Below, in pieces: positions 1 through 64,000 of a stretch of 64,000 nucleotides of DNA. This DNA comes from Polytrichum commune (taxonomy: Eukaryota; Streptophyta; Polytrichopsida; Polytrichales; Polytrichaceae). The notes below the pieces were generated by a model that was not told where the DNA came from, did no database searches, and saw only the letters and a list, made by a program, of their open reading frames with translations. Numbering within the stretch: position 1 is the stretch's first letter; each line of letters begins with the position of its first letter. The stretch is taken from NCBI GenBank assembly GCA_950295325.1, contig OX485807.1, forward strand, positions 32,704,440-32,768,439. The letters are read 5' to 3'. The position numbers and the translations under genes are program-made.

Positions 1-1400
1 TGAAGGGTTTTCTTAATTTCATCTACAACGGCTACGATTGACCTAAACACTTCCCTTCATCAACATTCCTTGTTCTAAAGTTTGTCTTTTACTTGTATGT
101 CATGGTTTTGCTTGGCAACAATTTTTGCTTTGTTGACACTGTTGAAGTTATTTGATTCTATTTTGTTGGATCCCAATGAATGTCACTTGCATTATTGTGA
201 TTTTAGGCACTATTTGAATGTTATTTCTTTCTTTTGGAAACTCAACGAATTAATTTCCCATAAATTTATGCACCTTTGTGTCATAACACTTTCTAATGTC
301 AAATTCTAGTAACTACGAGATTCCCATCCACGTTCTTTTTCTATCTCCTTGAATGCCGTGTGGCACCCTCATGCGGGGCATAGGGTTACAATATTGGTGA
401 ATGAGATAAAGTGCCCCAACAAACCACCTTGAGACCCCCAAGTACATTATGGTTAAACAAATCGCATTGGCAAAGACGTCTACAAATGTGAAGATTCTCA
501 AAATTCTTGACAACAAACAAAAGTTTTCTTTTGGAGTGGTAGATGTTATGAAAAGTAACAACTGTTCCTTTCGTAACATGATTCAACCATGCGAATCAGT
601 TCCATGACCTTGGAACATGTCAATCATATTTCATGGACCCCAAACAAAGGAAGAATACTCGTTTACTATTCGTATGTTCAAGCTGAACTTGGAAATTTGG
701 GTGGAGTTATGTTCTCGGCACTATGCACAAGCTATATTGTTCATCCCAAGAATATTCACAAGAAACAATGTCCATCCTAGTATTATTCCCTACAAATCCT
801 ATTCGTAGCAACACTACCATTGAAAATGCCGACATTGTTCACAATATTCTTACTATTCAAACTAGCATAATATATAGCATCACTATAAGGTAGGCTTTCA
901 AGGTGTGTTTCTTGGCAATGAGTGGACACCATGTCATTAGCTCCGGGTTGGTTGGAAGTTAATGTTAATTCCACATTATATGGTCCAAGTTTGATTCACG
1001 TGACGCTCATTTGAACCCACCCTACAATGAATGGGGGAGAATTGATCACTAATTACAGATGAATCATTTGAGTTTGAGAAATAACTACACTAAATGGGAT
1101 TTTTAGTATTTGATACATTAAATATGAATGCATACACTAAATATCAATAACCCTATGAAAGTAAGTAACATGAAATGTAAACTCAAACACTAAATATCAA
1201 CTATGGTAATATGTGGAAGTTACATGTATGAATTTAGTGTTAGTAAGGACATGGAAAAAATGTTAACAATGATAAGAGGAGAATTCCAGCACGTCTTCTA
1301 GCATATCTTCTAACACTGATTTTCAAAGAATAAAAAACTAGTGTTGAGCAGGGTAGGGTGGTAATAACATTATATATCATCAAACACTAAATATCCTATT
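1..1400. other. Non-genic AT-rich DNA
   Basis: I see no supported gene here. Only short open frames are present, on both strands, without family motifs. The repeated words ACTAAATAT and ATTTAGTGT around 1,130-1,240 suggest decayed MITE material related to the family described at 5,843. Confidence 0.5.
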
Positions 1401-1410
1401 AAGTATAGTT

Positions 1411-1600
1411 GAAGTTCAAGATTGCAAGGAAATCGCCGGTCATTTTAGAGGAATTTATTTAATACACCTCAAATCATTAAAGAAAAACCGAAAGATGTCA
1501 ACATGTAACTGGTTGGCTTTGGAAACATGAAGATCTCAACCGATTTCACTCAATAACCTCCCCGGACACTGCCACCCTAGTTGCCAAATCTCATTTTAAA
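1411..1600 (-). repeat. Dispersed repeat R3, copy a
   Basis: Read on the minus strand, this matches segments near 9,630, 43,310 and 55,000. Shared landmarks in order are a GGGGAGATTTTT-like block, TTTCCAAATCCAACCGGTTACATG (with substitutions), a TCGGTTTTTCTTTA-like block and TTCCTCTAAAATGA. No TIR, tRNA-like box or ORF is evident, so the class is unknown. Confidence 0.6.
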
Positions 1601-1635
1601 CTACCAAGGCCATAATACCTTGCAACACGACATCA

Positions 1636-2055
1636 TTGACATGGGACTTCGACGTTTTTTTAATGTTGTTATGTGGCTATAGTGGACACTTTCTTGGTGG
1701 GGACTCAACTAGAAACCCATATCCTCGCTACATTTTGGTTGGAGGGGGAGTTGTGAGCGCATCGTTTGCGTTATTAGTTGATTCAATGTTCTCGGGAGGA
1801 TTGAATAATAATAATATACAACATCGGGCAATTCGATGTGAATTTGAGTCCGTTGGCTTGACCCTGCTCAAGGATCCCTTTGGCGCAGGGTGGAGTTTAC
1901 TGCCTACCTTGCGGTGGGTGGGCTTTTGGTATTTCCGTCAAGTAGAGAGAAGACTTCACAGCTGGGAAATGAACCACCAGCCCCTCCGTTCGGATTTGCT
2001 TACCTCTCCACTGACATCCAGTAGTTTAGGGTCATCTCGGACCAGGGAGGCTTGA
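1636..2055 (+). other. Unrecognised open frame in a GC-richer island
   Basis: A 139-codon open frame that begins at TTG; the first ATG is at about 1,663. The second half, about 1,850-2,050, is visibly richer in G+C than its flanks. The predicted peptide has a short hydrophobic stretch (SASFALLVDSMF) and an S/T/L-rich end, and I do not recognise it. It could be chance, a fragment of transferred DNA such as organellar sequence, or a decayed exon. No splice partner was found. Confidence 0.2.
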
Positions 2056-2191
2056 TGAGAAATCTTATGAATATTATGACATGTAACATGTCAATTCTAC
2101 AGTCATTTTTTTATTTTATTCTTATATCAAGGTATGTGAGGCTAAAAATAAAATAAAATAGTTATCAATGTATGGTGACGTTGCCACATCA

Positions 2192-2388
2192 TTTATGGTA
2201 TTTAGTGTCACTTACTAATTTGGAATTACACATTGCTGTAACATTCTATTGGTAATGTAATATTTTTACCAAGTGGAGATGTCATTGTTAACAACCAATT
2301 TGACCTATGTTGATAAAAAATGAGATACATAGTAAAACGTTAAAGCACAATGTAATTCCAAATAGTAAGTGACATGAAATACCATAAA
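2192..2388. repeat. Short inverted-repeat element (MITE-like)
   Basis: Arms of about 42 bp at 2,192-2,234 and 2,347-2,388 are imperfect reverse complements; both contain the words GGTATTTAGTGTCACTTACTA or its complement. The centre of about 110 bp is AT-rich. No clear target duplication was found, so the exact ends are uncertain. It shares words with the CACTAAATAT family but is a separate structure. Confidence 0.5.
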
Positions 2389-2898
2389 CGGTGTAGTTTT
2401 ACATTTTCAAACAAAGAGACTTGCTACATTCAAGAAAGATTTCAACCACTTTTGGATGGGTGTTTGTTTGGACTCATGCCCCCTTATATGCCACGGTAAA
2501 CCTATCGCACTAGAATCTATAGGTAATGAATGAAATCAATCTAACTAACTCAAGCTTTTAACCCTTGCCATGCTCGGGCCATGACATTTGACCCAAGCAT
2601 TAGCACATCTTTGAAAGGAACAAAAACAATCACTCAAGTTGGTAACACAATTCTACAACAAGTAAAACATCCACATTGTGAATCTACACCACATAATGTA
2701 TTGAGTGTCACAAATTCTATTAGTCTTGCTAATTGCAAATTGCCCGTAAAGTGTTACGAACACCAAACGTTCAAATTATTTGGCTTTCCCTGTAATTTTT
2801 TTTGGAAACTATAGATGTATATGTTGTAATTGCTATTGCTTACTAAGTGAACTTTCATCCAAATTTCAATCATCCATGACAATATTTTTTTACCTTAG

Positions 2899-3188
2899 CA
2901 CCATAGTTGGTTCATGAAAAAATAAGTCCCAAAAAAAACCCCTTAAAAACCATAAATTATGAGCCCAGTCAAACAAATAAGTGAAAACTTACATTAGGAA
3001 AAAACGAACACTAATGGACCTTACCGGAAAAGGTATTGTTGGACATTACCATAAATAGGTACTAATGGACTTTACCATAAAAAAAAATTTAATTTCTCTA
3101 ATCATATGGTAGATGCAATTTCTAGCTAACGAACCTTATTTTTCAAAAATAAATAAATTGTTTCGAGGTGCACGAACCAACTATGGTG
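2899..3188. mobile_element. Nested 290-bp inverted-repeat element
   Basis: A perfect 15-bp inverted repeat, CACCATAGTTGGTTC, at 2,899-2,913 and 3,174-3,188 bounds AT-rich noncoding DNA. The segment is absent from the related MITE at 5,843, consistent with a separate insertion. No target duplication is recognisable. Confidence 0.5.
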
Positions 3189-3328
3189 ATACATTACATG
3201 ATTGTTGGGATGTTGAATATGCCATACTTGTGAAGTTGGGATGACAATGTTTATATACTTATTTATAAGAAGTGCCGTTAGAAAAGTTACAGCAATGGCA
3301 TAAAATACCATAAAATACCATATGACAC

Positions 3329-3451
3329 CTCCTGAGAGGGAGGAACTACCCCTACAGTGACGCTTGGTCAAACATGATCACGGTAGAGTAGAATGAGCTC
3401 CCATTCACGTCAGGGTAAAAGAAACCTCGACGTTGTCTTTATTTTAGTTAT
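3329..3451 (+). mobile_element. 123-bp insertion with 13-bp direct repeats
   Basis: The segment is flanked by TACCATATGACAC at 3,316-3,328 and 3,452-3,464. The related element at 5,843 carries this word once, so the copies look like a target site duplication. The insert ends in a potential stem-loop (CGTC..GG to CC..GACG) followed by GTTGTC and a T-rich tail. That resembles the ends of the LINE copies in this window. It may be a short retroposed sequence. No clear A or B box was seen. Confidence 0.45.
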
Positions 3452-3520
3452 TACCATATGACACTAAATACAACATTTAGTGTAGTTTAACAGGGTTGGG
3501 TTTGCACCCAATTACACTTA

Positions 3521-3874
3521 GGGCCGGTTTACACTACGGTGGAGAAGGCCTCCGGTCGGTCAAGAATGCTTGGCCAAGACATGGTTATATGAGGCAAATG
3601 GTGGATGTGCTGGAGAAGAATTAAAGGCAATAAAATATTTTTATTGAGTTGGGCTTCTCCGGCCTCTTGAGGCCGGAGAAGCCCAACTCCAAAAAGTGCC
3701 GCCATGTAGGCGGCCATGTCATTTTATCATCCATGAGAAAAGTTCACCACCATTGTTTTCTTCACCTAGTGTAAACACCCACCGGTCAAGAGTTGCATTT
3801 TCGACCAATCACAATTGAGAAACGCCCTTTTTTTCATGACCGGTGGACTTCTCCACTGTAGTGTAAACCAGCCC
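3521..3874 (+). mobile_element. PIF/Harbinger-type MITE A1 (internal deletion derivative)
   Basis: The termini GGGCCGGTTTACACTACGG and its complement bound 354 bp; the flanks are TTA (3,518-3,520) and TGA (3,875-3,877), close to the 3-bp T-N-A duplication of the superfamily. Compared in the opposite orientation with the element at 4,102-5,245, it lacks about 790 bp of interior, with short ATTT homology at the join. It retains a 44-bp perfect palindrome at about 3,648-3,691 containing CTTCTCCGGCCT and its complement. Confidence 0.7.
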
Positions 3875-4101
3875 TGAGTTGATAGTCTCAACACTTCATT
3901 ATGTCGCTTCTTTCAATACAAAATTGGCAGTTTTCAATGTTTTCCATTGTATTTAGGTTTTGTTTTTATACGACTTCCATTGACCATAGCCGCCTTTTTC
4001 GTGATCCATTGACCCGATGACATTCACAATTGATTACACTAATCTAGGATGGGTTGGTGAAGAATAAAACCCCGCACCTTTGCACAAGGACAAGGGACTA
4101 A

Positions 4102-5245
4102 GGGCTGGTTTACACTACGGTGGAGAAGTCCACCGGTCATGAAAAAAAGGGCGTTTCTCAATTGTGATTGGTTGAAAATGCAACTCTTGACCGGTGGGTG
4201 TTTACACTAGGTGAAGAAAACAATGGTGGTGAACTTTTCTCATGGATGATAAAATGACATGGCCGCCTACATGGCGGCACTTTTTGGAGTTGGGCTTCTC
4301 CGGCCTCTTGAGGCCGGAGAAGCCCAACTCAATAAAAATTTAATTTTCAAAAACAGATATGGACCGTAGATTTCACCGTACACTCTATTGGAATACAAAG
4401 TCTTAATTTTGTATCTTTCTTGCTCAACATGGGTCCAAGCAAATGACATAAATAAATAAAAGTAGGCTTACTCACCCGTACACGATCTTTGAACATTTTT
4501 GCATTATATGATCCAAGAAGAAATTGTGACACATATCCACTTGGCTGGTCAAATTTCCACACCACCCTCTCCTTGCTCCCAAACAAAAAATATGCCATCA
4601 TCATAATTGAAGCATTATGGTGATACATGATGGTTTTTTGTATCGCCATAGTTGAAACGATAAAATACTTCAAAACCATAAAGATCTTAAGAGAGCATAA
4701 AATCTCTCTTCTTCGATTATCCATGATTGAAGATCAAAGATAAGAAGAGAGAAATTGATGAGGATGATTAAGAGGAGAACATGTCTTAAATAATACCAAA
4801 GAGCAGTGCTTTGTCCAATGTGTATGGGTTTTCCCCTCTTCATTCTTAAACACCCAAGGAGACATTTATTTCCTACATGGGCCAAACTTGACAATTGGCA
4901 ATTTGGCAATTTTCATTATCTTTTGAATAAAATTGAACATTATATTACACAATTCTTATGAACACAATTCTTGTTGAAATCTTTTGATACAATGTGAATG
5001 TAGAGAATTATGGTTTTTTATCACAAAAAATCTTCACCATTAGGTGAACTTCTCTTCACCGGTGGACTTCTCCGCTAAACTTCTCCTCTAGGTGTTTAGA
5101 CTTCAACCGGTCAAGACTCCTTAAGAAATATTTTATTGCCTTTAATTCTTCTCCGGCACATCCACCATTTGCCTCATATAACCATGTCTTGGCCAAGCAT
5201 TCTTGACCGACCGGAGGCCTTCTCCACCGTAGTGTAAACCGGCCC
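4102..5245 (-). mobile_element. PIF/Harbinger-type element A2 (1.14 kb, defective)
   Basis: Ends GGGCTGGTTTACACTACGGTG (left) and the complement of GGGCCGGTTTACACTACGG (right), with 3-bp flanks TAA and TCA. On its minus strand it carries the start of a Harbinger-like transposase (4,347-4,724) that is cut off, so the element is itself a deletion product of a larger autonomous one. The 44-bp palindrome shared with A1 lies at about 4,288-4,331. It is separated from A1 by about 225 bp of unrelated DNA. Confidence 0.65.
4347..4724 (-). pseudogene. PIF/Harbinger transposase, N-terminal fragment
   Basis: A 125-residue frame from an ATG (MDNRRREILCSL). Residues about 75-115 read FKDRVRVSKPTFIYLCHLLG and then MLSKKDTKLRLCIPIE. 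I recognise this helical block as the region preceding the catalytic DDE domain of plant HARBI1-like transposases (F-x-x-x-F-R-V-S-x-x-T-F-x-x-L). The catalytic domain is missing and the frame runs into the deletion junction. Neighbouring TIRs with 3-bp flanks agree with this family. The call rests on motif memory only. Confidence 0.55.
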
Positions 5246-5248
5246 TCA

Positions 5249-5840
5249 CTCTCAAAGATTGATAGGTCTTAATCCACGTCGAGAGGCCATGGGATTGAAT
5301 GGCCAAACTTTCTTGAGAGTCCAACAAAGCGGGTTGAAAATAACCAATAAAATATTGGAATTGGAGCCTTTAGCCGGCATAGTGTGAAGCTTCCAAAGTC
5401 GGAAGGAAGAAGGAGCATCCCACTTTATTCCCTGTCAAAAACAACCCCTCCAATCTAACGGCCAAGATCTTGTCAATTTTGATTTTGATTTTGATTTTTT
5501 TTTAATGAGAAAAAAACGATGGCCTCTCAACCATAGTTTGGAATTCCATTCATCTCATACCCAAACTTCTTTTGAGAGTCCATTTTCTTGGTCAAAAAAT
5601 ATTGCCATGTAGACATTTTGGAGAGTGATGGCCTTTGGACTTTGGCCTCTTGTGTTAAGGGTCGAGAGGCTAAATTCTTGGGTTCTTGCAATTTGATTGG
5701 TGGAAATCGACGGCCTCTGGACCTTCGGCCATAGAGTGAAGTGGGCTTAAGGCTCCCTTGAGGTTTGGAGTGCATGGAAATATATATTTGAACTATATAG
5801 GTGATGTCATTTACGACTCACCATATATCAAACATGAAAC
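5249..5840. other. Non-genic DNA
   Basis: No gene seen. There are several GGCCTCT/AGAGGCC words and a short GATTTT tandem near 5,478. Possibly an old DNA element, but no boundaries could be defined. Confidence 0.4.
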
Positions 5841-5842
5841 TA

Positions 5843-6215
5843 CACTAAATATGATATTTAGTGTCACCATTTCTAGTTGCCTTGCTAATTACTAATTGTA
5901 AACTACGGTATAATTTCACCAACACTAAATGTCAACTCAACATTATTTGTTATTCCTTGTAATTTTTTGGGGGATTACAAGTTTAAAATGTTGCAATTAT
6001 TGTCACTTACTAAACAATTTCGCATCCAAATTTCAATCATCCATGACACTATTTCATTACAAGTTGCTGACATGGAGAAGGTAGGGTTTTGGGCCAATGG
6101 ATGAACTCATCCATCATCCATAGCAATATTTGTAAATTTAGTCATAAGAAGTGGCATTTGAAAAGTTACGGTAGTCACATTAAATACCATATGACACTAA
6201 ATATCATATTTAGTG
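5843..6215 (+). mobile_element. MITE family D, copy i (intact ends)
   Basis: The left end CACTAAATATGATATTTAGTG and the right end CACTAAATATCATATTTAGTG are near-palindromic inverted termini. The element (373 bp) is flanked by TA at 5,841-5,842 and 6,216-6,217, the duplication expected of Tc1/mariner-derived MITEs. Noncoding. A reverse-oriented relative lies at 32,338-32,709 and an interrupted one at 2,691-3,483. Confidence 0.7.
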
Positions 6216-6217
6216 TA

Positions 6218-9034
6218 CCATATTTGTCTTTGAACTCGAATGATTAAACCACTAGGTGTATGTAATTAGAGCTTAAACAAGCTTCTAATGCGTCAATCTC
6301 TTCAAGTACACAACATTTTTGAGGTTTTGTTTAAGTTTGTATTCTCACACCATTGTGCATATACCTATCGTCCATTGGAGACCATTGGATCGAGGTTGTA
6401 TATTGCTAATTCACATCCATTGGAACTTATCCATTGAAGCCCATATTCTACCCTAATATCATTCCCTTGATGAGAAGCTCTTGATTGGATTTCTAAATGA
6501 CGTGGACATGTGACTACGAAATAAGATCCCTTATATGTGAAACAATCACAAAGAAAAAACAAAGGTACATGTATTAATGATACATTGGATACTCATGTCT
6601 TTATAGTATGATTTTAATTTTCATGTAATGAATAGGTAATTTATGTCTCAACTACATGAAATATAACTCAAAATATACACAAAATATAACACAAAATATG
6701 ACTAATAAATTGAAAGGTCTTCATTACCATTTTCATGCTCACCTTCCAATGAGAAAGTTGTTGAAGTGTTATTCATCCATAAGATGGTCATGGAATGTAG
6801 ATCACAACACTCTTATGTTACTTTGATCTTATAATATACGTTGTTGAAGCTAGGACAACAATAACACCTAGATTTGCCATCATAGGATTAGTTGATTCAT
6901 AAGTTTACTTTGACCCATTTGGTTTTTGATATTAACGTAACAATATCTCCACATGCAAAGAGTGAGCCATTAGGCCACCTCACAACACTTGCAAAGTTTC
7001 AAAATATGTGAAATCATCAAAATCCTACTTCAATCACTACCAAACCCTTGAATTTCTATGAGCTCTCCCAATTGCGCACGTGATCTTGAAGGAAAACGTA
7101 CCTCCATGCCAGGCCAATGATAAAACATCAAGGTCTTAGCTTTATTTTGGTGTCCAAACTAGTACCCACAAGTTTGTGGTGATAGAAAAAAATCGCGCTT
7201 TGGAAAATCCTTGAAACCTAACGTGAATGAACCAATGACAACCAATGACATGGGGTGTTGACCAAATCCAAAAATGGATGTAAAACCATTTGGATGACAT
7301 TAGCACATGCATTGTCAAAAAAAATCACTAATCCTTAGGAGAGAGAGAGAGCTGCGTAATCTTGTCTTGATTAGAACTCATATCATAATAAGATATGTCA
7401 TCGCTATTGTAGAGTCGAGTAAGTAGTGACAACATACATCCCTTGTTTAGAAGGGTCTTGATAATCACGTACTCAATTATTTTTTGCTTAGCAACGTGTT
7501 AAATCAACCTCAGGGGTGACAACCATTGCTAATATTTCATGTCATCTCTTATTGTAAACACCACGGTTATCATGAACTAAATCATTTGGACAAAAATCAT
7601 TATTAATTATGCACGCCATGTTTGGTTATCAATATTCACAATAATCATATGGTTTCAATCGTGCATTATAAAGACGGAATAAGCTTCGCAATCCAAAACA
7701 ACTGCTCGAACATATACTCAAATAGATTACATCCAAATCTCAATCGCACCACTAGATCCATACCAATCCCAAATATAGGTTATTGTCGCTATACAAAAGT
7801 GATTCACGATAGTCTTCTTTTGTAGTCATTGCAACGAGGGTTAACATGTTGCCGTCCTTGTCAGAATATATCTGACCGGTCTTTCGACTTTTAAAGTCGT
7901 TTTTATTCTGGCTTGTTTATTCGACATAGACTAATTGTAGCTACAAAGCTGTGTGTTTATCACACACCAAGAATCAATCAGAATATAGAGAGGAATGAGA
8001 TTGTAAAACAAGAAAAACAAACTCTAGTGTAATATCTCAGACTCAAAGAATGATGTCTTGGGAATTTGAAAAAAGTGGACAAATCTTCGGAAGGCATACA
8101 ACACTTGTAGAAGAAATCCTCACTTGTGCCCATGCTCCCCAAGAATACCACAAAGGATGTTAGTAGAGCATACATCAAATGTTATCATACCTCTTACTTG
8201 TTATCGATGTCAACAAGGCTTTACCCCATTTTCACAGGTAGGTAGTATAGAATCATACCCCATCCTTGATAACAAACATTTTATCTCATTGAAAGTCACA
8301 AATAATCAATCATCTTCAGCAAACATTTGTTAGTTCAAGCTCATGGCTACTTTATCTGAAGTAGATTATTTGTATTCACTGCTCATAATCCCACCTTATA
8401 CTTGTCCGTGCTAGAGCCAAATTTGCTCATCCTACTAACTTGTTTAGTACTTGTGGCCAATCTATAAGCAATTGCGAGGATCGCGTTCCTTTGTAAACGC
8501 ATGGCTGCTTCCTAGTACAAATTGTGTGGAGTTCTGGAGTCTGTCAGAGCTAGAGTTCCCGAGAGCTCTTCAACACCTTCTCCTCGGTATAGGCTTCTTC
8601 ATTTATTCCTTTTTATTTTGGTTCTTGATTTTTGGGCATCTCGTAGGCATGTCACAAAAAAGATTCCGAGAGAGAGAGAGAGCGTGAATGATGGACACTT
8701 CATCTTGATCGTAGCTGCAAGCTTGTATACATCAAGAGAATAACAAAACCTCCCCTTCATGAATATAATGTGTGCTAATGCATATGCTCACATTAGTTCA
8801 TATGTGTGATGAAGAGCGCCTCCCCCTTTGTATTGATTGGCATTATTAAAATTATACCTATTAGAGGAAAGTTGTAAGCATCATATGATATTGACGTAAT
8901 CAAACACTCATTGAAAGAAGAAGAGAAACGAGGAACTTATGAAGTAAAGAGAATAACCAATCATGAATTTAAGTTCAAGATATTGGAGGTGATCAAATTA
9001 TTTGAGATGAATTGTCCACAAACTTATAAGGGTC
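6218..9034. other. Non-genic AT-rich DNA
   Basis: No convincing gene. Open frames are short and have no family motif. (GA)n runs lie near 7,340 and 8,665. A cluster of short palindromes at 7,861-7,966 is listed separately. Confidence 0.5.
7861..7966. repeat. Cluster of four short perfect palindromes
   Basis: Within 106 bp lie TCAGAATATATCTGA (7,861-7,875, 5-bp arms), CGACTTTTAAAGTCG (7,885-7,899, 7-bp arms, followed by TTTTT), TTGTAGCTACAA (7,935-7,946, perfect 12 bp) and TGTGTG-TTTAT-CACACA (7,950-7,966). No element boundaries or ORF explain them. Confidence 0.5.
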
Positions 9035-9042
9035 AAGTTTTT

Positions 9043-9555
9043 CAAACCTTGGACAACTAGCCAACTAATTCAACATTAGTTAACTAGTTGCCTTTTATAA
9101 CTATATATAGTTGTTCGCGGTTTGATGTGACAATAAATGTAGTTAACTATAAATGTTCTAAATATGGTCTACCAAAAACTATAGTTAATTATTATTATTA
9201 TATATATAATAGTTAATTAAAGTTGAGCGCAACTTGTTCACATAATTTTGTTGTAGTGTTGTAGTGTCACTAGAGTGTTATTTGTGTTGGTGGTGTACAT
9301 GGAGGTTGTTCTAGACCTTACCATTATGAGTGATCATATAAAGGCATTCCTTGATGATCCTTAGTGACCCGAGCATATTGAAGACCCTCAACTGTAGCAA
9401 ATCAAGAGGTGAACTTCTTCAAATATATAATAATACTTGGAAGTTTGTCTAATAACTATAGTTATTCTTGAATTTGGTCTTAAATGTTTCTAGTTAAGTA
9501 TAGTTGTTCCCTAATGTAGTTAATTATAAATATTTTAACAGTTGTCCAAGGTCTG
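9043..9555. mobile_element. hAT-type non-autonomous element (513 bp)
   Basis: The terminal inverted repeat CARACCTTGGACAACT (one mismatch) starts at 9,043 and ends at 9,555. Immediately outside is a perfect 8-bp duplication, AAGTTTTT, at 9,035-9,042 and 9,556-9,563. An 8-bp duplication with a terminal CA is the hallmark of hAT transposons. The interior is AT-rich with repeated TAGTTAACTATAAAT-like words near both ends, which may be transposase binding repeats. No coding sequence. Confidence 0.75.
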
Positions 9556-9629
9556 AAGTTTTTACAATGGATGAATGAGAAGTATGCTTGTATGCAATAA
9601 GTCCCTCTCTCTGGCTAAGCCAACAACCC

Positions 9630-9835
9630 TAACGCAGAAAGCACTGTCCGGGGAGATTTTTCAACATAATCGCTCAAATTCCTAGTGTTTCCAAATCCAA
9701 CCGGTTACATGTTGCGATTCTTTTGGATATTCTTTATTAATTAGAGGTATATTCCACATATTCCTTTAAAATGATGGGAAATTTTCATGAAGTTGTGAAC
9801 TTCAATCACTTCATCTGTAACTAGCGATTGTGGGG
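9630..9835 (+). repeat. Dispersed repeat R3, copy b
   Basis: Contains GTCCGGGGAGATTTTT, CCAAATCCAACCGGTTACATG and TTCCTTTAAAATGA in the same order as the copy at 43,310. It directly precedes the transcribed leader region of the DUF1218 gene. Confidence 0.6.
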
Positions 9836-10079
9836 AAGTAAGCAACAACAATGTGAAATACAAGGAGAGGTGATGGATGAATGTAGTTCGTGGGGGATGA
9901 ATGAAGAAGGGAGTACGAACGAACCGATGTCATAATTAACGCTGCACTATAGCCTGGACGACGGAGACGTCGATCAAACCTTCTCTTCACCAACCTTCTA
10001 TTCTGTCTTCGCTTCGCTTCTCTTTTCCTTCCCCTTCCCTTTCTTCGCCATCGCTTGCTCCCCCCCTCTCGTGCATCTC

Positions 10080-10914
10080 GGCAAACCAAATTAGGTCTAC
10101 TCTCTTTCTCCCCTTTTACGTCGTCTTTCGTCTCCCTTACTCACTGCCTTGGCTTCCTCAATTCTCACTCTCCACGTCCGCCGACACTTCATTTCTGCGC
10201 TACGTAATTGTATGCTGATGTTTGTTCAGGGTTCTCAGGGTTTTCTCGTCGACCTGAAATTGGACTTTCTCTCCACCTTTTCTTTTTAATCTTTTCTCGA
10301 TCTCTCTTTAGCGGCCTCATTTTTTCCTTTCCATGTGCACTCCTCATGTGACATGCATTGGACTCCTAATCATGCATCCTTAATTTCTGTATTGGCCAAT
10401 TGCTGCGCTAAATTAAGTACTGAATGCGGTTTCTGACGATTTCTTGGTGTCGTCAGCGAGGGTTTGGCAGGGTTTCTTTGCCACCTTGTCTTTATCGACA
10501 TTTTTAGTTATCAGGAGTCGGAATATTTCAGAGCAGTGTGAAGTTTCTGTTATATTGTACTTTCTTCTGATGGCTTTTGCATTTTTCCAACGATTCTATT
10601 CCTCTGTTTGGTAGAGAATTTGTCGAGTCTAGCGCTTCGTTTTTTTTTTTTTTTTTTCCTTTCTTTCTCCCCTTACCTTTATATCTTAGGTTTTTCATCG
10701 TCGATTTATACGTTCATGCTTAGCTTCCTGATCTGCGAGATTCTTCAGTTTTTGTATCGGAGTATATATTGTCTTCGGAATTGTGGTTACCCCATAGTCA
10801 CGTAGGGCTGTGGTCGATGGAATTACAAATTTGTAATGAAATCTGTGACATCTAATTTTTTTTGTTACTAAACCCTTGAACATTTGCCTTTTACAGGTAG
10901 CAAAGGGGTTAGCG
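10080..10914 (+). promoter_or_regulatory. Probable 5' leader and leader intron of the DUF1218 gene
   Basis: Long pyrimidine-rich stretches from about 9,975 to 10,150 and around 10,640-10,680 are typical of plant 5' leaders. The bases just before the start codon (TTTTACAG followed by GTAGCAAAGGGG) contain a good splice acceptor at about 10,897. An intron in the leader is therefore likely. The transcription start and the donor site were not determined. Confidence 0.45.
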
Positions 10915-12227
10915 ATGGCGTTGGGACAGGCAGGGAGGTTTGCCATGGGGATGACAATCCCAGGAGTATTAGCATTTGTCCTCGGCATCATCGCCGAAAA
11001 CAAGAAGGTGAGTGTATAGAACAAAAGCTGCTGCACTAAGGGTGAGCCTAGTGTTGGAATTAAGTATGTCAATTTATTTACTGGACGCTGTTGCATCCAA
11101 TTCGTCATGTTCTTTTTATTCGGAGCAAGGAGATTCGTCTCCACGATGGACGGATCTTCATATAGCTGAGCATGTGGAGACGATTAGTGTCTCATCATGC
11201 ATAATATGCTTATGGTAGTCAGATTTTCTTTTTGTGTTGACATCTTCTTCTGATGGCTTTGAATCGGGGGATTTTGCAGCCAACAGGAGACCTAGCGACC
11301 CAAGTTGTGAAGAATGGAATCATCACGTGCTTATACCCCAAAGATTTTACCCCTGCTTTGGGCATTCTGGCTGTTGTGTGTCTTTTCATCTCTGCAGTCA
11401 TTTCTTTGGTGTCCCTCATCTACCCGTACGAGGGGAAATCCATATCCTTGAAGACCCTTGCCAAAAGCAAAGGCCTTGCCACTTTCGTCGTTCTATCAAT
11501 GTAAGTTTCTGGCATGACTTACAATTAGGCACGTCTTCCTGAAGGGCCTGCCTGTGCTGGATTGTGTGTGTCTTGTGTTTCTACAAGCAACTTTGGGCAG
11601 TTTTCCACATGGGGAATCATGTGGTAAATTTCTCAAAGTACCCTGAGGTCAGGCAATCTACTTGTCCAGAGTTAGGAATTTGAACAATCTAAACGGGTAG
11701 CCCACTTTGTCCTGAATCCATCTCAGACCATCGAATGTGAGGAGAAGGTGTTAACAGGAATGCAATTCATGTTTCAGCTTACCTCAATATGTTGTACTGT
11801 GGACCCACGTACGTGCAGATTGCCACATGATAGGTTTAACAGAGTTTGTTACTTTGAGAAAACATCATAGGGAAGGTTGGCTGCAAATGCCGACTAAATA
11901 TTGGATCGATCTGTTTTCAGGATTCTCTTTATGGTCGCTGAGGCCTTGCTGCTTTGGGCAACAATCTTAGAAAGTGTTCATCGCAGCCACAACCGCCACA
12001 TTACTTTGGTGGGTTCATGCCCCACTGCAAAGTCTGGCCTCTTTGGAGGAGCTGCTTTTATGGCTCTGGATTCAACACTCTTTTGGCTCATTTGCCTAAT
12101 GTTGACTGTTAATGTCCGCGCCGACCACTTCGGCTATGAGGACGAAGATCTGAAGGGAACCTATGACGATGTCACTACGACTGATTACGGCCCAGCTCTT
12201 GGCGCACATATAGCACCTAGAGTGTAG
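10915..12227 (+). CDS. DUF1218 family four-TM membrane protein
   Basis: Three exons join without frame problems: 10,915-11,007, 11,280-11,500 and 11,921-12,227, all with GT-AG introns, giving 206 aa. Hydrophobic segments lie at residues about 8-27, 58-80, 96-120 and 143-168. The start fits the family, MALGQAGRF followed by the first membrane span. The last span, FMALDSTLFWLICLMLTVNV, is the characteristic end of the plant DUF1218 domain. The family includes MODIFYING WALL LIGNIN and VCC/DEAL proteins, linked to cell-wall lignification, vein patterning and leaf symmetry; they act in the endomembrane or plasma membrane and have no known enzymatic activity. The acidic C-tail (YEDEDLKGTYDD) should be exposed. 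Length is normal for the family. I cannot assign a specific subfamily member. Confidence 0.9.
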
Positions 12228-14667
12228 GCTTGCACACAAGGCGGTGCCTATGGAGATGGAGGACTTCCAGGTTCGAAAGCTCGTGGTGTCATTGTTAATT
12301 TACATATTTTCTGTACCTGCAGCAGCAATTCTTCAAAGTGTATATATGATGGATCAGATATTATCTTTTCAACAGGATCAAGCCATTCTCATGGCTACAG
12401 AAAGTGCTATTCCATATTTTTTGAGGTGGCAAATCATGTAATAACTCTCTGTACTCAGCTTTGACAATAGATGGGTTACGTCAATACACTGTAGATGCCT
12501 TGTATAGTTCAGGGCAACCTTATGTGCTGATGATCAGCTTCGGAAGATTGAACAAAGGATTGTGTTTAAAATTCTTTGATGGGCCACCATTTGTGTTCTC
12601 AGTTTTTGAACGTCGATTGGACCTCCTTTGTTACTGATGTCATACCTAATCCAGAACCGAATTTAAAGATTCTTTACGATGGGTTCAAGGGTTTCAACTA
12701 ATGCTGATGATTGTGACACCTATTGAACTAAAGCTTTGTGCAGCATGTGGCTATGCACGGCCATCGATAAAGGTTGTGTGCAATTCATTATATACCAGAA
12801 GCAAAGTATGAGCTTTTCTTCTGAAATAGTGTTTGGTGTCTTTGGACATGAAAATTTCATGAATCGTTGGGTGATATGAATAGTTCTTCTACCCAATAAT
12901 ATAACAGGGAATTGGTAAGTTGAACTGGTTCTTTCACTCGAATTAAGCAAACAACTGTATTCAGTTCATATTGATAGACCATGATAGACCATGATATAAT
13001 GGAAGTTGGCACAATGCTCTGTGACATTCCTGGTCCTCAAGGCACATTTCTCCAAGGTGCAAATTATTAACAATACATCAGAGTGGTCATTATTGACATA
13101 CGGACTAGCACATGCAAATGTCTAAAGTAAATCCTTGGAAGTATGATTTGCAGGTGGTTGAGAATGGAATTTGGTGACCTTGATTTCTCTTGTGAGAGAA
13201 GTGATCATGTTGGCAATATGTCCGACCTCTAGGTAGCCAGCGCTCCAGGTTTGAGCCCCTTTGAGCTGGTAGGGAAAGCAAAAGGCATACGATTTAATTG
13301 GCATAAGGAGCTTGGACCAAAAAATTGATAGTTGCATAGATTTGTTGTATTTTGAGGACACTCAGTAGCAAGAGAACATTTTCTGGCAGAATGATTACTC
13401 TTCAGCACTTCTTGGGCCACATGGATGTATAGAAAGAGTATTGTTGTCCAGAGGACTCAGAAATAGAAGCAGTTAATGAATTAGAAATGATAGCCTTCAC
13501 ACAATGTGTGTGCAATGAGATTGTGCAACTCAAGCTTGCAGCAAAATATGATTGAGTCTTCACACAACATTGACCTAACTTACACCATATGTTTGTGGGA
13601 AGCCCGGCAGCACAACTTAGCATTCTAATGCCTGGGAAAATAGTGCTAGCACATTAGAGTCACTTCATTTGCATATTCTGAACTTAAACCCTAGTGTAAA
13701 CTCATTGGCTCCAATTTTTCTCTCTCACCTGACAGTACCTCGTCAAGAATATTGTTTTGTTTTGATATCCTTTGCTCTTGAACATCAAAAATTGTACTTT
13801 AATTTGGAAGCATTTAGATAACATCACTAAGCAGCTAGATGGTGATCTCCTTCCAAAGAAAAAGGATGTGACAAAAAAATGATAAATTATAGTTGCTTGG
13901 CAAAACTCTACAATACAGAACTTGAGTGCTCCCCATAAATGGGGAAACCTGAAATTGAAGGAGAGCATTATGCTTTCCCAATACTTGGTCCCATGGAACC
14001 CAACTAGGGAGTTGAGTGATGTTATGTAGATGATACAAAGAAAGTAAAAATGGTAAAGGAATTTGATTCGGTAGTATTTGTCACCTAAATCCGGGCCAAT
14101 CAACCTCCCTAGGAAGGAATGCATTAGCGTGTTGTGTTTGGTCTCATTGACCCACCCTTGGCTTTTTAGCCCCGATGCAATGGCTTGTGCCTCATGTAGT
14201 TGTTAGGGCGAGTTCCATGTAGGCTACCGTTCACGAGAATTAGAAAATAATAGATTGGAGGTGTTTGCATGTAGTTAAGCACAAGTTGTTATCCAATCAG
14301 ATTATGACAGTCCGCTAGAATGTGGAGTGCCCTAGACCTGGGCCACTAGACTTCTTTGTGTCTACTAAAGAATATCTAACCTACAAGTGCCAGTCACCGA
14401 AGGATTGAAGACCAATTTTGGGAGGAGGAGGAGGAGGTTTAAATCTGGAGTAGGAGGTTAGTAGGTGGTCCTCAATATGAGAAGATGGGAGTAGCTAGTT
14501 GGCATAAACAAACCCTACCTCATTAGATTCCCTCTACAATTGGGTGGTTTTGTCCTTATTCACACTAGAATCTGGTGGGCAAGCAACCTACATGGAAACT
14601 CACGCTTAGTTTAGTTGGCATATCTTTTTTTATATCCTATGGTTTCCTTGTTCTTGCAATACATTGT
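12228..14667. other. 3' region of the DUF1218 gene and non-genic DNA
   Basis: The first few hundred bases are probably 3' UTR. Beyond that I see only short unrelated frames on both strands. A GGAGGAGGAGGAGG run lies near 14,424. Confidence 0.45.
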
Positions 14668-14760
14668 TAAGGGCCGCTTTACACCTAGAGGCTAGGCCAA
14701 TTCGTTGTGTAAGAGGCTTGAAATCCTCACTTGTGATTGGTCAAAAAGCTGAAATCGGCC

Positions 14761-14774
14761 TCAACCCCTCTACA
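14761..14774. repeat. LINE target site duplication, left copy
   Basis: TCAACCCCTCTACA, identical to 26,981-26,994. It abuts the T-rich 3' tail of the LINE (A-rich on this strand). Confidence 0.9.
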
Positions 14775-14775
14775 G

Positions 14776-14819
14776 AAAAAAAAGAAAAGAAAAAATAACG
14801 CTCGTGTTTTCACACGAGC
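14776..14819 (-). other. LINE 3' terminal stem-loop and tail
   Basis: On the element strand the end reads GCTCGTGT-GAAA-ACACGAGC (14,819-14,800), a perfect 8-bp stem with a GAAA loop. It is followed by GTTATTTTTTC and a T-rich tail reaching the duplication. The truncated copy ends in the same way at 34,554-34,600. By analogy with LINEs whose reverse transcriptase recognises a 3' stem-loop, this is the likely template recognition element. Confidence 0.7.
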
Positions 14820-14932
14820 ATGACTACGAGCCCGTTGGCCTCATACTAATCACGGGATTCGGTGATGTAGTAAGTGGTTTTATGCCTCCGTTAGGAGGTG
14901 GGCTCTGGTGGTTCTCTAGAAATCCATTTTAA

Positions 14933-17900
14933 TTAAGGTGGTGGTACGGGTGGTTGTTTGTTATCAAGTTTTCTTTTATTAAGTACTAAATACGTGAGGT
15001 ATTTAATAGCGTTTTGGTGTATGTCTTTCATGAGTTTTTTGATGTTGGATTTAGGGATTTTTAAATTTGTTAGTTTTTGGATGGAGTGTTTGTGTATGGC
15101 TCCTCATACTCCTGCAGTGATTGTTATAACTGGATTGGTTTTCCATCCCTTGTTGTGGATGGCGTGATTTAGTGGGTCGTATTTAGCGTGTTTCTGTGTA
15201 ATGGCTTGTTCAGGGAATCTGTCGTGGCAGTAGGTAAATTCGATAAATTGTACTGTGTGGTTGGATGATGGTAATACGGGTAGGGTGATATGATTTGGGG
15301 CACCGATCATGCATAAGATGTCAGGTCTAAGTTTAGCTTGACATTGGCATGGTGTTTGTGGGCATGTGCATGCTAATAGCCATTCTGGTACTGTGGTTTC
15401 TTGTGGCCGGTTGTTGAGATGTCCGGCATTGGCTCTTGTGAGGAACCTTGTGTGTTTGTTAGCTTGTAGTGTTTGTGTGATCAGATGTACTGCTTTGTTA
15501 TGTCTGGCGATTCGGAGGCCTTTTAAGTATGGGTGTTCGCATATTGATAGTAGGTGCGGCCACGTGTCTCTCTCGTTTCTGTGGCAAAGTGTGCAGTTGG
15601 GGTTTGGATGTGTGAGGGGCCAAAAGATACTTTTTCTATGGTTGCCCATATATTGGGTGTATCGAAATTTTAATGTTTGGGTGATTTGGGTATATGGTAT
15701 TTGATCATTATTCCAAAAGTGATTAGAGAGTTTTTGGTTTATTTGTGTGTTTGAGAGCCATTTATCTACGTATGGGAATTTATTTATGGCTAAGGCTGTT
15801 TCTAAGATGTCGTGTGCTTTTGTTATGAATGTGCGTAAGTTGCGGATGGCTCCGTCATGTGTGCCTGTGGGGCAGCTGGCAAGCCAGTAGGGGGTGGGGC
15901 GGGCGATGTGGATGTGTGGGGTTTGTTCTGGTTTTTCTAAGTTGTTCCCTTCATTTGCTAGGTCATCGGCTAGTTCATTTCCGGTGATGCCCGTGTGCGC
16001 TCGGACTTTATGTATGTGGATTTTGTAGGGGGTCCAGTAAATCTTCCTTACTATGGCGGCTATAAGTAGTTTGTCAGGATGGTGGTGTTGTGATGTTGGG
16101 TGTTGTATGTGGTTATTTATGAGGTATATACTGTTGAGCTGTCTGTAAATATGTGTGTTTCTGTTTGCGTGATTTTTATGTTTTTGATAGCGAGGAGTAT
16201 GGCATATAGTTCGGCTCTAAGTATATTTTGATAGCCTGGTAATCGTTTTGCTATTCGGGTGTTATTATTAGGGCTATATACTCCCGATCCTGCAGTATTG
16301 CCCACAATTTGTCCCTCAGAGTTTTTTGTTGGGGGGATGAAGGAGCCGTCTGTGTATACGCATTGTTGTGGGGGGAATTTGGGGGGGGGGGGGTGAGTGT
16401 ATGTGTAAGTATTTGGTATTGGTATGGTAGTGTGGTTATCAGTGTGTAGTATATTTACTTTGGGGGTGTTTTTCCATAGATTGGAGAGTTTGACTTTATA
16501 GGGTGTGAGATTGGGTTTAATGGGGTGGGTGTCTATATGTGTGTTAGTTATTTGTTGCAAAATTTGTTTTAATGTGTGCGGGGTTTGGACGTGTGGACTT
16601 AATGTTGCTTGGTTGTGTACACAGATGATTGATGTGAGTGGCGATTCGTCGTATTGGTAGTATGTTGGCCATTCAGGTGTAGGTTTATATTTTATGGTGT
16701 GTGGTGGTATGGTTGCCATGACGTGTACGTCGGGTTTTGTGGCGATTGGTAGGTTTTGTGTTGTCCAGTCTTTATGGTTGGTGATTAGGATGGTAACTGT
16801 TTTGGGGTCTTCCTTGGCGGCCATTCTGGCCCAGTGGATGGCTTCTAACGTTGTGTTGTAGTCCGTGGGGTAAGCTAGTCCTATTCTTGTCCATTTAGAG
16901 GATTTTGCGTGTCCTAGTGAGCCGAATATTATATCTCGGTTATGTGGGGAGTGGTATTGTGTTATTTGAATGGGGCATGTGAGGGGGGATGAGTAGTAGG
17001 TGTGTGTGATTTGGAATGTTGTGATTAGCGTTTTGATGATTTCGGGGTGTAGTGTTTGATGTAGGTTTTGTGGTTGAATTATCTTTGGCTTTTTCTTGGG
17101 AAGTATAGTGACATATCTTTGGAGGAGCCATAGTACTTCGGTTTCAAAATCTTGTGGTGGTGGGTGAAGGAAGTTAGTTAAGTGTTGTTGTTTATTATGT
17201 GTGAATTGGTTCCAAAGCCATTGTAGTCTATCTATATTAATGGTGGCGATGTGGTTTCCATTTTGGTTATATACGTTGGCTACTGAGGTATTTATTTGGA
17301 TAGTGGGTTTATTGACTAGGATGTCTTTGTCCGGGTTACATTCCTGGGTGGAGGTTGTAAGGTTGGTGATTTTTAGTGGTGGTTGGATGAATTTCTTGTC
17401 CTTAGTTTGGACATGTGAGAGGTAGTTGGCATATGTTTTGGTCATTGTTTGTTCTAGTAGGGTGTTGTTGTATTGTGTTATGGTGAGTAGGTTGTGGTCA
17501 AGTAGGATATTATCCGGGTGTAAAAGGTCTTCTTCATTGCGCCATTGTTGTATGTTATTGTTCGTGTTTTGCCATAGGCACAAGTATGATTTATTAATGG
17601 CTTGCGCACCCCACTTATCTTTTCTAGTAGTGGTTTTTTCCCTTATTATTTTGTGTATGGCTCGACCTAATGGTGGGTCTAGTTGTTGAATATTTGTTAG
17701 GCTTGTTGGTGGTGGTGGTTGTATGGTGTTTTGAGACGTGTGAGGTTGTGAGTGTGGGAATAAAGTTTGTGCTTGATGTAGTGCCTCTTTGATAATTTTA
17801 GGGGCATGTTTGTATATGGTGCGGAATTCTTCCGGTGTGAGTATGGCATTGGTGGTTGTATTTTGAATTTGTAGGAGGGTTGTAATACCGTATCTGTATA

Positions 17901-20900
17901 ATTTATCAAGGAATTTTTGGGATTGTTTTTTGGATTCTTCTGTTAAGTTGGCATATGTAGGGGTAGATTTCCATTTTAGTTCGAGTTGGGTTTGTTTTAT
18001 GGGGAATGCTTTGTTTGCGGTGGTTATGTGTATCTCGTATTCTTTGTTCAGTAGAAAGAGCGTGCGTGCTATGGGTGATCTTGAGCAGGCTTGTTGTTTT
18101 AGTTTCGGTAGATGGAGGGAGCCCCCATATTTGGCTGTGATATATTTGGTTAGGCCTTGATATATGGCGCCCAGTTGGCCTTGATCGTTAAGGGCTTGTA
18201 GCAATTGCTGGCCTATGCAATGTATGTAATCCGGTAGTAAAGAGGTGGCGTTTATACCAAAGTTTTCGTGGGAGAGGTGAGTAAGGATATTGGCTGTGCT
18301 TCTAGGTATTCGGCATGCTTCTTTAGTGATTTTGCTAATTATTTTGTCTAGCTTTTTGATATCTGGTGTTGAGAAGGGTACCGCATAGTACGCGTATGCA
18401 ATGCGGGGCTTGATAACTGTGTTGAGAATATGTATTTTTTGTTTTAGGCTGGCCGGGGAGTTGGCGAGTAGTTGTCCTTGTTGTTTGGCTTTCTTTAATG
18501 TAATTTCTTTTTGTAAATTCCATTTAAGTGAGGGGACTAATTGGATGCCTAAGTACGTGTAGGGTTCGTTTTGTGTAAGAGTTGGAAAGTTCTTGTTTTT
18601 GTATGTGATGTGTTGTGATTGAATAAAGGCTTTGAAAGTGTTTGGTTTTAGTTTGGACTTATTGGGGCAACCTATAATGGCACACTTGGCTAGATTAAGG
18701 TCCATGTGTGCCCATTCTGCAAATTTTTGTAATTTAGTGATTTGAGGTTGAATATTCTGTATTGTGTCAGATAGGATAGCTAGGTCGTCGGCATATGCCG
18801 ACGTGGTGCACGAGGATGGGGATGTGCTAAAGTGATAGCCCTTGTTATCTTTTTCTAACCAACGCAGAAGTGGTTCTAAAAAGATAATAAAAAGATAAGG
18901 ACTAAGAGTGTCGCCCTGAATGGTGCCTCGGCTAATGTTAATTGGAGGGGTTGTGCCAAAGTGGCTCCCCGTAAATGAGGTGGTAGAATCTTTGTATATA
19001 TTGCTTATGATTTCGATTGCGTCTGTAGGATATCCGAGATCTTCCATGAGTGCTAATAGCCTTGCATGGTCGATAGAGCCAAATGCATTTTGAAAATCTA
19101 TATATGTGATGTATATGTCTTTGTTTGTGAGTCTTGCATCTTCAAGGGATGCTAGGATCATCTGGATTTGTCGGGAGGTATTTCTTTGTGGTCGAAAGCC
19201 TTCCTGGCTAAAGTGTAGCAATCTGTGTTGCTCGCCATAACTGGTGAGGATAGTTGTGATGGTGCTGGTATAGAGCTTATAAATTGTATTTGCGAGTGCG
19301 ATTGGCCTGTAGTTGGCCAGTTGGGTGGGGTCTTCTTTTTTGTGTAAGATGATAGTTTTACTGTGTTTCCATTGTGCTGGGATTTCTTTTTGTTTATAGC
19401 AGTGGTGAAAGAATAGGTATATTAGGTCGTGACATTGTGGAGGTAATGTTTTAATTATATCGTTGGGAATATTGTCTGGTCCGGGGGCTTTCCCTTTGGT
19501 TAGTCTTTTTACGCACTTGTCGTAAGTTGTTCTAGTAAATTGTGTGGTAATTTGTGCGTCTTGTGGGCCCTTTTTTCTAGTATTATACCGTCTTGCGTGT
19601 GCCATGGGTATTTGCGGATTGCACACATACAAGAGTCTGGGTGGTCTATGGTGTCTTCGCAGTTGGGGGCCTGACGTTGAAATGACGATTGTTGGGTGCG
19701 GTATATTTCGTGGGCTATATCCACTGGGTTGGTTAGTATGGTTCTATGTGAGTTTTGTATGCAGTCTAGGGAGTTCTCGGTTGTTGGTTGGAATATCTTT
19801 TTGTGGATGGATTTAGGCTTAGTGTTGAGGAGAGTGCGATATTTTTTAATGGCAGTTTTGATGTTGAGCAAGGCTTGTTTGGCGGTAATTTTGTATGCTT
19901 CGTTTTTTGTTGTTTTGCCTATAGTGGCTAATGTTTCTATCCATTGCATTTGTTCGGTGTGGTTAGTAGGGAGTGAGGGAATGTGAATACTTAACGATGA
20001 GAGTAATGTTATTATATCTGGGTGGTTTTGAAGTTGTGTGTGGGAATATTGACATGCCACGTGGATTGCTTTGCGGATGTTGTGGTGTGTCTTAAGATGG
20101 GATTTCCATATTTTTTGTTGTTATCTAGGGAGGAATCCTACTTGTAGTTTGGCTCTATGTGGGAGTGGTGGTGTTGGTTATGACATGCATGTTTGTTCTA
20201 TGCAAGTGTTAAGGGAGCTTATTATTTCATGGAAGTGGTGTTTGGCTTCTTGCCATTGGTGGTGTGTGAGTTGTTCTTGTTTTAAAGTGTTTGTGAGATT
20301 GGTTATTGCGAGGTTTTGTTTATCGAGGAAGGTAGTGTGTAAGGTCTGTAGGTTAGTTTCTGATATTGGGTAGGTGATTCGGGGGTTGGTGTATTTATGA
20401 TGATGATGCTATTGGGAACTAAAATTAGTTGTACTGGGTAGTGATCGGAGTTTTGGTTGAGGTTGGTGATTGTGTGGCTTTGTATTGTGTTATGATTTGG
20501 GATGTTAGAATAAAAGCCATCAATGAGGCTAATTAATGTGTAGTTATGCCCTCCTTGGCTTGTATGGCTTGCTTGGTTGTGGATTATGTTGAGGCCTATG
20601 CTTTGGGTGAATCTAGCCCATTCGTAGTCATTTGGGTTAGAGGGGGATGTTATCCCGTTGGATGATCGTCATTTTAGTAGTATGTCTCTGTTAAAATGTC
20701 CGGCGAGGATGATGTGGGATGTTGGGTAATTTGTAGTTAGAGTTTGGATTTGGGTTTGGATTTCTTGTACTAAGTGTAAGTCTTGAGGGTGTGTGGGCAT
20801 ATACATGTTTATGAGGAATATGGGGGTGATAGGTTTGTTTTTTATCATGATAATTTGTAGATATGGTGATATTGTGCTTGGGGTGGAAATCTTGGTTATA

Positions 20901-22275
20901 TTTTCATTTGTGTAGATGGTTTTTGGTATCATGATAAGTGTACCTCCTCTGGCTTTGTTGGTTTCAGAATATCTGTTTGGTTGTTGGGTAGTGTTATTTG
21001 AGTTGTTATATATGATTTTATAGTTTTGGAGTTTTCTATCTATATAAGTTGTGAATTTGAATTTGTGGATTTTGGTTTCTTGGATAAGGATGATATGTGG
21101 GTCCTTGTGTAGCGTTTGTGTGAGTTCTATGATGCCTGGGAGGCTGGTATTGATGCATCCCGCATTCCAAGTTATGATTTTTAGTTGTGACATAGAGTGT
21201 GCGTCGTCGATTGTGGTGATATGTGGAGTGTGGGCGCTTTGTGGCGGGTTTATGTTCGGGTGGTATCCTATGATTGGTAGGGTGCATTTGGTAAGTTCTT
21301 GTAGGATTTGTGGGGGTATGTATGGGAGTTCATTTTTCAGGGTAGTTATACTTATGGCTTCGCCTTTAGCTATTTTTGTGTTAATATGTGTGTAGGCTTG
21401 TGCTATGGTGGTGGGCTTTGGTTGGTGGGTGGGGTTGGTTTTAAAGGGGATGCGTGGTTGTGTGTTACTGGAAAATTTATGTATATTCCGTAGTAAGGTA
21501 TGACCTATCGGGTCCATGCCTGTTATCATGCGTTGGTTGCATATTTGTGGTATAGGGCTATATGTGATTATGAGGACATATATTTGGAGGTGGATTGGAT
21601 ATTTTGAAAGTAGAGATTTGTGCTTTTGGAGGTGGGATAGTTCATGGTTAAGGATGTTTTGTGTGCCATGTGTTAGGTGGGGTGTGAATAGGCTTTCTAG
21701 GTGTGTGTATCGAGGTTTGAACGATGTTGTATTAGGTGTGAAGTATTGCTTTTGTCTTTGTTTGTATTCTAAGGGGAGGTTTTTGGTGATGTCTGAAAGT
21801 GGACCCGGGTTGGGCTGTATGTCTCCACCAAGGAGGATGATTTTAGAGTTGTTCCATGTGTAGTATTGTGTGACTTTAGTTTTTGGGGTTTTAAGGTGTG
21901 TATGTGAGTGGTGCGTCTAATATTTCCTATGTGTGTTAAGGTGGTAATTGGTGGGATGGGGTGGGTGGTGACTGGGTGTATGATTGTGGTTGGGATATTG
22001 ATTGAGATTTTTCATGTGCTTTTGTAGTTATGATGTGTGGAGGTGATGGATGCTTTGTGGTTTGGGTGGTTTATGTGGTATTGATGTGGTGTTGTTATTG
22101 GTGTGTGGCATGTGTTTTGAGTGGTATAGTGGGCGCAAACTAGTAAGATGATAATGATATTCTTGAGAATGGTAGGGAATTGCTTAGTGCTAGTGCACTT
22201 TTTATTTATAAAAAATAGTACATATATATTGTATGCAATCAACGTCCATATGTATGATATTGGGTTGCTATTCAT
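14933..22275 (-). pseudogene. LINE ORF2 (2A-like, APE, RT, RNase H, CCHC), disrupted
   Basis: A possible start ATG at 22,275 overlaps the ORF1 stop; from there the frame must change once to reach the 2A-like motif (21,800-21,829). The endonuclease runs from about 21,186 (KIITWNAG, then the catalytic Glu in IQETK) to the S-D-H block at 20,441-20,449. The expected GDFN motif reads GHFN at 20,690-20,701, so the catalytic Asp is replaced. The reverse transcriptase (about 19,560-18,400) has KGKAPGPDNIP, YIDFQNAFGSIDH, GDTLSPYLF and YADD (18,784-18,795). RNase H shows YTDGS, RAELYA and FTDSS (about 16,355-16,125), then H-TGITGNELAD. A C-x2-C-x8-H-x4-C motif lies near 15,595. Lesions are TGA at 20,669-20,671, TGA at 15,104-15,106 and frame changes near 21,950, 20,320, 20,060-20,200, 19,550 and 16,120. 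The reconstructed end is the TAA at 14,933. Confidence 0.85.
21800..21829 (-). other. 2A-like ribosome-skipping motif in ORF2
   Basis: Encodes GGDIQPNPGP, preceded by KIILL. The 2A consensus is D-(V/I)-E-x-N-P-G-P; this copy has Gln at the Glu position. 2A and 2A-like sequences near the start of ORF2 are known from other APE-type LINEs, where they can separate the N-terminal leader from the enzyme by ribosome skipping or act as signal sequences. Activity with the Gln variant is uncertain. It lies about 210 residues ahead of the endonuclease domain. Confidence 0.65.
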
Positions 22276-24352
22276 TTTGGGAGTTTGGGCCTTTGTGGTA
22301 ACTTGATGGGGAGTTCCGGAAGTGACTACTATTGAAACCCGGTGGTGCTAGTTGTGACATGTTGGTGTCATCCGTGGGGTTGTGCGGCATGTGTGGAAGT
22401 CTTGCGGGGTTGGCGTGTGGGAGGGGGGGGTCCGGTAAGGTGGCGGCGATTGTTTGCATGATGTTGTGGATGCGGTGGTTCGATTGTTGAAACTCCATGG
22501 CCATTGCACTCATGATGTTGTGGATGTTGGCCGCGTGTGATTTGAGTGTCTCCGTGGATGCCTCGACTCGCGTGTCCGTGTTGTGGTTGATGGTGTTGGT
22601 GATTGTGTTGAGTTTGACATCCATTGTTTCGACTAGGTCCTTCATAGCTTTGGTGAAGGTCTTCTCCGAGACTAGGGGGGATGCGGCGGCATTGTTGTTC
22701 ATGGCTTGGGCTTTTTGAGCAATGGCCTCCCTCACCGGTGCGTGTGCAAGTCGGATGGCGGTTGGGTTAGGTGCGGATCCATCTATGCTACCTTTGTGCG
22801 GGACGAAATCCACTCTCCTTCCGAAGAGGTACACGGACTTATGGAGCCACTCCGTGTACACTGCGGCGTTTAGGCATTGGATGTGACACCATCCAGCCTG
22901 CCTATCGTCATCTTGCTTGTTTTGGTACCCGAATGTGACTCCGGTGACGTTGTCCTCGCCGATGAGCTTCTTGAGAAATTTGGTGATGTTTGATTGGGAC
23001 TCTCGTTGCGGGAGGTTGTTCGCTACAAGAGTGGTACTAATCCTTAGCTCCGAGGGATTGCCCATGTCTTTGTCCTTGGTGACACTTACTTTGAGGCGTT
23101 CGGAGTGGTAGGTGAGACCATTGTTGAGGATGTCCTCTCTAGCTTCTTCGGTGGTGAGCATGATGAAGGCGAAATCCTTGTCGGTGTCCGGCTTGGTGAG
23201 AGATAGAATCTCTATTTCGCGACCATCGTAGTAGGAATCCCGCATGATGCTCCTTAGGATGTCGGTGGCCGTATTGTCTCGGAGAGCTTCTCCCTTTAGG
23301 TGTAGTCTCATGTTTCGGGCTTTGGTGATGAGTTCGAAGCCCTTCTCGACTTTTCCAATGATTCTCTCCCCATCTCCCATGGTCATGACAAAAGCCCTTT
23401 CCCCCCGGAGGAGGGCCAAACCGTCCCGTTTAGGGTGTTGAAGGTGGATTTTAATAAATCCGGCCCAATTCCGTGTGATTGTATTGATACCTATGTCCAC
23501 GGGGTTAGAGTATGAAGTACCTAGAGGTATTGTCATGAGTTTGAGCCTTTCTATGCATGCTATTTTGACCTCCTTCCGACTAAGCTTCTTGTATTCACCA
23601 TCAAACCTTATGGTAACATGAAAACCTTCCGTGAGACCCGTGTCGTTAGATACCTTCTCGTATCTAGGGATTTGTGTGAGGTGTAGATGTTGGCCCGGAA
23701 CCGCATCCGGTCGTTCGGAGGGGTATAAGATTTGTTTCGTCCGTGGGAAGGCGTGTCGGAGTGTCCGGAACTCTTGGATTTCGGTTGGAGGCGTACCAAT
23801 GGCCAAAAATTCTTCGTCCGATCGGGCCTCCTTCAAAACATTCTTGCCATGTTGGGTGAGGAGTGTCTCTTGCATTTGGAAGCCTAGCCACATTTGACTT
23901 AGCATATCGATGCCCAATGTTGATGTGCGTTTGGATTTTGAATGGGGGGGAGGTGTGGTGCGCTTACTTGAAATTGTGGGCGTAGACGTGGCTGTGTAGT
24001 CCTCAGCTTTTCTTCTCTTCGTGGTTTGGCTCTCCGACACGTTCTCCAACCGGGGGTTGCGGTAGAGTAGTGTTGGTGGGGTGCTATCGGTGATGCGTGT
24101 TGATTTGTGTGACATTTCTTTGGAGTGCCCTCCGGATGAGATTTGTAACGAGCTCCCCCCTCTCTCCGGTGACACATTTTCTAATTGTGCATCCATGTCT
24201 AGATCTTCTTCGGTGTCGAGTGCGTGAGTGTGGTGTGGCGGCTGAGAAGGTTGTGGGTTGTGAAAGCTTGGCGGCTGGGCGTGTACCTGTTGCCTAAATT
24301 CCTGGTACTGATCATTGATGTGGGCCGCCTCTAGGCGGTTGTCATGTGACAT
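22268..24352 (-). CDS. LINE ORF1, RRM-like RNA-binding protein
   Basis: An intact frame of 694 codons from ATG 24,352 to TAG 22,268. The frame also stays open upstream to about 25,057 without an ATG, so I choose 24,352; base composition also changes there from extremely A/C-rich to balanced, which supports the choice. Residues about 260-430 contain two alpha/beta-looking segments (FHVTIRFDGEYKKLSRKEV and DKDFAFIMLTTEEAREDIL). Residues about 440-530 look like an RRM (TTLVANNLPQ, then GWCHIQCLNAAVYTEWL). The C-terminal ~130 residues include a likely coiled coil (VETMDVKLNTITNTI to MSAMAMEFQQSNHRIHNIM). No CCHC knuckle is visible. The expected role is binding of the element RNA and particle formation. 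The stop overlaps the possible ORF2 start. Confidence 0.75.
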   Translation of the reverse strand: MSHDNRLEAAHINDQYQEFRQQVHAQPPSFHNPQPSQPPHHTHALDTEEDLDMDAQLENVSPERGGSSLQISSGGHSKEMSHKSTRITDSTPPTLLYRNPRLENVSESQTTKRRKAEDYTATSTPTISSKRTTPPPHSKSKRTSTLGIDMLSQMWLGFQMQETLLTQHGKNVLKEARSDEEFLAIGTPPTEIQEFRTLRHAFPRTKQILYPSERPDAVPGQHLHLTQIPRYEKVSNDTGLTEGFHVTIRFDGEYKKLSRKEVKIACIERLKLMTIPLGTSYSNPVDIGINTITRNWAGFIKIHLQHPKRDGLALLRGERAFVMTMGDGERIIGKVEKGFELITKARNMRLHLKGEALRDNTATDILRSIMRDSYYDGREIEILSLTKPDTDKDFAFIMLTTEEAREDILNNGLTYHSERLKVSVTKDKDMGNPSELRISTTLVANNLPQRESQSNITKFLKKLIGEDNVTGVTFGYQNKQDDDRQAGWCHIQCLNAAVYTEWLHKSVYLFGRRVDFVPHKGSIDGSAPNPTAIRLAHAPVREAIAQKAQAMNNNAAASPLVSEKTFTKAMKDLVETMDVKLNTITNTINHNTDTRVEASTETLKSHAANIHNIMSAMAMEFQQSNHRIHNIMQTIAATLPDPPLPHANPARLPHMPHNPTDDTNMSQLAPPGFNSSHFRNSPSSYHKGPNSQNE

Positions 24353-25001
24353 TTTGGTGAGGTGGGTGGGCTTACCGGCTCCTATAGAAGTGGCTAACCG
24401 TTGGTGGATGGCCCCCGGAGCCGATTCCTGTGCTCCTATGTGGTGGTCTGTGCGGGGTCGAAGTTGGCTTGTAGTTTGCGTGGGGGGTCGGAGGAGGCTC
24501 AAGCAATCACTCCCTGTGTGGTCCTTAGGGATGTCAGTGTGTGCATGCGAAGTTGTAGTAGTGAGTCTGTCCGATAGCTTGTGGACTCTGTCCGTGTTGT
24601 TGTTGGTTGGCTTCTGCTGGTTCGGTGTTGTGTGTGTGCATGCCAATTGGATGTGAGTTAGTGTGTGATAATCGGGAGAGGGTGAGAGAGGGATCGTGAC
24701 GTCGGGGGTTGGAGTCGAGTTGTGGTTAGGGGGGAGCTTAGAAGGTGTACAATTGTGGAGGAATTTGAAGGGGAGAGTTGTGAATTTTACCTTCGGTGTG
24801 TGGTGGCTGTCGCTGTGTGGACGTGTGGGTGTATTGGTCAGTCCGCTTTCCTCTGTGCGGCTGACGTTGGTGTTCGTGTGTGGTGTGTGTGCAGGTGCTG
24901 GCTGCTGCCGTGTGAGTGCTGGAGTGTTGCTGCCGATCCTTCGGGGTCGCTTCGTTGGAGGGCGGGTGGTGTCGTCCCGTCGATGGTCTGCTGCGTGGCG
25001 T

Positions 25002-26939
25002 CTACGGTCTCGGTGGGGACGTCGGTGTCTTCGATGTCTTCTTGCTTCGGCGTACACGGGTCTGCGGCCTTGGTGGTGCTTGCTGCCGTTCGGTGGAGGC
25101 TTCGCGTCGGTGAGGGGTCGCTGGCGATTGGGGCAGATGATCTTCGGTTGTCTGTGGCGTCCTGCCGATCCTTCGTGGTGTCCGTGGTGGTGGGCGTGTG
25201 AGATGGAGTGTATGTGAGGGGGTTGTGTGTAAGGGTGTGTGCGAGAGTTGGAAGGTGCTGGGGGGGGGGAGGAATGCGGGGGTGGGGAGGAATGTGAGAG
25301 ATACTGAGGCGTGGAGGAGGGGGAGAGTGGAGTGTGCTTGAGAGGTGTGTGAGTGTTGTGAGAGGTGGTTGTTGTGTCTCTTGGGGGAGGGAAGTTTATG
25401 TAGGTATGTGTGCTTGCTAATGCGGGTTTGTGTCATTCTGTGGCGTTCTGTGGGTGCTAATTTTTGATGTGTGTGAGCTGTGATTGTGTTTTTGGGGCGG
25501 CGGGGTTGATATTGGAGCGGTGTCAGGAAACTTTGTGTGTGCTGTCCTTCCTGATTAGGGAATTGCTCAGGTGTGTTTAGGTGTGTCTGTGGTGTAGTGT
25601 TGTTTTGTGTGGCTGGTGACAGTCTGTAGCGCGGGGTTTTTCGAGGGCAGGCGAGGTGGCGATCCATGGTGTGGAGGTAGAGTTGGGTATGGGTCTGGTT
25701 GTGCAGGGCGTGGCGTTGGGTGTTAGCTTCGGCCTCCTGTCGGTGGTGGCTACACAACAATGCGGCGATCGGCGGGTGATTGGCACTCTGGAGTACTTTG
25801 TTGGGAGGTAAGGTTTTAACTTTCCTGTGTTGCTTGCTGTTTTGTTGTGTTGTGTTATGTGTGGGTTGTGATAAAGTGTGTAATGTGTCGAAGTATGTCG
25901 AAATGAATTCTGTGCGAGGTTGGGGAGGTCTTTCTTTGTCGCCGGAGAGGCTAAAGGTGTGGGCCTGCGGTGGTTGGGATTGTTTGCGGGTTGGCTTCTT
26001 TTGAGGGTTGGGTCGCCTTTTTTTGATTAATGTGTGGGGTATGTTTTGTGAGCTTCTCTGCGTGGCATTTGTGTGGGGGATGGGCGGGGCGATGTAGCGG
26101 GGTGGATTGGTGGGTTTGTGGGTTGGAGTTTTCTGGTGTCGTCGGGGAGCGCGCGGCTGTGTGCAGCTCCTGTTTGGGAGCCCGGGGTGTAGAAGCGGCT
26201 GGTGGTGGCAACTGCTTCGGTTGCGGCAGATCCAGGTATGTGCTTTCTGGCCTTGATATTGTGGCGTGTCGTTTTTGTGTGGAGGTTTGTGTGGGTGTTC
26301 CTGTGTGGATCTGTTTTGTGTGATTGTTGTATGCTCATGCGACTGTGTGAGTTGGTGCGAATGTGCTCGAGGTGTAGCTCGGAGATTTAGGGTTTGGGAG
26401 TTCCGCTGTGTGAAGTTTGTGTGAGGGAGGGGAGTTTCGGTGTGTACCTGTGTGTGAGTGTGTGCGGCGTTGGCTTGCAGGTGTGCGGCGGCAAGCAGGG
26501 GTGCAGCAGCAGGCAGGTGTGCGGCGGCAGGTGCATATATCCGGCGGTGCAGTTGGCTGGTGCGGCGTCGACATTTGCGATTCCTTGCGGACTTGTAGAG
26601 GGGCCGTTGGTTGCTGTGCGGGGAGTTCCTGTGCTGGGGTTTTAGATCTAGCTGGTGGGCGAGGGGGATACATGTTAGCTTGACCTTAGCGCTAGGGTTA
26701 GGATATTGTAGAGAAGCAGCAGACTTGTGTACAGGCGATGTTCGGAGGCTTAGAAGTGCCCAGAGCACTAATAAAAATGCTGTTACTTGGATCTGGCTGC
26801 CTCGGCTCCGTGTTTTGATGGTGTTTGTTGCAATCTTGTGTGCCTCCAATGTTGATGCGGTGGGCGATCTAGTTCGGGGTGTGTCCTGTGTCTGCTTCTC
26901 CGTCTCTAGGAGTCTCTCCGCTGCGGCCTCTCCGTCCAT
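25002..26939 (-). CDS. Possible LINE upstream ORF (ORF0), 645 aa
   Basis: An ATG at 26,939, 41 nt from the element 5' end and in a good context (GAGCCATGG), opens 645 codons ending at 25,002. The protein is extremely rich in H, P, T, Q, R and S and has no recognisable domain. One short hydrophobic stretch (VTAFLLVLWALLSL) lies near residue 55. The sense strand here is so poor in G and T that stop codons are rare in every frame, and other long frames overlap it. It may therefore be chance in a leader rather than a real protein. Confidence 0.3.
   Translation of the reverse strand: MDGEAAAERLLETEKQTQDTPRTRSPTASTLEAHKIATNTIKTRSRGSQIQVTAFLLVLWALLSLRTSPVHKSAASLQYPNPSAKVKLTCIPLAHQLDLKPQHRNSPHSNQRPLYKSARNRKCRRRTSQLHRRIYAPAAAHLPAAAPLLAAAHLQANAAHTHTQVHTETPLPHTNFTQRNSQTLNLRATPRAHSHQLTQSHEHTTITQNRSTQEHPHKPPHKNDTPQYQGQKAHTWICRNRSSCHHQPLLHPGLPNRSCTQPRAPRRHQKTPTHKPTNPPRYIAPPIPHTNATQRSSQNIPHTLIKKRRPNPQKKPTRKQSQPPQAHTFSLSGDKERPPQPRTEFISTYFDTLHTLSQPTHNTTQQNSKQHRKVKTLPPNKVLQSANHPPIAALLCSHHRQEAEANTQRHALHNQTHTQLYLHTMDRHLACPRKTPRYRLSPATQNNTTPQTHLNTPEQFPNQEGQHTQSFLTPLQYQPRRPKNTITAHTHQKLAPTERHRMTQTRISKHTYLHKLPSPKRHNNHLSQHSHTSQAHSTLPLLHASVSLTFLPTPAFLPPPSTFQLSHTPLHTTPSHTLHLTRPPPRTPRRIGRTPQTTEDHLPQSPATPHRREASTERQQAPPRPQTRVRRSKKTSKTPTSPPRP
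26477..26534. repeat. GC-rich tandem repeats in the LINE leader
   Basis: About three degenerate copies of a GCAGGTGTGCGGCGGC-like word. Tandem repeats in a LINE 5' leader may act as promoter modules; that role is inference. Confidence 0.6.
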
Positions 26940-26980
26940 GGCTCACTTGATCGTTCCACCATTCGACTTCGAGTAACTTA

Positions 26981-26994
26981 TCAACCCCTCTACA
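26981..26994. repeat. LINE target site duplication, right copy
   Basis: TCAACCCCTCTACA, identical to 14,761-14,774. It abuts the 5' end of the LINE, and the MITE sequence resumes directly after it. Confidence 0.9.
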
Positions 26995-27407
26995 CCTAGA
27001 GGCCGGGCTGATTTGGTGGTATGAAAATTTTAATCAAAAAATGCATGGTATGACACGGCCCGAGCTCATTGAATTGGGTGCACCCAAAATGGAAGGCCAA
27101 TTCTTGGCCTTGGGACCAATGTCAAATTTCAATAATAAATTATGTATTTTAAATAAAATATTATTTTTTAGCGAACCATATCCATTGGATCATGTGGAAA
27201 TATGAACGACTCTATGCTAGATTATGCTAGATTTATTGAATCAGCCTAGCTTCTTGGCCCTAAGGCCTTTACATATGGGAAAATTGGCCCCCATTATAAT
27301 CTTATTATAATGTGTAGTTGAGGCCGGCCTCCAACCCAAAAGGGGCTAAAATTTCATGCAATTGGCCTCAAGGGGAATTGGCCCAGCCTCTAGGTGTAAA
27401 GCGGCCC

Positions 27408-28068
27408 TACGTCTCATGCTCCCTCACCCTAGAAAAGAGAATATTACAACCAAGGGCTATGAATGAACATGTTGTGGTTCTCAAAAAATGACAACCTAAA
27501 TTTTAGGTTCTTAGCAAGGTCCTTATGTAAAATGGAATCTCTTTTATTAAAAAAAAGAGAGGTGAGAGAGCATATAAGACTTAGCAATGTTATGTGGGTT
27601 GTTGTGTCTTGATGAGTCTCCGGCCTTGTCCCTTTCAAGCATGACTCATGTTAGGTATCGATAGCTTGGTCAGATTTGTGTTTGTTAATGCAATGGAAAT
27701 CCATTTACTTCGTAAAGGAAAGAAAAAGAAAAAGAAAACAATACCACAATCCAAATTGTGTAAATATTAAAAATAACCAATTCACAAATGTAAATTCCAA
27801 ATTAGATCATAACATCATACTTTATAATGCATATGTTGTTGGAGGTTTAAGTACCAACCCCCAATCCTCCACAAAAGGCCAGAAAGACATGGATGAAATT
27901 CATCCACCAACATCCATCCAATTGACAGAGGGAGGAGGAAGCGAAGTGGGCCTGGGTATTAGGGCACGAAGGGCGTCTCGAGCGCTCTCTTTGCGCCTGC
28001 GAGTGCAGCTCCAGAGTGAGCCTAGGGTTTCATTTTTCTTCTTCGCTCGCACCACAGCCGCCGCAGCA
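27408..28068 (+). promoter_or_regulatory. RPL22 upstream region with site II and telo-box
   Basis: TGGGCC at 27,947-27,952 is the site II element bound by TCP factors, and AGGGTTT at 28,024-28,030 is a telo-box. This pair is typical of plant ribosomal protein promoters or leaders and supports coordinated growth-linked expression. The leader just before the ATG is CT-rich. The long open frame through 27,676-28,374 is an accidental extension of RPL22 exon 1. Confidence 0.65.
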
Positions 28069-29292
28069 ATGGCGATCGCAGTTGCCCCCAAGAAGGCCTC
28101 GACCGGGCCCAAGGGCAAGAAGAAGGCCCAGACCTTCACCATCGACTGCGGCAAGCCCGTGGAAGATAAGATTATGGACATTGCCTCCTTCGAGAAGTTC
28201 CTCAACGACCGCATCAAGGTCGACGGAAAGGCTGGGGTCCTCGGCAGCGCTGTCACCATCGCTCGCGAGAAAAACAAGATCAGCGTCACTTCTGAGAGTG
28301 CCTTCTCCAAGAGGTATGTACCGTGCTCTCTCTTTATCTATTTCACTGCTCTCACGGTATCCCACAACACTTGAGAGATAATTGAGTGATGGTTAGGGTT
28401 TTGTTGCAAATGGAAGCATGCTACATGGACAGGTTGATTGTAATTCAGAGGGCCTCATTGGTTGTCGTTTACACTACAAAGTTGAAGATGGTTGTGGTTG
28501 TGGTTACGGTTAACCACAGTATTCAATAATTTTTTAAAATTCGCACTTGTCTTGTGTGTATCATTGCGGTTGATGGCGAAGTTTGCCTTTTACATCGCAA
28601 TCTATTGTTGGTTTAGGTCTGAGAGTTGAGAAGAAAGTAAAGTGATTATCGTCTTGTTGGTCTTGGATTTTAGTATTCAAGTGCTTGCCTTTTCAACTTT
28701 TTCCTCGGACCTTGGCCTTCAGAATCTGATGTGACACCGAATGAGCATGAACAACCACCTCAAGGGTGGTTAACCATGTGGAGTAGTGGGGTTGATGAAG
28801 TAGGTTGTGGTTTTTGTTAGCAATTATTAAACCTGTTCGGGGGAAATAGAATCCAAAGAATTAAACCACAACCATGACCACACTATCCCTAGTGATCTAT
28901 GGGAATTTTTTTTCTTCTGAGGAGAGCCCTAAATGGCTAGGGTTTTGTATTGAGATGAATCTATTGTGCATTAAGTCTTATTCTCTCGGTGCAAATGTTG
29001 GATGCCCCTCTATGTAGATACTACATGACAGTCAGAAGCAGCCCTAATATTTTTATCTGCAAGTGGTTCAGTTTATGGAGTAATTGAGATTCTTGAGATT
29101 AATTCACGCGAGATTCTAAGTGTGGTTGGTTTTCGTTTGTCTGTTAGGTACTTGAAGTACTTGACGAAGAAGTACTTGAAGAAGCACAATGTGAGGGATT
29201 GGCTCCGGGTTATCGCATCCAACAAGGACAGGAATGTCTATGAGTTGCGATACTTCAACATTGCTGACAATGAGGGTGAGGAAGAGGATTGA
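28069..29292 (+). CDS. RPL22: 60S ribosomal protein L22 (eL22)
   Basis: Two exons, 28,069-28,313 and 29,148-29,292, with an 834-nt GT-AG intron splitting an Arg codon (AG|G), encode 129 aa. The protein starts [10 protein letters not shown] with a basic [11 protein letters not shown] tail region. It then carries the eL22 signature segments [50 protein letters not shown] and [17 protein letters not shown], with the usual acidic C-terminus. Length is normal. It is a component of the cytosolic large subunit near the exit tunnel and is not essential for peptidyl transfer. The frame and all conserved blocks are intact, so this is a functional-looking gene rather than a retrocopy; the intron confirms that. 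Confidence 0.97.
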
Positions 29293-30700
29293 TTCATTGT
29301 AGCAGAGCTGGACTATCTTGAAACCAAGGCAAATTTTCATGTTGCAACAAAATTTTCATGATGTGTTCTGAATGGTTGGAGTTCGAAATCTGTGCTTCTA
29401 CTGAGTTCTTAAGTATTCGTTGGTTCTGTAGTGCTGTTCGATCACGAAAGTTTTGATGCTTTTAATGTATGCTGTGTGTTGGGCCGTTCAGTTTGGCACT
29501 GTCTTGTGGTTCGATAGTGGCAATGTTAGATCTCTCTATAGTTCATTTTCTTGGAAACTAGCATCTGTCCTTTGAGAGGCATAGCTTTAATCTTGGAACT
29601 GAAGATGATATCCTTGGTAGAGCTTGGGCTCTACAGTAATAGGGCACGAGCCAAATTACATAGTCTTAGCCGCATTGACACTTTGAGCTACGCATTGACA
29701 CTTTGAGCTACGCATTGGCAATCTCTAATTCATAAGAATTACTGCCGTTCACCATCTAGGGTTCGAATTGGTTCTGCTCTCAAAATCGGACTCTGTTGTT
29801 TTTTTGTGCACCTAGTGTAGGTAAACATTGGATGGAATAATCTGAGATTTTTGAGGATTATGCCGCACTCTTCTCTCTAAGTTTTAGGTGTAACATGCTA
29901 ATTTCTTGTTCCCTCCCTTCCTGTCATATTTTCTTACACCTGCTATTTGTTTGACCTCACATTAACACATTTGATTTCAGAGTGATTGTTGACTAGCAAG
30001 TTTCTGCAAAGTGTTTCAGCTTGTACAGCACATTCTTTTCCATCTTCTACCCTTTGCCTCTGTGGTTGCTTGGTGACCGCAGATAACATATCAGACCATA
30101 AAAATATTGGGGAGCCGATTAAGAACCTGGGCACAAGGAATACCCTGTTGTAGTGGTGTCCTAATCTGTTGTCCATGACCGAGATTGACAATTTGTATTC
30201 ATGGGCAACTGATTAGGACATGGATTGTCAATGCTCGGTGCTCCTGGAACTCCATGTCTGGGAAACTTAGCTTGTGATCTAATAGGAGCAGATCTTTGTC
30301 ATCGTGAATGTTTAGTTATGGTTGTGTCTGTGGGCTACTTTCGCATTTGTACGTGCTTGTCATAGAGCAGCTTGAATGAATGAACGAGTAGGTGTATTGA
30401 TGTAAGACATGGAACATTGAAATGGCAGTAGAGTGGAACACATTTGGAGAAAGGTGTGTTCACCTGCAGAAAAGTAGCAGGTTGATGTCTTGTTTTATTC
30501 ACTTTTGCAATCAATGAAGATAGCAATTGAGACTATTTATTTGAACTTGGAATCAAGTGGAGGTATAGCAAAATTACTTCGCATGGCACTAGAATTGTGG
30601 ATCTTCCCGTCCAACATTGAAGCTGCCAATGCACAATGTGCCCACAAGTATTTGAAGACAACATTATTGAGTTAGTGTTTGAAAGAACTAAGGATCATTT
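29293..30700. other. RPL22 3' region and non-genic DNA
   Basis: Probably about 200-300 bases of 3' UTR, then no supported gene. At 29,671-29,710 a 20-bp word, CGCATTGACACTTTGAGCTA, is repeated twice in tandem with the beginning of a third copy. Confidence 0.5.
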
Positions 30701-32337
30701 ACTAAGTGATGCCGAGTCCCAAAGGTGTGTATACATGTAAGCAGTTTGTCTGTCTCCCAAATAATCGAGCCAAACGATGCACTTTCATGCACATTGCATT
30801 ATAAAAGATTCACCAGTGATGGCAGCCCAATTTCCAAAATTTGTTGCACTAAACTAAATACGCCAATTAGTGAGGATGGTACTAATGCAAGTCATATGTG
30901 CAACCTAGCCATACTACTGAGGGCTAAAGTTGCTACTGAGTGACACATATTCATAACTATGGTAAATTCTATGCTCATTTATCATAGATGATAAGAAAAT
31001 TAGTACGTGCTTGTGATAGTGTGTGCCAAATGCTTGTCAGTGAATAAAGCCAAGTGTTGATACATTTAGTGACTTGAGCCAAGCGGGTACTCTAGTGAAT
31101 AGTGCCAAGTGCCAATATTTTAAGTGAATAGTGCCAAGTGTTTGAGATGAACAATGCTTCCTAGTCTTAGATCAAAGATCTTTTGATGGCACTAATTCAT
31201 AGCATAAAGGAATTTAGTATCACCTTCACTAATTTCCCACATTTAGTGTACCATTATGTTATCAAAATTAATGTAAAATCGTATCTTGATCAAATAAGCA
31301 TTACGTCTCATAGTTGCAAATGTGGTGGTTGCCCACATTTCATCATTTAATATCAATGGGCTTACCCATCTCATAATCCCCTTGTAATGAATCTCTCACA
31401 CTTCATGTTATGAAATCTCCAAGACTCCTTCACCAAGTGATGCCAAGATCCAAAGGTCTGCATGTGTCTAAGGTAGTTGAGTTGAAAAGTGACATTGAGC
31501 CTTGCCTCACCCTTGAAAGGTCATGGCAAAACTTTTGCTAATGTAGGCAAGTTAAATAGCTTGGATTTTTCTGTAATTTAGCAAATCTATACAAAGTATA
31601 CAAAAGTTTTTTCAAGAAATAATAAATTCTTATGCAACCTACAACATTTTTGCAAAGTCATCTTAAGAAATGAGCCTTTTACTCTCCACTAGGGGAGTCC
31701 ATTGATATTAGATTGCTAAATAAGTATCACCACAAAATCAACCTTATTGCGGGCAAGGATCTTCTATTAAATGAAGGTGTTTGTCTCCCTTTTGTGAATC
31801 ACTTCTCACGCCATTTTATTGAGCAGATAGATCCTTGATTGGCCGTTGTGATTGGGCAAAGTTGGTGCTCTTCTTAAAGCATTCTTGCATCCTTCTTACA
31901 CAACTACTATGAATGATGAAGGTGGTGCTATTTGTACTTAATACCACATATGATTGATCACTTTTAACAATGACTTACTCGATGGCACTGTTGCACTCAT
32001 TGTTGACAGCTTAAATATGAAAAGAACAAGTGTCGCCAAAAGGAAAGTGTTGCTTTAAGGCACTACTACATTAGTTATTGATCATCTATATGATCAAGGG
32101 TGCATGCTGGCTGACCACATCCTATAGTGTAATATTTAAGGCCCTTTCTAACTAATACTCCTTAAAATCAATCCCACATAGGATTTTATAAATTCCTATG
32201 ATTTATTCATTCTTTAAGTGTTGTTGAGATCCAAAGGTATGCAAATGTGCACGCATTTTGTCTATCATCTATATGACCAAGGGTGTTTGTTGGCTAGCTG
32301 CATTTTATAACGTAACAATTACAAATCCACCCAACTA

Positions 32338-32709
32338 CACTAAATATGATATTTAGTGTCATATGGTATTTAATATCACTATGGCAAGTTTTTGGATGAC
32401 ACTTCTTATGAATCAGTGAACCAATACTGTCATGGATGATGGATGACTTCATCCATTGGCCGAAACCCTACCTTCTCTTGTCAGCAACTTGTGTTGAGAT
32501 ATTGTCACGGATGATTGAAATTTGAATGAAAAATCACTTAGTAAGTGACAATAATTGCAACACTGTAAACCTATAATCCCCCCAAAAAATTACAAGGAAC
32601 GGCAAATAATGTTGGGTTGACATTTAGTGTTGGTGACACTATACTGCGGTTTATAATTAGTATTGAGCAAGACAATTAAAATTGGTGACAGTAAATATCA
32701 TATTTAGTG
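32338..32709 (-). mobile_element. MITE family D, copy ii
   Basis: Reverse-oriented relative of 5,843-6,215 with the same landmarks (GATGGATGACTTCATCCATTGG, AGTAAGTGACAATAATTGCAA). Left end CACTAAATATGATATTTAGTG with TA at 32,336-32,337; right end TTTAGTG, with the flanking base pair diverged. It interrupts a unit of the tandem array. Confidence 0.7.
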
Positions 32710-33707
32710 TGGTACCCCCTCGGACTAATCAAACTCACCCACCTCATAATTTGAAATGATCAATATTCATTCCTCAAGTGTTGCCGAGACTCAAAGGTCC
32801 GTAGGTGTGCAAGCAATTTGTCCACATGCCATCTCCAATCAAGGGTTTTTGTAGACTCACCACATTTTGTGAATGAAACTCTTATGGACCGACCCGACAA
32901 CTTATACCCCATCCACATCCAACACCCAACATCAATAACACCACCACCCAGACAAACTACTAATAGTAGCAATAGTAAGACAAATACACTGGACCCCACA
33001 CACCATACATAATTATAAAGTACGTGCACATGTAGGCATCACGGGAAACGAAATAGCTGACACACTAGCCAACGAAGGAACAAACAAAGAAAAACCAACC
33101 AAAACCCCACACATACATACGGCACATCACACACCATATTGGCTGGCAAGTTGCCCGACATCCACACATGATGGAGCCATACGTAACCTCCACACATTCA
33201 TCACAAAAGAAAAAACGTGAAACGATATATGCCAAAGCCAAATTCCCATACGTAGACAAATGGCTATCGAATACCCAAATACACCAAAAACTATCCAATC
33301 ACTTCTGGAAAAATGAAACTGTAACGGACACTCAAATCAACCAAACATTGAAATTTAGATACGCACAATACATGGGCAATCATAGAAAAACCATTTTTGG
33401 GCCTCTCACGCACCACAACCCCAACTGTACACTATGCCACCTCAACGACAAAGACACATGGCCCCACCTTCTGTCAACATGCGAACACCCATTCTTAAAA
33501 GGATTAAGAATCGCAAGACACAACAAAGCAGTGCACCTTATCGCACAGGCCCTACAAGCTAACAAATATACAAGGTTCTACACACTCACTAATGCGGGCC
33601 ACCTAAACAACAAACCACCCGAAAACACAATCCCATAATGGCTCATTAAATTTACATGCTCACAACCAACATGCCAATGCCCAACCAAACTCCGACCCGA
33701 CTTATTA

Positions 33708-34057
33708 AGGTAGGGGTGGCTATTTCCGTCCAAATTTCAGATGTGCCTAGTTGGGATGCTGAAACTATTTTTTTTTATAAATTTTGAGCACTCCGCAAAG
33801 CTGGTGCAAGAGCAACTATGAAAAAATCAAAATTTTCCAGCATGTTTATGATTTCCTACAAATTTTTAAAGGAAACCTTGTAGAGTGACCAACACTCACA
33901 CATAGGGTACGTGGTATATCCACAGGGTGGATTTCTAAAACCGATCGCTGGCAGCCAATGAAATGCTAGCAGCGCTGTGAACGGTAAAATCACCTTGATA
34001 GGTGCTTCCGACATAGGGGTCGACTTTAGGACCTGCACGGAAATTGCCACCCCTACC
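33708..34057. mobile_element. MITE family C inside the LINE fragment
   Basis: A 350-bp segment with inverted ends AGGTAGGGGTGGC and its complement, also matching further in (ATTTCCGT against GGAAATTGCC). It is absent from the full-length LINE at the same point: the coding frame R-P-D-L-L-C-L-I-G is restored if the segment and one TTA (33,705-33,707 / 34,058-34,060) are removed. The duplication is TTA, or TA if the last base belongs to the repeat. PIF/Harbinger-like or Tc1/mariner-like; not resolved. Confidence 0.8.
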
Positions 34058-34553
34058 TTATGTCTAATTGGGGCCCCAAATCACACACGAACCCCAATTG
34101 CACCCTCTCCCACTATCACAACCCAACTCATCGAATTCACATATTGCCATGACAGATTCCCATAACAAGCCCTCACACACAAACATAACAAATGTGACCC
34201 ACTAATCGATATCATAAGAAATAATGGATGGAAAACAAACCCCCTCATTACCATCACAACAAGAGTAAGAGGAGCCATACACGAACACTCCATTAACAAA
34301 CTTACAAACATTAAAATCCCAAAACAAGCTATCAAAACCCTCATGTAAAATATCCACCAAAATGCAATCAAATACCTCACATACCTTATCCTAAACAAAA
34401 GGATACTTGAAAACAAACAACCACCTGTCCCCCCCCTTAAGAAAAGTGACAAACTTATAGGATACACCAAAAGAGCCCTCCTCGCAAGAGGCATCACACC
34501 TATAGTTGCATCACGGTAATGTGATCAACAGTATGCCAACGGGCTCTCAGTCA

Positions 34554-34600
34554 CGCCAGTACTTGGCTACGGGCGTTATTTATTATTTATTATTTTATTT
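34554..34600 (+). other. 3' stem-loop and tail of the truncated LINE
   Basis: CGCCAGTA-CTTGGC-TACGGGCG forms an 8-position stem with one mismatch, followed by GTTATTTATTATTTATTATTTTATTT. Stem bases differ from those at 14,800-14,819 but pairing is kept. Confidence 0.7.
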
Positions 34601-35139
34601 ACCCCTTAGGACTCACTAAACTGCCCACATCAAAATTAGAAATACCTAAGAATCATTCACCAAGTGTTGTTAAGATCCAAAGGTATGCAAATGTGCAAGC
34701 ATTTTGTCAATCATCTAGATTTAATCAAGGGTGTTTGTTAATAAACCATATTTCTACAACGTAGTATTATATATGGACCCGCCCAAACAACTAAGGTATA
34801 TATGGGTGTTATTTGGTTCGTTTGTCATAGTCTCCAACTTTTGCTGATCAAATTTACACAACAAAATTCGTGTTGTGTTAACGTTAGCAAACCTATGATG
34901 AAACATATGAAAATATCATATTGAAAATTGGACCTCCCTTGGTTTAGTTATGGTTGTCAGAAGTGCACGTTTGTTGATTTCTTAAGCGGATACATGGGTC
35001 CTCTCACATGTGTTCAACATTCATATTCAAAAATAACATACAATGATTTCAACGAGGCTTTTCTTGTTAAAGAGTTCCACTCTTTCCATCTCTCGGGGAA
35101 GAAACTAGATTTACCTCCACCTCAAGGATCTTCTAAAAT

Positions 35140-35366
35140 ACAAATGTGAATTGTACTCGAAGCAACCATTGACATCACCACAACGCAAGATCATTGTTGC
35201 CGACTGCACCTCGAACCATATACTTGCCATTGAATCTGGACGATGGTCAACTATCCCTATCTCTAGAGATACTAGACTATGCCACTTTTGCTCCTACAAG
35301 TCACATTTCATGTTGGAGTGTCCCCTATATTATCCCATTAGAGATACACACTATTTGAGAATGTAG
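35140..35366 (+). pseudogene. LINE-like C-terminal fragment (S-N-H-x-L-x-I-E-x-G-R module)
   Basis: The frame encodes TSNHILAIESGRW, then RLCHFCSYKSHFMLECPLYYPIRD. This resembles a module found after the reverse transcriptase in some non-LTR elements, with S-N-H-x-L-x-I-E-x-G-R followed by C-x2-C-x5-H-x4-C and P-x-Y-x-x-I-R. Both sides are broken by stops and frame changes. It differs from the C-terminus of the LINE family above, so it is a second lineage. It sits in the ~930-bp insert between two units of the tandem array. Confidence 0.45.
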
Positions 35367-36186
35367 TTCTAGGGAGCCTCAAGTCTTTCATTCAATTAGA
35401 CCATCAAGTGGACAATACGCCTCTATCTCAGGGAGGCTGCCGCACTCCACCACTCTAAAAAATCAGCTGGTTTGAAACCATCTTGATGTACTTTCAGTCC
35501 CATGAACCTTTTTTAACTTCCCAAACTTTAAAACCGATTTCCTTTCATTGAAAGTAGAGTAGTTGTTAATATCAGAATACATAATCCAATCTCTTTTGAA
35601 CATGTATGTGTCTTTTATGATGTTTGCTCTTTGATCCTCACCAACCCATATACCAATCAAATATAGAGGTTCCGATTGAGAAAACCGTGAGCCGCTTAAG
35701 ACCCGTCTCCCTTAATAACCCCTTGGACTCATCGACCTCGTCCTCCTCAGAGTTTGAAGTACCCAAGATTCATTCACCAAGTGTTGCCGAGATCCAAAGG
35801 TCCGCAGGTGTGCAAGCATTTTGTCAATCACCGATCTGGTCAAGGGAAGCGAGACAGATAGATACCTGACTCCTACCTTTCCTGCACATTTTGCATTAAG
35901 ATTTCATTAGTACCGACTCAACTCAATTGTGAGGCCAGGAATCAAACAACCCGGCCGTCTGAGTGATGGGTACCCTTTTCATTCAATCTTTCTGGTTACA
36001 TACTTTCGTACTTCTTACCTCTTCATCCTCCCTTTCCTTTCCCTCCGAATTGCAACACTTGCGCCCACAGCACGCGTCCGCCTCTCACGTCGCCAACACT
36101 TCCCATCTCTGCAGAAGCTTGCCTTTTAGCTGAGAAGAGGAAAAATTCCTCAAGAATCTGGAGAGAGAGTTGCACATTTTGCAGCC

Positions 36187-39100
36187 ATGGCTGCACGCTC
36201 GCTCACTGGAGCCCTAGTCTTGACAGGGGTGCGGAGTAACAGAGCATTGTGTGCCTCTAGAGTTCGTGGTGCAGGGGGTGTTTGTTTTTCAGCAAGTTCG
36301 GGAAGGTTGGAATTGAGGGGTAGGGATAGTGATTGCAAAGGAAGGAGGGCTGTGGCGATGGGGATGAGGAATAGGAGAGCCAGAAATGGGTCCTCCATAG
36401 GAGCTATGGCTGGACCTGGGAGTACGTTGGAGAAGGATGAGAAGAAGAAGTTGCCGGAGAATTATATGGAGGAGATGCAGGAGTTTTTGAGGAAGGATTT
36501 GGTGCATTTGTTCGACGAGCAGGGTATTGACAAGACAATGTATGACCCCAAAGTGGAGTTCCGGGATCCCGTCACGAACTATGACACGTTGGATGGATAT
36601 TTGTTTAACATTGGGATGCTGCGGGCTCTGTTCCAACCCATTTTTGAGCTGCATACAGTGAAGCAGGTTAGTGGGACCCATTTTGTTTTCCCCCCTCTCT
36701 CTGTGAAGGCTGTGGAGCGATTTCTGTGGGTGAAAATAACAGTTGGTTCATAATCGCAAACTTCTGACAAAAATATGCTTAACTTGGATTGGTACGGTGG
36801 TCCACGTTATGTGTAAATTTGACGAAAGGCTAGCTGGTGACCTGGGCAATCCACATTGGGTCGTTGAAGAAATAAGTAGTGCCAGTTTTGGGAATTGTTG
36901 ATGGAATCAAAAGATTTGAGACTGTTTGATCCCGTTTTCATCTCTTTGAAGGCGGTTGAGGGATTTCTTTACAACTTTAAGTGAAAAGGAAAATTGGGTC
37001 GTAATTGCAGATTTCTGAGGATTCATTACAAATCTATGGTGTTTTGCAAGTAACTTGATTTGGTGTGACAGTCCAGGATTATGTGTAATTTGACGAGTAG
37101 GTAGGTAGCTGACCTGGAAAATCCACAGTGGGATTCTTGAAGAATGTCTGCCAGTTTAAAATTGTTGATGGCAATCAAAATCCTGGTAGATGCATGAGAC
37201 TGTTTGATCCATTTTTTCTTCTCTACGAAGGCGGCAGTGGGGAGAATACATTAAAATTGCAGGGTTAGGTGAAATGGAGGATTGGTTTATAATTGCAGAT
37301 TTTCTGAGGATTCATCACAAAGTTATGGTGTTTTGCAAGGAACTTGGATTGGTGCGATAGGCCAGAATTATGTGTAACGTGAAGAATATGAAGCTGACCT
37401 GAACATCCACAGTGGATTGTTGAAGAAAGTGTGCCAGTCTACTAAATTGTTTGAATCAGTTACTCACGCACTTGGCAATCCAAATCCTGGTAGATGCTTT
37501 TCGAGATTGTTGGGTCAGTAGCATTGGTACCCCTTTCCCATGCCAAGAAAATTTAGTAGAAGGAAAAAAGAAAGTAAGGGAATCATGTCATGACACAAAT
37601 AAAGCATTCCTTGGCCACATGGTTCAAGTGCAAAGTTTTGATTGCACTAGTCATGCAAAGGAGACAACCTCTTTGGGAAGGTTCATCTCTTATATGTGTA
37701 CATAAACTGCCTTCCATTTCTCGAGTATTTAAGGTATATAACTCTTATTCGATTACTTTTCTTATCATGACACCAATATTTGAGTGGTATGTGGTTTGGT
37801 GTGGATCCAAGAATGGATATAAAAGAGACATGTGTTTGAAAGAGATTGGACAGCATGTTGAAATGATGGCCATTCTAGGCTCAATCGGCAACCTAATTGG
37901 GGGGGGGGGACTGATATAACCATTAAATGAGCTCGAGCATTTCTATTTGATAATATGAATAAAATATTCATATGAGCTTGAAACGTTATGAGGAAAGTGG
38001 CTACAGCATTGATTTGGATTTGCTAACCATCTTGTACTAATTGCATGTGTCATATTCAAGGAGAAATGGGCTAGTCGGAAAAAGTAACCATTTAAGACCC
38101 ATCTACCTTAAATGTTTCAGTGACTAATCTACTTGGGAACATTTTCCCTACTCACTACAGGGAAATATCCACATGTTGGTATAAGTTCACATGGTTAAAT
38201 GAACTGGCAACTAGTAGGAGATCTTTTTTTCTCCGCTCCCTAGTGCCCCCATTTAAAAAACCCCCATCTCACATCTGGACCCCCTAGTTGTAACTGTTCA
38301 ATTCAGTCACTCCCTTACTTGGCATTCAAAATCCTGATAGATGCTTTGAGACTGTATGCAATTTGGAAAGGAAAGGAATATTTTGCAGCTATATTTATTG
38401 CAACCTTGGTTTTTGTTTGAGGGTCTGCAGACAGGGCCGTATGAGATCACGACAAGATGGACTATGACGATGAATTTCTGGATTGTATTGTGGAAGCCCC
38501 AACTCATATTCACAGGGGTGTCGATCATGCGCGTAAACCCGGAAACCGGAAAATTTTGTGCTCACATTGTAAGTTTTAATATCCAGCCCGCAGTTGTCAT
38601 TTTTCTAACTGAAGTATATCATTTAAAACTTCTTGACAATCTGTTCCACCACAGGAGGTTTAGTTTGTCTATTATCATCAAACTTGCCCTGTGGCTGAGA
38701 TGGTAATTTTGTTAAATACCAGTCTTGGAAAAGGCGTGCTGGTTTTTGTTGTGATTTGTCTGATTGTGTGCTACAGAAATTAATACTATTAATTTCATGT
38801 TGGTACTATTAAAATGAGATTCAGCTCAATCATAGAACCCTTGTGGATTGGAATGCAGGATCTTTGGGATTCAATACAAAATAATGAGTACTTCTCAGTG
38901 GAAGGTGCGAAGGACATTATTAGGCAGGTCAGAGATGCACAAGTTACTCTTCTTTGTTCCACTGACTACAAGAATATATAGTTTATTTCTGATGAGTTAG
39001 CTATGGAGTACTTGTGGAATTGCTAGACATTTGCAAATTTGTGTCTATAATTATCTTAGAATCAACATTAGGATTGCTAAGGCAGTGTTGATTGCTTAAA

Positions 39101-41050
39101 AGGCAATTGTACAAGGGGTTTATAAGTGTTCAATAGCAGTATCATTCTTGGTTGTGCTTCTGATTGTTATGGCCATGTTGTTGATTTCTAGATGCAATAT
39201 TTCAAGCAACCAGACTTGGAGACTCCAAAATACAAAGTGCTGAAAAGAACTTCTGTGTATGAGGTCAGTCAAGCACCCAGGAATTTCCAGAGATGATTAG
39301 CTTGACATAAAATGTCGTATAAGTATCTCTGTTGTTGGATATTGGGTTGATTTAGTCTCTCAAATCTCTCTCCATGCAATTTTAGTGAATACTAATTCCT
39401 ACATGATAAGCACAGCACACATTATGCATTATGAATACTTGGAATAGGAGTTTGTGGAGTTTAAAGGCTAAATTAGTGAAAGGGGCCGACTTTAAAAATT
39501 GAATTATTGCTTTCAAATTGTTACTGACAACAATTCGAACTGGGCGATCAGTACAAATAGAAGAACTTCCAAAACCTCATGAATGTGATTCTGTTTTTTC
39601 TTTGAACACAACAAATGTTGTTAGCTAGTGTGCACAAGGTTACAGATTGCATGGCTCTTGAGATGTTATTTCTGACTTCAGAGAGCTGTAAACTTTTGGA
39701 CTGGTAAACTCTCAAGTCCTATTGATCATAATACCATATGACCTACTCATTCAAGTCATGTGATCATGAAATTCAGTATGCGTAGTTTCTGTTGACAAGC
39801 AGGTGCGAGAGTATGATCCATTCATTGTGGTTGAGACACCATGTGATAGTCTGGCGAGTTCGAAGGGCTTTAATTCGGTTGCTGGGTATGTCTTCAACAT
39901 CACCCAATTACACTTTTTCATTTCCTGTTTTTTTTTCTTTCCCTTGGGCGCAAATGAAGACACCTGATTGCATGAGGATCTTCAGCATGTGAGTACTGAC
40001 ATGAACTAGGTAGTTGACATTAAAGATGTTGAGGTCTTCCGTTATTGTAGTCAGCATGGCATTGTGAGTGGTGTTTTTGTAATTTGTGAGAATCTCCTCT
40101 ATTTTCTGTGGTACCAACTTCACTGAAGGACATCTTTTTCATCTAGGTAGTGCTGCCTTTAGTACCAACTGATGGCTTCTTGCAGGTATATTTTTGGCAA
40201 GAATGAGACTGGTGAGAAAATGAAGATGACAACTCCTGTTTACACAGAGATGGCTGACAATGGGCCAATAGCTGAAGGGAGTATCCAAGTTGTGTTACCC
40301 TTAAAGAGCAAGTTATCTGAGTGAGTCCTGGCAACCCATTTGACTCTCCTTCGACTCTGCATAAATATAGTGCCCATTATAACGGATATATTTAATGTTG
40401 AAAGAATGACACACAAACATGACTGATTTTGAAATTGCATGATGACTTAATGCAATGCATTTATCTTTGCTGAAAGAGCTGTTTGTAACTGGTCTCTGCT
40501 TTATGTTGACTTTTGATTTCATTGTTTTTTTTCTTATGGGGGTCCCTCTTCTAACGTGCCTTGTTTGTAATCAATATTGAGAGGATTGCAGGTTGCCAAG
40601 ACCGGAATTGGAGGATGTGAAAGTACGCCAGGTTGACAAGAGGGTAGCAGCTGCTATTCGATTCAATGGAAAACCCACCTTGGAAGTTGTAGAAGAAAAG
40701 AAAAGAATACTTGTGGAAGCTCTGAAAAAGGATGGGCTGAAACTGAAAGGGACATTTGGACTGGCACGATATAATGATCCTGGACGTACTTGGCCTGTCT
40801 TCATGGTATTAAGAATTTTGAAGAAGCTCCATTTTTTGTTTTGTCCAAGTATTCCTCAAATTTTCTGTCTGCTTCTTATGTAATTTAAAGAAAATCCCAT
40901 GTCTATAGTTTACCCACCTTGTAAAGCTGATTGTAAAGGTCCATGTTATTGATCACTAGGCATGCTGAAATTGTATAACAATGTTTTCCTGCATACTACT
41001 TGCAGAAAAATGAGGTACTTGCTTGGCTGGAGGACTTCAAGCTGGAGTAA
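36187..41050 (+). CDS. DUF2358-SOUL heme-binding protein, probably plastid
   Basis: Eight exons join in frame to 411 aa: 36,187-36,666, 38,431-38,568, 38,859-38,927, 39,192-39,263, 39,803-39,885, 40,186-40,320, 40,592-40,805 and 41,006-41,050. Residues 1-75 are Ala/Arg/Ser-rich with few acids, resembling a chloroplast transit peptide. Residues about 92-229 form a DUF2358 (SnoaL-like) domain (YMEEMQEFLRKDLVHLF to WDSIQNNEYFSVEG). Residues about 235-411 are the SOUL domain (YKVLKRTSVYEVREYDPFIV, KMTTPVYTEM, LARYNDPGRTWPVFM). This two-domain layout matches Arabidopsis At5g20140 (HBP5), a SOUL protein reported to bind heme and interact with heme oxygenase HY1. Tetrapyrrole binding or trafficking is the likely role. 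All catalytic or metal ligands are unproven in this family. Intron 1 is 1.76 kb and contains tandem repeats. Confidence 0.93.
36667..37510 (+). repeat. Three tandem ~250-290-bp repeats in SOUL intron 1
   Basis: Three colinear blocks share TTCTGAGGATTCAT-like, GGTGTTTTGCAAG, CTTGGATTGGT, TTATGTGTAA and GCTGACCTG words in order. The word TTTCTGAGGA recurs at 37,012 and 37,301 (289 bp apart), with a diverged copy at 36,761. A fourth partial copy of the unit end (AATCCTGATAGATGCTTTGAGACTG) lies at about 38,330, just before exon 2. The first unit starts at or next to the splice donor. Confidence 0.65.
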
Positions 41051-42598
41051 ACCTACATCCATTACATGTTAGTAACTTGCGAGTTACATTTTCATGCATT
41101 CAAGCTGCCAAGTTCCATTGGTGCATATTGTATGCATTGAAGTCACCTTGGAACAGACCAATCCTGCGATTGACTTCTTAGTGTCCTAGATTTAAAGCTG
41201 AGTGTACAGTATTTTAGTGGTCCTCCAATGTTTTAAGGTTAAGTAGGAGCATCCACTGCAAATCTGTCAGCTGACAGAAGCAAATTATATCCTCATTCAA
41301 GTATGTCTTGTGACATCATCAATTGTAAGTATTTCTTGTGGCATTCTCTCAAAGTGTTCTAGACTCAACTCACATGCTTTTGTGATCATTTACTAAAAGC
41401 ATGAGACACTACATTCTCAGCCTTCCACCTAGTGCTGCTTTTGGTACAGATCTGTCCTCAACTTTTGGTGGCTGTCTGTTTTGAGTCCTATTAGTAATAA
41501 TAAAATCAGTTACTAAAGAATTAAAGTCTTGAGATTTATGTACCACAATAAGGCATATATGAGTTAATTTATAGTACAGTAGTGTATGTCAAACTCGATT
41601 CTATGACTGAATCACTTTCTTTGGAAAGAACATTGGTTCCTCAATGTTTGGTTCCTCATGATGACAATCCATGATTTTAAAAGGAATTGTAAACATAAAT
41701 GAGCGTCTATTGGAAAAGGAGCTATTTACTGTCTTATTTGTTCCTGCCATTCCCACACCTCAATGTTGGGTTTGTTCTCATAACACCTACCAAGGGAGGG
41801 GGTGATAGGAAAAAGTTGCTGCTCATAGGTTGGTTGTCGATTTCTCCAAATTTAAGCTCATTACACTAATTTGGGACCTTTGACCTTGATTTAGGATGTA
41901 GTTAGGCTAAATACTGAAACATGGGCTTTACAATAGGAATCAATATTTTAACCCAACCCCTCCCCTAGATTGCCCTCTCCCCTTGGTAGGTGTTATGAAC
42001 ATTTACCCCTCGATGCCTTAGTTTTAAACTCATCAAACTTGGATGGTTTCCAAGAGATTGTTCAGGTAATGCAAGACAATGTTCCCCTGATCCGAAGAGG
42101 ATTTTATTTCCCAAAACCTACCATGGGAGATGCGATAAAAATCTGTCACTATAAATTTATTGCTGACTCATCCTAAATTAACTCCAATAAAGTAATTTGG
42201 AGTGTTTGGCTCCGCTTTATTGTACATGTTAATTTGGCTTACATAACAACTCTAGGATCTACATAGTAATCACCATTTTCACGCTCCGTTATCATTCTCC
42301 ACGTAGGTATGTATGTTCACCCATCCAATGATAGACATCTAGGTCATAATATTTTGTTTCGTACTGTAATTCAACTGTCTGCAACATTTTTCAAAGATTG
42401 CAAATACCAGATGTGAGAATGAGCCAAATTGGTGCATTTTTCAGATTACATAATATCCCTACACTAAGGGTTGGAGCACCTTTTACCAACATTGAATGTC
42501 TCTGTTTTTCGTATCAATTGAAAGTTCCTCTTTTATGCTTACATCTCATACAGGAGTTGCCAAGCAGTGTCTCCAATGCAAATTCTGAGTGGATAGTC
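41051..42598. other. SOUL 3' region and non-genic DNA
   Basis: 3' UTR probably extends for a few hundred bases. No other gene, motif or clear repeat is seen; open frames are short. Confidence 0.5.
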
Positions 42599-42601
42599 TC
42601 A

Positions 42602-43117
42602 GGGCCGCTTTACACCCAGAGGCTGGGCCAATTCGTTGTGTAAGAGGCTTGAAATCCTCACTTGTGATCGGCCCCAAGCCCTTTACACCTAAAGGCGGAG
42701 CCGATTTGGTGGTATGATTTTTTTTAATAAAAAAATGCATGGTATGACACAGCCCGAGCTTGTTGAATTGGGTGCACCCAAAATGGAGGGTCAATTCTTG
42801 GCCTCGGGGTTAATGCCACATTTCAATAAAATTTTTAAAATAAAATAATATGATTTTTTCAATGAATTATATCCAGTGGATTATGTGGAAATATGAATGG
42901 CTCTATGCTAGATTATACTAGATCCGTTGGATTATGCTAGATTTATTGAATTGGCTTAGCTTCTTGGCCCTAAGGCCTTTACATATGGAAAATTTGGCCC
43001 CCATTGTAATCTTATTATAATATGTAGTTGAGGCCGGCCTCCAACCCAAACGGGGCTGAAATTTCATGCAATCGGCCTCAAGGGGAATTGGGCTGGCCTC
43101 TAGGTGTAAAGCGGCCC
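42602..43117. mobile_element. PIF/Harbinger-type MITE B2, intact (516 bp)
   Basis: The termini GGGCCGCTTTACACCCAGAGG and the complement of GGGCCGCTTTACACCTAGAGG are flanked by a perfect 3-bp duplication, TCA (42,599-42,601 and 43,118-43,120). Internal order matches the split element at 14,671-27,407 and provides the empty version of the LINE target site. An internal TTTACACCTAAAGGC near the left end is a partial repeat of the terminus. Noncoding. Confidence 0.85.
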
Positions 43118-43171
43118 TCATATTTGGAATGCATGTAGGCTTGTGATCGCTGACACTGGTTAATCACCATG

Positions 43172-43790
43172 TAAGATTGACACCCGCAAAATGAGCCCTA
43201 AAATCCAAACCTCAAAGTCGGTGCTGCTCAATCTTGGGTTGGCGACAAATCACCATTCGTAACAAAACCATTAGAACGAGTGTGTGATTTAGAACCATTG
43301 CACCCTTTGGGGCAGTGTTTGGGGAGATTTTTGGGCATTAATAAGGCGAGATCCTAGTGTTTCCAAGTCCAACCGGTTACATGTTGTGATTTTTCGGTTT
43401 TTCTTTATTAATTTGAGATACATTCCATGGATTCCTCTAAAACGATCGTTCAATTTTCCTGAAGTCTTGAGCTTCAACTGGTTATTTCTCAAACTCACTG
43501 GTTCATTTGTAACTAGCAGTTGGTTCTCCCTGTTCATTGCTTTGAGGAGGTTACTGGATCACCCTTCATGTGATTAACCCACTAAAGTTTAGCTAGAAAT
43601 ATCCAAAACATGTGCAAATTGACTCCCATGCAAAATGAGCCTCAATAAACCCTAAACCTCAAAGTCGGTGCTGATAAATCTTGGGTGGGCATCTTCACCA
43701 CACCGTACAATAGTAACAAAAACATTAGATGCGTGAATTCGGAGAATCATCTCACCCTTTGAGGTACAATACTTTAGTTGGATCACCCTG
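43172..43790 (+). repeat. Duplicated segment around R3 copy c
   Basis: A segment with GCAAAATGAGCC, AAACCTCAAAGTCGGTGCTG, AATCTTGGGT and CACCCTTTG(A/G)GG occurs at about 43,185-43,315 and again at about 43,632-43,765. R3 copy c lies between them. Noncoding. Confidence 0.6.
43310..43540 (+). repeat. Dispersed repeat R3, copy c
   Basis: Carries GTTTGGGGAGATTTTTGGGC, TCCAAGTCCAACCGGTTACATG (22 bases, split here by substitutions in other copies), TTTTTCTTTATTAAT and TTCCTCTAAAACGA. It is the longest of the four copies. Confidence 0.65.
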
Positions 43791-43799
43791 TGTAGTATT

Positions 43800-44030
43800 G
43801 TATTTTGAGATTCAGTCTGCGGCCTCTCCTATCGCCACACAAGCGGCACGGCAGCTGCCAACGAGCGAAGCAGCCCGGTAGTTGCCCGAGAGCGGGACTG
43901 CCACCCAGCAGGGTCCAGCAGAGGTCCAGCAGAGTGGACCAGCTCCTGTTCCAGGAGGCTTTCTTTTCCAGCAGACTCCAGCAGACTGCAGAGCTGCCTC
44001 TGTCTGCAGCAAGCAGCCTGCTCACACCCT
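43800..44030. repeat. GC-rich CAG/CTG-rich tract
   Basis: A 230-bp tract much richer in G+C than its surroundings, with many CAGCAG, CTGCAG and GGTCCAGCAG words. Open frames on both strands are by-products of this composition. A smaller tract with similar words lies at 55,090-55,170, also next to an R3 copy, which suggests a shared longer repeat. Confidence 0.45.
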
Positions 44031-44538
44031 CACATGATTCGATTTCTCTCCCTATTTCACGTAGAACATTTGCTCAATTTTTTTTTTCACACCGCCGCCT
44101 CCGAGCATGGACCGAGAGGTGCACAGGCTCATAATTTTGCTCGCCCTTCAGTTCTCATTGTTGATCATCTTGGAAACCCTATCAACGGAGCAAGAAAAAA
44201 TTCTTATATGGCAGTGGCATCAACTATGTTGCGTGACAATGGCGATGCAGGGTTAACACCCGATTCGAGGGGACAAGCAGCGATGCACTCCACGTGAGTG
44301 GCTTGCACAACTGCCCGGAGGGTTTTGGAATTGCTATCCAAGGAGAATGTCACCTTCCGAAACTTTGTCCTGACAAAGTTTGAAGTTGTGGTTTGCGAGA
44401 AAATCAATCGGCAAGTACTAAGTTAGTCATTGCGGGCGAATCCAGGGAGAGGAATCAGCTCCACATAAGTTTGAGAAGAATCGGATGCATCAAGTAGTGA
44501 AGGGTTAAGCTTAAGTACTTAGAGTGGAAGCAAGAAAT

Positions 44539-44539
<1 letters not shown>

Positions 44540-44589
<50 letters not shown>
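44540..44589 (+). repeat. (GA)n microsatellite
   Basis: A 50-bp uninterrupted AG/GA run about 150 bp before the TENA start codon, probably in its promoter or leader. GA runs in plants can bind BPC/GAGA factors. Confidence 0.9.
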
Positions 44590-44592
<3 letters not shown>

Positions 44593-44738
44593 GTAGTGCT
44601 TTACTTCGAATTGCATCGCGAACTTGCATATCTCGTCTCCGATTGTAGACTCAGAAAAATTTGGGCAGAAGGTTCTTTGGAGATTTAGGGTTAAATTTTA
44701 AGGAGGAGAAGTTGAAGTTGAAGGAGAAGGAGAAGGAG

Positions 44739-47560
44739 ATGGAGGTTTCGGGCAAGGGAGATAAGAAATCTACTACAGACACATGGCTAAGGGAGAATCA
44801 GGAGCTTTACACCGCGGCCACAAGCCATAGCTTCATTCAAAGTATTCGAGATGGTACCGTCGATGTCACCAACTTCAAACGATGGATGGTGAGCCATTCG
44901 CAACATGCTTCTAATTACATGATGATTTGCAATTTCATGTCATTTCATTCCACAACATGATGCTTGGATAGAATGAGGGCATTCGAGATTCAAGAAGTGA
45001 TTTCCATGAATATTTTCTGGGTTAGGTTTCTTGAGCGAAGTTAAAAGATATGCTTCTGATGTAGCCACCGGCGTGAAGTATGGTGTTGCTTCATCTTCGA
45101 GTTGGTCTGAATCTATACTTAATCCCGAAACCGTCATCACGAGAGTTGGAGGCCCCCAAGACTACTGCCTCGTTTCAAAGGACACCTTGAATGGAAGTGG
45201 ACAAGCTACCCATCTCCCCGGATGGCAAGCCCAGCCCCTAGATTCAAACATGGTTGATTGAAATTTATCGTGTTTACCCGGATACCCCACAATCATTGGG
45301 GTTGGACCATTAATAAGAGGGTGGACTGGAAATCCAGTGCTAGTAATTCACCCATTCGACCACTATTCCGGCCTTCGGCATCTTAACCTTGGAGGTCCAT
45401 GGGATCCGGGTTACATGTTAATGGACACATGTCACATGTCCCTTGTAGTTGAACGTAGCGTCAAGATTCAAGAAATAATTTCCATCAATAGTTTTCTGGG
45501 TTAGGTTTGTTGAGCAAAGTAGTAACAGCTTAAGGGGTCGCTATCATGTCTATGTAATTGTTTTGTGGATGTCCAGGAGCAAGACTATCACTTTGTAAGG
45601 GAGTTTGTGCGATTCACTGCAAGTGTGTTGCTCAAAGTGCCCCAAGGTGCACCGGAACAAGAAATGGACACCATCCTTGGAGGCCTCACGGCTCTGGAGA
45701 GTGAAATCTCATGGTTTCGAAAGGAAGCCAACTTTTGGCGGATATTTCTGGAGAAGGTTACGGTGTCCAAAACCAATGAAGAATACTGCAAGTAAGAAGC
45801 TGCACTCTCAACCCTACGTCAATCTTTTCGAATACTGTAGAGAATGTTGTCTGTTTCAACACTTTGAGTCCCAAAAGCCAATTTCCACGTTGGATTGAAC
45901 ATAGTCTTGACCAATGTAGATATGACATGTTGGAGATTTCTATCAGAAGTAATTATTTTGTGTCGAATCAAACAACACCCTGCAGTATCAACTGTCAATC
46001 TCAACTGTCAATCTCAACGCATAATCAGTAACAATGCTCATTCACTACATTGCCATTCTGAACTAAGTAATGTATGTGAGGTGCTCGGCATGGGTGGTAC
46101 TAGGCGCCCAACCTATTGAGTTGTGCTTAGTGGCGAGGAAGGTACTAGGTCCCTCGTACAACCAATGGTGTAGTGACTTGTGTCCATTATTGGATGCAGT
46201 GGTTACGCCATGGGAAGGTCCATCATCCAGTATGGGTAACAATGTGTCTCTTCATATCTAATCAAGATTAAACACGCCGACAAAATCACCTGGCTTAATC
46301 ACTACAAACTAGGTGATAGATGTGATGGATATGAGGAGTCTTGCCATGAGCTGCGATAGGTGTACAACCTACCAAGGTTGCCTATAACAGTGGACACGTG
46401 TCAATTAACGCACGTAGTGGTCAGGCCATGGCATGATCATCAATTAGGGGTGATAATGTGCCTCCACATACCCAATCAGGAATAGAGGTGCTGGCAAAAT
46501 CGCTCAGCCTGATCACTACAAAGTACTCTTTCTTTATCCTGGTATGATAGCTAGCTAGTCATTGTTTTGTGTCATGACCAGGTTGTTGAAAGAGTTGGAG
46601 AAAGACACCACACCATATCCAGTAGCAATTACTGCTTTCTGGTTGATAGAATTGGTGTACTCCGCTAGCTTCATGTCATGCTTGGAGGAAGGGGCAAAAA
46701 CTCCATTTGAGCTCCTCAGCACTGTGAAGAGATGGGGTAGCCAAGAATTTCACCAATACACGTTGAGTTTGAAGAAGCTAGCAGACAAGGCGCTCGAGAA
46801 TGCGACTGAAGCTGAACAGAAACAAGCAAAAGAGGTTAGAGACACTTCACAATCCATTACACACTTCTACCATGACATGCAAATAGAGCTACTTTTTAAC
46901 ACAATGAGGCTTTTGGTCGGGAGTTGGTCCCCTATGATTTTCCATTTTGCATACAAAATCAATAATTTCTTTCCACTTGTCGTGCTGGCTTGGAGGCCAT
47001 GTTTGAATTTGAATGAAGAGCAACCTATTACGGTTCATCAAGGACCAAACTCATTCTTGCACCTCTTGACATGCCAAAATAAGCTTAACCCTCAATGAAC
47101 CAACATAGAATGTTTCTTGTTCAAACCCCACACTACCTCCACCTCCAAGTATGCACCGAAAACTTACCAAACATGGAAAGTACTAAATGCAAAACAATCA
47201 ACTCCCAACTAAAAGTCATGTTGAGTTAGGGAACAACTACAATGTGTTGACAACAACACTTGATTTTGCAAATTTAAGCCTACTCGGATTGCTTGCTTTC
47301 TTAATTGATGAGCATAATCAGTTTGAGGTTCCCTGGCCCATCCTTATCTCCTTATAATGATTCCATGAGGCACCTTTTGCACAGTTCCTTTGATTCAAGA
47401 CCTTAAATATATTCTGGGCTTCCTCCGCATCTGCAACAAACCTTGTGTATGCCTTTAATCAACCTAACATGCTTGGAATTTGGTTGTCCTCCAGACTTGC
47501 GTGGCCATCTTGGAGCATGAGGTGAAGTTTTGGGACATGGCTGGTTTTGTGCTGGGCTGA
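44739..47560 (+). CDS. TENA/THI-4 family thiamin-salvage enzyme, TENA_E type
   Basis: Four exons join in frame to 227 aa: 44,739-44,888, 45,577-45,791, 46,582-46,834 and 47,495-47,560. ATG 44,739 is the first in-frame ATG; the frame is open further upstream but has no ATG. Landmarks are DTWLRENQELYTAATSHSF, QDYHFVREFVRF, the acidic block IAF-type AITAFWLIELVYSASF, and CLEEG. The position that carries the nucleophilic Cys in TenA_C enzymes (P-C-x-W) is T-A-F-W here. That places it in the plant TENA_E group, which hydrolyses amino- and formylaminopyrimidine breakdown products of thiamin toward HMP. Length fits Arabidopsis At3g16990. Introns 1 and 2 hold local duplications. Likely cytosolic; no targeting peptide is evident. 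Confidence 0.92.
44989..45525 (+). repeat. Duplicated 55-bp block in TENA intron 1
   Basis: ATTCAAGAAGTGATTTCCAT plus TTTTCTGGGTTAGGTTTCTTGAGC at about 44,989-45,043 recurs with few changes at about 45,465-45,522. The DNA between, including an open stretch at 45,031-45,261, is intron and not recognised as coding. Confidence 0.65.
46190..46535 (+). repeat. Tandem duplication in TENA intron 2
   Basis: A ~115-bp block with AGTGGT, GCCATGG, GGTAACAATGTG(T/C)CTC, CAAAATC(A/G)C and GATCACTACAAA words occurs at about 46,196-46,312 and 46,411-46,525, about 215 bp apart. Confidence 0.55.
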
Positions 47561-48362
47561 AAGTACAACCAACACCGCGCACAATCAAGTGTCATTTCAT
47601 ACAGTAGAAGTTGGTACTCTAGGAATAGTTTGGTATAGATACAATTATGTCCAGGGATATTACAGACTGGTCTTCAATCTTGCATAAGTCAGTTAGCAGA
47701 CTTCTTCTGTTCAAAGACAGAGTAAAGCTGTGCTGCTTACATTGGCATTCTGAGTTTTCATCATGGAGTTCGACCTGATGTTTTTTTTTGGTTTATTGGC
47801 ACAGAACTATGAACAAGTACTGAAATTTCGTCCTTGGCTTCATTAGTGGCTCTCATATGGGTACCGCCAACCCCTCCCAGAAACGTTTTAGAAAGGATAA
47901 TAACAGGGTTGGACAGATGAGCTCAAAGCATGCTCATACGGTGCAATTGTACAAAAACTCATCAGTGACTCTACAGATCTATCTATTTCCTAACCACACT
48001 CATGGTTGGAGAATCCCCAATATTTGGTAGGCATCAACAACATGCACCTCTGATTTCTTTCGTCTTCGTCCATCCTTTTTCTTTCAGCTTCATCCATCTT
48101 CTTTCCCACCGTCGCATATCTTCATCCTCCAAGGGACCCATGTGGCTCCGATGCTGTTGCAAGTTGGAGCAAAGACCAGAGAAGCGACAATGAAATCCAT
48201 AAAGAAATCACAATCTGCACACATCGACTGCAATACATTTTGCTCAAATCTCTCGAAATTCTTGTGAACCTTGCACTCCGTTAATCCTTCCGTCTGTCTG
48301 TTTCCGCCTGTCTGTAAAACATCATACTTGAGATAGGAATTCTTATCTCCAATTTTCAGCAT
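47561..48362. other. TENA 3' region
   Basis: Probable 3' UTR, then non-genic sequence up to the tRNA gene. No other feature seen. Confidence 0.5.
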
Positions 48363-48435
48363 GGGGATGTAGCTCAAATGGTAGAGCGCCCGTTTCGCAT
48401 ACGGGAGGTAACGGGATCGATGCCCGTCATCTCCA
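48363..48435 (+). tRNA. tRNA-Ala (anticodon CGC)
   Basis: 73 bases fold as a complete tRNA. The acceptor pairs GGGGATG with CATCTCC and includes the G3:U70 wobble pair that defines alanine identity; the discriminator base is A. The D arm is GCTC..GAGC, the anticodon stem CCCGT/ACGGG encloses TTCGCAT with anticodon CGC (codon GCG), and the T arm is ACGGG-ATCGATG-CCCGT. There is no intron and CCA is not encoded. The ATCGAT T-loop is the form seen in plant nuclear tRNA-Ala. It is a single copy in this window. Confidence 0.97.
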
Positions 48436-48442
48436 GACACCC

Positions 48443-48446
48443 TTTT
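48443..48446 (+). terminator. Pol III terminator of tRNA-Ala
   Basis: TTTT begins 8 bases after the tRNA end, followed by another T-rich run; this is enough for RNA polymerase III termination. Confidence 0.7.
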
Positions 48447-50721
48447 CCTTTTCGTTCCTTTTTATTCTGGGTAGAGAAGATGACACGTGGATTCTGCACA
48501 TCAGGTTGACGGGTGTACAATATGCATTCACATTAATGTATTTTTATGCTTATGTACCGTATTCTCCTGGATATATATATCGTAGTATTCTAATGTGGAA
48601 TCACAGCATTTCATTTAAATAATATTATGTCAGTGTATGCGTTCTTGAATCCTATCAATTCATTTTACAATTAGTTGTTAATAGTATTCTAAAGACGATG
48701 AATAAGGCATTCATAAGAAATTACTATCACAATTATGTATGAATAAGAAGATCTGTTTTCAATGTTGTGAACAAAGACATGGATGCCCCACAATCAACAA
48801 GCTGATGCAATCCTTTTCTTATATCCCAAAACCCTAGGGAATGGATGTTCCTAGTTTAAATCTCACTCCTCAGTGTTATGTTTCCATCCCATATATCACA
48901 AGTTTGGTCACTAAAAGTAAACCACCTAAGAATCCAAACCATACGCTCGCATGTATCACATTGTTGCAATGTTGACTTTGTGTTATTCCATAATATCTCA
49001 TGTGTAATTCTCTTTTATCACGAGTCCATGCTAACATTACAGGACTCCTAAATGTCATGTGCACTTTGGTTGCCACTAGCGTGTTACTACGGAGTTTAGA
49101 TTGTGCTTGCGGATGTACAACTACAGCTTTGAAGTTCTCCAACTGCGAAGGACCACAAAACCCACCAGTGAACAACAAATGTTTTCACATAAACCCAGGG
49201 AGAAGTCTCAACTTCCGTGTTGTTAAAGTTTATATTATGCCACTGTAGATGCCTCGGTGAGCTTCTAATTTGTTCATTTAACATCTTATGGTAAATCACA
49301 ATCTAACAAGACTTCCAAATTTACAAGTTGCACCAAAAGTTCTCATTCATGAATCAAGGGAATTCCCTCTGCAACATGATGAGAATGATATTCATTCATG
49401 GTAACGTGCTCACACACTTTCGGATCTTTGACTCAAATTTATGCCACTGTAAGGATATCTACAGACTTTTTCTAGGCTACTCTTGACACAACTTATCTAG
49501 GAAAAGAAGCCGCAGTGCGCGAGTTTATCAAAATTCTTGATCTCGAGATTGGACAACCCTGGTAGAGTAGCATGAGGCACCTCTACAATCTGTTCTATGG
49601 ATTCCCAATGCCAGTTTATAACACGTATATATTAAACAAGGCAGTAATGCGCAATTATAACTTTGCATCTCCAAGGATCAAGCTCCAACCGACAAAGTTT
49701 AAGTGCACTGAAAGTCGTGGTCGATCTCTGCTCTCTTTTACATAACTTCCCCAAAACATATGCAAATGACAAAAAAATGATCAAAATTGGGAAGACATTG
49801 CAGAGCAAGAGCATGTATCCTCTCTGTTGGAACCAGATCAAGAGGGAACTTGTCAACAGTCCCACTCAATCTCTGCTGTCTACACGTTATGCTTTAGACA
49901 CACCTTGAACTGCCCTTGACCTCTCACAACACTTTGATGTGTATTTAAAGTAAATAGAATGTCGAACAAGACCTATGGTTCTCCAGTGAAATCAAACCAC
50001 ATATTAAATCAGGAAACCCGTTCAAAATCAGCAACTCATTAACGTTTGACGGGGACCTAAAGATCCTCATTAGAGTCTCTACCTTTAGACTTTTGGTGGC
50101 CTACCAGTTGGAAAAGGTGAACATCACTCCACATTCTAATCTCAGGCAAATCGCTTCATATTTGTCATACTCAGTCTGATCCGGAATGGTGCACAAATCT
50201 CTCAGCAATGAGAATTGCACTATGACACCAACAGTGAAGAGGTACTGACAGTGGAAGATTCTCCTGATGTTAAATAGTGACGCGACTTAGGTCTTGGGCA
50301 AAGCCCATGAATGATGCATCTTACTCAAACCTCTGAATATGCATCCTGAGGAACCGATCAAGAGAAAACTCTCTGAATCAACTGAACCCACAATAAACAA
50401 CTAGTGTGTCCAGTAAAGACGCATTGCACTGCATCTTACATTCATGATAACCTCGTAAGCGACTTGTGACTCTTGGATGTCAGGCTAGCCAAACTCGGTG
50501 ACAAAACTCAACAGATACAACACAGTAGGGATGACATAATTACATGATGATGCCATAGCCGATTGTAACACCTGCAACAATCTGCTTTTTGAATTTGGTG
50601 ATAGATTCCTCTCGGTGAGTAGAGTGAGGAGGCCTCACAAGCAGGTGACAACAATGATTCCTGGTCGATTCTGAAAGCAGTAGTGAGGATGTCCAACGTC
50701 ATAAAGACAACCTATTTGACA
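48447..50721. other. Non-genic DNA between tRNA-Ala and the CACTA element
   Basis: No supported gene or repeat structure; only short unrelated frames. Confidence 0.45.
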
Positions 50722-53067
50722 CCACACTAGTACCGAGACCCCTGTTAGCAACGGTTTTCAACTTAGGCGTTTTGAGTATGCCTACTAGTTTACAGTTTTG
50801 TAAAGGTTTTGCAACACTCTCATATGACTCATTTTGTAGTTCACTAAAGACTTGAATTTGGGTGTTTTAAGATTGAACAATTTCATATTCTATAATAAGT
50901 CACAGGGGTCTCTCTATTATGGCAAAAAACAATTACAGTTCCCCTTAATTTTGCCACTTGTCAATCCTACACTACTTGAGACTCTTTAATGTTGTTGGCA
51001 CGTGATTGGTTTAGGGTGTGTACATGCTACTATTACATATTACACAAATACAACATATGTATTGGACATAAAAATTGAGTGTATTGAACTATTGTGTAAG
51101 TTCGCTTTTTATTTGTAATATGCAAACTATCATGTTGCATTATTGACTAATGAATAAGTGGTTCCAATTACATTTTTCCAACGTGCTTAATTGAAAGGCT
51201 CTTTGGTGTCCTTGACCACCAAGCTATCCGACCTCTTTTTCAACTATGCCAATATGTCTTTCTCAACAAATTCCATTGTTTTCCAAAATATTAAATAATT
51301 GATTAATTTGTTAAGTATGATGTGGTTACTAGTGTTGTTACCACTTTTCCAATCCTAGTGTTAATATTCCTTACCTTTGGTAGCTATAATTAAACCATTG
51401 AAATCTTTGCAATGTGCCCATTGGGTATATTTTTCAAAAAAAAACTACCTTATAGGTCAGACCATTAGTTGGAGACAACATAACTAACTTAATTTAGAGT
51501 GGGCGCACTTCCAAGTATTCCAATATATTATGACTGACATTTAGTTGATAAAAAAAAAATTCTCACACTTTTGTAAGCACCTACGGCTTGAAAAAACATT
51601 TTGAGTACATTTCCCCTTATAATTTTGAAAGTATTCATAAAATTATAGTATTATATAATTTAATTGATTACATCCATGTGATGTTACAAAAAACTATCAA
51701 TGTTTTCCATATATCTATTGATGGTTTTCAAAACAAATAAATAGTTTATGGTATAATTCCTTGTTCTTAGATTGTAAGATAGATTTGTATATACTATGAA
51801 AAATCAAATTGTTTGTAGTTGTCTTTGTACACTTAGGATATAATATTCAAAACTTACATTCTGCAATTTTGAAAACCAATACATCAAAAGAAGTAAAGGA
51901 TTCAATCAAATCGTTCACTTAGTTGTCATATGTTTGACTTTGGCCTAGAATTGTTCTAATTTTTACTTATATTTACAGTTTATTTATAGTTACATAATGA
52001 CTAAAACATCAAAAAATTTACACTATAAGTTCAAATGTTTTGCGTGTGTGTAATAATTGTGAACTTCTAGTTTTAATACATTAAGATAAAAAATTAATCA
52101 TAATATTGCACTGATAAGATATTGTTTTATGTATTGCATTTATTTATTCTGTCATTCACCAGGGGTCCAACCACGGTTTAATGCATCAAAATTGTGTCAT
52201 ATGTTATCGTTTTTTAAAAAATAGTCTTTGACAATCCTTTCAATAATTTCTATGTACTTAAAATTTTATTTAGGTTTATAATCACAACTTACCATAATTA
52301 TTAACATTGTCTTCATATGTATATAATGCCATTGGTTTGTAATTTGGTTATGTGGTTTTGCTTTAGACAATAGTATGTATGAAATGTTAATAATTTTTTT
52401 TGTAGACAATCCTTATTGGTACACTTTAGCATGTTTATTATATTCTAGGTGTTATATTCAATACATATATGCATTCAAGAATAAAATTTGTGCATTATGG
52501 CTAAGTTTGCTTAAATTGCAACTCAATTTTGAATACTGTGAATTTTGAAGTAATTAAAGTTTTTTTAATATGCAAAATATCTCTAATAATAATTTTTATC
52601 ATTTTATCATTTGGAACACGTAAATAACATCTATGTCATTATAAACGGTGTAAAGGAGAACAATTTCGATTGTTTTGTGTATGTGATAAACATGAAATCC
52701 AACATGCCTTCATATAAAAGCATCAAGTTTTTCAGATTCAAGAGACAATATATCATGATCTTCAACAAATTCATCACAAATATGAAATATATTTTATAAT
52801 TTTCATAATTTTGGATAAATAAACATTTTTGTATTTAACAATTATGTTGTTTAATATACTGAATGAAATGAAAAATCTAATATAAAATATTTTATATAAA
52901 ACACAAAATTGAAAAAATGAAAGTAATTTTGAACAACGTTACATGTCACATATTTGTATATTTTGATTTTCTCATAAGACTTTAGATATGAGAATATGAT
53001 TTAAGAACTAGATGTTTGTCGTGTAAATAGCGACCGTATGTCATTGCAGCTCGAGTACCAACCACCA

Positions 53068-53778
53068 CTAACAAACAACAATAAAACATAGCAAAATCAC
53101 ACACAAACAACACACCGCAACCGGAATCTTCCGGGATTTGCTAGAATCCACTAGCATGAACATCAAATCAGTGGCATCGTGCTGACACAAGGTACGATCA
53201 CACTGCTCAACAATGGCGAAAGCTTTTGTAACTATTGCATGGCCACCATAATTCATGATGATCATGGGCATCGCTAAGTCAATGAGGCGTTTGTCAATCT
53301 TTGATAAAAAGACCTTCACCAATTGACTCTCTGTGAAAACACCTTCAGATTTCCTGGAAAACCTCGCCAACCTTGTGTATATAATACGAGGTGTGTCCTC
53401 TTTCTCCCGTCGAAAGTCTTGAATCCTCTGCATCTGATCTCGGCGGAAACCTTTATGTTCCTCCTCCAAATGGAGTTCGAATTCCTGCAGAGGATCAAAA
53501 TCAGGCGGAACTCCTAAAGAGGCTAATGCCGCCTGTGTAGTCTGGGCATAACGGTAGATTGAAAGAATATGGCTTGACGTACTCGCAGATGCGGGCGCGA
53601 GAGCCTTATCTTTAGGCTCACCGGGGAAACTCCCCTCTACATCCACCATAACGACGTTCTCGACTTGCTCTGGCTTTACCACAAGAGCGGCCAATGAACT
53701 GGAAGTTGCACCTTTCTTTAATGCGGAAACCAACTCTACCCAAATCTCCCAGTACCGCTCTATTTGGCGTAGTTCCAT
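53068..53778 (-). pseudogene. LTR-retrotransposon gag-like ORF
   Basis: A 236-residue frame from an ATG. Residues about 85-220 look like a retrotransposon gag domain: FDPLQEFELHLEEEHKGF, TPRIIYTRLARFSRKSEGVF, SQLVKVFLSKIDKRLIDLA, then AIVEQCDRTLCQHDATDL. There is no zinc knuckle, protease or pol after it, and the end runs into hydrophobic nonsense. LTRs were not found. A further open stretch at 53,895-54,206 on the same strand may be its leader. It is a remnant nested in, or captured by, the CACTA element; its G+C content is clearly higher than the surrounding DNA. Confidence 0.55.
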
Positions 53779-54997
53779 CTAATAAGCATCCCTTCATTGC
53801 TCATAAATCTGGAGTGCCTCGTGTTCCAAATGTTGGGGCAGTAGCTTAAACGCATACTAGTCATTGAAACTGGTATTGTGTTGACATTTCTCCCTTATCC
53901 ATGTCCTGAACCAAATTTTCTAATTTTGTAGAGAAATGGTCCCCGCTCGACTAGAAAATCGGTCCCAGATGCCGCCTCGCGTCTCCTCTTCCATCTCGTT
54001 AAAGGATCACACCCAAAGGACGTGAGACCGAGTGGCAGTCCCCCACGCTGAAGTAAGCTAAAAAACCTCGTCGCAAGCCACCATTGGTTCAACGTCCAAG
54101 AGGTCCGGGGATCGACCTTTCGATGATGCCGGAGACGGAAAACGATAATGTTGGTTCCGAATTGTAACCATAAACCCGCAATGGATTCGGTTACGGGAGC
54201 CAACAACCTAAACTAATGTGGTGTCAAGGTAAAGGGTCAAAAGATGAAAGACAACTTGTACATGAAAACTCTACCAAACTTGTAGTTTACTGGTCATCAA
54301 TCCAGTTTCACTATAAGGGAAGACAAATACCACACGCAAGGGTCCCGTCGGTCATTAGTCCAACCTCGCCCCCACAATACCCTATCACAAATTAATACAA
54401 CAGAAAATGAGGCAATGCCGATGACTGCCAACAGTACAGTCCGTCACGGAAGAAGGTTCAAAAACAAAATACAGAAAATAATGCAATTTGTATCACTGGA
54501 TCCTCTTTCCCAAACAACATTTTAAGCAGAAATAAAAATTAACTGCATCCAACCGACACCTGCCTACGGTTGGTGGTATAAATTGAGGACTTCGTGTTGC
54601 CATGAAAAAAAAATGGCACCTATACACATCTCTCATCTCCTCACTACTACCTAAGAATCCCTTCTTACAATAATGTCGGGAATATATGTTGACAAACATA
54701 ATTCAACCCTAATAATAATATATTTTAGGCCGAATGAAAATTCCACATGCCACCCAATCTCCAATGGCACCCTCTCGGAAATTTGTGCAACACAACCCCT
54801 AAAAGAAATTCCAAGTATCTTAATATATTACAAGAGCTTTGGTTTTCTACCTTGTGTTCTTGATTAATGAAAACAAAGTTTCCGCCAAAATTTGTCTTTT
54901 CTTAATTCCCAAAAAATTAACTTCTTAAAGAAAAAAGAAAAATAAAAGTTGAAAGGAAACAAAAAAAATTTAAAAATAAAAAATAAAAGTAGGGATT

Positions 54998-55090
54998 GTT
55001 AACATGTAATCGGTTGGACTTGCAAACACTCAGCTCTCAACCGCTTATGCCCAAAAATCTCTCCCCGATCACTGTTGGAATTATTGCGGC
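54998..55090 (-). repeat. Dispersed repeat R3, partial copy d
   Basis: On the minus strand it shares GGGGAGAGATTTTTGGGCAT, AGCGGTTGAGA and GCAAGTCCAACCGATTACATG-like words with the other copies. It lies inside the CACTA element, so R3 was active or present before or after that insertion. Confidence 0.55.
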
Positions 55091-57031
55091 CATTGCAGTC
55101 TGCCGCAGAGAGCCGCAGGCAGCCGTCGCGGTCTGCAGACTAGGGGCCACCAGCGGAGGGAGGCTGACGCATCTTTTTTTTTTTTTTTTAAAAATCATTT
55201 TCTTCTTCATTTAGCGTGAAGAATTCGTTTTAAAGAACAATGGCGCGAATGCTTGCTTGCAAGCAACCAAATGGTAGAAAATTCCGTGGAAAATTCAAAG
55301 ATTTCTTACCACAATTTAAAGTGATGTGTAAACTTCACAAGCACACCTCTTTCTTGTTGTTACTCCGCTAATCCGTGATGTTTGTCGTTCTTCACTCCAC
55401 AATCCCGCCATCACTTGTCCTCACTCTTTCTTGAGTGTTGTAGCTCAAGATTTGAAGAAAAAAAAAGGAATAATGCATTCTTGCCAAGTGAGAAGGAAGA
55501 TAGTAAAACATTCATAAGAGCTCTAATCTCTCTTCAAATGCACACACTGAATCAAGCTATCTCTCACTCCACCACGGGTGAATTCAAGAGTGTAAGAAAG
55601 GGGAGAAGAACTCAAGATTTATTACAAACACATGCAACCTTCACCTCACACAAGTTCTCTCCATACACTCACTCACAAGACTTGACTTTGCAAGAATGTC
55701 AAGCCAAGAAGGAGGCTCTTTGTTTAGGAGCCTTTCTCTTCACGATTGAGATTCATTCATCCAAATCTAAATGGATGAAACCCAACGGATAAGGTGCGGC
55801 CGCCGACGCCGCATACCGTGACATGTCTTTCAATCACGACAAAGAAACTTTTCAATGCCCGTGAAGAATGGGAAGTTCGATGCTAAGTCCATTCAACTAC
55901 TTGAGTTCGTCTGGTCTAACCTAGCACTTGCACCAACAACTACAAAGTCTTTGTTGCAATAATCTTTATACAAGGAATGTTAATTATCAGAATTACAATC
56001 AAACATATTGTTGTTAAATTTGCAAATATAGACTACCGTAGTTTAATAGCAGGTTCGGCACAAAATAGTTCTAAAATAAATGCCTAAATTTTTGGGATAT
56101 TATTGGCATTTTTTGCCGAATATAAAATTAATTATTTTTCAAAATTGCCGAAAAGTAAGAAATTTTTATTTCTCACTAGAGTTTTACTTACAGTGGAAGC
56201 ATATGTGAATTTTGAAGGAGAGAAGGTGCTCCTTTTGTAATCAAGCTCACTTACATTAGTCCACAAAGAATATGAGTTAAGAAGTAGCAAGTAGGTGAGG
56301 CTTTTCAAATGTGTTGTACACAAATGTTTGGAGTCCAATTGAGCATAGAAGATGAAGTTTTATAGAATTTTGTCCAACTAACAAAAGTTGAGAAATCAGT
56401 CCTTCTTCCACCTCCAACAAGTTTTGTGTCAAAATAAGTCTTTATGCAAAAGATATGGACAAAACATTGCAGCTGTGTAAAGATCAAAAAATTAAAATGC
56501 GTTCATAACAATTTTTCGGAGCTCATTTGTGCATAAAAGATCAACTTTTTTGGAATTTTGTTGGTCTAAGAAAAGTTTAGAAATGAAGTAATCAAGTGAA
56601 ATTTATGTCATTTGAAGACTCTATGCAAAAGTTATGCGTGTTATAAAAATGAAGTCTAACTAGGTGCTTCACCTCAAAGTTTACGTATCCCATATGCATT
56701 GTTGAACACAACTCCACTCTACTTGCATAAAGCACAGAGCATTCTCAACTCTTCACTCACATCTTACTTGTCATTCAATGCAAGAGAGATGTACAAGATA
56801 TAAGCTTAAATAGAAAATAAAAAATGAATTTAAGCCGAATTCTTAAAAATTAAAAGTAAAAATTGCTGAAAATATGAACATACTATTTTAAGATTCTGAA
56901 CCTACTTTTTGAACTTTAATTAAATATTAGGCAGCAAGTTGTCAAACCTGCTAGTAAACTACGGTAGTGATGCAACGTGAGTAGAATTTTTTTATTACGG
57001 TTTCCATTATATTTTTAAAATAAAAACTTTA

Positions 57032-57290
57032 TTGATTATGTTATTTTTATATATTTTTATATCAATATTATTTATGGCCATTAATTGTGATATGTTGTTA
57101 CATCAAAAAATTCTCTCATTTGATAATCATAATATTCCGACACATAAAGAAGCCATCGATACTTTGAATCATGTAAAACTTCTTGTGCATATAATTCATG
57201 CATGTAAAAAATATTGCGTTATTTATTGGAAATAATATTTGGAAGTTTGTCCTAAATGTGACATTTTGCGAAACTGTTATAATTGAGGTA
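57032..57290 (+). pseudogene. CACTA TNP2-like transposase remnant
   Basis: The frame encodes IPTHKEAIDTLNHVKLL, then IHACKKYCVIYWK, an in-frame TAA (57,233-57,235) and YLEVCPKCDILR. The pattern A-C-x3-C-x2-Y-W-K-x-Y-x-x-x-C-P-x-C-x-x-x-R is the cysteine-rich block upstream of the catalytic region in plant TNP2-type transposases. Its strand and position inside CACTA termini agree. The rest of the protein is not recognisable. Confidence 0.6.
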
Positions 57291-58959
57291 AAACTTTTGT
57301 ACCATCAAGGTATAATTTTTTTTCTTTATTGGTGCTCATATTGTATTTTTATTAATATGCAAGTTTCCTAGGAATTTTACATATGTGTATATATAAACTG
57401 ATATCTTCAAATTATGATGGTTAATTGTTTTTCTTACAATATGCCAGGTGAAAAGAAAATGCGACAAAGTTAAGGTTGTGGCCTGGGTGTCGGAATTTTT
57501 TTTATTAATGCGATCACTGACACGACCTTTATGTAGTGTTTTAAAATCTAACACGTGAGTGTTGAAAACAGTTTTAAACACACAATCCATAAGCATACCT
57601 GAAAGGATTAGTATCGAGGCTACCACTCAAGTATGTGTATCAAAACATTATGAACAAGATAATTATGATGATGTGGAAAGTGGGCCTAATGCTTAGGCTA
57701 ATACGATTTATACAAAGACATCACTAAATTATATTCGAAATAAAGTGGACGAACCAATGCAGAGGTTCATCTTAGAATCAAAATAAAATTTGAATTCTTA
57801 TAAAATAAGTAAACAAAATATAAATAATTTTGAATTTCCGGTCGGTGAAAATAATAAAGTCTTTTGATATTTAGTTAAGAGATTAATGCATCTTTACCTA
57901 AAGTATGTACATATTAGATGGATTATATTTTTAAAACATTTAAGCTAAATCTAACAGTATGGACAAAATGAGAAAGCAATTTCTTACATAATTAAATGAT
58001 GCTTGTGTATATGCTATAATAATTTTAAAATCTCAAACCCTAAAACCAAAGAACATGCAAAGCGATTAAGATTTGACAAAGTTATTTAAGTTTGAACCTA
58101 GCTAGGTTTGGGTCCAGCACCCGTCTTTCTTTAATAACGTTTTTTTACACTGACCCAACATAAATTTTAAAATTCTAATAAATTTGTCTTGAGAAGGCGA
58201 TCAAAATGCACCTAAAGTGCATGCAAATTGACTAATATTTGACAAAGATATTCAAGTTCGAAACTAGCTAGGATTAGGTCCAGCATCCTTCTTTCGGCAA
58301 AACATTAAATAGAAAAGATAAATGCATCAACCCTACATCTGCGCAACAAATAGAGCATTACTTTGTATCTATATATTTTTTTCCTTAAATAATGAATGGT
58401 AATCAAGGAAGTTTATATAATAGCAATCACGCTTAAAGTATAAATGAAATGAGTAAAATAAAATGCCGCTTTAGGAAACATAGGTATAGAATTTTTTTTT
58501 AAAACAATTGGTTTCCCCAATTCTAAGTCATCCTCTGGAATCATACAACTATCAAAAGTTAGTGACTGTTCATCAAAATTGTTATAATCTGAATATTCAT
58601 AAGGTTGGGTCAACGGCTAGTTCTTGTTCCCAAGGGCCCATACGCCTCTCACCAAACTGTATTTGCAAGTTTCCCCGCAGACAACTCTTGTGGTACAGAT
58701 TTTTAGTCTAGATGTAGACATTTTTGAATTTTGGCAAAATATGAACTCAATATGTAAATTAGAATGCCAAATGAACACTGAAATGGGTCATTAGTGACTA
58801 GTTAGTAGAAATGAGCCAAAAGTTACTCATTTAGTTCATCTGAATTAGTTCTAAGAGGAAGTGACTTTTGGGCATGACAATAGGCATGTGACTAAGTTGA
58901 AGAGCCTCATGATATCTAGTTCCAAGAGACAAGGAAGTTAACTCAGGGAGTATAGAGAA

Positions 58960-59535
58960 GAAAAGAAGAGCGGAGAATTCAGTTCCTCTCGGGAAGAGAG
59001 ACTCCCTCGTCTTCATAATTTTTGAGCCCTTAGCGTGGTGAATTTGAGTTAGGCTGTGAAGCCTTTGACTATGTATCAGATTCTTTTTGTTATAAAGAAA
59101 TATACTTTATACTTCATTGATTCTCCTTTCCAGTGTTGATTGAATCACATTATTTGGGTGAATGTTCTGATGTGAATACTTCAGTGTGTGTATGTGTGTC
59201 CAAGAGAAGTGAAAATTTCTTTCATGAAGAAAGAGTCAGGTGTGTGGTCCTTTCAGTGAAGTGAATTCATTGTATGATCTTGAGGGACTCTCGATAGAAT
59301 AAATAATACGAAGTGAACTGTGGGAAACAGTTGAAGTGTCTCAAGTCCCCGTATTCTTATTTTATGTTTAGAAGTTGAATGTGGAATGTGAAATTCCATT
59401 GTAGATACATGCATCATATAATCCTGTGAGATCAGTGAGAAAAGTTCAAGAGTTTCTCTCGGGAAGGGAGTCTCTTTCTTACCTCTACAGATTTTGAATA
59501 CCCTCCGCATGGGTGTGAAGCCATGTTTGAGTGTA
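58960..59535 (+). repeat. Degenerate ~480-bp direct repeat
   Basis: TCTCTCGGGAAG(A/G)GAGACTC-like and TGTGAAGCC blocks at about 58,985-59,065 recur at about 59,455-59,525 with similar spacing. Related words (TTCCCGAGAGAACT) appear near 60,005 on the other strand. Noncoding. Confidence 0.4.
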
Positions 59536-60536
59536 TCTCTGATTATACGTAATACATTCGTATGAAGCTAATTTATCATATACAAGTGAAAGGATCATAA
59601 CTTTGTTTGGGTATTCATAGAGAATCGCTTGAGTAAAAAAAAAAATTGTGATCCCTGAGAAGGAAAGAGTCCAGAGCGAATGTGTGCTACCTTATTCTCA
59701 TGAAGAGAATGAGTATGTGAAGTGTGCTGTTAATTTCTATGAAGGAATAAATTCCAGTACGAAAGTACCAAACTCTCAGTCAAACAGCGAATACCGGATA
59801 GGACATGTTCTTGTATGACTTAATGCAATTTCGATCATTTCAATGTTCTCTGAGCGATAATGTTATGAGTTGAACCTGAAACTGGAGAGAGAAGTTGAAA
59901 TGTCTCACTCGTCGCTTTCTGATTTTGAACTGCAAGTGTGAGTGAGATGCGAAGTCCTCAACTAGAGAAACTCCTATCCCACTTTTGTGAATCCAATCAG
60001 GAGAGTTCCCGAGAGAACTGGGGAAGTCAATTAGCACCTGGTAGATAGTGGGTGGTATATTTCAACGAAGTAAATCAAACTGTAAGTTTTTTTGCCATGT
60101 CTGTTGTTGTGAGATGGGAATTCTCGGTGTGTGAGATGCGTATAGAGAAGTGATTTCCTCATGGGGAAAGCAAATAAGGTCTACGACGAATTTCCCTTAT
60201 GAAAAATGCCCTGTGACATTCAAATCGACTTGTACCTGGAGCGAACCCGATGATCGTTCTACTGGAGCGCTCCGTTTGAATTGTGAAAGTTGTGTAGTGA
60301 TTAAGTCTCACAACCATCATTATGAAACCCACACTGCATTGGAGTGAATCCCTACCGAAGAGATAAATATGTTGTCGGCCGAGAAGGCGGGGAATTGAAA
60401 GACGAGTCGTGGCGAGGAAGAAGCCGCGGGAGAGAGCTAGGCGAGCAGCTTAACCCATATCGTTTGGGGAAGGGCTCAAGGGCAAGCATATAAGGAGAAG
60501 TGGCTAGCTCTGAGTTCGAGAACAAGATGTTGACTT

Positions 60537-60680
60537 GGAATTGGTTACTGGTTACTAGACTCTTACTGGTTACTAGTTACTTGCTACTTGTGACTAAGAC
60601 TATGGTCCTAGGGATTAGACTCTTCGCTTAGGTCGGTTCGCTTAGCTCGGTCACTCGGTTTGTGTCACTTGTAACTAGAC
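60537..60680 (+). repeat. TGGTTACT short tandem words
   Basis: TTGGTTACTGGTTACTAGAC and TTACTGGTTACTAGTTACTT recur in imperfect tandem, followed by further CTTGTAACTAGAC and CTTCGCTTAGGTC/TTCGCTTAGCTC pairs. Noncoding. Confidence 0.5.
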
Positions 60681-61830
60681 TTTTGCTAATTATGATAGTA
60701 ATTAATTTTAATGCCTTAAGTCTAAAATGTTATTTTAAGTCCAAAAGACTAAATAGTGATCAATTGTCACAACATTAATTTAATTCACTTAATCCAATAA
60801 TTTGAAGATTGTGAGTATGTGATGTGATGGATAGATACTAATCTGTGGTATGGCCTATAGTCCCTGGTTACTTATCTGAAGAGACTATGGACACCTCAAG
60901 GAATTTTTGCCTTGGGTTTATGAGATTATGGTGTACCCAAATGTCTATGGCTGAGCTGTGACTCCCTGAATTGCTAAAACACCATAAGAGTGATGTTACC
61001 GATGGAAGTGGGTTGTAAGGGAGTGACTGAGCAATTGCATGTACTGCTGCGAGTGACCCTTAACCTTAATTAAATCATTCCTAAAATTCACTTTAGAAGT
61101 CCTTTTACCTGTGTTGTTATCCTAAATTCACCTTAATTCCCTTGTGATCTATCAATTAACTTAATGGTGATCCCTAGATGTAACACCTGACACTCATTTA
61201 GTCTTCCCTATGTGGTTTTCTTAAGTGGAACCCAATCTAAAAACCTATCTACAACTCTCCATGCCTAATAAAAACAATTCAGTGGATGCGCCTTAAGAAT
61301 GCGATCAAAAGCATCTAAAGAACATAAATCGAGCAAGATTTTGACAAAGATATTCAATTTTGAAACTAGTTGGGTTTAGGTTTAGGGTGAACCCAATTAA
61401 ACGATGCTTGTGTATATGCTATAATAAAAAATCACAAATTGTGAATGCTCGCCATTAGTGGAGGTAATAGTTTTTGACATATCTTTCTGATAATTGAAAT
61501 TTATGTTTTTTAATATTGCTTGAGCAATGTGAGATATTAATGAAAATATTTTTTATACAGATGAAAAATCATCTAATTGTATTGCAGCAAATTGGATGTA
61601 TTTTGTTCGAAAAGCTAGAGATTAGGTTTGAAATTCAACTTAGAACGAACAACAACAAAAAACCTCTTTTAATTCATTTAGTTCCTAGGTTTAGATTTAA
61701 AGGCGGCGGTGCAAGATTTTTTTAGCTCAAATATTTTATTAATTTATTACATCTAAAATTTTATTTTTCATATTTTTTGAATAATATGGTAGATATTTTA
61801 ACTGAATTGAATGGCGTTGTTTCTTACTAG

Positions 61831-62107
61831 GATGAAACGTTTGGCGTACAACTGACTACGGAGCAAATCAATAAAGCCAAATTATTTGGCCTCAGGGAGT
61901 TTTTTAATACATATGATATAAGTGAATTAGTATATGAAGAAGTAGATTAAAATTATACAAATATAAATTTTAGTTCAGAAAGTTGATAATAAATTTTTGT
62001 TTTGAAGGTTACATTTAAAAAAAATTGTGAGGGCATTGAATTTATATTTCGAAAATCATAGTTTTCGAATGGGCTACGACGAACGTTGGTTGTCGACAAA
62101 ATCTGAG
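61831..62107 (+). other. Two short protein-like islands in the CACTA interior
   Basis: One frame reads DETFGVQLTTEQINKAKLFG, then LREFFNTYDISELVYEEVD (61,831-61,950). A second reads ALNLYFENHSFRMGYDERWL, then STKSE (about 62,030-62,110). They read like decayed coding sequence of the element, not random AT-rich DNA, but I do not recognise the family. Confidence 0.25.
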
Positions 62108-63591
62108 TAGACGAATGATCTTTGTTTATATTTTTGGCCTTATGTGCTTAGGATCAAATTATTTAGTTGGATTATATTTCATGTGTTACTTCTCAAAATC
62201 ATACAAACTAGTTCTTTAGGTTGAATTTTAACCTTATATGTGTCTTCTATCTGTTGAGACTGGTCTATCTATGAATGGGTATGAATTGCATAGGAAATAT
62301 TTATGTAAACATATGAATGTGGCGAGTCTGTGAGGGGATTGGTGGCGCAATGATACTTCTAGTTTGTTTTCACATGAAATACCACAATGCCCATATCATG
62401 GGATCTCATGTGCTTCAAGCTGTGGTTGTAGCATTTAGTTTTATTTTCATGTGATGCATAAATATGTCTTCATTTATGTCCTCGAGTCTGAGAATATTGG
62501 TATAATAGTGGTCAAGTTCTTAACATGTTTTTCTACAAAAGCTAAGGAGAATCGAAAGGTGCTACATGTGAATGATCCTGAAGTCGGGTATCGCTAGAAG
62601 GAATATACTGCACGGCGCCCAATTGTAGTTGTGGGAAAAAACAAACCATTGATATGATTCATGCATTAGTACTTAGGCATATAGATTACAAAAGCATTAT
62701 AATAAGCTTGCAACAATTTTGCATCAGTTTCTCGAAATCAAATAAACTATTCCATTGATTTATATACATGGCTTTATAGTTAAATTGTATTTAAAAAAGA
62801 AAGTAAATAAATTAAATTTCTACCATCAACATTCCACGTTCTTTACGATGCAATTGTGGATGAAATATAATTTACATAGTAGAAAAAGTCACATAGAATG
62901 TGGTAGGCATTTGTTGGTAACTCACTTCAAAAACAACACCAATTTTAAATTCCTAAAGTTTAAATACTAGTGAAATAGTTACTAAAAACCCCTACACATG
63001 CATATATTTTGAATTTAATTTCATAATGACCGCTTAATGTTATAAGATTGACAATGAAGAGCATGAATTATAAACATATAATATTGTAATTATGGATGCA
63101 ATGTTGTGGAAATATGAGAAACAAACACGTACTATCAGTAAAAAAAACTTGTTACTAAAAAATTCACAATCAACTTATAATTTATTTGATGTCTGAAATG
63201 CAAATGAGTTCAAGTTGTAGACATAATGAAATCAATATAAAAATTTTATGTTCTTCCTCTAATGTAGAGGTATCTTTGCAACATTTGTAAAGCGTTACTA
63301 ACGCATTTCAAACATATTGCTAACCCGTTGCAAAACCAATATAAAAGTGGGCACGATATGCATATTCTTTTCTCTATTAGCAACAATTTTTAAACATAGG
63401 CACAACACATTTTAAACGCCACTTTTACTTACGGTATATAAACAAACTAATAACATACTTGTAACAAGTTTGCAACGCTTTTGAGAACTTGAAACCAAAA
63501 TTGGTATTTCCAACACCCACAAAATTGTTGCGAAAATGTTGCAAGATTGTTACAATTACGTTGTAAAGTATACTTCTAGGTACTAGTGCCA

Positions 63592-64000
63592 GGAGCATGG
63601 AAAAGGGGAAGTGCTCTCTTTCTTCAGGTTGGGTTCAACTAGGGACAAAAAGGAAATCTTATTTACACTCCTGTAGCTCTCCACAATCCACATACAATAC
63701 GCCATACAATATGCTTAATATGTAATGAAGCTTACGTGGTGTTGTAGACTTCTGAGCACATACAATATATAACACAAAGGTCGAGGATGACTACACCTGT
63801 CTAGGGGGATGAAACAAGCCGCCTAAAGCAATTGATGATGCATGCTAATTCCATGAACTCTACCACTGCTCAATTAGTGATGTGGCACTGATTGGGAGAG
63901 CTTGTTGTGTCCACTACAAGTGTTGGTTGTTCTTTTTGAGGAGTTCATGACTGCAGCAGTCGACACTATTTTTGGAGAGTGTCACGGAGCATTTAGGAGA
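63592..64000. other. Non-genic flank of the CACTA element
   Basis: No feature seen in the last 400 bases. Confidence 0.5.

Follow-up and report, generated by a model that had tools for sequence, protein, structure and literature searches.

Results

A full-length LINE interrupts a MITE

The window, a stretch of 64,000 nt from Polytrichum commune (assembly GCA_950295325.1, contig OX485807.1, positions 32,704,440-32,768,439 of the forward strand), carries a LINE inserted within a MITE and bounded by a 14-bp target-site duplication [Table 1]. The duplicated sequence occurs exactly twice in the 64 kb, at the two edges of the element, and in none of 100 dinucleotide shuffles. When joined, the two flanks yielded a 517-bp sequence that aligned end to end with a 516-bp element at 42602-43117; this relative harbors terminal inverted repeats of 34 nt (88% complementary) and has the 14-bp site once, in a form that differs at three positions, and the indels of the alignment fall elsewhere. 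The earlier note's account of a 12.2-kb LINE with a perfect duplication inside a MITE, and of an uninterrupted relative of that MITE across which the alignment closes, was thus borne out. Its proposal that both ends of the LINE are fixed to the base held for the 3′ end (14775), which is common to the best 40 of 1,073 candidates, the window copy included, each match reaching to within 11 nt of the end. The 5′ end (26980) is fixed by the duplication and the MITE only. In genome searches that skip very common words, and hence do not prove uniqueness, no second occurrence of the first 600 nt of the LINE was found, and the next 2,081 nt had, apart from the self-match, five hits (91-193 nt, 66-81%).

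Table 1. Features of the LINE and its host MITE, in window coordinates.
Feature	Position	Strand	Basis and remarks
Host MITE, left part, ending in duplication copy 1	14671..14774	.	Joined-flank alignment with 42602-43117; relative's terminal inverted repeats
Target-site duplication copy 1, TCAACCCCTCTACA	14761..14774	.	Exact match
Whole LINE, probable Dualen/RandI type	14775..26980	-	12,206 bp; duplication, MITE alignment, 3′ end common to copies
T-rich tail at the 3′ end, (TTTTC)n-like in copies of type A	14775..14795	-	Flank alignment and copies
Structured 3′ RNA: outer stem GAGCCC/GGGCTC enclosing two hairpins, then terminal GAAA-loop hairpin, GTTA	14796..14906	-	Fold and covariation
Zinc knuckle (CX2CX9HX4C) and putative restriction-like endonuclease (RLE)	14936..15595	-	In-frame TGA at 15104-15106 in window copy
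RNase H	15947..16365	-	Split over two frames in window copy; PF00075 in both pieces, each under curated cut-off
PCIF1-like domain (FGSLG kept, NPPF lost)	16897..17160	-	PF12237 1e-7, 32.1 bits, cut-off 31.1
Reverse transcriptase (RT) core	18643..19488	-	PF00078 6.6e-35; best PDB matches are R2 proteins
APE endonuclease (ITWNA, QETK, GDFN read as GHFN, NSDHYP)	20431..21175	-	Broken by stop and frameshift; Pfam 0.002, under cut-off
2A-like motif GDIQPNPGP near ORF2 N-terminus	21800..21826	-	Motif reading
Conserved C-terminal part of ORF1	22271..24370	-	No convincing Pfam or PDB family
646-aa open frame, probably the frame-shifted N-terminal half of ORF1	25005..26939	-	ORF list, relatives' ORF1, shuffles
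Target-site duplication copy 2	26981..26994	.	Exact match
Host MITE, right part	26995..27407	.	Joined-flank alignment

Coding regions

What had been described as a 2.6-kb leader is for the most part filled by the 646-aa frame, which starts 42 nt inside the 5′ end. It exceeds every frame produced by shuffling the first 2,000 nt 500 times (average 200, longest 472). In two relatives with whole ORF1 frames these span 1302 and 1513 aa between stop codons, and the first Met lies 60 and 123 nt inside the 5′ ends. A giant ORF1, of which this region would be the N-terminal half, is a likelier reading than a leader; a comparison of the 646-aa frame with the relatives' ORF1 N-termini returned no match. 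ORF1 had no match above cut-off in Pfam (best E 0.037 or worse) and no convincing match in the PDB, and its single-sequence AlphaFold model (pLDDT 38), in which the order of strands and helices could be that of two RRMs, was too poor to use.

The 2A-like motif reads DIQPNPGP in the window copy, the StopGo/2A pattern being D(V/I)ExNPGP, and relatives show H, K or the canonical E in place of Q. H variants are more than 95% active, and Q and K variants do not figure among those tested in the sections consulted of PMC12846837. APE motifs were found in the window copy and in relatives, one of which (L007) matched PF14529 with 31.1 bits against a cut-off of 27.4; in subfamily B (L011), where Pfam gave no APE match, the domain was recognised by its motifs only. 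RNase H was detected in 8/8 relatives at E<=0.1. The RT matched R2 proteins of the PDB with 97.9 bits and human L1 with 53.7 bits, while a 66-aa RT piece found no PDB match. In each of six copies, all three R2 RTs (86-124 bits) outscored all six L1-type RTs from the same genome (50-94 bits; L056-L059, L061 and L062, assigned to L1 by our own reading); by BLAST percent identity the two groups are about equally distant (R2 25-29%, L1 22-29%). The APE, RT, RNase H and 2A-like motif reported in the earlier note were therefore all recovered, as Pfam matches or motifs, yet its reading of the element as an unusually long plant LINE was incomplete, two further domains having been overlooked.

A putative C-terminal RLE and a PCIF1-like domain

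The C-terminal domain carries a zinc knuckle (C, C, H, C) followed by RHN, PD, E and KxxKY, all present in the window copy and invariant in 11/11 aligned relatives, some of them near-identical. Since this set matches the RLE hallmarks listed for R2, namely knuckle, RH, PD, E and KxxKY in that order (PMC5678591), we read the domain by its sequence pattern as an RLE, a putative nuclease. It departs from the published pattern in a knuckle spacing one residue longer and in GW where GxW is expected. Searched against 177,635 PDB sequences, the RLE profile gave two matches at E<=10, both to R2Bm, weak (E 0.67 and 0.68) and confined to the knuckle/RHN site, and the single-sequence AlphaFold model (pLDDT 34) was too poor to use. 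Across five informative, partly overlapping pairs, dN/dS was 0.07-0.11 for the knuckle and RLE, values that indicate purifying selection, against 0.25-0.54 in an interdomain stretch (defined in 4/5 pairs) and 0.10-0.23 in the linker.

The second domain resembles the cap methyltransferase PCIF1: PCIF1_WW matched in 8/8 relatives at E<=0.1, and the sole PDB match of its profile at E<=1, a weak one, was PCIF1 itself. NPPF, the feature of an active PCIF1 methyltransferase, was absent from 8/8 aligned copies, which read AFPT, AHPH or AHPP instead. Seven further loci (L049-L055), picked from 150 scored places in search of divergent PCIF1 families, all belonged to subfamily B; six read YAHP and the seventh (L053) was unreadable at that place. 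With a dN/dS of 0.07-0.14 over five informative, partly overlapping pairs, the domain appears to have lost its catalytic motif while purifying selection continues, and it would probably serve as a cap- or RNA-holding module. C-termini of the B type may occur among annotated proteins as well.

A dead copy of a family that looks mobile

The earlier note had called the LINE complete, which holds for its length but not for its integrity. A relative's ORF2 aligned to the window copy in four pieces and three frames, and the GDFN of the APE has become GHFN, followed by a stop codon. Given these frameshifts and stops and the lost APE Asp, the window copy is full length but dead.

The family occupies well over 100 scored places in the genome and comprises two subfamilies, A and B, each internally diverse, which share 44-45% amino-acid identity with one another from the RT to the stop. 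Three B copies on three chromosomes share 99.4-99.6% identity over 4,665 nt and are open from the RT to the stop, with frames of 2,625 aa in two and 1,652 aa in the third. Target duplications, mostly 9-20 bp long, were found in 12/14 copies run, no two of them at the same target, and the 12 sites show a preference on the element sense strand for a purine before and a T after the insertion point, the first T being confusable with the tail. Short 5′-truncated copies also exist. A search with 114 bp of the 3′ end gave 379 candidates; ten places were fetched from among the best 40. Four of them (L029-L032) proved to be 5′-truncated copies of the LINE with matches of 105-182 bp; in the remaining six the match to its 3′ end extended over 277-736 bp. 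The ten included no SINE partner.

The 3′ end of the element folds with a z of -6.1 (14799-14914). In the alignment of copies 97.3% of cells are paired and 9/35 pairs show a double change; covariation by further pair types was equalled by 47/500 shuffles. Subfamily B has a 3′ structure of like arrangement. Tails consist of (TTTTC)n in A copies and, in both B copies inspected, of (CTAT)n, with no poly(A). An Rfam search of 14600-27200 returned no match at E<=1, and an HDV-like or other known RNA was rejected on that basis.

The number of places, the near-identical copies on three chromosomes, the 5′ truncations with duplications and the covarying 3′ structure with its T-rich tail together make the family look mobile, the last two features being the pattern that target-primed reverse transcription would give. 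No relative was confirmed in IMG/VR or GTDB contigs, neither of which is a plant collection.

Discussion

With the putative RLE and the PCIF1-like domain taken into account, the element is better read as one with two endonucleases than as a plant LINE of unusual length. Judged from its domains, and likened to Dualen through published descriptions, the window element is very probably a full-length, dead copy of a LINE family of Dualen/RandI type, which inhabits a non-flowering land plant and encodes two DNA endonucleases, APE and RLE, besides RT and RNase H. Dualen/RandI elements unite APE and RLE in one group, with RNase H (PMC4640811), and those of green algae end in short T-rich 3′ repeats, (ATT)n and (CTATTT)n among them (PMC3747384, Table 3). 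Because RNase H, both nucleases and such tails are already reported for Dualen/RandI, a single origin is simpler than an independent fusion in plants, whereby an R2-like RLE element gained an APE and founded a new clade merely resembling Dualen. That scenario, which we regard as improbable, would fit the RT scores, highest with R2, and a PCIF1-like domain and giant ORF1 that the evidence gathered does not attribute to Dualen. Far less probable is an ordinary long L1- or RTE-like plant LINE whose C-terminus is a zinc-knuckle tail with no nuclease: although APE LINEs too end in a knuckle (PMC5678591) and the RLE profile finds its PDB match over the knuckle/RHN part only, the residues PD, E and KxxKY come next, in the order of an RLE and without exception, dN/dS stays low up to the C-terminus, and R2 outscores the L1-type RTs of this genome throughout.

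A separate question, compatible with the Dualen-type reading, is where the family came from. Dualen/RandI hosts are Chlamydomonas and its relatives, with annotations also in cryptophytes (PMC8226300, PMC12747079). The parts consulted of a 2022 review list no such LINE for land plants (PMC9033089), and those of a 2015 survey give Dualen/RandI for green algae only (PMC4438587), as would be expected had the family recently been transferred horizontally from an alga or some other eukaryote. The literature consulted, which comprised neither supplements nor Repbase nor most subscription papers, held no report of Dualen/RandI in land plants; bryophyte genome tables may list LINE/Dualen. Two divergent subfamilies, each with internal diversity, argue for long residence in the host, itself a non-flowering plant, and make a recent transfer unlikely. 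A flowering-plant host, suggested at first by the rbcL frame, was rejected: the plastid contig carries a chlL/NifH-family frame and has trnR-CCG placed between rbcL and accD, and the best Rubisco match was 9chz, a hornwort protein. Matches to LFY and GRAS speak for a land plant.

For the Dualen-type element, a mode of retrotransposition may be proposed. A capped mRNA would yield an ORF1 protein, assumed to bind RNA, and a large ORF2 protein, whose N-terminus the 2A-like motif perhaps splits off. The RT would recognise the stem junction and the terminal hairpin at the 3′ end; one endonuclease would nick the target where the element sense strand reads purine then T, exposing on the complementary strand a 3′ end that would prime reverse transcription at the tail of T-rich repeats. 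The RNA would be removed by RNase H, and cleavage of the second strand may fall to the remaining nuclease, leaving the short duplications, while the PCIF1-like domain would probably hold the cap or the RNA. More speculatively, and with considerable doubt, non-flowering land plants may have kept or gained a still-mobile dual-endonuclease LINE in which the remnant of a captured PCIF1-type methyltransferase reads the cap without catalysis and so couples ORF2p to full-length, capped element RNA, and in which APE and RLE each cut one strand. That selection should maintain a PCIF1-like domain devoid of its catalytic motif hints at how a LINE might single out its own capped RNA. The replacement of RLE by APE in LINE evolution has been argued from Dualen (PMC4640811); land-plant copies would show that this group reached land plants, and a population with young copies would allow the strand cut by each nuclease to be determined.

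Compared by description with algal Dualen/RandI, the moss element shares both nucleases (the RLE by sequence pattern), RNase H and a T-rich short-repeat tail in place of poly(A), and differs in its land-plant host and its (TTTTC)n or (CTAT)n repeats; the PCIF1-like domain and giant ORF1 are features of the moss element. PCIF1/CAPAM shares with the LINE domain the PF12237 match and an FGSxG motif, but the latter lacks NPPF and sits within a LINE polyprotein. R2 elements, which insert in rDNA, are not known to carry APE or RNase H. The moss element, in contrast, has both, so that an RLE is not its sole endonuclease, and inserts at varied sites with duplications; what it shares with R2Bm and other solved R2 proteins is the nearest RT by score and the order of knuckle, RH, PD, E and KxxKY (PMC5678591). 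With plant L1 LINEs it has in common an RT and an APE, as in L060, but their RTs score lower than those of R2 and their tail is poly(A) (PMC9033089), that of the moss element being T-rich.

Insertion into a MITE and spread of the family

The 14-bp repeat flanking the element is exact and occurs only twice within the 64-kb window. Flanks joined across it aligned with an uninterrupted MITE relative (517 vs 516 bp, the indels lying elsewhere), which has inverted termini of 34 nt. Taken together, the exact repeat, the closing alignment and the inverted termini show that the 12,206-bp insertion is real and fix both borders for the window copy, thus bearing out the earlier note's claim of a perfect target site duplication inside a MITE and of ends defined to the base. 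In the genome the 3′ border recurs at no fewer than 40 places, counting that of the window copy (the best 40 out of 1,073 candidates). In a search which passes over very common words, the first 600 nt of the element matched no other place and the following 2,081 nt had only five other matches (91-193 nt, 66-81%).

Target duplications of 7-20 bp were found in 12 of the 14 copies run (L013/L014 having been left out) and none in L029 and L035. The duplication in L037, of 7 bp, is weak; the one in the copy at 44.8 Mb of contig C1 (L009/L010) sits within repeated sequence. All 12 start with T, the preceding base being a purine in 11. A repeat was also looked for in the subfamily B copy L011/L012, and none was found. 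The closest relative, L001/L002 (G000 C6, 36.43-36.45 Mb), is 5′-truncated to ~7.9 kb and flanked by a duplication of ~480 bp, not ~15 bp, of which just over 300 bp was read on both sides, as if the two strand cuts had been made far apart. Four truncated copies of 105-182 bp share the same 3′ end. Among three B copies lying on three chromosomes (L017, L018 and L024; contigs C5, C2 and C1), identity across 4,665 nt is 99.4-99.6%; each reads open from its RT through to the stop codon, the complete frames measuring 2625, 2625 and 1652 aa. Equal RT scores were obtained on a small contig (C36:7088-7933) and a chromosome (C6:20938778-20939623), the former possibly being an unplaced assembly duplicate of the latter.

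Anatomy and decay of the window copy

The APE, RT, RNase H and 2A-like motif described in the earlier note were all located on the minus strand; the note's observation of the insertion held, but the element's identity had been under-read, an RLE and a PCIF1-like domain being present as well.

Features of the window copy and its surroundings
Feature	Position	Strand
Element	window 14775-26980	minus
646-aa open frame	starts 42 nt inside 5′ end	minus
1054-aa frame, C-terminal 700 aa matching ORF1	next after 646-aa frame	minus
C-terminal ORF1	window 22271-24370	
2A-like motif GDIQPNPGP	after ORF1 frame, before APE motifs	minus
APE motifs, RT, long linker, PCIF1-like domain, RNase H	in this order after 2A-like motif	minus
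Zinc knuckle, RLE, 3′ UTR (~135-140 nt), T-rich tail	in this order at C-terminus/3′ end	minus
Hairpin, then T-rich tail	window 14775-14906	
Open frame adjoining MITE, presumably a ribosomal protein L22-like exon	window ~27900-28300	plus
Uninterrupted MITE relative	window 42602-43117	

Over its last 700 aa the 1054-aa frame corresponds to the ORF1 of relatives, matching L003 and L011 at 78-79% and L007 at 48%. ORF2 is open to its stop in three of the seven relatives fetched nearly whole, measuring, stop to stop, 2372 aa (L007/L008), 2924 aa (L011/L012) and 2625 aa (L013/L014). Against ORF2 of L007/L008, that of the window copy falls into four pieces in three frames; its APE GDFN reads GHFN with a stop shortly downstream, and a TGA lies inside its RLE. 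The window copy is therefore dead.

The 2A-like segment is tandemly doubled in two copies (L007, ~6490 and 6926; L009, ~6521 and 6983). Strand bias is strong in the window copy and five other copies measured, A+C on the coding strand amounting to ~69% in four A copies and 64-67% in two B stretches, some flank included.

The genome search with the RT scored 138 places out of 1,862 candidates, at 64-100% identity to the RT of the window copy; those near it were assigned to subfamily A and those at 64-68% to B. From RT to stop, A and B share 44-45% amino-acid identity. The C-terminal ORF1 of the window copy is 86% identical to B copy L011 and 56% to A copy L007, whereas aligned parts of ORF2 are closer to L007 (76% nucleotide identity) than to L011 (67%), so that the two halves seem to have been exchanged between lineages.

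A probable C-terminal endonuclease and an RT scoring highest with R2

LINE RLEs are characterized by a CX2-3CX7-8HX4C knuckle, RH, PD, D/E, KX2KY and GXW, as outlined in PMC5678591. The element copies read CX2CX9HX4C, RHN, (R/K)PD, E, KX2KY and GW, thus differing in knuckle spacing and in GW for GXW. Apart from the R/K ahead of PD, these motifs did not vary among the 11 domains aligned, of which some are near-identical; the window copy has them too, and they recurred in seven further B-type loci, with losses in decayed ones (L050 without PD; L054 broken after PD). Searched with a profile of the 11, PDB gave nothing but R2Bm at E<=10, in two sequences (E 0.67 and 0.68) whose matches span knuckle and RHN. 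For the zinc knuckle and RLE, dN/dS was 0.07-0.11 in five informative pairs with shared members (three near-identical pairs were excluded for too few changes), values which are rough because synonymous distances approach saturation in several pairs.

Against PDB, the window RT frame scored 80.4-130.5 bits with R2 proteins and 77.5 with L1, and the RT of relative L020 69.5-97.9 and 51.9-53.7, respectively. With 6/6 queries, each of three R2 RTs outscored every one of six L1-type RTs taken from the host genome (86-124 vs 50-94 bits), a ranking of scores, not a tree, in which percent identities overlap. A different LINE with what we read as an L1-like RT, L060:782-6316, has one 1845-aa open frame.

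A PCIF1-like domain

The window copy matches PF12237 with 32.1 bits, the cut-off being 31.1, and 8/8 relatives match it at E<=0.1 (best 1.5e-12); L020, the sole relative with its full score shown, reached 26.3 bits, under the cut-off. Searched against PDB, the domain profile gave one sequence at E<=1, PCIF1 itself (E 0.21), aligned through FGSxG. Where PCIF1 has its catalytic motif NPPF (PMC10544176), the LINE copies that were aligned read AFPT, AHPH or AHPP. Since its dN/dS is 0.07-0.14, the domain is suggested to be used by the element. Genome-wide, 697 candidates for PF12237 yielded 150 scored places, each above cut-off and counted irrespective of LINE context. The literature searched yielded nothing relevant tying PCIF1 to retrotransposons.

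Structure of the 3′ end

For the 116 nt ahead of the tail, the folding energy is -43.1 kcal/mol (z -6.1; 0/200 shuffles equal). Across 20 sequences (the window copy, 18 loci whose A-type ends could be read, and L023, which lacks the terminal hairpin because its coordinates stopped short), 97.3% of cells were paired, against 32-39% in slid versions. This set was drawn up without the truncated L031 and L032 and without L022, L034-L036, L038, L043, L044 and L047. Double changes occurred at 9 of 35 pairs (shuffle mean 4.8; 1/500 shuffles as high); further pair types were less telling (20 vs 18.0; 47/500 shuffles). Subfamily B (L012) has a similar arrangement in other letters (z -2.2; 1/200 shuffles equal). 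No SINE with the element's 3′ end was found among ten additional places fetched; for the T-tailed plant SINEs Au and p-SINE, Table 2 of PMC3747384 gives the partner LINE as "no data".

A probable Dualen-type LINE from a land plant

On the plastid contig of the assembly (C8, 146,561 bp) lie rbcL, trnR-CCG, an accD-like frame and a frame of the chlL/NifH family; flowering-plant plastids are not known to carry chlL or trnR-CCG. LFY matched 4 places and GRAS 70 (exons counted apart), and CCCTAAA repeats stand at one chromosome end. These features are in keeping with a land plant outside the flowering plants.

As far as the sources consulted go, flowering plants have L1 and RTE families only (PMC3747384), the same two being given for plants in a 2022 review (PMC9033089), and green algae are given as hosts of Dualen/RandI (PMC4438587; PMC8226300), which is also annotated in cryptophytes (PMC12747079). 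We recognised no report of Dualen or RandI in a land plant among the literature matches listed. Green-algal RandI tails are (ATT)n and (CTATTT)n (PMC3747384). Dualen codes for APE together with RLE, and Dualen/RandI elements are known to have RNase H (PMC4640811). Judged from its sequence, the window element is probably a LINE of Dualen type whose host is a land plant; the Dualen kind being already known, what would be new here is the land-plant host, together with the PCIF1-like domain.
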